Source of the DNA: Ectothiorhodospiraceae bacterium | GTDB lineage: Bacteria; Pseudomonadota; Gammaproteobacteria; Nitrococcales; Aquisalimonadaceae | Length of the DNA stretch: 37,162 nt | Direction of reading: 5' to 3' | Assembly: GCA_020831885.1 (NCBI GenBank) | Contig: JAFIFU010000035.1 | Coordinates: 1-37,162 of the forward strand | In this document: piece after piece, positions 1 to 37,162 of the stretch | Position numbering within the stretch: the first letter of the stretch is position 1 | Layout: each line of letters begins with the position of its first letter | Notes under the pieces: model-generated | The model's database searches: none | What the model was told of the DNA's origin: nothing | What the model saw: only the letters and a program-made list of their open reading frames with translations | Program-made: the position numbers and the translations under genes

Positions 1-36
1 CCCCCCCCCCCGGGGCCCGGGAGGCCGGGGCATTGA
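1..36 (+). other. Window edge; possible tail of an upstream gene
   Basis: The first bases are a run of eleven C followed by G/C-only sequence. One frame stays open from base 1 and stops at TGA 34-36, which overlaps the ATG of the permease gene at 36-38 (TGATG). That overlap is typical of translational coupling, so this may be the last codons of an upstream gene; a BtuF-type B12-binding protein would be the expected neighbour. The low-complexity C run could equally be a contig-edge artefact, and twelve codons cannot identify a protein. Confidence 0.25.
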
Positions 37-1001
37 TGCAATCCCTGCGCGTGCTGTTCGTGCTGGTGGTGGTGGGGCTCAGCAGCCTGCTACTGGCGGT
101 TGTGGTGGGCAGTGCCGCGATTCCGCTGGGAGCGCTCTGGGACGTGTTGTCCGGAGAAGCCAGCGAGTTTCAACGGCTTGTGTTGCTGGACCTGCGGCTC
201 CCCCGTGCCCTGGCTGCCTTCGGAACCGGTGCGCTGCTGGCCATCTCCGGTGCACTGTTACAGGTGCTGCTGCGTAATCCGCTGGCGGATCCCTACGTGC
301 TGGGTGTCTCCGGTGGGGCGGCCGTGGGCGCGCTGCTGGTGATCATGCTGGGGCTGTCGTCGGCACTGGTGCCGCCCGCGGCTTTCGGCGGAGCGCTGGG
401 CTCCACCCTGCTGGTGTTCGGCCTGGCCCAGGCGGCCGGGGCGTGGACCCCGGAACGGCTGATTCTCACCGGTGTTGTCGTTGCCGCGGGCTGGGGCGCC
501 GTGGTGAGCCTGCTGCTGGCCCTGTCCCCCGGTACCGATCTGCCCGCCATGCTGTACTGGCTGATGGGCGATGTCGGCCAGAGCGGAACCCCCTGGCCTG
601 CCCTGTTCATGACCCTGATCGTTCTGGCGCTGGCCCTGCCGCTGGGGCGGAGCCTGAACGTGCTGGCCCGGGGCAGTCTGCAGGCCGAGGTGCTCGGTGT
701 ACCGGTTCGGGGGCTGGAATGGGCAGTTTATCTGCTGGCATCGCTGGCCACGGCGGTGGCGGTGACCACGGCCGGGGCCATCGGCTTTGTCGGTCTGGTG
801 GTGCCTCACATGCTGCGTCTGGTCATCGGCAACGATCAGCGGCTTTTGCTGCCGGCTTCGGCGTTGCTGGGCGGCAGCCTGTTGACCCTGGCCGACACCC
901 TGGCGCGAACCGTCATCGCGCCGGAGCAACTGCCTGTCGGCGTGATCACGGCGGTGATCGGGGTGCCGGCGTTCCTTTACCTGTTGTACAGGAGCCGGTG
1001 A
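36..1001 (+). CDS. btuC: Vitamin B12 ABC transporter permease BtuC (FecCD family)
   Basis: This is the inner-membrane permease of a FecCD-type importer, 321 residues, the normal size for a protein with about ten membrane helices. It carries the family hallmark LLQVLLRNPLADPYVLGVSG near residues 75-95 and the C-terminal block GFVGLVVPHMLRLVIGNDQR, which includes the region that contacts the ATPase. The start is ATG 36; a TTG directly before it (33) is also possible. The stop is followed two bases later by btuD, so the two are co-transcribed. Specificity for B12 rather than an iron siderophore is inferred from the cobalamin riboswitch and BtuB-like receptor just downstream. FecCD permeases cannot be assigned a substrate from sequence alone. 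Confidence 0.85.
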   Translation: MQSLRVLFVLVVVGLSSLLLAVVVGSAAIPLGALWDVLSGEASEFQRLVLLDLRLPRALAAFGTGALLAISGALLQVLLRNPLADPYVLGVSGGAAVGALLVIMLGLSSALVPPAAFGGALGSTLLVFGLAQAAGAWTPERLILTGVVVAAGWGAVVSLLLALSPGTDLPAMLYWLMGDVGQSGTPWPALFMTLIVLALALPLGRSLNVLARGSLQAEVLGVPVRGLEWAVYLLASLATAVAVTTAGAIGFVGLVVPHMLRLVIGNDQRLLLPASALLGGSLLTLADTLARTVIAPEQLPVGVITAVIGVPAFLYLLYRSR

Positions 1002-1003
1002 GC

Positions 1004-1774
1004 ATGGCACGACTGGAAGCCCGCGACCTGCAGGTGGCGATACCGGGGCGCGCCCCGCTGATGGCGCTGGGCGTCACGTTACGCGCCGGCGAGCGCTGGG
1101 CAGTACTGGGCCCCAACGGCGTGGGCAAAACCACCTTGCTGCATACCCTGGCGGGGCTGAGGCAGCCGGCTTCGGGAGCCTTGCTGCTGGACGGCCGGCC
1201 GCTGCAGCACTGGCACCGCCGGGAGCGTGCCCGGCGGCTGGGACTGCTGTTCCAGGAGCACCCCGATGCGTTCCCTTCCACCGTGCTGGAAACCGCGCTT
1301 ATCGGTCGGCACCCTTATCTGCGGGCCTGGGAGCCGGAATCGGTGCGCGATGTGCGGTTTGCCCGCAGGGCACTGAAGCGCGTGGATCTCGCCGAGCTCG
1401 AGCGGCGCCCGGTACAGACATTGTCCGGCGGAGAGCGCCGACGGTTGGCGCTGGCCTCGGTGCTGACCCAGCAGCCTGAGGTCTATCTGCTGGATGAGCC
1501 CACCAATCATCTGGATCTGCGTCACCAGGTGCAGTTGTTGGCCGTGCTGCGGGAAGAGGCCCAAGCCGGTGCCTGCCTGTGCATGAGTCTTCACGATGTG
1601 AACATCGCCGTGACCTTCTGCACCCATGCCATCCTTCTTTTTCCGGACGGCGGCGCCTGCGCCGGACCCGGCGAGACCATGTTCCGGACCGAGGTACTGG
1701 AGCGTCTGTACCAGCAGCCGCTGGAGCGCATAGACCGCCCGGGGCGGCCACCGGCCTTTCTGCCCCGGGGCTGA
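1004..1774 (+). CDS. btuD: Vitamin B12 ABC transporter ATP-binding protein BtuD
   Basis: This is the 256-residue ABC ATPase that powers the BtuC permease. The Walker A motif GPNGVGKT lies at residues 36-43, the signature LSGGE at 140-144, Walker B YLLDE at 161-165, and the switch histidine in SLHDVN further on. The ATG at 1004 follows an AGGAG ribosome site inside the last codons of btuC, only 2 nt after its stop, so the pair is translationally linked. The same frame is open far upstream, but that part is antisense-like sequence overlapping btuC and was discarded. The C-terminal tail after the ATPase core is short and proline-rich. Confidence 0.88.
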   Translation: MARLEARDLQVAIPGRAPLMALGVTLRAGERWAVLGPNGVGKTTLLHTLAGLRQPASGALLLDGRPLQHWHRRERARRLGLLFQEHPDAFPSTVLETALIGRHPYLRAWEPESVRDVRFARRALKRVDLAELERRPVQTLSGGERRRLALASVLTQQPEVYLLDEPTNHLDLRHQVQLLAVLREEAQAGACLCMSLHDVNIAVTFCTHAILLFPDGGACAGPGETMFRTEVLERLYQQPLERIDRPGRPPAFLPRG

Positions 1775-1936
1775 GGTTTCCCGCCCCGCCATGTCCAGCC
1801 CTTGATGCGATCTGTCCCGTCAGCCGCGAACGGCGGGCGCTTCCCGGTGGCGCTATGCGCTGATGTCCTGCATGACAGGCTTGCTGGCGGTTCGATCCGG
1901 CGATGCAGGTATGCAGTGGCTGTGCTACCTTCTACC

Positions 1937-2167
1937 GCGCACCAGGTTTCTGCGGCCCACGCCGGTCGCAGATGAAACGGGAAGTCGGTGCCGCCTGCCA
2001 CGCAGGCCTGATCCGACGCTGCCCCCGCAACGGTGATTGTGCTGGCGAGGTGACATCCCCTGTCCCTCGCCGCGGTACGCCAGATGCCACTGTGCCCTGC
2101 GGGCATGGGAAGGCGGCGCACCGTGAACCATCGGTTCGGCGCATCAGCCCGTAGACCGGCCTGGCGC
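1937..2167 (+). promoter_or_regulatory. Cobalamin (B12) riboswitch upstream of btuB
   Basis: The region contains the ordered conserved blocks of the cobalamin aptamer: GAAACGGGAAGTCGGTG at about 1974-1990, GCTGCCCCCGCAACGGTGA at about 2019-2037, GATGCCACTG at about 2083-2092, GGGAAGGCGGCGC at about 2107-2119, and the closing block CATCAGCCCGTAGACCGGCC at about 2142-2161. The outer stem P1 can form between GCGCACCAGG (1937-1946) and CCTGGCGC (2160-2167). It lies about 140 nt before the btuB start and should repress btuB when adenosylcobalamin is abundant. It sits after btuCD, so it does not control those two genes. Confidence 0.93.
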
Positions 2168-2180
2168 ATGTCAGCACACG

Positions 2181-2258
2181 CTGCGGAGGGCGGCGTCGGG
2201 GCTGGTGGACGCATCGTCCCGCGTCGCCTCCTGCCAGTGTCGGCTCCTTCCTCCGCAG
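2181..2258 (+). promoter_or_regulatory. Probable expression-platform stem in the btuB leader
   Basis: CTGCGGAGG (2181-2189) is a perfect complement of CCTCCGCAG (2250-2258), enclosing further G/C complementarity. This stem lies between the riboswitch aptamer and the btuB ribosome site (GAGGAG, 2298-2303). CTCCT stretches at about 2229-2233 and 2244-2248 could instead pair with that ribosome site, so the stem may be the anti-sequestor half of a translational switch. No U-tract is present, which argues against a terminator mechanism. Confidence 0.45.
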
Positions 2259-2309
2259 ACAACCACAACGATGCATCGTACGGGTGCGTGCGATGGCGAG
2301 GAGTCGTGC

Positions 2310-4118
2310 ATGAACAGGAATCGAACCCCGGTCGCGGTCACCGCGGCGCTATGCCTCATGTTGCCCACACTGCAGGCCGCCGATCCCGACGGCGCGGACC
2401 ACCGGCAACTGGACCCGCTGGTCATCACCCCCGATCGGAGTCAGCAACCGTTGGCCCGGACCCTGAACCGGGTGGATGTGATCGACGGCGGGGAGATCAG
2501 TCGGCGCCAGGCCGAGGATGCCGGTCAACTGCTGCGCCGGCTGCCCGGTGTGGATGTGACCCGGCTCGGCGGACCCGGCCAGCAGAGCTCGGTGTTCATC
2601 CGGGGGGCCAACAGCCAGCACACGCTGGTGCTGTTGGACGGCGTGTCCCTGAATCCCGGCTCCTCCGGTCAGGCGGCGCTGCAGGCCATGCATCCGGTGT
2701 TTCTGGAGCGGGTCGAGGTTCTGCGAGGGCCCTCGGCCAGCCTCTACGGCAGCGACGCCATTGGCGGCACGGTGAATCTGATCACCGCCCGGCCGGAAGC
2801 CGGCACCCGCGCCCTGCTGGGCGGCGGCTACGGCCGTTACGGCCGTGAGGAACAGTATGCGGGCCTGTCCGTCAGTGACGGTGAGGCCTATGCCTCGGCC
2901 CGGGGGCTCCGGCAGCGGGTGGACGGATTCCCGGCCCGGGTGGGGGCGGATGATGATCATGCCTACAGCAACGATGCCGGTCAGATTCGCGCCGGCTTCA
3001 GCCGGGATGACGCCAGTGTGGATCTGTACCACTACCAGTCGGAGGGCACGGCGGATTATGCGGATTTCCTGTTGGCGACCACGGCGCAGGACTACCGCAA
3101 TGCCGTCACGCGCCTGTCCACCGCCTATCGGTATGCGGACCGTCTGGAGTCCCGGGTGATCGCCAGCCGTTTCCGCGATGATCTTCAGCAGGTGGACTCG
3201 GCGGATTTCCTCCGCACCGAGCGCTACGCGCTGGACTGGCAGAACGATCTGGAACTGGCTCCGGGCCAGGTGCTGAGCCTGGGGGTGCAGACCGCCTGGC
3301 AGGACGTTCAGGCGGAATCTTTTGGAACGGCTTACGGCGTGCGGGAGCGGAACAACGGCTATTATCTGCAGCACCGTGGGGAGATCGGGCGCCACCAGTT
3401 CCGTCTGGCCGGCCGCTACGTGGACCACGAGGCCTTTGACGGCCGTTTCACGGGTGACCTGGGTTACGGCTATGCACTGCTGCCGGAGCTGCAGATGCAC
3501 GCAACCGTCGGCAGCGCCTATCGCGCGCCGGACGTGACCCAGCGCTTCGGTTTCGGCGCGAACCCGGATCTGGATCCGGAGCGCTCGTTGAGCGGTGAGC
3601 TTGGTCTGCGCTGGTTCCCTGCGCCCGCCCATCGGGTGGAAATGGCCGTTTTCCAGAACGACATCAAGGATCTGATCGACTACGACTTCACCGCCGATCA
3701 GAACCGCAACCTGGACCGTGCGCGCATTCGCGGTGCGGAGCTGGCATACCGGTATCGCACGGCGGAGTGGCTGCTGGGTGCCGGCGTGGCCATCCAGGAC
3801 GCGCGGGACCGGGAAGAGGGCGATCGGCTGTTGCGCCGTGCCAGACGGAGTGGCCAACTGGAGGCCGCCTACATGGCAGGCCCGTTCACGGTTGGTGGTG
3901 AGTGGGAACTGGTGGGCCCGCGTCCGGATGTGGGGGATGTGGACGTCGCCGGTTACGGATTGCTGAACCTGGGTGCCGGCTGGCATCCCACCGGGGACTT
4001 TACGCTGCGGCTCAATCTGGAGAATGTGCTGGACAAGGATTACACCGTGGTTGACGGTTACAATACTCCAGGACGGGCCGTCTTTCTGTCGGCCCGGTGG
4101 GAGCCCCGGCTGCGCTGA
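2310..4118 (+). CDS. btuB: TonB-dependent vitamin B12 outer-membrane receptor BtuB
   Basis: This is a 602-residue outer-membrane beta-barrel receptor that imports cobalamin with TonB energy. ATG 2310 is chosen because it follows GAGGAG and opens a signal peptide (MNRNRTPVAVTAALCLMLPT, cleavage near LQAAD). A TonB box (DPLVITPDR) follows, then the plug domain with LLRRLPGVDV, SSVFIRGANSQHTLVLLDGV and the RGPSASLYGSDAIGGTVNLI block, and about 450 residues of barrel strands. The C-terminal strand ends AVFLSARWEPRLR, so the terminal aromatic is not quite last. The riboswitch immediately upstream supports B12 as substrate. The same frame opens 35 codons earlier inside the leader; that extension would bury the signal peptide. 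Confidence 0.92.
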   Translation: MNRNRTPVAVTAALCLMLPTLQAADPDGADHRQLDPLVITPDRSQQPLARTLNRVDVIDGGEISRRQAEDAGQLLRRLPGVDVTRLGGPGQQSSVFIRGANSQHTLVLLDGVSLNPGSSGQAALQAMHPVFLERVEVLRGPSASLYGSDAIGGTVNLITARPEAGTRALLGGGYGRYGREEQYAGLSVSDGEAYASARGLRQRVDGFPARVGADDDHAYSNDAGQIRAGFSRDDASVDLYHYQSEGTADYADFLLATTAQDYRNAVTRLSTAYRYADRLESRVIASRFRDDLQQVDSADFLRTERYALDWQNDLELAPGQVLSLGVQTAWQDVQAESFGTAYGVRERNNGYYLQHRGEIGRHQFRLAGRYVDHEAFDGRFTGDLGYGYALLPELQMHATVGSAYRAPDVTQRFGFGANPDLDPERSLSGELGLRWFPAPAHRVEMAVFQNDIKDLIDYDFTADQNRNLDRARIRGAELAYRYRTAEWLLGAGVAIQDARDREEGDRLLRRARRSGQLEAAYMAGPFTVGGEWELVGPRPDVGDVDVAGYGLLNLGAGWHPTGDFTLRLNLENVLDKDYTVVDGYNTPGRAVFLSARWEPRLR

Positions 4119-4132
4119 GGGAAGCGCTCCCT
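4118..4132. repeat. Degenerate copy of the dispersed palindromic repeat
   Basis: AGGGAAGCGCTCCCT directly follows the btuB stop codon. It shares the GGAAGCGCT core with the other copies and is partly self-complementary (AGGGA/TCCCT). It is the shortest and least certain member of the set. Confidence 0.45.
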
Positions 4133-4174
4133 GAGTCATCCGGCGCGATGGATGGCCGCTGAGCGGTTTGAGCC

Positions 4175-5080
4175 ATGATCAAGAGACGGCAAGCCACCAC
4201 GGTTTCGTTGGTCCTGGGCTCCGGAGGGGCCCGCGGTCTGGCACATATCGGGGTCATTGAGGAACTGGAGGCACGGGGCTACGAGATCCGTGCGATCGCC
4301 GGTTCCTCCATGGGCGCCCTGGTGGGCGGGATCTATGCGGCCGGCAAGCTGGCCGCCTATGCGGACTGGGTGAAGGGACTGGGCCAGGCGGACGTGGTGA
4401 GCCTGCTGGACTGGACGCTCTCCCCCGGCGGCATGATCCAGGGCCAGAAGGTCATGGCCAAGCTCCGGGAGATGGTGGGCGAATGGGATATCGACGATCT
4501 GCCTCTGGATTACACCGCTGTGGCCGTGGATATCGAAAAGGAGCGGGAGGTCTGGATCACCCGGGGGCCCCTGTTCGATGCCATCCGCGCGTCCATCGCG
4601 ATTCCAGCTGTCTTCACCCCGCACCGGTATCACGGACGCCTGCTGGTGGACGGCGGTCTGCTGAATCCGCTGCCGGTGGCACCCACCCTGAGCACCCTGA
4701 CCGACATCACTGTGGTGGTGGATGTGAACGGCCCACCGGTTCAGCCGCCGCCGCTGCAGGGGCATGATGGTGACGTGGTGGAGCCGGGCCTGGTGCAGCG
4801 CCTCAAGGGTTACCTGGCCGGTCGCGCCAACAGCGGCGGTTCCGAGGCCAGTCTCGGCCTGTCCGAGATCCTGATGCGGACGCTGGACGTGATGCAGGGG
4901 TCTATTTCCCGGCAGCAACTCGCTGTCTTTCGTCCCGATCTTGTGATCCGCGTGCCGAAGAACAGTTGCATGGTGCATGAGTTCCATCGCGCCGGACCGG
5001 TGATCGAGCTGGGGCGCCGGATTGCCGCGGACACACTGGACGAACACGGTCACGAGCGCCGCGGCGCTCGGGTCCTTTAA
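4175..5080 (+). CDS. Patatin-like phospholipase, RssA family
   Basis: This 301-residue patatin-family serine hydrolase resembles bacterial RssA/YlbK-type proteins. The oxyanion-hole motif GSGGARG lies at residues 15-21, the nucleophile elbow GSSMG at 43-47 with Ser45 as nucleophile, and the catalytic Asp159 in VDGG, so the Ser-Asp dyad is complete. There is no signal peptide, so a cytosolic lipid acyl hydrolase is expected; the true substrate is unknown. ATG 4175 has only a weak ribosome site (TGAG). The stop codon TAA (5078-5080) lies within the left arm of the inverted-repeat element at 5074-5198, so the last codons may have been set by insertion of that element. Confidence 0.85.
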   Translation: MIKRRQATTVSLVLGSGGARGLAHIGVIEELEARGYEIRAIAGSSMGALVGGIYAAGKLAAYADWVKGLGQADVVSLLDWTLSPGGMIQGQKVMAKLREMVGEWDIDDLPLDYTAVAVDIEKEREVWITRGPLFDAIRASIAIPAVFTPHRYHGRLLVDGGLLNPLPVAPTLSTLTDITVVVDVNGPPVQPPPLQGHDGDVVEPGLVQRLKGYLAGRANSGGSEASLGLSEILMRTLDVMQGSISRQQLAVFRPDLVIRVPKNSCMVHEFHRAGPVIELGRRIAADTLDEHGHERRGARVL

Positions 5081-5198
5081 GGAAGCACTGATCGATTCCC
5101 ATGGCGCTCTGGCTTTGCAGCGTGTCCGGGTGCGGTGTTGCGGCTCTTGCCAAGGGCTCCGCAGAGCACCAAGGGAATCGATCAGCGCCTCCTTAAGG
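5074..5198. repeat. MITE-like element with inverted-repeat arms
   Basis: The left arm (5074-5100) contains GGAAGCACTGATCGATTCCC and the right arm (5173-5198) contains GGGAATCGATCAGCGC followed by CTCCTTAAGG. Complementarity continues inward to TGGCGCTCTG on the left against CAGAGCACCA on the right, giving arms of about 37 bp around a 50-bp centre. The outer ends are TTAAGG on both sides. There is no coding capacity. It is the only complete, two-armed copy in the window; the other copies are single arms or short palindromes. Confidence 0.8.
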
Positions 5199-5315
5199 AT
5201 GCCGGATGGAGTAAATTCCGCCATACTGGCCTAGACTACTGTTCGGGGCTTGGTCGGAGTCCGCGGATGGAATGACGGTGGGACCGGATTCCCGTATGGG
5301 CTGGGAGGCGGGTGC

Positions 5316-5531
5316 ATGCAGCAGATTCAGGGTGAAGGTCTTCGCCGCACGAGCAGCGGCCGGCGATACTTCTATATCGGTCAGGAAGGGGGGCTTGCCC
5401 GCGGTTGGTATATGCGAACGCGGGAAGGCCTGCGGGGGCCCTTCGACACCCGGGCGGACGCCGTGGCCATGCTGCGCATCCTGGTCAGCGCGCACCCGCG
5501 CAAGCGGGTCTCAAACTGGCATTTGTCCTAG
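5316..5531 (+). CDS. Small DUF6316-like protein
   Basis: This 71-residue basic protein, MQQIQGEGLRRTSS..., has the pattern RRYFYIG...GWYMRTREGLRGPFDTRADAVAML. That matches my recollection of DUF6316, a short gammaproteobacterial family with a YF...W.F.TREG..GPF core; no function is known. ATG 5316 is preceded by GGGAGG at a good distance. The frame is open 22 codons further upstream without a comparable ribosome site. It has no signal peptide or membrane helix. It stands alone between two copies of the dispersed repeat, one of which begins at its stop codon. Confidence 0.6.
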   Translation: MQQIQGEGLRRTSSGRRYFYIGQEGGLARGWYMRTREGLRGPFDTRADAVAMLRILVSAHPRKRVSNWHLS

Positions 5532-5546
5532 GGAAGCGCTGACGCG
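5531..5546. repeat. Partial copy of the dispersed repeat
   Basis: GGGAAGCGCTGACGCG begins at the last base of the DUF6316-like stop codon (TAG 5529-5531). It matches the outer half of the repeat arm (GGAAGCGCTGA) and then diverges. Confidence 0.55.
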
Positions 5547-5613
5547 TTCACGCTTGTCGGTTGATCGCGCAAGAGGTTCAGTTCGGCGGGCCACCGGGTC
5601 CGACCGGTGTTCC

Positions 5614-5643
5614 TTGGACGAATTTCCTTTATATCAATATTAT
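5614..5643 (+). promoter_or_regulatory. Candidate sigma-70 promoter for the stator operon
   Basis: TTGGAC (5614-5619) and TATTAT (5638-5643) are separated by 18 nt within an unusually AT-rich patch (5620-5645) in otherwise GC-rich DNA. It lies about 165 nt before the GTG start of the MotA-like gene, and I see nothing else promoter-like between. The rest of 5547-5810 shows no gene or clear structure. Confidence 0.5.
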
Positions 5644-5810
5644 GGGTGTTCGGTGTGCCCATCGGTGCATGCCCTGGGCCAGCGCGGGTGGGCGAAGCCG
5701 GTTCGGGAGAACACGGAAGTCAGCCCGCGAGGCTTGCTCCATCGCTTGCTCCCGTGGATCATCGGTACGACATATCCAAAGAGGCCGCCGGCTTGGCGAG
5801 GGGGGGATGC

Positions 5811-6962
5811 GTGAGACAGCCCACAAGGGTTCTGCTGTGGATCGGTCTGTTTCTCGGGGCAGTGGCTGTGGTTGCGGCGCTGCTGGCGGAGCCATTGCAG
5901 GACGCCTTTCTGGCCAACCCGGTTTTCAACGGCATGATACTGACGGTGCTGGTGATCGGTATCATCGTGAACCTCCGTCAGGTCATACAGCTCGGGCCGG
6001 ATGCGAACTGGATTCGCGCATGGCGAGCCAGTCGCGCGACACCTGCCGTGCCCAGGGGCGGGGTCATCGGCTCGCTGACACGACTGCTCAGCGACCGCAA
6101 GGACAAGCAGCTACAGCTCTCCGCGATGAGCATGACCACGCTGCTGGACGGCATCCGCTCGCGACTGGACGAATCCCGGGACCTGTCCCGCTATATCATT
6201 GGCCTGCTCATCTTTCTCGGTCTGCTCGGCACGTTCTGGGGCCTGCTGGATACCCTGCGGGCCATCGGCAACGTGATCGGGGAACTGCGCATCGCCGGCG
6301 CGGAGGCCACCGCCATTTTCGATGAACTGCGCAGCGGCCTGGCGGCACCCCTGGATGGCATGGGGACGGCCTTCAGCTCCTCGCTGTTCGGGCTGGCGGG
6401 GGCCCTGGTCCTGGGTTTCGTGGACCTGCAGACCACCTACGCCCAGAACCGTTTTTACAACGATCTGGAAGAGTGGCTCTCCGGCCTGACCCAGTACAGC
6501 AGCGGCGGTATCGGTGCCGGCGAGGGGGAGCCCACGGTACCCGCCTATATCCAGGCGCTGCTGGAACAGACCGCCGACAGTCTGGACAAGCTTCAGCGTG
6601 CGCTGACCCGCTCGGAGGAGGAACGCCGGGCCGCCGATGTGGGCCTGATCACCCTGACCGAGCAGATGTCCAGTCTGGTGGAGCAGCACCGCGGCGAGCA
6701 GCGCATGGCCCTGAACATCACCAAGGGCCAGATGGAGCTGCAGCCCGTGCTCAAGCGGCTGGCAGAGTCGCTGGATGAACGCCGGCAGGTGGAGGAGGAG
6801 CTGCGTGCGGCGCTCTACGGACTGGATCAGCACCTGGGCAAACTGTTGACGCGCATGGAGCAGGAGCGTGACAGTGTTGCCGAGGCCATGCGCAGCGAGA
6901 TCCGGCTGCTGACCCGCACGGTAGCGCGGGCCATCGGCGCGGAACCGCCCGAGGCGCGTTGA
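5811..6962 (+). CDS. MotA/TolQ/ExbB-family proton channel subunit
   Basis: This 383-residue inner-membrane protein has two N-terminal helices (about residues 7-27 and 40-60), a cytoplasmic stretch, and the MotA/TolQ/ExbB core: helix YIIGLLIFLGLLGTFWGLLD near 128-150 and LDGMGTAFSSSLFGLAGALV near 180-210. A charged, probably coiled-coil cytoplasmic tail runs from about 250 to the end. GTG 5811 follows a GAGGGGGG ribosome site. The frame stays open 68 codons upstream, but that stretch is low-quality sequence covering the promoter. The next gene, a MotB-like partner, starts about a dozen bases after the stop. The pair should form an ion-driven 5:2 stator, as in this superfamily. No flagellar, Tol or Ton genes are adjacent, so the load it drives is unknown. 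Confidence 0.85.
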   Translation: MRQPTRVLLWIGLFLGAVAVVAALLAEPLQDAFLANPVFNGMILTVLVIGIIVNLRQVIQLGPDANWIRAWRASRATPAVPRGGVIGSLTRLLSDRKDKQLQLSAMSMTTLLDGIRSRLDESRDLSRYIIGLLIFLGLLGTFWGLLDTLRAIGNVIGELRIAGAEATAIFDELRSGLAAPLDGMGTAFSSSLFGLAGALVLGFVDLQTTYAQNRFYNDLEEWLSGLTQYSSGGIGAGEGEPTVPAYIQALLEQTADSLDKLQRALTRSEEERRAADVGLITLTEQMSSLVEQHRGEQRMALNITKGQMELQPVLKRLAESLDERRQVEEELRAALYGLDQHLGKLLTRMEQERDSVAEAMRSEIRLLTRTVARAIGAEPPEAR

Positions 6963-6974
6963 CAGGCGGTGGGC

Positions 6975-8273
6975 ATGTTCAACGGTGGTCGTCGATCACG
7001 CAACGCCGTCAATATCTGGCCGGGCTATGTGGATGCCCTGGCCACGCTGTTGCTGGTATTCGTTTTTGTGCTCACGGTGTTCATGCTGGCCCAGTCGGTA
7101 TTGACCGACGTGCTCAGCGGCCGGGAGCGGACTCTGGCCCGGCTGGAGGCACGGCTCACGGAACTGGGGGAACTGCTCTCCATGGAGCAGCGCCGCCGTG
7201 AGACGCTGGAGGAGCAACTCGGGGTTTCCATCCGTCAGCGGGCCACGCTGCAGGACGAGCTGGCCGATGCCCTGGACCGGGCCGAGCGGCTGGAACGGGA
7301 GCTGATGGCCGCCGGTGAGACCATTGAGGAGGAACGGGAAACCGTCCGCGAGCAGGCATTGACGCTGGCCAGCATGCAGCAGGACGTCGACGCGCTGCGA
7401 CGCCTGCGGGACGAGCTGGAATCGGAGGTCGGCGACCTGGCGGCCGCGCTGGAACGCGCGGAGGATGAGGCGGGCACCGCACGTGACCGAAGCATGGCCC
7501 TTGAGGCCGAGCTGGCCGATGCCGAGGAGCGTACCAGGCTGGCGCAACGGGAGTTGGAGCGGCGGGACATCCGCCTGCGGGAGCTGCGGCTCATTACCGA
7601 GGAACAGCGCCGGGCCCTGGAGGAGGAGCAACAGCTCTCCGAGGAGGCCCTTTCCCGGATCGACCGCCTCACCGCGGAGGCAGCGGCACTGCGTGAGCAA
7701 CTCCGGCGTGTGGCGGGTGCCCTGCAACTGGCGGAGACGCGGGTTGCCGAGCAGGAGGTGGAGATCGCCGACCTGGCGGAGCGGCTGAACCTGCTGCTGG
7801 TGGAGCGGGTGCAGGAACTCCGCCGCTACCGGTCCGAGTTCTTCGGTCGGTTGAGGGAGGTGCTTGGGGAGCGCGAGGATATCCGCATCGTCGGCGACCG
7901 TTTCCTGTTCCAGTCCGAGTTGTTCTTCGAGACCGCTTCGGCGGAACTGGGCCAACCCGGTCGACGGCAGTTGGACCAGGTGGCGGACACGCTGCTCGCC
8001 ATCGCGGAGGAGATTCCCGAGGATCTGCCCTGGGTGTTGCAGGTGGAGGGGCACACCGATCGGCGCCCCATCAGCACGGCGGAATTCCCGTCCAACTGGC
8101 AACTCTCCACGGCGCGGGCGCAGTCCATTGTGGATTATCTGATCAACCGTGGCGTGCCGCCGGAGCGTCTGGCCGCCACCGGATTCGCGGAATATCATCC
8201 GGTGGATGACCGGGACACGCCGGAGGCCCTGCGCCGTAACCGCCGTATCGAGCTGCGGCTCACGTCACGCTAG
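6975..8273 (+). CDS. MotB/OmpA-like stator partner with long coiled coil
   Basis: This 432-residue protein has a short cytoplasmic N-terminus and one membrane helix (about 17-41, YVDALATLLLVFVFVLTVFM) whose Asp20 sits where MotB carries its proton-binding Asp. About 240 residues of charged heptad-rich coiled coil follow (about 45-290), then a C-terminal OmpA/MotB peptidoglycan-binding domain (about 300-432: SELFFETASAELGQPG, LQVEGHTDRRPI, NWQLSTARAQSIVDYL, NRRIELRL). It is the expected partner of the upstream channel subunit. GTG 6969 is an alternative start two codons earlier. The coiled coil is far longer than in MotB, TolR or ExbD and would span much of the periplasm. The 3' end overlaps a repeat copy by one base. 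Confidence 0.87.
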   Translation: MFNGGRRSRNAVNIWPGYVDALATLLLVFVFVLTVFMLAQSVLTDVLSGRERTLARLEARLTELGELLSMEQRRRETLEEQLGVSIRQRATLQDELADALDRAERLERELMAAGETIEEERETVREQALTLASMQQDVDALRRLRDELESEVGDLAAALERAEDEAGTARDRSMALEAELADAEERTRLAQRELERRDIRLRELRLITEEQRRALEEEQQLSEEALSRIDRLTAEAAALREQLRRVAGALQLAETRVAEQEVEIADLAERLNLLLVERVQELRRYRSEFFGRLREVLGEREDIRIVGDRFLFQSELFFETASAELGQPGRRQLDQVADTLLAIAEEIPEDLPWVLQVEGHTDRRPISTAEFPSNWQLSTARAQSIVDYLINRGVPPERLAATGFAEYHPVDDRDTPEALRRNRRIELRLTSR

Positions 8274-8288
8274 GGAGTCGATCAGCGC
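8273..8288. repeat. Partial copy of the dispersed repeat
   Basis: GGGAGTCGATCAGCGC matches the inner part of the right arm (GGGAATCGATCAGCGC) with one change. It begins at the last base of the MotB-like stop codon. The outer end of the arm (GCTTCCTTAA) is missing here but present at 8771-8780. Confidence 0.65.
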
Positions 8289-8719
8289 GGCGGTGGCTGA
8301 GGCCTCGCCGCGTTCCCGCGAATCCACAAACTCAGGGGAAAGCGGATCAGCAGAAACACCACGACCAGCCAGAAACCGTAGGCAAAGCCCGCCAGGCCGG
8401 TCGGCGGCACCTCCCAGCGCACGACAATGCCCACCACCGCCGGGATCAGGCAGAGCACCACACAGAGATCGATCAGCAGGGCGCGTCCCCAGGTCACCGC
8501 CTTCGTGACCATCAGGATCAGTGCGGCTGCGCACAGCAGGCCCAGCATGAACAGGCTGGTGTAGGCCCAGGGACCGGCGATATCCACGACGGTGAGGGCG
8601 CTGCCGTCACCGAGGCTGACCAACGGCATGTACAGCAGGCTGGCCGCGAGAGCGGCAAGCAGGACATGCATCAGCGGCAGGCCCTGGGGCGGCGGGGTGG
8701 CAGCGGCTCGATCGTTCAT
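8282..8719 (-). CDS. Hypothetical inner-membrane protein, about four helices
   Basis: I do not recognise this 145-residue protein. It has about four hydrophobic segments: LMHVLLAALAASLLYMPLVS, WAYTSLFMLGLLCAAALILM, ALLIDLCVVLCLIPAVVGIV and FAYGFWLVVVFLLIRFPLSL. Short charged ends complete it. ATG 8719 has a GGAG ribosome site 5 nt away; an upstream in-frame start at 8767 would begin inside a repeat copy. It is convergent with the stator operon, and its stop codon lies inside the repeat fragment at 8273-8288. It could share a transcript with the hydrolase gene upstream (stop at 8777). It has no resemblance to ZorC/ZorD-type proteins. Confidence 0.7.
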   Translation of the reverse strand: MNDRAAATPPPQGLPLMHVLLAALAASLLYMPLVSLGDGSALTVVDIAGPWAYTSLFMLGLLCAAALILMVTKAVTWGRALLIDLCVVLCLIPAVVGIVVRWEVPPTGLAGFAYGFWLVVVFLLIRFPLSLWIRGNAARPQPPPR

Positions 8720-8766
8720 GGGGGCTCCATGGTCTATCCGGTCACGGGTCCGGGGCGATTGTGCCA

Positions 8767-8780
8767 CAGCGCTTCCTTAA
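8767..8780. repeat. Partial copy of the dispersed repeat
   Basis: CAGCGCTTCCTTAA is the outer end of the right arm. It overlaps the TAA stop (8777-8779 on the minus strand) of the alpha/beta hydrolase gene. Together with the fragment at 8273-8288 it would make one full arm sharing the six bases CAGCGC. Confidence 0.65.
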
Positions 8781-9292
8781 TCGCCCGAGAGTGCCTCATC
8801 CAGAAACAGCCGGAACAGGGCTTTCACCAGGGGCAGGCGGCTGTTCAGGGCGTGTTCCGCGTCGATCAGGTGCAGGACAGCCCGGTGGCGGTGGGCCCAG
8901 CCCACGACCCGCTCGGGCGGGATGAGTTCGTCCTGCCAGCCATGGATCACATGCACGATGTCGGCCACCGGACGGGTGTCCCCGGAGTAACCCGGGATAT
9001 CCACCGCCGGTGCCATAAGGAACAGCCCGCGGGGACGCAGTGTCCCACTGGCAACGGCCGATACGTAGCCGCCCATGCTGGAACCGGCCAGCAGCAGTCG
9101 TTGGCCGTGCTGGTCGCAGCGCTCCAGTAGCTGGCGTACACGTTCATCCGGGTCCATGCTGGAACGGTAGTCCGGGCTTTCCACGCGCAGGCCGCGCTGA
9201 AGGGCCAACTCGGCCAGGGCGGAGATCTTGGTGCCCCAGGGGCCGCTTTCCTTGCCGTGGGCGAAGTAGATGGTGCTTGCCGGCGTGTTCAT
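8777..9292 (-). CDS. Alpha/beta-hydrolase family protein (YqiA/YcfP-like)
   Basis: This 171-residue compact alpha/beta hydrolase starts STIYFAHGKESGPWGTK. The nucleophile elbow is GSSMGG (Ser72). Asp121 in WQDELIPP and His147 in DAEHAL complete a plausible triad. The size and the HG...GSSMGG...DELIP...H order match small esterases of the YqiA/YcfP type; the substrate is unknown. ATG 9292 follows AGGAGCC. A TTG directly upstream is in frame but less likely. It is divergent from the DoxX gene across a 131-bp gap holding a repeat copy. Confidence 0.78.
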   Translation of the reverse strand: MNTPASTIYFAHGKESGPWGTKISALAELALQRGLRVESPDYRSSMDPDERVRQLLERCDQHGQRLLLAGSSMGGYVSAVASGTLRPRGLFLMAPAVDIPGYSGDTRPVADIVHVIHGWQDELIPPERVVGWAHRHRAVLHLIDAEHALNSRLPLVKALFRLFLDEALSGD

Positions 9293-9320
9293 CAAAGGCT
9301 CCTGTGCGTGTTCGGATACC

Positions 9321-9342
9321 GGATCAGTGCTTCCTGAACGGG
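9321..9342. repeat. Copy of the dispersed repeat (single arm)
   Basis: GGATCAGTGCTTCCTGAACG continuing GG matches GATCAGCGCTTCC with one change. The tail CTTCCTGAACGGG is identical to that of the copy at 13726-13752, showing that some copies share sequence beyond the palindromic core. Confidence 0.6.
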
Positions 9343-9423
9343 GTGCCGTGCTTGCGCTGCGGTCTCCCCGGATGCAATGTTAGCTGAAGCCGCCACCACG
9401 GACTTCTGGCAGGGAGAACGACC

Positions 9424-9816
9424 ATGTATTCGCTGGGTGATGATATCGGCAAGCTGATCCTGCGTCTGATGCTGGGGATTCTGATGCTGTTTCATGGGGT
9501 ACCCAAGCTGATCGGCGGCATCGATCCGATCCGTGGCATGTTGGCCGGGGCGGGCCTGCCGGAAGTGCTGGCCTGGGGGGTCTATGTCGGCGAGGTGCTG
9601 GCGCCGGTGATGCTGATTATCGGTTTCTATGCGCGCTGGGGTGCCGTGCTGATCGTGATCAACATGCTGTTCGCCATTTTCCTCGCGCATTCCCACGAGA
9701 TTTTCGCGCTGACGGAGCGCGGCGCCTGGGCCATCGAATTGCAGGGCTTTTTCCTGTTCACCGCACTGGCCCTGGTTTTCACCGGCCCCGGGGGGTTGAG
9801 CATCAACCGCCGCTAG
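9424..9816 (+). CDS. DoxX family membrane protein
   Basis: This 130-residue four-helix DoxX/SURF4-like protein contains LILRLMLGILMLFHGVPKLIGG at the N-terminus, GVYVGEVLAPVMLIIGFYAR in the middle and ELQGFFLFTALALVFTGPG at the end, all typical of DoxX. Members are linked to quinone- or thiol-related redox functions, but the substrate of this one is not evident. ATG 9424 has a GGGAGAACGACC leader. The TetR-type regulator gene follows by 31 nt, suggesting a two-gene unit. Confidence 0.85.
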   Translation: MYSLGDDIGKLILRLMLGILMLFHGVPKLIGGIDPIRGMLAGAGLPEVLAWGVYVGEVLAPVMLIIGFYARWGAVLIVINMLFAIFLAHSHEIFALTERGAWAIELQGFFLFTALALVFTGPGGLSINRR

Positions 9817-9847
9817 ATGAGGAGCGCGTAGCACAGAGGAGTCCGTC

Positions 9848-10501
9848 ATGAAGATCACACCGGATGCCATTGTCGACGCTGCCGTGCAACTGGCGGAGCG
9901 GCAATCCTGGGAATCGGTTCGCTTGCATGCGGTGGCGCAGGAGCTGGGTACGGAGCTGAACGCCATTCGCGCCCACTTCCGGGAGAAGGAGGAGATCGCG
10001 GACGCCTGGTTCGACCGGGCCGATGCCGCCATGCTGGCCTGCGCGGCGGAGGAGGCGGTGAGGGAGTTGCCCGCCCTGGAGCGGATCGAGACCCTGATCT
10101 GGGCCTGGTTTGACCGGCTGGAACCGCACCGCAGGGTCACCCGGGAGATCATCCTGGGGAAGCTGGAGCCGGGGCATCTGCATGTGCAGATCCCCGCCAT
10201 TCTGCGCATCAGCCGCACGGTACAGTGGCTGCGCGAGGCGGCGGGCCGGGATGCCCGTGGACTGCATCGGGGTCTGGAGGAGACGGTTCTCAGCAGCCTG
10301 TTCGTGGCCGCCATCATCAGTTGGTTGCGGGATGACAGTCCGGGCTTCCGCCGGACCCGTACCCGTCTGCACCGCGGATTGCGCACGGCCCGTTTCCTGG
10401 CAGGCTGGGTGCCCGGCTACCATCATGCGCCGCCCGCCGGCAGGATACGCTTGCCGGCACCGGCGTCCGCTGGGCATCATCAGCATTCCCCACAGGCCTG
10501 A
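9848..10501 (+). CDS. TetR/AcrR family transcriptional regulator
   Basis: This 217-residue protein has an N-terminal helix-turn-helix (MKITPDAIVDAAVQLAERQS, then VRLHAVAQELGTELNAIRAHFREKEEI, residues 1-50) in the TetR arrangement. An all-helical ligand and dimer region follows (LIWAWFDRLEPHRRVTREII, LEETVLSSLFVAAIISWLRD), and the tail is His- and Pro-rich. The second half recalls the COQ9-like fold some TetR proteins share, but I cannot name a ligand. ATG 9848 follows AGGAG. It may regulate the adjacent doxX gene. The downstream YdjM-family gene begins 21 nt after its stop. Confidence 0.75.
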   Translation: MKITPDAIVDAAVQLAERQSWESVRLHAVAQELGTELNAIRAHFREKEEIADAWFDRADAAMLACAAEEAVRELPALERIETLIWAWFDRLEPHRRVTREIILGKLEPGHLHVQIPAILRISRTVQWLREAAGRDARGLHRGLEETVLSSLFVAAIISWLRDDSPGFRRTRTRLHRGLRTARFLAGWVPGYHHAPPAGRIRLPAPASAGHHQHSPQA

Positions 10502-10522
10502 TTCACCGACGGGAGAGTCTCG

Positions 10523-11572
10523 CTGGATACCCTGACCCACGCCCTGTCCGCGGCTGTTCTTGCCCGTGCAACAGCGCCGCGCCGGCGCGCCGGTACCTTG
10601 TCGCTGCGGGAACGGACCCTGGTGGGTGCCCTGGCCGGTGCGGCCCCGGATCTTGACATCGTCATGATCCTGTTCGGATCCGTGGCCTATCTGGAGCATC
10701 ACCGTGGCGTCACCCACTCGCTTCTGCTCATGCCGCTGTGGGCCTGGCTGCTGGCCATCGCCTTCAGTCTGCTGGGTGGGAGACGCTTCGGATGGCGTGC
10801 CTATTACGGGGTGAGCCTGCTTGCCATCGGTATCCATATCCTGGGGGACCTGATCACCAGCTACGGGACCCAGATCCTGGCGCCCTTCAGCAACTGGGCT
10901 CCAGGATTCAACACCACCTTCATCATCGATCCCTGGCTGAGCGCTCTGCTGCTGGCCGGCTTTCTGGCATCCCTCTGGTGGCGTCCGCGGCTCGGTGCCG
11001 GTCTGGGTCTGGCCGCGGCCGCGGCGTTGGTGTTGTTCCAGTACACCCAGTACCGCGCGGCGCTGGATCTGGGGTACGTGTATGCGGACGAGCGCCAGTT
11101 CCGGCAGACGCAAGTGGAAGCCTATCCGCAGCCGTTTTCGCCGTTCAACTGGCTGGTTTCGGTAAGTACGGCGGATGCCCACTATCTGGCGCGGGTAAAC
11201 CTGCGCCGGGACGAGCCGCCGGCACCGGCGCCCCGGGGTGCCCCGTGGTTCCGACAGGTGCTCGCCAGTTACCAGCCGCCGGAATCCCCGGGCTGGGAGC
11301 GGTACCCGGTCTTCGGCAGCGGCTACCGGGACGCGCTTGCCCGGGCCGCCTGGAGTCAGGACGCGTTCGCGTTCTACCGGCGCTTCGCGCATCTGCCGTT
11401 CCTGTACGATACCGAATCGGATGGAGCGGCGGAGTGCGCCTGGTTCATCGACCTGCGCTTCGACCTGGAAGGGTTGACCCCACCGTTCCGCTACGGGATG
11501 TGCCGTGATGGACGGCGCGAGGCCTGGCGGCCCTACCGGCTGTCCAGTGGCGGTCCTCGGCCGGTTTACTGA
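10523..11572 (+). CDS. YdjM/YbcI-family membrane-bound metal-dependent hydrolase (CTG start)
   Basis: This PF04307-type protein is about 349 residues. The conserved N-terminus of the family (M-DTLTHALSGA) appears as LDTLTHALSAAVLARATAP, which sets the start at CTG 10523. GGGAG lies about 8 nt upstream, and no ATG, GTG or TTG exists between it and the in-frame TGA at 10499-10501. The conventional TTG at 10598 would remove the conserved His-containing motif. Further motifs are GAAPDLD, LEHHRGVTHS and GIHILGDLITSYGT, with four or five membrane helices and a soluble C-terminal half. LexA-regulated YdjM is the E. coli relative; the function here is unknown. Confidence 0.8.
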   Translation: MDTLTHALSAAVLARATAPRRRAGTLSLRERTLVGALAGAAPDLDIVMILFGSVAYLEHHRGVTHSLLLMPLWAWLLAIAFSLLGGRRFGWRAYYGVSLLAIGIHILGDLITSYGTQILAPFSNWAPGFNTTFIIDPWLSALLLAGFLASLWWRPRLGAGLGLAAAAALVLFQYTQYRAALDLGYVYADERQFRQTQVEAYPQPFSPFNWLVSVSTADAHYLARVNLRRDEPPAPAPRGAPWFRQVLASYQPPESPGWERYPVFGSGYRDALARAAWSQDAFAFYRRFAHLPFLYDTESDGAAECAWFIDLRFDLEGLTPPFRYGMCRDGRREAWRPYRLSSGGPRPVY

Positions 11573-11615
11573 CAGGAGGCGTGTCATTCTCGGATCAACG
11601 CAAGCTGTCCCTCAG

Positions 11616-12962
11616 GTGCGAACCCGGGCCCCCAGGCGGGAGATAGTCGGCTGGGCCATGTTCGATTTCGCCAACCAGGCCTACACCCTGCTGATCATCA
11701 CTGTCGTGTTCGGCGAGCTGTTTACCACGGTGATCGTGGGTGACCGGGGTGACGACTACCGGCTGGGGAATCTGCTATGGAGCATCGCGCTGGCAATCAG
11801 CTATCTGCTGGTGGTCATCAGCGGGCCGTTCTGCGGGGCGGTCATGGACTATTCGGCGGCGAAGAAGCGTTTCCTGTTCGCCAGCTATCTGGTCACCGTG
11901 ATCGCCACCTCTCTGCTGTACTTCGTCGCACCCGGCTACATCCTGCTCGGCATGATGCTGTTGGTGGTGTCCAACTACGCATACTCCATCGGCGAATCCT
12001 TTATCGCGAGTTTTCTGCCGGGGCTCGGGCCGCCTGAGGATCTGGGCCGTATCTCCGGCTTCGGCTGGGCGCTGGGTTATGTGGGCGGGCTGTTCGCCGC
12101 CGGTTTCACCCTTCTGTTCCTGGGTGAGGCCTCCGCCGACAATTTCGACCGGATCCGCTGGGTGGGGCCCTTTGCCGGCGTGTTCTTCCTTCTGGCGGCG
12201 ATACCCACGTTCATCTGGGTCAAGGAGCGGGGCCAGCGGCGGGCTCTGCCGTCGGGGCAGACCTACCTGCGCATCGGTGCGGAGCGGGTGCTGACCACGC
12301 TGCACGAGCTGCGGCAGTTCCGTGATCTGGCGTTGTTTCTGGTCTCCGTGGTTTTCGCCATGGCCGGCATCTACATCATCATCACGTTTGCCTTCATCTA
12401 CGGTGCACAGGTGATCGGCTGGGATGAACAGATCCGCAACATCATGTTCATCATCGTCCAGATCACCGCCGCGGCCGGGGCGCTGGGGTTCGGTGTCCTG
12501 CAGGACCGGATCGGCGCCAAGGTGACGTACATGGGCACCCTCAGCCTCTGGGTCGCGGCCGTGCTGGCCATCTGGGCGACGCCGGAAGTGACGGAGTTCC
12601 TCAACAGCCGGTTCGGTTTGGGCTGGGAGGCTCAGCACCTGTTCCTCTTCGTCGGAATCCTGGCCGGCCTGAGTCTGGGGTCCAGCCAGTCGGCTGGCCG
12701 GGCACTGGTGGGCATTTTCTCGCCACAGGCCAAGGCTGCGGAGTTCTTTGGCTTTTGGGGTCTCGCGGTGAAACTGGCCGGTGTGTTCGGGATCCTTGGC
12801 CTTGGATTGCTGCAGAACGTGGTTGGCCTGCAGGCCTCCGTGCTGTTTTGTGCCCTGCTGTTCATCCTTGCTATTGTCATTTGTGCCGGCGTGAATCAGC
12901 GGCGCGGTCGTGCGGCGGCGCAGGCCTGGGATGCGCGCAATGGAACAACGGATAAGGCATGA
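11616..12962 (+). CDS. MFS transporter, UMF1/Atg22-like
   Basis: This is a twelve-helix permease of about 448 residues. It opens with [20 protein letters not shown], the signature N-terminus of UMF1/Atg22-like MFS proteins, and ends with a helix pair near [20 protein letters not shown]. The substrate is unknown; relatives are described as amino-acid or unspecified effluxers. The start is uncertain. GTG 11616 is the first conventional codon in the right region but lacks a ribosome site. A perfect AGGAGG (11574-11579) lies 6 nt before an in-frame ATT at 11586. An out-of-frame GTG at 11581 would need a frameshift. The 3' end overlaps the NAD kinase start (ATGA at 12959-12962). Confidence 0.82.
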
Positions 12963-13726
12963 CAGACCCTCGGATCGCCCTGGTTGCCAGTACCGCCGAT
13001 ACCGCGCAGGAGGCTTACCGCCAGTTGCGCAGGATGTACACCGTGGTGAACGCCGCAGAGGCGGATGTGATCGTTGCGCTGGGCGGGGACGGGTTGATGC
13101 TGCGCACCCTGCACCGCTATATGCGGTTGGACAAGCCCGTTTTCGGCATGAATTGCGGCAGCGTGGGTTTTTTGATGAACCGGCTGCAGTTGGAGGGGCT
13201 TGCGGAGCGCTTGGCGGTGGCGGAGCCGGTGGCCATCAAGCCGCTTCACATGGTTGCCCGCACCGCCGCCGGAGAGGTGCGCGAGGCCCGGGCTATCAAT
13301 GAGGTCTCCATGCTGCGGGAGACCCGGCAGACGGCGAAACTACGCATCAGCGTGGACGGGGTGGTGAGGCTGGAGGAACTCATGTGCGACGGTGTGCTGG
13401 TGGCAACACCTGCCGGGAGTACCGCCTACAACCTGTCCGCCGACGGCCCGATACTGCCCCTGCGGGCCAACATACTGGCCCTCACCTCCATCGTTGCGTT
13501 CCGGCCGCGCCGCTGGCGCGGTGCGGTGCTGCACAATACCGCGCACGTGGAGGTGGAGATTCTGGAGCCCACCAAGCGCCCGGTGAGCGCGGTGGCGGAT
13601 TTCACCGAGGTGCGGGACGTCCGGTATGTGGGCATCCGCGAGGATATCGAGCATGAGCTGACATTGCTGTTCGATCCGGAGCACAACCTGGAGGAACGTA
13701 TCGTCAAAGAGCAGTTCATGCCTTGA
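12959..13726 (+). CDS. nadK: NAD kinase
   Basis: This 255-residue ATP-NAD kinase makes NADP+ in the cytosol. The GGDG motif is at residues 42-45, followed by [29 protein letters not shown] (NE/D motif) and the glycine-rich [20 protein letters not shown] block. The short N-terminus and the [11 protein letters not shown] and RETRQTAKL sequences resemble the alphaproteobacterial-type NadK more than the roughly 290-residue enterobacterial type. The ATG overlaps the MFS stop (ATGA), so translation is coupled. Base composition is like that of its neighbours. Whether it is the only NadK in the genome cannot be told here. Confidence 0.92.
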
Positions 13727-13752
13727 AGGAAGCGCGGCGCTTCCTGAACGGG
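13726..13752. repeat. Palindromic copy of the dispersed repeat
   Basis: AGGAAGCGC (13727-13735) and GCGCTTCCT (13737-13745) form a perfect 9-bp inverted repeat around a single G. It starts right at the nadK stop. The following TGAACGGG is shared with the copy at 9321-9342. With no T-run on either side it is a poor intrinsic terminator, though it could form a transcript-end hairpin. Confidence 0.65.
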
Positions 13753-13808
13753 CGATCGTTACCGGCCGGTCCCCGTCCAATCAGCACGTGAGTCAGGAGG
13801 AATCAACG

Positions 13809-14123
13809 ATGACGGGTAGCAGCATGGGGTTCCACGAGTCCGAGGACCGGCTGTCGGAAAAGACCAAGGACATGCATCGGGCCATCGTTTCCTTGATGGA
13901 GGAGCTTGAGGCGGTGGATTGGTATCAGCAGCGCGTGGATGCCACCGATGATCCCGCGTTGAAGGCGATTCTGAGGCACAACCGGGACGAGGAGAAGGAA
14001 CATGCGGCCATGACCCTGGAATGGATCCGCCGTAACGACGAGGCCTTCGACCGGGAGCTGCGTCACTGGCTCTTTACCGACAAGCCCCTGGAGGAGATCG
14101 ACGGTCACGGGCGGCACGACTGA
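13809..14123 (+). CDS. EncFtn-family ferritin-like protein (encapsulated ferritin type)
   Basis: This 104-residue protein closely resembles the encapsulated ferritins exemplified by Rhodospirillum rubrum EncFtn. The helix HRAIVSLMEELEAVDWYQQR (23-42) supplies Glu31, Glu32, Glu34, Trp38 and Tyr39. The second helix NRDEEKEHAAMTLEWIRRND (58-77) supplies Glu62 and His65. This is the residue numbering I recall for the di-iron site and entry-site ligands of EncFtn, which supports ATG 13809 (AGGAGG 8 nt upstream). Family members form ring-like decamers with ferroxidase activity. The C-terminus ends EEIDGHGRHD with no recognisable encapsulin-targeting peptide. The neighbours are nadK and a histidine kinase, with no shell gene. 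Confidence 0.85.
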   Translation: MTGSSMGFHESEDRLSEKTKDMHRAIVSLMEELEAVDWYQQRVDATDDPALKAILRHNRDEEKEHAAMTLEWIRRNDEAFDRELRHWLFTDKPLEEIDGHGRHD

Positions 14124-14141
14124 GCCGCCGCGCGGGGCTCA
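14121..14141. terminator. Hairpin shared by two convergent stop codons
   Basis: TGAGCC (14121-14126) and GGCTCA (14136-14141) form a small palindrome. Its outer triplets are the stop of the ferritin gene (TGA on plus) and of the kinase gene (TGA on minus). There is no T-tract, so function as a bidirectional terminator is only possible. Confidence 0.3.
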
Positions 14142-16376
14142 GACGGTCATACCGGCCGTCTGTGCCGCCGGTTTCCGGTGCAGCGGGATGTCCAGTTCCA
14201 CGGTGTATTCCCCGCAGGTGGATCCCGGCGGCTGGAAACGGATGTGGCCGCCCAGTTCCCCGGTGCGGGTGCGCATGTTATGCATCCCCCGCCCGGCCAG
14301 CGGGCGCCGTTCACTGGCACCGGTGACGTTCGCCGGATTGCGGATCACGATGCGCAAGCGTTCGGCCTCGGCATCCACCCGGACGCGGAGTGTTTCCGGG
14401 CGCGCATGCCGCAAGGCGTTGGTTGCCGCCTCGCTCAGTATGCGCTTGAGATTGATGTACTGCCGGGCACTGAGGGTGATGTCCAGCGTGTCGGCACAGC
14501 ACTGTACCCAGTCCAACCGTGTGCCGCTGTAATCGCAGCGCTCCGCCAGTTCGGTCTGCCAGTCCTCCAGCGCATCTTCCAGGTGGTGTGTCCTGCCTTC
14601 ATCCAGGGCGTGAATGCTCTCCCGCAGCGCCTGCAATGCCACCCGGGCCTGTTCCCGGGTAGCACCGTCGGTGGCACCATGCAGCAGGCTGAGGAGATGG
14701 CCGCCCACATCGTCGTGGAGGTCCCGCATGATGCGCCGGCGTTCCGTGCGGGCACCTTCCGCTTCCGCGTTCCTTGCCTGACAGATCTGGCGGGCCACCG
14801 CCAGCAGGGCGTCCGCGGTTTCCGCGTCCTGCGGGGAAAACAGGCGCCGGCCATTCCCGGCATGGAACAGTTCCAGGTATCCGGACTGCTCCGGCAGGGC
14901 GACGCGCAGGCTGGCTCCGTTTTGTCGTATCTGTGCCGGGCCATCCCCCGGTTCATCCTGGCGAAGTGCGATATCCAGCGGTTGATGCAGAGAGGTCAGG
15001 AAGGCTTGCCAGCGCTCGCTGCTGCTCCGGGGTGAGCAGGCTTCCAGCATCATCCGGGTGAGGCGGGGCAGAAACTGCTCCACGCTGTCCTGCGGGCATC
15101 GTGCCAGGGACTGCCATAACCATTGTCGGGCCGGGAAATAAAGCCATCCCACGGCGATGACGGCGATTCCCAAGGCCTGAACGGGCTGCAGGCCCAGGAC
15201 AAGGACCAGCGCGGCGTCGACCAACAGGATCACGACCCCGGCAAAAAACCACATCCAGGCGGTGAACCACCACCGCTCCAGGTCGAACAGCCGGTAGCGG
15301 AGAATACCCAGGGCGAAACCGATGTAGACGGTGCTGGCCACTCCCACCATACCGGCGGCGCCCAGTATGGGGGATTCACCGATGGCCACCGGGGCGAAGT
15401 ACAGCATCAGGCTGATTCCCATGGCCAGGAAAATGGACAGAAACACCCACTTCAGTGCTGCCCGGTCCAGGGGTTGGCGTTGCGCCAGTTGCCATTGCCA
15501 GATCGCAACGCCGATACCGATCAGGTAAAGGAGCAGGATTGGCGTGTAAAAGGCGTGCCCGGGCCATTGCCACCAGTAGAAGGTTTCGTTGAGCTGATAG
15601 GCCAGCATCAGGATCAGGACCAGGATGCCCGCCGGATAGCGACTCAAGCGCCGTGGGTAGTAGGCCATCAAGGCCATCAGTGAGCCCAGCAGCAGGCTCA
15701 ACCCGTAATGGTTGAAGCGCAGCATCAGTTCGAAGGGAGCGGCGGGAAGGGCGAGTTCCCGGGAGATGAAGACGCTGTGCAGACAGGTGGCCGCGAAGAA
15801 GCCCACCCCGGAGAAGGCCAGCAGGCGTGCGGCGGTCAGTTTCGGCCGGAAGACCCAGACCGCCAGTCCGATCAGCAGCGGCGGAAGGCCGAACAGGTTG
15901 AGCAGCCAGAAATCCGCTGGTAACGAGGCAAGGGGGCGGTCTTTGGCGGGGGTGATGGTCAAACGGTCGCCGTCGGCCGTCACCAGGGTCACGGATTCAC
16001 CGCGAAGGGCGGTGGCGATCTCGTCGTGGCGTTGCAGATAAGCGTGAAAGCTGTCGAAGGTGGCGTGGTTGTGCGGTTCCAGGTGCGGATCGAACCCGAT
16101 CAGTGAGACCGCCTGGCCGGTGGCGTCCTCAATGGCAACGAGGGTCTGGCCTTCAACCAACTGCTTGCTTGCAGGGCTGCGGGGCCAGACGTGGGTCACT
16201 TCCACCTGACCGTTGTCTGTCGCCCGGAACTCGGCGCCCAGCCAGGGAGGGTGCGTGGCGGTCAGCCCGGCCAGCACGATGGCCACTACCGCCATGATGA
16301 AACCGGAGACCATGATCGGCAGTGGCGGGAGACGGCCGGCCCGGGCTGTGGCCGGCCCCGGGGCCGGATCAGTCAT
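14139..16376 (-). CDS. Membrane sensor histidine kinase (NarX/HisKA_3-like)
   Basis: This 745-residue sensor kinase has a first helix at about 18-40 and an extracytoplasmic region of about 110 residues with a PDZ-like stretch (VTHVWPRSPASKQLVEGQTL). About seven more helices lie between roughly 155 and 405, followed by a linker region. The dimerisation/phosphorylation helix RRIMRDLHDDVGGHLLSLLH carries His554 as phosphoacceptor, and the HATPase domain has the N-box NLKRILSEAATNALRHA (Asn653) and the G-box GRGMHNM. The H-box matches the HisKA_3 class paired with LuxR/NarL regulators. It overlaps the response regulator gene by 8 nt and is downstream of it in one operon. The input signal is unknown. 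Confidence 0.88.
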   Translation of the reverse strand: MTDPAPGPATARAGRLPPLPIMVSGFIMAVVAIVLAGLTATHPPWLGAEFRATDNGQVEVTHVWPRSPASKQLVEGQTLVAIEDATGQAVSLIGFDPHLEPHNHATFDSFHAYLQRHDEIATALRGESVTLVTADGDRLTITPAKDRPLASLPADFWLLNLFGLPPLLIGLAVWVFRPKLTAARLLAFSGVGFFAATCLHSVFISRELALPAAPFELMLRFNHYGLSLLLGSLMALMAYYPRRLSRYPAGILVLILMLAYQLNETFYWWQWPGHAFYTPILLLYLIGIGVAIWQWQLAQRQPLDRAALKWVFLSIFLAMGISLMLYFAPVAIGESPILGAAGMVGVASTVYIGFALGILRYRLFDLERWWFTAWMWFFAGVVILLVDAALVLVLGLQPVQALGIAVIAVGWLYFPARQWLWQSLARCPQDSVEQFLPRLTRMMLEACSPRSSSERWQAFLTSLHQPLDIALRQDEPGDGPAQIRQNGASLRVALPEQSGYLELFHAGNGRRLFSPQDAETADALLAVARQICQARNAEAEGARTERRRIMRDLHDDVGGHLLSLLHGATDGATREQARVALQALRESIHALDEGRTHHLEDALEDWQTELAERCDYSGTRLDWVQCCADTLDITLSARQYINLKRILSEAATNALRHARPETLRVRVDAEAERLRIVIRNPANVTGASERRPLAGRGMHNMRTRTGELGGHIRFQPPGSTCGEYTVELDIPLHRKPAAQTAGMTV

Positions 16377-17058
16377 TGGTTCCCGTACCGCTCCCGGACC
16401 GGATAATGCCCAGATTGATCGCCTCGAGGGTGGCCTCGGCGCGCCCGGAGACGTTCAGCTTGCGGTAGATGGACTTGATATGCACCGCAGCGGTGTTCGC
16501 CGTGATTCCCAACAGACGACCGATGTCGGCCCGGTTCATGCCCTTGGCGAGCAGCCCCAGGACTTCCACCTCGCGCTCGCTGAGCAGGCCGCGGGCCGGC
16601 GGGGCCATGTGCTCCACCGGGGGCGGCTGTTCCGGTGCGCTGTCCTGAAAATGCCGGAGGATGCGCCGGGCGATGCCCGGAGACAGGGGAGGGGAGCCGG
16701 CGGCGATACCCTGGAGCTGTTCCACGAGCTTCCGGTCCGCCTGGTCCTTCAGCAGGTAACCTCCGGCGCCGGCCTGCAGGGCCTGGAACAGATGGTCATC
16801 ATCGTCGAAGATACTGACCACGACAATGAAGGTCTCGGGGGCATGTTGCCGCATTTCCTGGATCAGGCTGATGCCGCTGCCGTCGGGCAGGCTGATGTCC
16901 AGCAGGGCCAGGTTGAAGTGTTGCTCCTGCAGGGTGGCCCTGGCCTGCTCCAGCGTGGCCGCTTCGGTGATGCTGACAGTGCCCAGCGCCTGCTCGGCGA
17001 TGGAGCAGAGCCAGCGCCGCGTATCGGGATGGTCTTCCAGAATCAGCACGTTCCGCAT
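16369..17058 (-). CDS. NarL/LuxR-type two-component response regulator
   Basis: This 229-residue protein has a receiver domain (1-125) with the acidic pair Glu8-Asp9, phosphoacceptor Asp54 in LLDISLPDG and Lys104 in YLLKDQ. A C-terminal LuxR helix-turn-helix follows (about 160-222: LSEREVEVLGLLAKGMNRAD, ITANTAAVHIKSIYRKLNVS). A Pro-rich linker joins the two. ATG 17058 has a GAGGA ribosome site. The kinase gene begins before its stop, so the two form a cognate pair. Targets are not visible from the sequence. Confidence 0.9.
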   Translation of the reverse strand: MRNVLILEDHPDTRRWLCSIAEQALGTVSITEAATLEQARATLQEQHFNLALLDISLPDGSGISLIQEMRQHAPETFIVVVSIFDDDDHLFQALQAGAGGYLLKDQADRKLVEQLQGIAAGSPPLSPGIARRILRHFQDSAPEQPPPVEHMAPPARGLLSEREVEVLGLLAKGMNRADIGRLLGITANTAAVHIKSIYRKLNVSGRAEATLEAINLGIIRSGSGTGTND

Positions 17059-17164
17059 GATCGACTATTCCTCGCCAGCGGATTCGGCGTCTACGGCGGT
17101 CGCCGTCAGGACGCTCCGTCATCGCTCCGCAGTATTCGGGCTGGCAACCATACCAGACATACCG

Positions 17165-17189
17165 TGTCACGGGGGTGACTGTTGTGACA
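17165..17189. promoter_or_regulatory. Possible operator upstream of the response regulator operon
   Basis: TGTCAC (17165-17170) is followed by GTGAC (17175-17179) and GTGACA (17184-17189), giving an inverted and a direct repeat of the same hexamer about 110 bp before the regulator start. It lies between the PilZ stop and the regulator and could be an autoregulatory site. This is pattern evidence only. Confidence 0.3.
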
Positions 17190-17195
17190 GGGTAG

Positions 17196-17540
17196 TCATT
17201 TTCCGGTAAGCACATGCTCCAGGTAGCCCCGGATCATGCCCTCCTCCATAAGGCCGAGTCCTGAGAATGCGATGCCGATCCGGTGACCGCTGTCCCCGGG
17301 CTCCGCATGCACAACTTCTCCCCAGGGCTGGATCTCAACGCCCAGGTCCCGGGGTTCCGGCTTGATCCGGAATTTCAATCGACAGGCTGTCCCCGGCTCC
17401 ACCCGTTCCGGGCTGATCAGGCTGATACCGCTGACGGATAGGTCGAAGCCGCGAACGCGGAGTGAATGGCCGGTGTCGGAAAACACCAGGGTCAGAGGCC
17501 AGTCCACCCGGTACCGGTGGGTCTGCCGGCGCTCCTCCAT
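17196..17540 (-). CDS. PilZ domain protein
   Basis: This 114-residue single-domain PilZ protein has the cyclic-di-GMP-binding motif RRQTHRYR at residues 4-11 and DLSVSGISL near 33-41, both intact, so c-di-GMP binding is expected. There is no other domain, so it likely acts as an adaptor to an unknown partner. ATG 17540 has a strong AGGGGGG leader. It lies 137 bp upstream of the two-component operon on the same strand and might be co-transcribed with it, though the operator-like repeats between them suggest a separate promoter. Confidence 0.87.
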   Translation of the reverse strand: MEERRQTHRYRVDWPLTLVFSDTGHSLRVRGFDLSVSGISLISPERVEPGTACRLKFRIKPEPRDLGVEIQPWGEVVHAEPGDSGHRIGIAFSGLGLMEEGMIRGYLEHVLTGK

Positions 17541-17654
17541 ATCTGCCCCCCTCGTATTCTTCGGTTTTGTCGTGCTTGTTCTTATCGTGCGCGGGGAAAC
17601 GCGGTTGCACAGGGACCGGGCGGCCTACCGCATGCCGCACGCCGCCATTGCGCT

Positions 17655-17676
17655 AACGAAGCGCTTCCCAGACGGG
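17655..17676. repeat. Copy of the dispersed repeat
   Basis: AACGAAGCGCTTCCCAGACG continuing GG contains the GAAGCGCTTC palindrome. Its right side (CAGACGGG) relates to the tail of other copies. It lies in the gap between the PilZ gene and the acyl-CoA dehydrogenase gene. Confidence 0.5.
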
Positions 17677-17707
17677 ACGAGCCGCCTACATCGAATCATA
17701 TTCCTGC

Positions 17708-18991
17708 TCAGTCTTCATCCCCCGCATTGCCGGCAGCGGTGCGCAAGGTGTCCGGAAATGTAAAATACGGTGCCGTCGCCCCGCGGGATTCCCGTGCCCG
17801 GCGGAGTTCGTCCCGGGCCACGACACCCAGATGCACCTCGTCGGGGCCGTCCAGGAAACGCATGGCACGGCCCCAAGTCCACAGGAAACTCAGCGGTGTG
17901 TCCGGCGTCAACCCCATGGCGCCGAAGATCTGCATGGCGCGATCCACAATGCGCGTCTGTAGCCGTGCCACCACCACCTTGATACCCGAGACCGCCGTTC
18001 GGGCAGCCCGGGCTCCGTGCTGGTCGATCAGCCAGGCGGCGTGGAGAACCAGAAGCCGCGCCTGGTCAATCTCCAGGCGGGACTCCGCGATCCAGTCCGT
18101 CACGTTGGCCCGGTCGGACAGGTAGCGTCCGAAGGTGCGGCGCTCGCCGGCCCGCTCGCGCATCAGTTCCAGAGCGACCTCGCACTGGCCGATGGAACGC
18201 ATGCAATGGTGGATGCGCCCCGGTCCCAGGCGGGCCTGGGCCATGGCGAAACCCTGCCCTTCCTCGCCCAGCAGACTCTCCTTCGGTACGCGGACGTCCC
18301 GGAACACCAGTTCGCAATGCCCCTCCGGCGCGTGATAGTGCATGATGGGGATGTTGCGCACCAGCTCCAGGCCAGGCGTATCCATCGGCACCAGCACCAT
18401 GCTGTGTCGCCGGTGGGGATCGGCGTCCGGGTCCGAAACCCCGAGTACGATGGCCAGCCGGCAGTTGGGGTGTGTGGGGCCGGTGATGAACCATTTGCGA
18501 CCGTTGATCACGTAGGTGTCGCCGTCCCGGCGGATGCTGGTCTGGATATTGGTGGCATCCGCCGATGCCACGTCCGGCTCGCTCATGGCGAAGCAGGAAC
18601 GGATTGCCCCTTGAAACAGCGGCGTGAGCCACGCATCCCGTTGCTGAGGGGTGGCGAACAGGTGCAACAGCTCCATGTTGCCGGTGTCCGGTGCGCTGCA
18701 GTTGAAGACCTCGGACGCCCAATGCACGCGGCCCATTTCCTCGGCGATGGGGGCATAGTCCAGATTGCTCAGCCCCGTTCCCGGCACGTCCTCCGGCAGG
18801 CCGGGAAGAAACAGGTTCCACAGGCCGTCCCAGCGGGCCAGATCCTTCAGGTTGTCGATCAGCTCCATGGGATACTCGCCCCGGGCCACCTGTGCGTGCC
18901 ACTGGGCGTTGTGGGGCAGCACGTACCGGTCCATGAAAACGCGGACCTGCGCGCGCAGTTCCTCGCTGCGAGGGCTGTAGCTGAAATCCAT
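17708..18991 (-). CDS. Acyl-CoA dehydrogenase (ACAD10/11-like)
   Basis: This 427-residue FAD-dependent acyl-CoA dehydrogenase has an N-terminal helical domain (DFSYSPRSEELRAQVRVFMD), the FAD-binding loop CFAMSEPDVASADATNIQT, WFITGPTH in the beta domain, and a C-terminal helical domain with the typical GRYLSDRANVTDWIAESRLE and QIFGAMGLTPDTPLSFLWTW segments. Length and motifs fit the ACAD10/11-like branch. Chain-length preference cannot be read from the sequence. ATG 18991 follows GGGAG. The frame extends 23 codons further upstream without a ribosome site. It is divergent from the RNA ligase partner gene. Confidence 0.87.
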   Translation of the reverse strand: MDFSYSPRSEELRAQVRVFMDRYVLPHNAQWHAQVARGEYPMELIDNLKDLARWDGLWNLFLPGLPEDVPGTGLSNLDYAPIAEEMGRVHWASEVFNCSAPDTGNMELLHLFATPQQRDAWLTPLFQGAIRSCFAMSEPDVASADATNIQTSIRRDGDTYVINGRKWFITGPTHPNCRLAIVLGVSDPDADPHRRHSMVLVPMDTPGLELVRNIPIMHYHAPEGHCELVFRDVRVPKESLLGEEGQGFAMAQARLGPGRIHHCMRSIGQCEVALELMRERAGERRTFGRYLSDRANVTDWIAESRLEIDQARLLVLHAAWLIDQHGARAARTAVSGIKVVVARLQTRIVDRAMQIFGAMGLTPDTPLSFLWTWGRAMRFLDGPDEVHLGVVARDELRRARESRGATAPYFTFPDTLRTAAGNAGDED

Positions 18992-19177
18992 ACCCGTCTC
19001 CCGCTTGCCGATCCGTCCAAAGGTAACGCGTTCAGCGCGCCGCCCTATGACACAGATCAAGGTGCAGCCGTTCCGGAGATCGTGTCTGTGGCTTGCTTCC
19101 CTTGGTCACCATGCATGAGTAACCATGAATGCGCGCACCGGCCTCTGGCTGAGCGGTGTCCGCGATCATCAGTGAAG

Positions 19178-19207
19178 TTGACCTTTGCCTTCGCCGCCCA
19201 CCATAGT
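19178..19207 (+). promoter_or_regulatory. Candidate sigma-70 promoter of the PIN-domain gene
   Basis: TTGACC (19178-19183) and CATAGT (19202-19207) are separated by 18 nt and lie 34 nt before ATG 19241. The match is 5/6 at -35 and 4/6 at -10. The rest of the 249-bp divergent gap (18992-19240) shows no gene. Confidence 0.5.
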
Positions 19208-19240
19208 GGGGCGATCTCCCATTGCTGCCAGGAAGCGGCC

Positions 19241-19843
19241 ATGCGCAGGTTCGTGCTCGATACCAGTGTATTCACCAATCCTCATGTCTCCGCCCAGTTC
19301 GGCGAACAGCCCGTGGAGGTGATGCGCACCTTCCTTCACCTGGCCCGGGAATCACAGGCGGAGTTCTACATGCCGCTTTCCGTGTACGAGGAACTGGGCA
19401 CCATGCGGGATCTGCAGCCCATGGGAGCGGACTTCGAGACGGTGGTCTGGGTGCGTTCCCCCCGCCGCTTCACCCTGACCATTCCCAGTGACGTGCTGTA
19501 CGAGTTCATCGACGAGGTCCGCAGCCGCATCGCCCGGGGCCTGCGTATTGCGGAGGAGCACACCAAGCGTGCCGGAGCGGCGGCGGACATGCCGCCGGAA
19601 CTGATCACCCATCTGCGGGAACGTTATCGGGAAGCCATGCGCCGGGGTCTTGTGGACTCCACCGAAGACGTTGATGCCGTCCTGCTTGCCATGGAGCTGG
19701 ATGCGGAGCTGGTCAGTGCTGATGAAGGCATGCGCAAGCTGGCCAATCGCATGGGCATCAAGCTGTTGACCCCCGGTTATCTGCGGCGGGTGATGGAGAA
19801 CCTGATGGAGCGTGTGCCGCCGGCGCCCCAGGGGGGCGGCTGA
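19241..19843 (+). CDS. RNA ligase partner protein (PIN domain)
   Basis: This 200-residue protein matches the RNA ligase partner family (related to MJ0950/UPF0278), whose genes accompany Pab1020-type RNA ligases. PIN-like acidic residues are visible: Asp7 in VLDTSVFTNP, Glu50/Glu51 in YEELGTM, Asp143 and Asp145 in TEDVDAVLLA, and Asp161 in LVSADEGM. A metal-dependent ribonuclease fold is therefore likely. ATG 19241 follows GGAAG. The same frame continues far upstream, antisense to the acyl-CoA dehydrogenase, and that part is discarded. It converges with the ligase gene, with 33 bp between the two stops. The target RNA is unknown. Confidence 0.88.
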   Translation: MRRFVLDTSVFTNPHVSAQFGEQPVEVMRTFLHLARESQAEFYMPLSVYEELGTMRDLQPMGADFETVVWVRSPRRFTLTIPSDVLYEFIDEVRSRIARGLRIAEEHTKRAGAAADMPPELITHLRERYREAMRRGLVDSTEDVDAVLLAMELDAELVSADEGMRKLANRMGIKLLTPGYLRRVMENLMERVPPAPQGGG

Positions 19844-19876
19844 TCCGCGTGCCGTGCCCCATCGGGGTGATCCTGC

Positions 19877-20974
19877 TCAGTCGTACTGGAAGCCGCCGGC
19901 CAGGGTGTTGGACAGGGTGCCGGTCATCCGCTCAAGGATGCGCTCGAATTCCAGGATCCAGTGGTTTCCTTCGCGGCGGGGGCTGCCCTCGGCCATGCGC
20001 ACCCGGCTGCCGCCGGTGCGTTTCAGGTGGTCCATGAAGCGCAGCGCATTGTGTTCCGTGCGGAAGCGGCAGCGGAAGGCGTGACTGACACGGCCTTGGG
20101 CCATGCTGCTGTCCATGGCCTGGTGCAGTCCACCGAGAAAGGCCCGGCCCAGAGCCCGTTCCAGTTCCGGATCGTCGCGCTGGCCGTTTTCCCGGGCAAA
20201 GATGGCCAGCCGGAGCAGCCGGTTGCTGAAATACTCCGGCGGCAGATCCAGCAGTTGCTCGCTGCATAGCGCGATGTCGGTGATGTTGGAGCGGCCGGTG
20301 ACGTATTTCGTGCGGCGCTCGTCGGGCGCCCCCTTGAACACCAGGCCTTCGGCGCCCTCGGCGTCCAACTCCATGATCAGCGACCGAAGCCTGTCCACGT
20401 CACCGGGGCGGAAACGCCCGAAGCAGCGTGTCGCCGGCAAGCCGTAGCGGTCGATCAGATCCAGCTTCCGCTCCTGTGGCAGAAAACCTTCCCGGCCTTT
20501 TTGCATCAGATCGAACACGAACAACTGGACGTCTTCGCGAATCTGCGGCGGTGAGCCTTCCAGATAGGGGTTGTCCGGTCCCGCGATCTCCGCGCAGACG
20601 ATCAGTTCCGGGTGTTCGTCGAAGATCCGCGTATCCATGAGTTCCGGCGCGCGGTCCGTGCTGAACGGGCAGATATAGCCCCCGCGGCTGAAGGCGTAGA
20701 CCCCGTCTCCGTGGCGCAGGATGCGGACGTTGAAGCCGTCGATTTTCTCCTCCGCCCAGAAGCCGCCGGCGTAATGGCGCCCAAGCCCCGTGGCCAGCAC
20801 CTGGATGCGGCCGATGGAGGGATAGCCGGGGATCATCATCGTTTCCCCCAGGACAGCGGTCCCCCGCGGTAGCCCCGGGCGTTCGTCCAGGAAGCGGATA
20901 TAGTGTACCGGGCCGTAGTGCAGCCGCTCGGCTCGTCCCCGTTCCAGCGCGTCGTTGATGGTCGATCTGTCCAT
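19877..20974 (-). CDS. RNA ligase, Pab1020/Rnl3 family
   Basis: This 365-residue ATP-dependent RNA ligase is of the archaeal-type homodimeric family (Pyrococcus Pab1020, Methanothermobacter Rnl). Motif I KIDG is at 77-80 with Lys77 as the adenylylated lysine. Motif III LFVFDLM is at 151-157, motif IV GLVFKG at 210-215, and a motif V-like RTKYVTGRS at 221-229 with Lys223. A helical C-terminal domain matches the dimerisation region of the family. Characterised relatives join or circularise single-stranded RNA. ATG 20974 lacks an obvious ribosome site. It is convergent with its PIN-domain partner, a linkage known for this family. Composition is like the surrounding DNA, so any transfer is old. 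Confidence 0.92.
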   Translation of the reverse strand: MDRSTINDALERGRAERLHYGPVHYIRFLDERPGLPRGTAVLGETMMIPGYPSIGRIQVLATGLGRHYAGGFWAEEKIDGFNVRILRHGDGVYAFSRGGYICPFSTDRAPELMDTRIFDEHPELIVCAEIAGPDNPYLEGSPPQIREDVQLFVFDLMQKGREGFLPQERKLDLIDRYGLPATRCFGRFRPGDVDRLRSLIMELDAEGAEGLVFKGAPDERRTKYVTGRSNITDIALCSEQLLDLPPEYFSNRLLRLAIFARENGQRDDPELERALGRAFLGGLHQAMDSSMAQGRVSHAFRCRFRTEHNALRFMDHLKRTGGSRVRMAEGSPRREGNHWILEFERILERMTGTLSNTLAGGFQYD

Positions 20975-21241
20975 GGCGCCAGTATGCAGACTTGTGGCGG
21001 CGAATGCAGTGCTGCCGCAAGAATCGCTGGTGTACTAATCTTCAAGGGAGCGTGCGCGCCTCCTGGCGAACCGGAAATCCCTCCTCCAGTGCCTGTCCGG
21101 ACACCGCCGGCGGGGCGGAAGGAGAAAACAGGGTTTATCCATGCAGTAGTGTATGGAACAATTGAACGCTGGGGTGGATCGCGGGTCCGCACGGCTGTGG
21201 CGTGGGTTGACCAAGGGCGTGCCCGGGCCGTCCGTCGCCCC
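20975..21241. other. Intergenic region between divergent ligase and FadE genes
   Basis: The 313-bp gap between the ligase start and the FadE start holds promoters for both directions by position, but I find no convincing -35/-10 pair. No conserved open frame with a ribosome site is present. The only recognisable element is the repeat copy at its right end. Confidence 0.4.
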
Positions 21242-21264
21242 GGGGAATCGATCAGCGCTTCCCC
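21242..21264. repeat. Single-arm copy of the dispersed repeat
   Basis: GGGGAATCGATCAGCGCTTC continuing CCC is a near-perfect right arm. Its ends GGGGAA and TTCCCC are complementary. It lies only 23 nt before the FadE start codon, so it forms part of the 5' untranslated leader. No matching left arm is nearby. Confidence 0.75.
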
Positions 21265-21287
21265 GGTCCCGGAATCAAGGAGGTCAC

Positions 21288-23549
21288 ATGTTCTCGGCAC
21301 TGATGAATTTCATGCGCAGCAACAACCTGCTGCCCAGCATCTCCGACACGGAGCGCCAGGCCCTGGAGGCCGGCACGGTCTGGGTGGACGGCCAGATCTT
21401 CTCCGGCAATCCTGATTTCCGCCGGATGCTGGATGAGCCCTACAGCAGGCTGAGCGAGGAGGAGCAGGCCTTTCTGGACGGGCCGGCCGAGGAGCTCTGC
21501 CGCATGGTGGATGCTTACCAGGTGGAGCGCACCCGCAAGGTGCCGGACGAGATCATCGACTATATCAGGCAGCAGGGCTTCATGGGCATGATCGTCCCCC
21601 GGGAGTACGGCGGCAAGGGTTTCTCCACGCTGGCGGTATCCGCGGTCATGGCCAAGGTCAACGCCTATTCCTCCGCCGTGGGCACCTTCGTGGTGATTCC
21701 CAACTCCCTGGGTGCTGCGGAGCTGCTCAAGCACTATGGAACCGAGGAACAGAAGCGGGAATACCTGCCGAAGCTGGCGTCCGGAGAATACATCCCCTGC
21801 TTTGGGTTGACCGAACCCACCGCCGGCTCCGATGCGGCCTCCATTCGCGCCGAGGGCGTGGTCTTCCGGGATGATGCCGGCGAGGTGAAGATCCGTCTGA
21901 ACTTCCGTAAGCGCTACATCACGCTGGCACCGGTGGCCAATCTGATCTCCCTGGCCTTCCGGATGCACGATCCCGACGATCTGCTGGGCATGGGAGAGCG
22001 TCCGGGCATCACCGTGATCATGCTGAAGAAGGGCACACCGGGACTGAAGACCGGGGATCACCACGTCCCCATCGGGGACGGATTCTACAACGGGCCCATC
22101 GTCGGCGAGGACGTGATTGCCTCACCGGATCAGATCATCGGCGGGCCGGCTTACGCCGGTCAGGGCTGGCGTATGCTGATGGAGCAATTGGCGGGTGGTC
22201 GTGCGGTCTCCCTGCCTGCCGGGGCCATCGGCGGCATGAAGGCGGTGGCCGCCGTCACCGGTGCCTACTCCATGGTCCGTTACCAGTTCGGCATCCCCAT
22301 CGGCTTGATGGAGGGAGTGCAGGACAAGGTGGCAGGGATCGCCGCCATGGCCTATCTGTTCGAGGGTGCCCGGGTCTTCACCTGTTCCGCCATCGACAAC
22401 GGCCAGCAACCGCCGGTGGTCTCCGCATTGATGAAGGCCAGCAGCACCGAGGTCGTGCAGCGCTTGCTCAAGGATGGCATGGACGTGTTCTCCGGCGCCG
22501 GTGTGATGCAGGGGCCCAACAATATCCTGGGCAGTGGCTACAGTGGGGCACCGGTTGGCATCACCGTGGAAGGCGCCAACATCATGACCCGGACGCTGAT
22601 GATCTTCGGCCAGGGAGCCACCCGATGCCATCCGTATGCGCTGCCCCTGGTGCGGGCCGTGGAAAGCGACGACGTGAAGGCCTTCCGCCGGAATCTGCTG
22701 GACTGGCTGAAACATACCCTGGCCAACTGGGGGCGCACCAGGGTCCGGGGGATCACCCGCGGTTACAGCGCCGGCAGCCCGGTGGAAGGGCCCACGGCCA
22801 CCTATTACCGCCGCCTGGCCTGGGCCAGTTCCCGCTATGCCTTGCTCACCGACCTGGCCATGTACTTCATCGGCGGCAAGCTGAAGGCACGGGGCAACCT
22901 CACAGGCCGCTACGCGGACGCACTCACCTGGCAGGTGCTGGCCCTCTCCGCCCTGCGTCGCTACGAGGCCGAGGGTCGCCGGGAGGAGGATCTGCCGCTG
23001 GTGCGGTACGCCTGCGAGTACGCGTTGGCCCGGATTCAGGAGGCCTTCGAGGGGATTCATGCCAACTTCGACGCCCCGGTGGTGGGCTGGTGGTTGCGCT
23101 GGCCGGCGGCGCTGTTCCTGCGCCTGAATCCGCTTTCCCGCGGACCGGGCGATGAACTCATCCCCCAGGTGGCCGCCTCCATTCAATCGCTGGGCGATCA
23201 GTACGAGCGCATCACGCAGGGCATGGCCCGGCCCCAGGAGGGTGCGCCGGGGGCCGGGCGGTTGCTGCGGGCTTTCCGCCTGCAGCACGAGGCGCAGCCG
23301 GCGGCAGCCAAGATCGCACGGGCGCAGAAAGTCCGGGATCTGCCCCGTGGTCCGGCCTACGAGCAGATCGGCCTGGCGCTGGAGAAGGGCATCATTTCCG
23401 AGACCGAGGCCCAGCAGTTGCGCCAGGCCCACGAAGCCGCCCTGGAGGCCATCGAGGTGGATGTGTTCACTCCGGAAGAGTACTTTGGCCCCGGGGTGAA
23501 ACCGGCCCACGGCGAGGCCGGCCCGGCGGTGGCGGCGGCTGGGCGCTGA
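21288..23549 (+). CDS. fadE: FadE-type acyl-CoA dehydrogenase
   Basis: This 753-residue long-form acyl-CoA dehydrogenase (FadE with the C-terminal DUF1974 extension) catalyses the first step of fatty-acid beta-oxidation. The N-terminal domain includes VPREYGGKGFSTLAVSAVMA. The FAD loop is CFGLTEPTAGSDAASIRAEG, the beta domain has RKRYITLAPVANLISLAFRM, and the C-terminal helical core contains GAGVMQGPNNILGSGYSGAP. The DUF1974-like tail begins near 500 (NLTGRYADALTWQVLALSAL) and ends EEYFGPG. ATG 21288 follows a strong AGGAGG. The frame runs 45 codons further upstream but crosses the repeat copy. Confidence 0.9.
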   Translation: MFSALMNFMRSNNLLPSISDTERQALEAGTVWVDGQIFSGNPDFRRMLDEPYSRLSEEEQAFLDGPAEELCRMVDAYQVERTRKVPDEIIDYIRQQGFMGMIVPREYGGKGFSTLAVSAVMAKVNAYSSAVGTFVVIPNSLGAAELLKHYGTEEQKREYLPKLASGEYIPCFGLTEPTAGSDAASIRAEGVVFRDDAGEVKIRLNFRKRYITLAPVANLISLAFRMHDPDDLLGMGERPGITVIMLKKGTPGLKTGDHHVPIGDGFYNGPIVGEDVIASPDQIIGGPAYAGQGWRMLMEQLAGGRAVSLPAGAIGGMKAVAAVTGAYSMVRYQFGIPIGLMEGVQDKVAGIAAMAYLFEGARVFTCSAIDNGQQPPVVSALMKASSTEVVQRLLKDGMDVFSGAGVMQGPNNILGSGYSGAPVGITVEGANIMTRTLMIFGQGATRCHPYALPLVRAVESDDVKAFRRNLLDWLKHTLANWGRTRVRGITRGYSAGSPVEGPTATYYRRLAWASSRYALLTDLAMYFIGGKLKARGNLTGRYADALTWQVLALSALRRYEAEGRREEDLPLVRYACEYALARIQEAFEGIHANFDAPVVGWWLRWPAALFLRLNPLSRGPGDELIPQVAASIQSLGDQYERITQGMARPQEGAPGAGRLLRAFRLQHEAQPAAAKIARAQKVRDLPRGPAYEQIGLALEKGIISETEAQQLRQAHEAALEAIEVDVFTPEEYFGPGVKPAHGEAGPAVAAAGR

Positions 23550-23632
23550 TCCTTCCGCAGGGATAGGGGGCCGGGAGTCTCCAACGGCTCGCTGATGGCG
23601 GCCCCACCTATTGGATGCCGGCCGGGGTCGCC

Positions 23633-25747
23633 TTATTGCTGACCGCTTTCCAGCATGGCGGAACGGTGGCGTAACTGTGCGGTCATGCTGGATGCCTTCA
23701 CCGCCTCGCCGAAGGTGGTGATCCCCTGGGCCTCCAGCCGCTCCAGGAAGCGTACGAGCAGTTCCGCGGTGGCCATGGTGTCGCCACGGGCCGTGTGGCG
23801 TCCGGTGATATTGACCCCGTAGCGCTCACAGATAGCGTCCAGCGAGTGGTCTTCCTCGTCACCATCGAGCATGGAGGACAGCAGCAGCGTGTCCAGGAGC
23901 GGGTTGTCGAATTTCACCCCGCACTCGGCTTCCTTCAGGCTGATGAATTTCATGTCGAAGGCCGCATTGTGTGCCACCAGGACCGCATCGCCCACGAAAT
24001 CCCGGAACTGGGGGAGAACGACCTGAATCGAGGGTTTTTCCTTCACGTCCTCGTCCGTGATGCCGTGGAACCGGGTGGAATCCGGGGGAATGCCGCGACC
24101 GGGATTGATCAGGCGCTCGAAGGTCTCGCCGGTGAGAATCCGTCGTTTCACCACACGGACGCCGGCAATGGAGATGATTTCGTCTTCCGCCGGGTTGAGT
24201 CCGGTCATCTCGCAGTCGAACACCACGAAGCTGAGATCCGCCAGGCGTTTGCCCGCCAGTTCCTCGCTGCCCTCGTGTTCGCGCATGAGGCCGAAGTCGT
24301 AGAACTCCGGCCGCGCCGGCAGGCGTCTGGGTTCCGGGAGAAACTGAGGGCGCGTCGGAGCGGGGAGCGGAAGCCGCAGCAGCGCCCAGCCCGCGCGCCG
24401 GGCTGGCTGGCTCCAGACCTCGCAGTCGTGCCGTTCCAGAATATCACGCAGGCGCTGGTCGCCGTCCTCGTCGCCGCAGGGGCTGTCCAGCCATTCCTCC
24501 AACAGGCCCGCCGGCACCGGACGCCCTTCCCAGTTCAGGTCCAGGTACACGTTGCGGTCGCCCAGCATGGATTCCACATCGAATGCCTCGCGGCCGGTGT
24601 GGGCATGGAGGTGGCGCACCAGGCAGTCCAGTGCCTGCATCAGGGACAGGCTGTCGCCGTGCAGCCAGAGCGGGATGCCCACCAGGGTGACATGCACCCG
24701 GGGTAGATCCTCCAGGCGCTGCTCCAGGCAGCTCACCAGATCGGTCACCAGCACATCGGCCATGGGCCAGCGGCCCAACAGGTGGCCACGGATCTGCCGC
24801 GCCAGACCGTCCAGGCGTTCGCTCAGGGCCTCGCTCTCGCTCAGCAGAACCTGATCGAACCGGTCCCGTTCGTCGGGATGCATGTCCGGATACTGGCTGA
24901 TGGTTTCCGCGGCGGCGCGCAGATTGGCGGCGATGCCGCGTAGATCCCGGGTCAGTGCGCGTCGGACCGCGTCCCCCCGGGCGAGCAGCGCCACATCCTC
25001 CGAGATGTCCACCAGGGTGACCAGGTAGCCGGTGACCTCGCCTTTCGCGTCCAGGATCAGGGCCATGCGGCCGTGCAGCATGTACAGGGCGTCGGCGCTG
25101 GTGCAGACGAAGGGAGCGGTAAGCTCCGCCGGGGCCTCGTGATCCTCCCGGTGGCGGCGTTCCAGCCGTTCCAGCGTGTGCTGGACCGGCGGCTGGGAGA
25201 GCACGTTGAACAGCGAACGGCCCAGGCCGATGTGTTCCGGCATGCCCAGGATGGCCACGGCCGCCTTGTTGTACAGCATGATCTGATGCTGACGGTTGCA
25301 GACCAGCACGCCCTCGGTCAGCCCCTGTAGTATCACTTCCAACCAGGTTTTCTGTTCATCCACCTGCGCCGTGGCGGATTCCATGGCCTTGCGGATCTCC
25401 CGGCGGGATGCGCGTAACTGGTCTGCCATGGCCTGTACCGCCTCCGGCAACTGACCCAGGGCGTGGTGCTCCGGCAGCGGTAGCTGCTGTTCGGGACTGC
25501 GGGACTCCAGTATGGCCCGGATCCCCCGGGTGAGCTTCCGCGACGGCCGCATCAGTAACCGGTCCAGCAGCAGCCAGGCGAAACCCACCAGAACGGCAAG
25601 CCCCAGACCGCCCAGCAGTGCCGCCATGAAAGGGCGCTGCCCATCGGAGGTTTCCGGCGCCACGGAATAGGCCACGACGATGATGATGGACACGGCGGCG
25701 ACGCCGATGCCGAGAAAAAGCAGATTGATCAGTTGTCGCGTTTGCAT
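23633..25747 (-). CDS. Membrane PAS sensor fused to DEDDh 3'-5' exonuclease
   Basis: This 704-residue protein has two N-terminal helices (about 7-28 and 40-65), a HAMP-like linker and coiled coil, and a PAS domain (about 140-265, VILQGLTEGVLVCNRQHQIM). A kinase-like region follows (about 270-475) that lacks a clear phosphoacceptor His or N-box. It ends with a DnaQ-type exonuclease (about 510-680): FDCEMTGL, HNAAFDMKF and HTARGD give a complete DEDDh site. ATG 25747 is chosen because the preceding gene stops just 5 nt upstream; the earlier frame overlaps that gene. The family is known beside acetate-type symporters and DUF294 proteins, but its nucleic-acid substrate is not established. It is last in the minus-strand cluster. 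Confidence 0.85.
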   Translation of the reverse strand: MQTRQLINLLFLGIGVAAVSIIIVVAYSVAPETSDGQRPFMAALLGGLGLAVLVGFAWLLLDRLLMRPSRKLTRGIRAILESRSPEQQLPLPEHHALGQLPEAVQAMADQLRASRREIRKAMESATAQVDEQKTWLEVILQGLTEGVLVCNRQHQIMLYNKAAVAILGMPEHIGLGRSLFNVLSQPPVQHTLERLERRHREDHEAPAELTAPFVCTSADALYMLHGRMALILDAKGEVTGYLVTLVDISEDVALLARGDAVRRALTRDLRGIAANLRAAAETISQYPDMHPDERDRFDQVLLSESEALSERLDGLARQIRGHLLGRWPMADVLVTDLVSCLEQRLEDLPRVHVTLVGIPLWLHGDSLSLMQALDCLVRHLHAHTGREAFDVESMLGDRNVYLDLNWEGRPVPAGLLEEWLDSPCGDEDGDQRLRDILERHDCEVWSQPARRAGWALLRLPLPAPTRPQFLPEPRRLPARPEFYDFGLMREHEGSEELAGKRLADLSFVVFDCEMTGLNPAEDEIISIAGVRVVKRRILTGETFERLINPGRGIPPDSTRFHGITDEDVKEKPSIQVVLPQFRDFVGDAVLVAHNAAFDMKFISLKEAECGVKFDNPLLDTLLLSSMLDGDEEDHSLDAICERYGVNITGRHTARGDTMATAELLVRFLERLEAQGITTFGEAVKASSMTAQLRHRSAMLESGQQ

Positions 25748-25752
25748 GAGCG

Positions 25753-27192
25753 TCAGTTGATGGCCGTGCCTACCAGGCGTTGATGGACCTGTTCCAGCAG
25801 CCCTCGGGATGCCTTCATGCTCCGCACCAGGGTCTCCTGCTCCCGTCGGGTGAGGCTCTCGGGCGGAACATGCTGCCCCGCGGGTTGGCCCGCGTTCAGG
25901 TTGCGGGCCTGTTGTTTCAGCAACAGCCGACACATGTATGCGAAAGCATGGCTCAGTTCGTCCCGGGCGTCATTGTCCAGCACCCCCTGTTGATGGAGGC
26001 CGGCCAGACGTTCCAGCGTGGAATGTGCACTGATCCCGCAGGACAGGGCGAACAGGCGCACGCCTTCCACCACCGGCATGAAGCCATCGCGCTTCAGGTT
26101 CAGTTCTCCTGCATGTGGGCTTTCACCACCTTCGGTGCGCAGGCGGTCGAACCAGCCCAGGCCCACCTCCTTGATGGACTCATTCAGCATCAGTGCCCGG
26201 AGAAACCCCGGCGCGGAGGAGACGGCGCGGATCATGTCCTGGCGCAGGGTCTCCCCCAGCTCTCTGTCGCCGGCGACCCCGCGGACATCCAGCAGAATGC
26301 AGGCGTTGAGCAGCGCCTGGGGACTGCGTCGGCGGATCCAGCTCCGGAGCTGGCGCTGCCACTGGGACAGGGTCTTGCGCCAGAGCGGATTGCTGACCAT
26401 GACATGGCCCGGACACCGGGGAATGCCAGCGGCATCCAGACGGTCCGTAATCCGTACCGCCAGTTCGGCGAAGTAGCTGTCGATGGCGTTGTGCGCCTGG
26501 TCCGGATAGTCGTCGATGACCAGCGCATTGTCCTGATCGGGAGCCAGCAGGTTCTCACAGCGCCCGCCGGAGCCCATAACAAGCAATGTGAAACCTGCGG
26601 GCGGTGTCCCCCAGCCGTCTTCCTCCAGGCTGGCCACACTGGCATCCAGGGCCCGCCGGTAGATGTCGTCGTTGATGGCGGACAGCAAGCGCTGGATATC
26701 CGCGGTGGCGATGTCCGTGCCCAGCAGTTCCCTGGTCAGGGCCGGTTTGAGCGCCGGCAAGGCCGGTAGAGCCAATGCCGCATTCTCGCCGGACAGTGAG
26801 GAGGGCAGGAGTTGAGCCAACAGCTCTTGCGGCCGCACCCGGCCCACCAGGGCGCCGGAGCGGTCCACCACCAGCAGCGGGGTATCTCCGGTCAGACGGA
26901 TCACCAGACGAAGGACGGGGTTCTCCGCCTGGACCAGTTCGGGGGAGGGATCCATGGCATCCATCGCCCGGGCCTGGCGCAGCCCCGGGTCGGCCAGATG
27001 CCGGATCAGCCCCCGGGCGGTGATCTGCCCCTGGACCTGGCCGCCCGGCCGCAGTACCACCGCGTGATCCACCCCGGCATCCGCCATGTGTGCCATGACC
27101 TGCTGCAGGGGTGTGTGCCCGGTACAGGTCACGGCCACCGGGCGCGCCAGGGCGCCAATCCCTCGGCTCAACAGTTCGGCGATGCGATCCAT
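25753..27192 (-). CDS. CBS-pair/DUF294 putative nucleotidyltransferase
   Basis: This 479-residue protein has two CBS-like repeats (about 10-130). A helical linker leads to the nucleotidyltransferase core with GSGGRCE at 207-213 and DQDN at 219-222, then a DUF294 C-terminal helical domain. The core motif is the GlnD-like G-S-x-G-R...D-x-D pattern, so nucleotidyl transfer to a protein or small molecule is possible but unproven. It is one of three paralogues in the cluster. GRCE replaces the usual GRQE. It starts 2 nt before the previous gene's stop region and ends 5 nt before the exonuclease gene, so all three are tightly coupled. Confidence 0.85.
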   Translation of the reverse strand: MDRIAELLSRGIGALARPVAVTCTGHTPLQQVMAHMADAGVDHAVVLRPGGQVQGQITARGLIRHLADPGLRQARAMDAMDPSPELVQAENPVLRLVIRLTGDTPLLVVDRSGALVGRVRPQELLAQLLPSSLSGENAALALPALPALKPALTRELLGTDIATADIQRLLSAINDDIYRRALDASVASLEEDGWGTPPAGFTLLVMGSGGRCENLLAPDQDNALVIDDYPDQAHNAIDSYFAELAVRITDRLDAAGIPRCPGHVMVSNPLWRKTLSQWQRQLRSWIRRRSPQALLNACILLDVRGVAGDRELGETLRQDMIRAVSSAPGFLRALMLNESIKEVGLGWFDRLRTEGGESPHAGELNLKRDGFMPVVEGVRLFALSCGISAHSTLERLAGLHQQGVLDNDARDELSHAFAYMCRLLLKQQARNLNAGQPAGQHVPPESLTRREQETLVRSMKASRGLLEQVHQRLVGTAIN

Positions 27193-27193
27193 C

Positions 27194-28267
27194 TCAGGCG
27201 GCCTGCCCCAGTTTCAGCGCTTTCTGCATGGTGCCCACCGCGGCGAGCGCCTCCCGGAGATAACGCTGCTCCAGCGTGCAGCTTTCCTCCAGCGGCAGAA
27301 AGTTGTCCGGCTCCCTCTCCCGCTCCAGTCGCGCCGCCACGGGGCGGCCCCGGATTTCGGCCAGGGTGGTGTAGGCCAGCATCAGGTCGGCGGCGGAGCC
27401 CCGCTGGATCAGTCCGGTGTCCGCCGCTGCCCGGATGCGATCCAGGGTATTGATCGGGGTCAGCGTGCCCTGCAGGGCATAGTTCAGCGCCAGCTGGGTG
27501 ATGGGCAACAATCCGTGGTGTTTGAGGTTCACGCTGCCGGCGTGCTGCCCGCTCCAGACCCGGCGCAGGCGCCGGAACAGGCCCAGGGCAGGACTGGTCC
27601 GCAGCGCGTTCTCCGCCGCCAGGGTGAGAAACCGGCTGTCCCGGGAGGCCTGCCGCAGCGCGTCCTGGCGCAGGGGCTCGAACAGGCCGCCGTCGCCATG
27701 CACCGCCCGCAGATCGAAGTAGTGGGATGCGAGCATGACGGCCTTGCCCTCCGGGTGAGCGATGGTTTCCCGGAGCAAGTGGCGCCAACTGCTCCGGCTC
27801 CGCCGCCAGTGGCGCTCCCGCGGGCTGACGCCGCCGGGGCAGTGACGGATGCCGCAGGCGGCCAGGCCGTCGGTGACAAATTCGCCCAGTCGCTGGAACC
27901 AGGCATCCGCCTCCGGTGCCAGCCCGTCGGCGTAGATCAGGGCGTTGTCCTGGTCGGTATGGACGGTCTGTTCCTGGCGTCCCTGGGAGCCGCAGGCCAG
28001 CCAGGCGTACGGACCGGGGGCAGGGGTCATCCGCGCCTCGGCCAGCTGGATCAACCGCACCGTGAGTGCGTCCACCAGCCCGGCCACGATGCGGCCCTGG
28101 ATCTCCGCCCCGAAGCCCTGGCGCACCAGGCGGACCTGCAAGGCACGCATTCCCCGTGCCGCGTCCGCCAGGGTATCCACATCCTCTGCATCCCGGATCC
28201 GGTGGTGCAAACCGCTTCCCGGGAGAGGCACGTCATCGCTGTCCGTCAGTCCGGTTGGCGTCTGCAT
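27194..28267 (-). CDS. DUF294 putative nucleotidyltransferase lacking CBS domains
   Basis: This 357-residue paralogue of the two flanking nucleotidyltransferases has no cNMP or CBS sensor part. An N-terminal helical segment (20-80) precedes CGSQGRQEQ (92-100) and DQDN (105-108), followed by the DUF294 C-terminal helices (GLFRRLRRVWSGQHAGSVNL). The catalytic-type residues are retained. ATG 28267 follows AAGGTG; the frame remains open upstream through the terminator hairpin, so that extension is rejected. The gene lies directly after the intrinsic terminator that ends the symporter unit, with no clear promoter of its own. It may depend on readthrough. Confidence 0.8.
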   Translation of the reverse strand: MQTPTGLTDSDDVPLPGSGLHHRIRDAEDVDTLADAARGMRALQVRLVRQGFGAEIQGRIVAGLVDALTVRLIQLAEARMTPAPGPYAWLACGSQGRQEQTVHTDQDNALIYADGLAPEADAWFQRLGEFVTDGLAACGIRHCPGGVSPRERHWRRSRSSWRHLLRETIAHPEGKAVMLASHYFDLRAVHGDGGLFEPLRQDALRQASRDSRFLTLAAENALRTSPALGLFRRLRRVWSGQHAGSVNLKHHGLLPITQLALNYALQGTLTPINTLDRIRAAADTGLIQRGSAADLMLAYTTLAEIRGRPVAARLEREREPDNFLPLEESCTLEQRYLREALAAVGTMQKALKLGQAA

Positions 28268-28312
28268 GTTCACCTTGCCCTCCGCCCGACGTGTTTCGGG
28301 TGCTCTTGGACC

Positions 28313-28341
28313 AAAAAGGGGCCTGCCGTCGGGCAGGCCCC
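28313..28341 (-). terminator. Intrinsic terminator after the symporter genes
   Basis: GGGGCCTGCC (28318-28327) and GGCAGGCCCC (28332-28341) form a perfect 10-bp stem with a 4-nt loop. On the minus strand it is followed by five T (AAAAA at 28313-28317). It is the best rho-independent terminator in the window and is oriented to stop transcription leaving the large symporter gene. Confidence 0.88.
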
Positions 28342-28426
28342 TGTTCAGGCTTCTTTTCGGGGCCCGGAGCCGCCGGGTGGCCGATGTCCACATCGTACCA
28401 CCCGGCGTTTCCGGGCCAGCACCCCC

Positions 28427-30193
28427 TCAGTCGGCGCGTGGGACGCGCACGCTTTCCACCAGGTGCTGAATGTGCTCGGGCGGCGGCGCTGTCACCTTGG
28501 AAACCGCGTAGGCGACAGCAAAGTTGATCACCGCGCCGATCACGCCGAAGCCGGTGGGGTTGATGCCCAGGATCCAGCCTTCCGGGTTGTCCGGCAGCAT
28601 GGCGGTTTGCGGGAAGAAGAACCAGCCCTTGAAAATGAAGATGTACAACAGGGTGGTCCCCAGCCCCGCCAGCATGCCCGCGATGGCGCCTTCCTTGTTC
28701 ATCTTCTTGAAGAAGATGCCCATCATCAGGGTCGGGAACAGACTGGCGGCGGCAAGTCCGAAGGCCAGGGCCACCACCTCTGCCGCGAAGCCTGGTGGAT
28801 TGAGCCCCAGGTAACCGGCAAGGAGGATGGCCCCCGCCATACTGATCCGCGCCGCCAGTAGCTCGCCCTTCTGCGAGATGTTGGGTGTGAAAGTCCCCTT
28901 CAACAGGTCATGCGAGATGGCTGACGATATCGCCAGCAGCAGGCCCGCCGCGGTGGACAGGGCTGCCGCGATACCCCCCGCCGCCACCAGGGCGATCACC
29001 CAGTTGGGCAGGCCGGCGATCTCCGGGTTGGCCAGCACCATGATGTCGCGGTCGATCCGGGTGATCTCGTTGCCTTCCCAGCCCCATTCCTCTTCGGCCA
29101 TGGCGGCGAATTCCGGATTGCGATCGTTGTAGTACTGAATGCGGCCGTCCTGGTTCTTGTCCTCGAAGGTCAGCAGGCCGGTGCGCTCCCAGCGCTCCAT
29201 CCAGTCCGGCTTGTCCTCGAAGCGCAGGTTGCCTTCCTCCGTGCCGATCTCCCCGGGCTGTACCGTGTTCAGCAGGTTCCACATGGCCATGGCGCCCACC
29301 GCCGGTGCCGTGGTGTAGAGGATGGCAATGAACACCAGCGCCCAGCCGGCGGACTTACGCGCATCGCGGATGCGGGGGACGGTGAAGAACCGCACGATCA
29401 CGTGGGGCAGCCCGGCGGTGCCGATCATCAGCGAGATGGTGAGCAGGAACATGTTCATTTGCGTCATGTTCGCACCCACCGAGGTGTAGGCGGCGAAGCC
29501 GAGATCCACCAGGGTCTGATCCAGGGCCTGCAGCAGGTAGCGGCCGTCCTCCACGGTGGATCCCAGGCCGAGCTGCGGCAGCGGGTTACCGGTGAGCTGC
29601 AGCGAGATGAAGATGGCCGGCACCGTGTAGGCGAAGATCATGATCACGTACTGGGCGATCTGGGTATAGGTGATACCCTTCATGCCGCCGAACACGGCGT
29701 AGATGAATACGATCACCATGCCCGAGACCAGGCCCACGGTGAGGTCCACCTGCAGGATGTTGGAGAAGGCGATCCCCACACCACGCATCTGCCCGATCAC
29801 GTAGGTGATGGACATGGCGAGCAGGCTGATCACCGCCACCACCCGGGCCGTCCGGCTGTAGAAGCGGTCGCCGATGAACTCCGGCACAGTGAATTTGCCG
29901 AATTTCCGCAGGTACGGCGCCAGCAGCAAGGCCATGAGCACGTAGCCGCCGGTCCAGCCCATCAGGTAGGCACCGCCCCCGTACCCCAGGAAGGCGATCA
30001 GGCCGGCCATGGAGATGAAGCTGGCGGCGGACATCCAGTCGGCCGCCGTGGCCATGCCATTGGCCACCGGGTTCACGCCCTTGCCGGCCACGTAGAATTC
30101 ACTGGTAGAGCCGGCCTTCGCCCAGATCGCGATACCGATATAGATCGCGAAGGTCGCGCCGACGACGATGAAGCTTAATGTCTGCAAATCCAT
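28427..30193 (-). CDS. Na+/solute symporter large subunit, VC_2705 type (ActP-like)
   Basis: This 588-residue member of the sodium:solute symporter family has about 13 helices. It carries the family segments FYVAGKGVNPVANGMATAAD, MTQMNMFLLTISLMIGTAGL and AAALSTAAGLLLAISSAISH. It resembles acetate permease ActP but has an insert of about 100 residues (about 315-415) typical of the VC_2705-like branch that works with a DUF4212 small subunit. The insert contains DKNQDGRIQYYN (345-356), an EF-hand-like loop. The substrate is probably a small organic acid, by analogy. ATG 30193 follows AGGGG, and the small-subunit gene ends 13 nt upstream. Confidence 0.9.
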   Translation of the reverse strand: MDLQTLSFIVVGATFAIYIGIAIWAKAGSTSEFYVAGKGVNPVANGMATAADWMSAASFISMAGLIAFLGYGGGAYLMGWTGGYVLMALLLAPYLRKFGKFTVPEFIGDRFYSRTARVVAVISLLAMSITYVIGQMRGVGIAFSNILQVDLTVGLVSGMVIVFIYAVFGGMKGITYTQIAQYVIMIFAYTVPAIFISLQLTGNPLPQLGLGSTVEDGRYLLQALDQTLVDLGFAAYTSVGANMTQMNMFLLTISLMIGTAGLPHVIVRFFTVPRIRDARKSAGWALVFIAILYTTAPAVGAMAMWNLLNTVQPGEIGTEEGNLRFEDKPDWMERWERTGLLTFEDKNQDGRIQYYNDRNPEFAAMAEEEWGWEGNEITRIDRDIMVLANPEIAGLPNWVIALVAAGGIAAALSTAAGLLLAISSAISHDLLKGTFTPNISQKGELLAARISMAGAILLAGYLGLNPPGFAAEVVALAFGLAAASLFPTLMMGIFFKKMNKEGAIAGMLAGLGTTLLYIFIFKGWFFFPQTAMLPDNPEGWILGINPTGFGVIGAVINFAVAYAVSKVTAPPPEHIQHLVESVRVPRAD

Positions 30194-30206
30194 GATAAGT
30201 GCCCCT

Positions 30207-30470
30207 TTATTCTTCGTATACGTCGTACTGGCGATCCAGCTTGTTCATGCGCCAGGCGTAGAAGAAGATCAGCGCGATGAACGTGTAGATGGCGCCCTGC
30301 TGGGCAAACCAGAAGCCCAGCTTGTAGCCGGCGATCTCGATGGCGTTCAGGGGCTGCACCAGGATGATGCCGAAGCCGAGCGAAACGATCGCCCAGATGG
30401 CCATGCACCAGCCAATGATGCGTAAGTTCGTCTTCCAGTACTCGGCTCTGGATGCCTGTTGCTCTGTCAT
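30207..30470 (-). CDS. DUF4212 symporter small subunit
   Basis: This 87-residue protein has two membrane helices (about 18-37 and 54-74) and the DUF4212 pattern YWKTNLRIIGWCMAIWAIVS ... GFWFAQQGAIYTFIALIFFY. It is the small subunit that accompanies VC_2705-type sodium:solute symporters, comparable in position to YjcH beside ActP. ATG 30470 follows AGGAGG at 6 nt; seven more codons upstream are open but unlikely. It precedes the large subunit in the operon. Confidence 0.9.
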   Translation of the reverse strand: MTEQQASRAEYWKTNLRIIGWCMAIWAIVSLGFGIILVQPLNAIEIAGYKLGFWFAQQGAIYTFIALIFFYAWRMNKLDRQYDVYEE

Positions 30471-30509
30471 TGCATACCTCCTCCGTTTCACGCGTTGTAT
30501 AGCGACGCC

Positions 30510-32435
30510 TCAGATCTGGTAGTCCGTCGCCAGTTTCGACTGCAGCTTGCGGGCCTCGCGAAAGGCCTCCTTCAGAATCCGCCGGTCCAGCGGGTTGAGG
30601 CTGTCCGGTGCGACGTGATTGCTCAGCGGCTGGCCGGCCGCCGCCTGCTCCTGGTTCTTGCGCATGCGCAGCATCTGGATGTAGTCGTAGGCCTCGATCC
30701 AGGCCTCCGCATCGCGCTCCTTCACCGCGCCTGCCTGCGCCGCCTGGCCCAGGCGTTGGGTGGTATTGGTCTCCGGAATGCGGTTGGCCAGCGCCAGGAT
30801 GCGCGCGGCGTCCACAAACGGCGCCACACCGTTCAGCTTCAGGTTCAGGGTGTTGGGGTGCTCGCCGCCGGAGCTGAGCTTGAAATCCCGGATCAGGCCC
30901 AGTGGCGGGCGCAGGTTCAGTGCGGTGAGCGCCATCTGCTTGCGGAAGCGGCTGTTGCCGGCGGTGCGGTCCAGCAGCCAGGTGCGCAGTTCGTCGGCCA
31001 GGTGGGAAGGCCCGTGGATCACTCTGAAATCGAAGTAGATGGCGGCCTTCAGCAGGTGCTCCGGCGTTCCCTGATCCACCCAGCGCCGGAACCGCTCGCG
31101 CCATTCCTCCAGGCTCAGGCAGCAGTCCGGATTGCTGGCCATGATGTTGCCCGGGCATAGCGGAAACCCGCAGCGGTCCAGTGCTTCGTTGATCTGCCTG
31201 GCTAATGGGAGCAGTTTCTCGCGCACCCCATCGGGGGACGGCCCGCCTTTCACCGTCTCGAAGATGATGCCGTTGTCCTGATCCGTCTTGAGCGTCTGTT
31301 CCTGGCGGCCCTCGCTGCCGAAGACCAGCCAGGCGAGCTGGACATCGGGCAGGTCCGCCTCCCGCAGGTGCAGATCGATGATGCGCCGTGCGATCCGGTC
31401 ATTGAGCAGGGTGATGATCTGGGTGATCTGCCCCACCTTGACGCCCTGGGCGATCATCTGCTCCACCAGCAGGTGGATGTCCTTTCCGACCCGGCGGAGC
31501 ACGTCCACGGATTCGGCCCGGGTGATGCTGCGGCTCAGATTCACCAATCCCACGCGCTGCATCGAGAACAGGTCGCGCTCCGAAACCACGCCCAGCAGCC
31601 GCTCCCGCTCCACCACGCAGATGTGACGGATGCCGTTGTGGGCCATGAGCATGGCCGCCTCGAAACCGAATGCGGTGCCCGGCAGACTGATCGGATCCGG
31701 CGTCATCACCTCGCTGATGGGGCGCTCCAGCTGCACGCTGGGAAGCACGACGCGGGTCAGCAGGTCCGGCAGGGTGAACACCCCCAGCGGGCGCAGGTGG
31801 TCATCGGTGATCAGCATGCTGCCCACGTGCTCCCGCTCCATGGACTGCAACGCCTCGCGGATCGGCGTCTCCGGCCGGCAGGTGACCGGTTCCCGCCGCA
31901 GCCGTTGGCGCAAGGTGAAGTTAAGTGTAGTGTCGCCGCCCAGACCCTCCAGGGCGCTGCTCTGAACCTGCCGGCGCACCTGTCCCAGGAGGTTGCCCAG
32001 GCGCCGGGTGCAGAAATCGTTGAAGGCGGTGGAGCGGTCCAGCAGCGTGTGGAATGCGTTTCGGGGCAGTTCGTAGCAGACCGTGTCCTCGGCGGCCCGC
32101 CCCAGGGTCTGTACGGGACGGTGGGCCAGCAGGGCGCCCACCGGGAACAGCTCCCCGGTCACCAGCTCCCACACGCCGTTGCCGCCATCATCGGGCGCTT
32201 CACCGCGCACCCGGCCCTGCCGGATGATGTACAGGCGCGACGCCGGCCCGTCGGCCGGGTCGGTGATGGTGTCGTTCCGGGAATAGAAAACAGGTTTCAG
32301 CCTCCGGGCCAGATAGTCCAGGTGCTCCGCTTCCATATCGGCGAAGGGCGCATGCCGACGCAGAAACTCCAGCACCGCGGGCAGGTCATCCCGGGGCTGC
32401 CCGTTCTCCTCCATTGTGTCGTTGTTTTCGCTCAT
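30510..32435 (-). CDS. cNMP-binding/CBS-pair/DUF294 putative nucleotidyltransferase
   Basis: This 641-residue protein has an N-terminal cyclic-nucleotide-binding-like domain (about 20-150, FADMEAEHLDYLARRLKPVF), two CBS repeats (about 180-305) and a nucleotidyltransferase core with FGSEGRQEQ and DQDN near 370-385. The DUF294 C-terminal helices complete it (FFD/FDFRVIHG region, LRPPLGLIRDFKLSSGGEHP). This is the complete form of the three paralogues in the cluster and the first gene of the symporter operon. ATG 32435 lacks a strong ribosome site, and a GGCAC/GTGCC palindrome lies right before it. The modified target is unknown; regulation of the symporter or a partner is a reasonable inference from the linkage. 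Confidence 0.87.
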   Translation of the reverse strand: MSENNDTMEENGQPRDDLPAVLEFLRRHAPFADMEAEHLDYLARRLKPVFYSRNDTITDPADGPASRLYIIRQGRVRGEAPDDGGNGVWELVTGELFPVGALLAHRPVQTLGRAAEDTVCYELPRNAFHTLLDRSTAFNDFCTRRLGNLLGQVRRQVQSSALEGLGGDTTLNFTLRQRLRREPVTCRPETPIREALQSMEREHVGSMLITDDHLRPLGVFTLPDLLTRVVLPSVQLERPISEVMTPDPISLPGTAFGFEAAMLMAHNGIRHICVVERERLLGVVSERDLFSMQRVGLVNLSRSITRAESVDVLRRVGKDIHLLVEQMIAQGVKVGQITQIITLLNDRIARRIIDLHLREADLPDVQLAWLVFGSEGRQEQTLKTDQDNGIIFETVKGGPSPDGVREKLLPLARQINEALDRCGFPLCPGNIMASNPDCCLSLEEWRERFRRWVDQGTPEHLLKAAIYFDFRVIHGPSHLADELRTWLLDRTAGNSRFRKQMALTALNLRPPLGLIRDFKLSSGGEHPNTLNLKLNGVAPFVDAARILALANRIPETNTTQRLGQAAQAGAVKERDAEAWIEAYDYIQMLRMRKNQEQAAAGQPLSNHVAPDSLNPLDRRILKEAFREARKLQSKLATDYQI

Positions 32436-32437
32436 CA

Positions 32438-32449
32438 GGCACGGGTGCC
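32438..32449. promoter_or_regulatory. Small palindrome at the operon's first start codon
   Basis: GGCACGGGTGCC lies within the 15 bases before the ATG of the cNMP/CBS gene, where the ribosome site should be. In RNA it could form a short hairpin that limits initiation. This is inferred from position only. Confidence 0.3.
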
Positions 32450-32537
32450 ATGTCTGTTGTATCCGATAGCATGGCAGGAATCGTGCCTTTCATTTTTTTC
32501 ATGATTCTCAAAAGGATGGCGCTCATGGCTCATCCGA

Positions 32538-32594
32538 GATTGTTACTTCAGGTAACAATCTGTGACCTTCGGTAACGTGGGGATGGGTAACATC
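32538..32594. promoter_or_regulatory. Operator-like inverted and direct repeats upstream of the symporter operon
   Basis: GATTGTTAC (32538-32546) and GTAACAATC (32552-32560) form a perfect 9-bp inverted repeat with a 5-bp spacer. Two further GGTAAC half-sites follow at about 32571 and 32588. The cluster lies about 100 bp upstream of the cNMP/CBS gene and just downstream of the MalT-like regulator gene. It is a strong candidate binding site for a regulator of the operon, possibly that LAL protein. Confidence 0.6.
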
Positions 32595-32635
32595 GGGGGC
32601 GGTGGTGGGCTGATTCGGTGGTCCGGCGGCAGCGG

Positions 32636-35344
32636 TCAGGAGATCAGTCCCAGCCTGCGGGCAATGGCAACCGCCTGGGTGCGGTTGCGGGCGTTCAGCT
32701 TGGCGTTGATGTTGCGCAGATGCGTACGGACCGTTGTTTCCGACACGAACAGGCGCTGCGCTATCGCCAGATTGGAGCCGCCCTCGGCCAGCAGGGCCAG
32801 TACCTCCCGCTCCTTTCGGGTCAATGCCTCTGCCGGGATTCCCGGGCCTTGTTCCGCCTCGGTATCGGGATCCGGCGCCGCGCCGGTCGCCTGGAGCAGT
32901 TTACGGATGAACGCCTTCGGCAGGACCGGGCCCGGCAGTCCGGCGGACAACTGGGTCAGGCGGTCACGCACCAGCGTGGTGACCGCTGTTCCCTCGTCCA
33001 GGAACATGCGGATGAAACCCTGTGCCGCGGCTTGGGTCAGGGCTGTATCCAGTTGGCTTGTCGCCTCGTCATCCTGACCCGCCGTCTTCAGTGCCCAGGC
33101 CAACAGGATGCGCAGCTTCAGCGCCCGGCGCAGCCGCCGGGCGCGTCCCGCATCCTCCAACGCCCGTCGTAGCACCGGAATGGCCCTGGTCGGCCGGGGG
33201 CCGTGGAGAATCAGCCGGAGCCGGCCCAGGGTCAGTGTCTCCACGTCGTTGCCCAGCATGGAATAGGACATGATCCGGCGCCAGAGGCGAATATCCCGGG
33301 CCCGCGCCAGCTCCGCCGCTGCCGCTTCGCGTTCGCCCAGGACCAGGTGCAGGCGTACGCGCTCCAGCCGGGCGCTGGAGACCACGCGGGCGAGTTGACC
33401 ATGGTGCCCCAGGTATTCCAGTTCGGTGAGGATCTGCCGGGCCTGGTCGATCTGCCCCCGGTTAGCCGCCAGTCTCGCCAGGATGATGTGGCCGCTGATG
33501 AGCTGGTCCGGCAGGCGAACAACCTTGACCAGCGGCACGTAGACGTTCAGCAGGCGCTCTGCGCGCTCACATTCATCGGACTCGTAGAGCACTTCCGCCA
33601 GAGGGATGCCTGCCATCATGCTGCCCCGTGCGGCACCGGAGTCCGGCTGGGCCTGTTGCCCGGCGACCAGTTGAAAGCGTGGTACGGCCTGTCGCAGCCG
33701 GCCCTGGAGCAAGTCGATGATGGCTTCCACCGACTCCGAATACATCATGTCGAACAGGCCGTGGCCGCTGTTCTGGGTCCGTCGGGATTCGTCCAGCAAT
33801 GCGCGGGCCTCCTGGTAATGGCCCAGTATCATGGCCAGATAGGCCACCGCGTTGGTCAACATGCTGTAGGCAAAGCTGCGTTCCGGTCGCAGCGTCCGCA
33901 AGTTCTGCTTGCCTTCTCTATAACCCTGTTCCGGGCGGTCCATCAGCGTCATCAGCGTGGCGCCCGCGGCCAGCCGGTGGGTGCGTGCATCCGGGTCGCA
34001 TTGGGTGCGCGGGTCGGCGTCCACGCGCTCCAGCAGCTTCAGGGCATCCAGATAACCGCGGCTGTAAGCGGTAGCCCAGACATGAATCTGCCGCAGCACC
34101 GGATAGTCCGACAGGGCTTCCTCCGGAATGCTGTCCAGCCAGCGCACCAGCAGGCGGAAGCGCGCGCGCAACAGTAGCTGTTCGGCGTGGTCCGACAGCA
34201 TGGGCAAGGCCAGCGTGTAGTCGCCGGCGGCCAGGGCATTCTCGATGGCGGGAATGGGGCGATTGTGGGCGCAGTACCAGCGCGCTGCCCGGCGGTGCAG
34301 TTCCGGGATTTCCTCTGCCAGGGTGCGGCGGCACTGGGCACGGAGGAAGTCAGCGAACAGGCTGTGATAACGGTACCACTGCCGCTGATCGTCCTGTGGC
34401 ACCAGGAACAGGTTCCGGTGCTCCAGCTCCTGCAGCCGTTGCCGGCTGTCCTGTCGCCCGGTAACCGCGTCGCACAAGGAGGGCGTGAGCTGATCCAGCA
34501 GGCTGGTGCGCAGCAGGAATTCCTGTAACCGCTCCGGCAGGTGTGCCAGAACGTCCTCGGCCAGGTAGTCCGCGATGGCCGAGCTGGAGCCCGAGAACTC
34601 GGCGATGAATTGTTCCGGTTCCGGCCGCCGCTCCAGCGCCAGCGACGCCAGCCACAGCGCCGCCGCCCAACCCTCGGTCCGGGCATGAAGTCGCGCAACC
34701 TGCGGATCGGACAGAGTCAGGCCGCGCTGGTTCCGCAGAAAGTCGCGGCTCTCCTCCGGGGTGAACCGCAGATCCTCCGGTTCGATTTCCATCAGTGCCC
34801 CGCGTGCCCGAAGCGCGGCGAATCCCAGGTCAGGCACGTTGCGTGAGCCGATGACCAGCCGGCCCCCGGAAGGCAGGTAGTCGATGATCTCCCGCACCAG
34901 TCCCAGCACCGAGGTGTTCTGTACGGATTCGAAGTCATCCAGGAACAGCACGAACGGCAGACCCTGGCCGGCAACCGATTCCATCAGGCGCAGCGCCAGT
35001 TCACCGTCCGTGCGTGCTCCAGCGGCATCCGGCTCTCCGTTGCGCTGGTCGGTGGGCGAGAGACGGGCGATGGCTGCGGCAACGTAGCTGAGAAATCGGC
35101 TGACGTCGTTGTCGGACGCGTCCACCGTCACCCATGCCGTTGCGACGCCGGCCTGTTGAAGCTGCTCCAGACTCTGGCGCATCACCGTGGACTTGCCGAA
35201 ACCGGCCGGGGCGCGCACCAGCGTCAGGCGCGGCGCGCTCGGGTCGCACAGGCGGAGGCACACGGCCTCACGGGCGACCTGGTAGGGAGAGCGCACCGGG
35301 GGTGTCAATTTGGATGCTATCAGTTTGTCCGGAAGCCTTGCCAT
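32636..35344 (-). CDS. MalT-like LAL-family transcriptional activator
   Basis: This 902-residue large ATP-binding LuxR regulator has an N-terminal STAND NTPase with Walker A APAGFGKST (45-53, Lys51) and an acidic Walker B-like FVLFLDDFE near 130. A winged-helix region and a long TPR-like helical sensor follow (about 330-820). The C-terminal LuxR helix-turn-helix (about 838-900) contains LTRKEREVLALLAEGGSNLA and VSETTVRTHLRNINAKLNAR. ATG 35344 lacks a good ribosome site. Its gene precedes the symporter operon on the same strand, with an operator-like palindrome between, suggesting it activates that operon. The ligand is unknown. Confidence 0.9.
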   Translation of the reverse strand: MARLPDKLIASKLTPPVRSPYQVAREAVCLRLCDPSAPRLTLVRAPAGFGKSTVMRQSLEQLQQAGVATAWVTVDASDNDVSRFLSYVAAAIARLSPTDQRNGEPDAAGARTDGELALRLMESVAGQGLPFVLFLDDFESVQNTSVLGLVREIIDYLPSGGRLVIGSRNVPDLGFAALRARGALMEIEPEDLRFTPEESRDFLRNQRGLTLSDPQVARLHARTEGWAAALWLASLALERRPEPEQFIAEFSGSSSAIADYLAEDVLAHLPERLQEFLLRTSLLDQLTPSLCDAVTGRQDSRQRLQELEHRNLFLVPQDDQRQWYRYHSLFADFLRAQCRRTLAEEIPELHRRAARWYCAHNRPIPAIENALAAGDYTLALPMLSDHAEQLLLRARFRLLVRWLDSIPEEALSDYPVLRQIHVWATAYSRGYLDALKLLERVDADPRTQCDPDARTHRLAAGATLMTLMDRPEQGYREGKQNLRTLRPERSFAYSMLTNAVAYLAMILGHYQEARALLDESRRTQNSGHGLFDMMYSESVEAIIDLLQGRLRQAVPRFQLVAGQQAQPDSGAARGSMMAGIPLAEVLYESDECERAERLLNVYVPLVKVVRLPDQLISGHIILARLAANRGQIDQARQILTELEYLGHHGQLARVVSSARLERVRLHLVLGEREAAAAELARARDIRLWRRIMSYSMLGNDVETLTLGRLRLILHGPRPTRAIPVLRRALEDAGRARRLRRALKLRILLAWALKTAGQDDEATSQLDTALTQAAAQGFIRMFLDEGTAVTTLVRDRLTQLSAGLPGPVLPKAFIRKLLQATGAAPDPDTEAEQGPGIPAEALTRKEREVLALLAEGGSNLAIAQRLFVSETTVRTHLRNINAKLNARNRTQAVAIARRLGLIS

Positions 35345-35619
35345 GTCTCAGCGCTGTTGTGCGGCTCGCCACCCGGGCGCGCGAGCGCCGGCGCGGTCGT
35401 TCCACGGCAAGCGAGCGCAACACCGACTGCGGGCCGCTCCACGGTGGCCCGCCATAGTGGTTGCATGACCAATCCCGGGCCTTGTTCGGGAGAACGGCTG
35501 TGGTCCCCGTACGACGGCCCGTCGCGTAACGTCCGGGACGCGCTGTCGTGTTCATCCCGCCGCGTGACGCTCCTGATCACGAATGAAAACCGGTTTCGCG
35601 CACGGCAGCGGGAAGACCT

Positions 35620-35637
35620 CAGCGCTTCCTTCCGTCT
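35620..35637. repeat. Partial copy of the dispersed repeat
   Basis: CAGCGCTTCCTTCCGTCT matches the outer end of the right arm (CAGCGCTTCCTT) and then diverges. It lies in the large intergenic region upstream of the MalT-like regulator gene. Confidence 0.5.
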
Positions 35638-35747
35638 GGTTCTGGCCGTTATAGCACAGGCGCGGGCGCGGACCTACTGACGGGCCGCGGGGGTGTGTTT
35701 GTCCGGATACGGATGTTCGCCCGCCGGAGCGGCGGAGGGGGCGAGGG

Positions 35748-35816
35748 GGATGCCGGGCGGCATCCATGGGTTATGCGGATGCCGGGAGCCACTGCCTGCA
35801 GATGGCGGTGACTCCC
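35748..35816 (-). terminator. Hairpins downstream of the thiolase gene
   Basis: GGGAGCCACTGCC (35784-35796) and GGCGGTGACTCCC (35804-35816) form a 13-bp stem with one mismatch and one wobble. Next to it, GGATGCC (35748-35754) pairs with GGCATCC (35759-35765), and the latter can alternatively pair with GGATGCCG (35777-35784). They lie 30-100 nt beyond the thiolase stop. There is no T-run, so a rho-independent role is uncertain; they may protect the transcript end. Confidence 0.4.
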
Positions 35817-35846
35817 GACGGTCGGCGTGGTCTCCCGGGAGGGGCG

Positions 35847-37028
35847 TTACAGCCGCTCCACGATGGTCACATTGGCCAGGCCGCCACCCTCGCACATGGT
35901 CTGCAGGCCGTAACGCTTGTTCTCCTGCTTCAGGGCGTGGACCAGGGTGGTCATCAGCTTGGTGCCGGAGGCGCCCAGCGGGTGTCCCAGCGCAATGGCG
36001 CCGCCGCGCACGTTCAGCCGCTCCGGATCCGCCCCGACCGTTTTCAGCCAGGCCAGGGGAACGGAGGCGAAAGCCTCGTTGACCTCGAACAGGTCGATAT
36101 CGTCCACGGTCATGCCGGCCTTTTTCAGCGCCCGTTGAGTGGCCGGCAACGGTGCCTCCAGCATGATCACGGGGTCATGCCCCATGACCGAGAGGTGGTG
36201 AATGCGGGCGATGGGTTCGACCCCCAGCGCTTTCAGGCCCCGCTCGTTGACCACCATCACCCCGGATGCGCCATCGCAGATCTGGCTGGCGGTAGCGGCG
36301 GTGAGGCGCCCGTTCTTTTCATCCAGCAGCTTCACGCCGGAGATGGATTCCAGGCTGGCGTCGAAACGGATGCCCTCGTCCACCCGGTGCAGTTCCTCCG
36401 ATTCCGGCTGATCCAGCATGCGGACCTTCACCGGCACGATCTCCTCCTCGAAGACTCCGGCCTCGGTGGCCCGGATTGCCCGCTGATGGCTGGCAAGGGC
36501 GTACTGGTCCAGTGCTTCCTTGGGAAGATCGTACTTCTTCGCTATCATTTCCGCGCCGATGAACTGGGAGAACTCCACGTTCGGGTACCGCTCGGCCATG
36601 CGCGGACTGACGTAATAGCCGAAACCGTTCTTTGCGGGCAGGGACATGGGCAGCCCCATGGGTACCCGGGACATGCTCTCCACACCGGCGGCGATCACCA
36701 CGTCCATGGTGCCGGACATGACGGCCTGGGCGGCGAAGTGCAGGGCCTGTTGCGAGGAGCCGCACTGACGGTCCACCGAGGTGGCCGGCACGCTCTCCGG
36801 CAGGCTGGATGCCAGCACCACATTGCGCGCCACGTTGGCGGCCTGTTCACCCGCCTGACCCACGCAACCCATGATCACATCCTCGATGAGTTCCGGATCG
36901 GCGCCGGAGCGCGCCACCAGTGCATCCAGTACCTGCGCCCCCAGATCCGCGGGATGCCACCCGGAGAGTTTCCCTCCCCGGCGGCCGCCGGCGGTGCGCG
37001 CTGCTGCGACGATATAGGCTTCAGCCAT
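35847..37028 (-). CDS. Acetyl-CoA acyltransferase (thiolase)
   Basis: This 393-residue thiolase has the acyl-accepting Cys89 in SVDRQCGSSQQA, the NEAFA motif, GGAIALGHPLGASG with the catalytic His, and the second catalytic Cys in CEGGGLANV near the C-terminus. It catalyses thiolytic cleavage or Claisen condensation of acyl-CoAs. Whether it is degradative (FadA-like) or biosynthetic (PhaA/AtoB-like) is not settled by sequence. ATG 37028 follows GAGGA; seven extra codons upstream are in frame but include the ribosome site. It is a single gene here. The upstream 37029-37162 is AT-richer at first, then purine-rich up to the window end. Confidence 0.9.
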   Translation of the reverse strand: MAEAYIVAAARTAGGRRGGKLSGWHPADLGAQVLDALVARSGADPELIEDVIMGCVGQAGEQAANVARNVVLASSLPESVPATSVDRQCGSSQQALHFAAQAVMSGTMDVVIAAGVESMSRVPMGLPMSLPAKNGFGYYVSPRMAERYPNVEFSQFIGAEMIAKKYDLPKEALDQYALASHQRAIRATEAGVFEEEIVPVKVRMLDQPESEELHRVDEGIRFDASLESISGVKLLDEKNGRLTAATASQICDGASGVMVVNERGLKALGVEPIARIHHLSVMGHDPVIMLEAPLPATQRALKKAGMTVDDIDLFEVNEAFASVPLAWLKTVGADPERLNVRGGAIALGHPLGASGTKLMTTLVHALKQENKRYGLQTMCEGGGLANVTIVERL

Positions 37029-37162
37029 GGTTATGTCCTCTTGATCCACATGTTAGTTTACACGTTACGATAATCGTCCGGTACTCGGAAACCCGGTCCG
37101 CTTCCATTACCCCATCACTCTTGGCAGGTAGAGGATGAATTCGGGGAAGAGGAGGAGGAAGA

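Follow-up and report, generated by a model that had tools for sequence, protein, structure and literature searches.

A convergent HARP and Rnl3-type RNA ligase gene pair in an Ectothiorhodospiraceae bacterium and its relatives

Introduction

The pairing of HARP (homolog of Aquifex RNase P) with an Rnl3-type RNA ligase is already in print, together with the idea that the two may circularize RNA (Seshadri and Gopalan, mBio 2025; PMC12153264). In that survey, the genes were adjacent or within 5 kb of each other in 127 of 164 bacterial cases, with Thioalkalivibrio, Halorhodospira and Aquisalimonas among the carriers named. Most HARP carriers came from environments that are saline, alkaline or hot, and gene orientation was called 'typically bidirectional', a term that does not tell convergent from divergent pairs. 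The function of HARP in cells equipped with another RNase P is posed as an open question in the literature, and the original prediction for the locus described here, which left the role of the pair without an answer, stands on this point. Our literature search gave no further paper on the HARP–ligase pair among the matches listed.

The locus lies in a window of 37,162 nucleotides, meaning the whole stretch of DNA that was analyzed, and it holds the same two families in one genome, adjacent and not co-directional. Added here are the convergence and frame overlap of the bacterial pairs, matched second types of both genes, the lack of a conserved third gene, an empty site in a close relative and the lack of fibrillarin. 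These details sharpen the description of an established pair rather than defining a new one.

The HARP gene

The first gene (19241..19843, + strand) runs from an ATG at 19241 to a stop codon ending at 19843 and encodes a 200-aa protein, a PIN_5 metallonuclease with an inserted spike-helix domain. The original prediction had recognized a PIN-like nuclease with acidic residues, an intact ligase and their linkage, all of which stood, but it missed both the identity of the nuclease as HARP and the published pair (PMC12153264). The protein matches PF08745 (PIN_5) at 1e-64 in a domain profile search and TIGR03875 ('RNA ligase partner protein') with 228 bits (7.8e-68; cut-off 95.3); the family match is full length, spanning residues 8-194 of the 205-aa stretch searched, and far over the cut-offs. 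Among solved structures, the best sequence match (1.1e-80) is 7og5, the HARP Hhal2243 of Halorhodospira halophila, which has the same PIN and spike-helix layout and the same catalytic aspartates, and all seven distinct solved sequences that match carry the label RNA-free ribonuclease P. Judged by its sequence, the 'PIN protein' is HARP, a member of the protein-only RNase P family. As a HARP it would be expected to form a large homo-oligomer and to process pre-tRNA 5' ends. Reports on the activity of close relatives of the window HARP conflict: H. halophila HARP cleaves pre-tRNA according to PMC8266387, and PMC12153264 refers to another study where no such cleavage was obtained.

The gene probably starts at ATG 19241 and not at 19178, from which the span had originally been drawn. 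Position 19178 is an in-frame TTG 5' of this ATG, and the alignments of relatives start directly after the ATG. A weak promoter-like match (19178..19207, + strand) sits at the earlier start, with 1 found versus 0.6 expected by chance.

All four catalytic aspartates (D7, D139, D143 and D161) are retained. In an alignment of 104 HARPs, 99 of them bacterial and 5 haloarchaeal, D139, D143 and D161 are present in 104/104 and D7 in 101, with 2 gaps and 1 E. The catalytic aspartates of Aq880 (D7, D138, D142 and a fourth) are all matched in the window; the fourth is printed as D161 in PMC8266387 and corresponds to Aq880 position 160 in the alignment made here. In a solved HARP, pre-tRNA is bound and positioned by arginines (PMC9051087); alignments place their counterparts in the window at R94, R102, K109, R126, R130 and R134, and each of these residues is basic. 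The first of them is missing from haloarchaeal HARPs, which have S or E in 5/5. Five basic spike-helix residues of Aq880 were mutated jointly in a quintuple mutant (PMC8266387), and two of the five, K119 and R123, are replaced by E120 and H124 in the window. The spike helix and cleavage-site arginines expected of a HARP are in place, yet their conservation is not full. Across the 45 HARPs of the window's own lineage, which supply 45 of the 99 bacterial HARPs in the residue survey, E is combined with H or Q at positions 120 and 124 in 40, and K or R occurs at either site in none; Aquificota HARPs have K or R at both equivalent sites (10/10). We considered whether this charge loss is tied to the presence of a ribonucleoprotein (RNP) RNase P and rejected the idea, as exceptions blur the association: several lineages that possess an RNP RNase P have a basic residue at each site. 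E120/H124 therefore reads as a lineage trait and does not simply report on which RNase P a cell uses.

The ligase gene and the space between the genes

The second gene (19877..20974, - strand) encodes a 365-aa ATP-dependent RNA ligase, originally described as complete and of the Rnl3/Pab1020 type, a description that the searches bear out. The motifs EEKIDG, VFDLM, GLVFKG and TKYVTG were all found, TIGR01209 is matched with 312 bits (3.6e-93; cut-off 136.9), and the domain matches are PF09414 at 3.8e-19 and PF18330 (Lig_C) at 1.6e-18. Solved relatives number six altogether, including 3qwu (2.4e-107), 2vug (4e-65) and 5d1o (2.3e-40). The nearest, 3qwu, bears the label 'DNA ligase' and is presumably an Aquifex aeolicus protein. 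The archaeal ligases Pab1020 and MthRnl (2vug, 5d1o) have the same nucleotidyltransferase motifs and Lig_C domain; they differ in that the window ligase is nearest to 3qwu and its activity is predicted. The nucleotidyltransferase lysine K77 is kept in 85 of 85 aligned ligases, as are E209, G210 and K223, with K214 in 84/85; position 79 is D in 79 ligases and N in the remaining 6. The window has all of these residues. Loss of the PIN acidic residues or of the ligase nucleophile had been named at the outset as a possible objection, and the alignments show both conserved. The predicted product is an intact Rnl3/Pab1020-type RNA ligase, which as a member of this family would be expected to work as a homodimer in ATP-dependent intramolecular ligation.

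The coordinates agree with the original account of a 200-aa protein and a ligase in convergent orientation: the two genes lie tail to tail with their stop codons 33 bp apart (19844..19876). This space contains CCCC-ATC-GGGG, which could pair and is without a T run, and a search of 18900-21400 found 0 terminator-like sites versus 1.3 expected by chance.

Linkage and orientation across genomes

Conserved linkage among relatives had been predicted, and its absence had been named as a further possible objection; the linkage found is strong. In the window's order (54 genomes), HARP is present in 25 genomes and the ligase in 27, with both in 25. HARP alone occurs in 0/54; set against the published survey (PMC12153264), 2 of the 27 ligase genomes show no HARP, both 81% complete, so that the gene may simply be missing data. 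The genus with code g10 (G028, G029) has the ligase alone. Both genes lie on one contig within 1.5 kb in 19 of the 25 HARP genomes, and all 19 pairs are convergent as read by eye from match tables. The other six, all in genus code g9 (G019-G022, G024, G025), keep both genes, on separate contigs or distant from each other. Across 398 genomes of the phylum, HARP is found in 4 and the ligase, over cut-off, in the identical 4, with 9 more ligase matches under the cut-off.

A wider view came from the best 80 of 234 confirmed HARP loci in the GTDB genome collection, a set that leans to the window's lineage. A ligase is nearby in 66 of them, and the genes are convergent in 66/66 and tandem in 0/66. 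Record titles place these loci in Gammaproteobacteria, Zetaproteobacteria, Aquificota, Methylacidiphilum (Verrucomicrobiota), Spirochaetia and Tectomicrobia, although many are MAG contigs whose title may misname the host; several come from the same genomes as the order survey, and the two sets of counts are not additive. For the 14 loci without a nearby ligase, 10 genomes have an over-cut-off ligase elsewhere, 1 has a weak fragment and 3 have no match. The median stop-to-stop distance in the 66 convergent pairs is 13.5 bp, with 59 at 60 bp or less, and the reading frames overlap by 4-42 bp in 22. Orientation in bacteria can therefore be stated more sharply than 'typically bidirectional' (PMC12153264). 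The archaeal side rests on two plasmid pairs: among five haloarchaeal plasmids with HARP, 2 carry an adjacent ligase head to head, in divergent orientation, and the other 3 gave no ligase match on the same plasmid. Adjacency is thus found in two opposite layouts. In a Haloferax control HARP was matched and the ligase was not, and PMC9014305 describes Haloferax as being without a type-3 Rnl. Because both genes score far over curated cut-offs and the arrangement recurs in relatives, we conclude from the searches and gene maps that the pairing is not due to chance. Among the bacterial pairs, two (L016/L046 in G037 and L006/L048 in G018) are convergent with ~1.4-1.5 kb between the genes.

Orientation bears directly on one proposal. 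PMC12153264 puts HARP in the VapC-like PIN group and discusses a toxin-antitoxin idea, in which HARP would be an RNase toxin and the ligase an antidote that re-seals its cuts, and patchy presence combined with linkage would suit such a pair. However, VapBC-like type II systems are co-directional operons, and the convergent order of the window pair and of 66/66 relatives, none in tandem, disfavors a toxin-antitoxin operon. HARP also exists without a ligase, a Thermococcus ligase knock-out is viable (PMC9014305), and a 2024 review (PMC10941002) holds an RNA-degrading role for HARP to be unlikely. We consider this explanation very improbable.

The original prediction also held that the two mRNAs could overlap at their 3' ends and might then cross-regulate. 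The overlap is plausible, since the frames themselves overlap in 22 of 66 convergent relatives and a terminator-like site is lacking in 18900-21400.

Co-variation, transfer and neighborhood

The two genes vary together. Pairwise HARP and ligase distances correlate at 0.93 over 84 pairs, a value reached in 0 of 1000 permutations, although such a correlation fits co-transfer and shared species descent alike, and the 84 pairs include some genomes twice. The main groups coincide in the HARP and ligase trees, which were built from 50 pairs left after thinning the 84 by hand. Both trees set apart the haloarchaea and a divergent second type, and both place Aquificota pairs among those of proteobacteria, a placement moderately supported in the HARP tree (90/81). 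The two trees conflict on rows L124, G020, L102 and L113/L123. The second type (G030, G032, G033, G034 and G052) falls within the window's own order and is only 43-46% identical to the window in HARP and 36-40% in the ligase, whereas the 14 further pairs compared within the order reach 67-96% and 44-81%. The coincidence of second-type HARP with second-type ligase reads as joint replacement. The ligase of G001, 39% identical to the window's, looks like a further second-type case. In this genome HARP (L027/L029, G001:C16:53395-53948) is in two touching pieces in different frames, possibly a frameshifted gene or an assembly error, and the ligase convergent with it is without inner stops.

No third gene was seen to travel with the pair: when every open frame of 90 aa or longer within 5 kb was clustered, antisense frames included, no cluster extended beyond 3 of 22 lineages. 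This survey took in 67 loci, with 3 kb available on the HARP side in 56 and on the ligase side in 46, and up to four of the 22 lineages are single loci with genes cut by contig ends, which lie outside the comparison. Acyl-CoA dehydrogenase neighbors were considered as partners and rejected; sister-genus genomes G005 and G009 have them away from the pair. Two genes away from the pair, the window encodes PAS sensor domains and an RNase_T/DnaQ-type 3'-5' exonuclease domain (PF00929, 4.8e-41) in one protein (23633-25933, - strand). A cobalamin riboswitch was also found at 1927-2178 (+ strand; 77.8 bits).

A stretch of the window (17541..21277) that carries an acyl-CoA dehydrogenase gene on the - strand, HARP and the ligase is absent from the same-genus genome G011. 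There, the PilZ and FadE-like genes are direct neighbors 282 bp apart, compared with ~3.7 kb in the window, and neither HARP nor the ligase was found; the genome is 88% complete and the empty site is covered. No target-site repeats were seen at the ends of the missing stretch. A phage or virus origin was considered and rejected, as 50,697 phage records gave no HARP or ligase match, and pattern-based scans of IMG/VR contigs confirmed neither gene.

This pattern could mean that the pair is a co-transferred cassette, held together mainly by geometry, whose two genes spread jointly and are not closely coupled in function. Recombination can hardly split genes that overlap tail to tail, so such a pair would move together, and the frame overlap, the varying neighbors between lineages, the place of the Aquificota pairs in both trees and the presence or absence of the pair within one genus are all consistent with this. 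Geometry, however, does not account for the six of 25 HARP genomes of the order that keep both genes though apart, for the ligase found elsewhere in 10 of the 14 genomes in which none adjoins HARP, or for the two haloarchaeal plasmids with the pair head to head. As a full account, a cassette of this kind is rather unlikely.

RNase P and fibrillarin in HARP-carrying genomes

HARP is not the sole RNase P of the window's own genome, which contains an RNA-based RNase P (RNase P RNA, RF00010, 331.5 bits; RNase P protein, PF00825, 113 bits). RF00010 was found in 34 of 50 HARP genomes, drawn from the best 80 loci under stricter filters; those without a match are 10/10 Aquificota and 6 others, all MAGs by title. 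In 34 chosen HARP-positive genomes, the RNase P protein gene (rnpA) is absent from 10/10 Aquificota and present in 23/24 others. The ligase adjoins HARP in nine of the ten Aquificota; in the tenth (L135), the contig ends 120 bp past HARP and the genome has no ligase match. Since Aquificota without RNP RNase P and other lineages with it share the ligase, the partner is retained both where HARP is the only RNase P and where it is not.

The two enzymes might instead form a parallel stress kit, with HARP as a back-up RNase P and Rnl3 mending broken RNA under salt, alkali or heat, so that they share conditions and no substrate. PMC12153264 puts this forward together with the saline, alkaline and hot habitats of HARP carriers, and the RNP RNase P of the window's genome fits a back-up role. 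But shared conditions alone leave unexplained adjacency in a single orientation in 66/66 neighboring bacterial pairs, overlapping frames in 22 and, inside one order, second types of HARP and ligase that match each other. We regard the stress kit as possible and on balance doubtful.

Maturation of C/D-box sRNA, with HARP trimming 5' ends and the ligase closing circles, has been proposed for archaea (PMC12153264), and a Thermococcus ligase knock-out abolishes C/D-box sRNA circles according to PMC9014305. Such a pathway would be expected to come with fibrillarin in the same genome. The window's own genome gave no match, and 0 of 28 chosen HARP-positive bacterial genomes had one over the cut-off; 6 weak, partial matches fell short of it. 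Among the 14 control genomes, 5 matched, 4 of them over the cut-off, and four of the five are archaea. With 0/28 over the cut-off the C/D-box idea is ill-suited to bacteria, where we give it almost no weight, and it may still hold in archaea.

A possible cut-and-seal role

RNase P-type cleavage yields a 5'-phosphate. MthRnl joins 5'-phosphate to 3'-hydroxyl ends (PMC5599603), so the products of the one enzyme would fit its partner without end healing. On this basis, we tentatively favor a two-gene accessory cut-and-seal module, at slightly less than an even chance. HARP would cut tRNA-like or otherwise structured precursor RNAs and leave a 5'-phosphate, which Rnl3 would join to a 3'-hydroxyl, either circularizing the product or re-sealing a broken RNA; unlike the RtcB or Pnkp routes, no end-healing enzymes would be needed. 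The module would be accessory in this genome given the RNA-based RNase P, and its use would likely be RNA processing or repair under harsh conditions. Catalytic residues are kept in both proteins, and the bacterial genes co-vary and co-occur, in most cases as tail-to-tail neighbors; from this we infer that HARP and Rnl3 are functionally coupled. With the tail-to-tail layout, HARP and the ligase would each have a separate promoter, and their transcripts may overlap at the 3' ends; the surest effect of the layout would be joint carriage of both genes.

Several points weigh against the module. Shared occurrence is linkage and not a shared reaction, and no common substrate is known. Growth was unimpaired on HARP deletion in Haloferax and Methanosarcina (PMC10941002) and on Rnl deletion in Thermococcus (PMC9014305). 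In Thermococcus, the loss of Rnl altered C/D-box sRNA circles and not those of tRNA or rRNA intermediates. Some HARPs are without a ligase (3 of 80 genomes, and Haloferax), and the trees conflict on some rows. A different division of labor, also proposed in PMC12153264, has the ligase adenylating pre-tRNA 5' ends under stress and HARP later removing the capped leaders. It starts from the strong adenylation activity of Palaeococcus Rnl3, but the window ligase keeps its sealing motifs and C-terminal domain, and we think there is little chance that this is the main role.

A more specific form of the cut-and-seal reading can be drawn for bacteria, in which the pair is a horizontally moving cut-and-circularize module. 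HARP, freed from tRNA housekeeping by the RNA-based RNase P and altered in spike-helix charge (E120/H124) in the window's lineage, would open specific structured RNAs, Rnl3 would close them into circles, and the mRNAs would overlap tail to tail. Taken as a whole, this chain of steps is unlikely. The question of what HARP does beside an existing RNase P is narrowed by a co-occurring, co-varying and convergent ligase without a third gene, together with the poor bacterial fit of the C/D-box route. Thioalkalivibrio and Halorhodospira are suitable organisms for a circular-RNA test. In Thioalkalivibrio strains (L069, L078 and L081), the space separating the stop codons contains a long inverted repeat that could terminate transcription of both genes or could belong to a dispersed repeat family.
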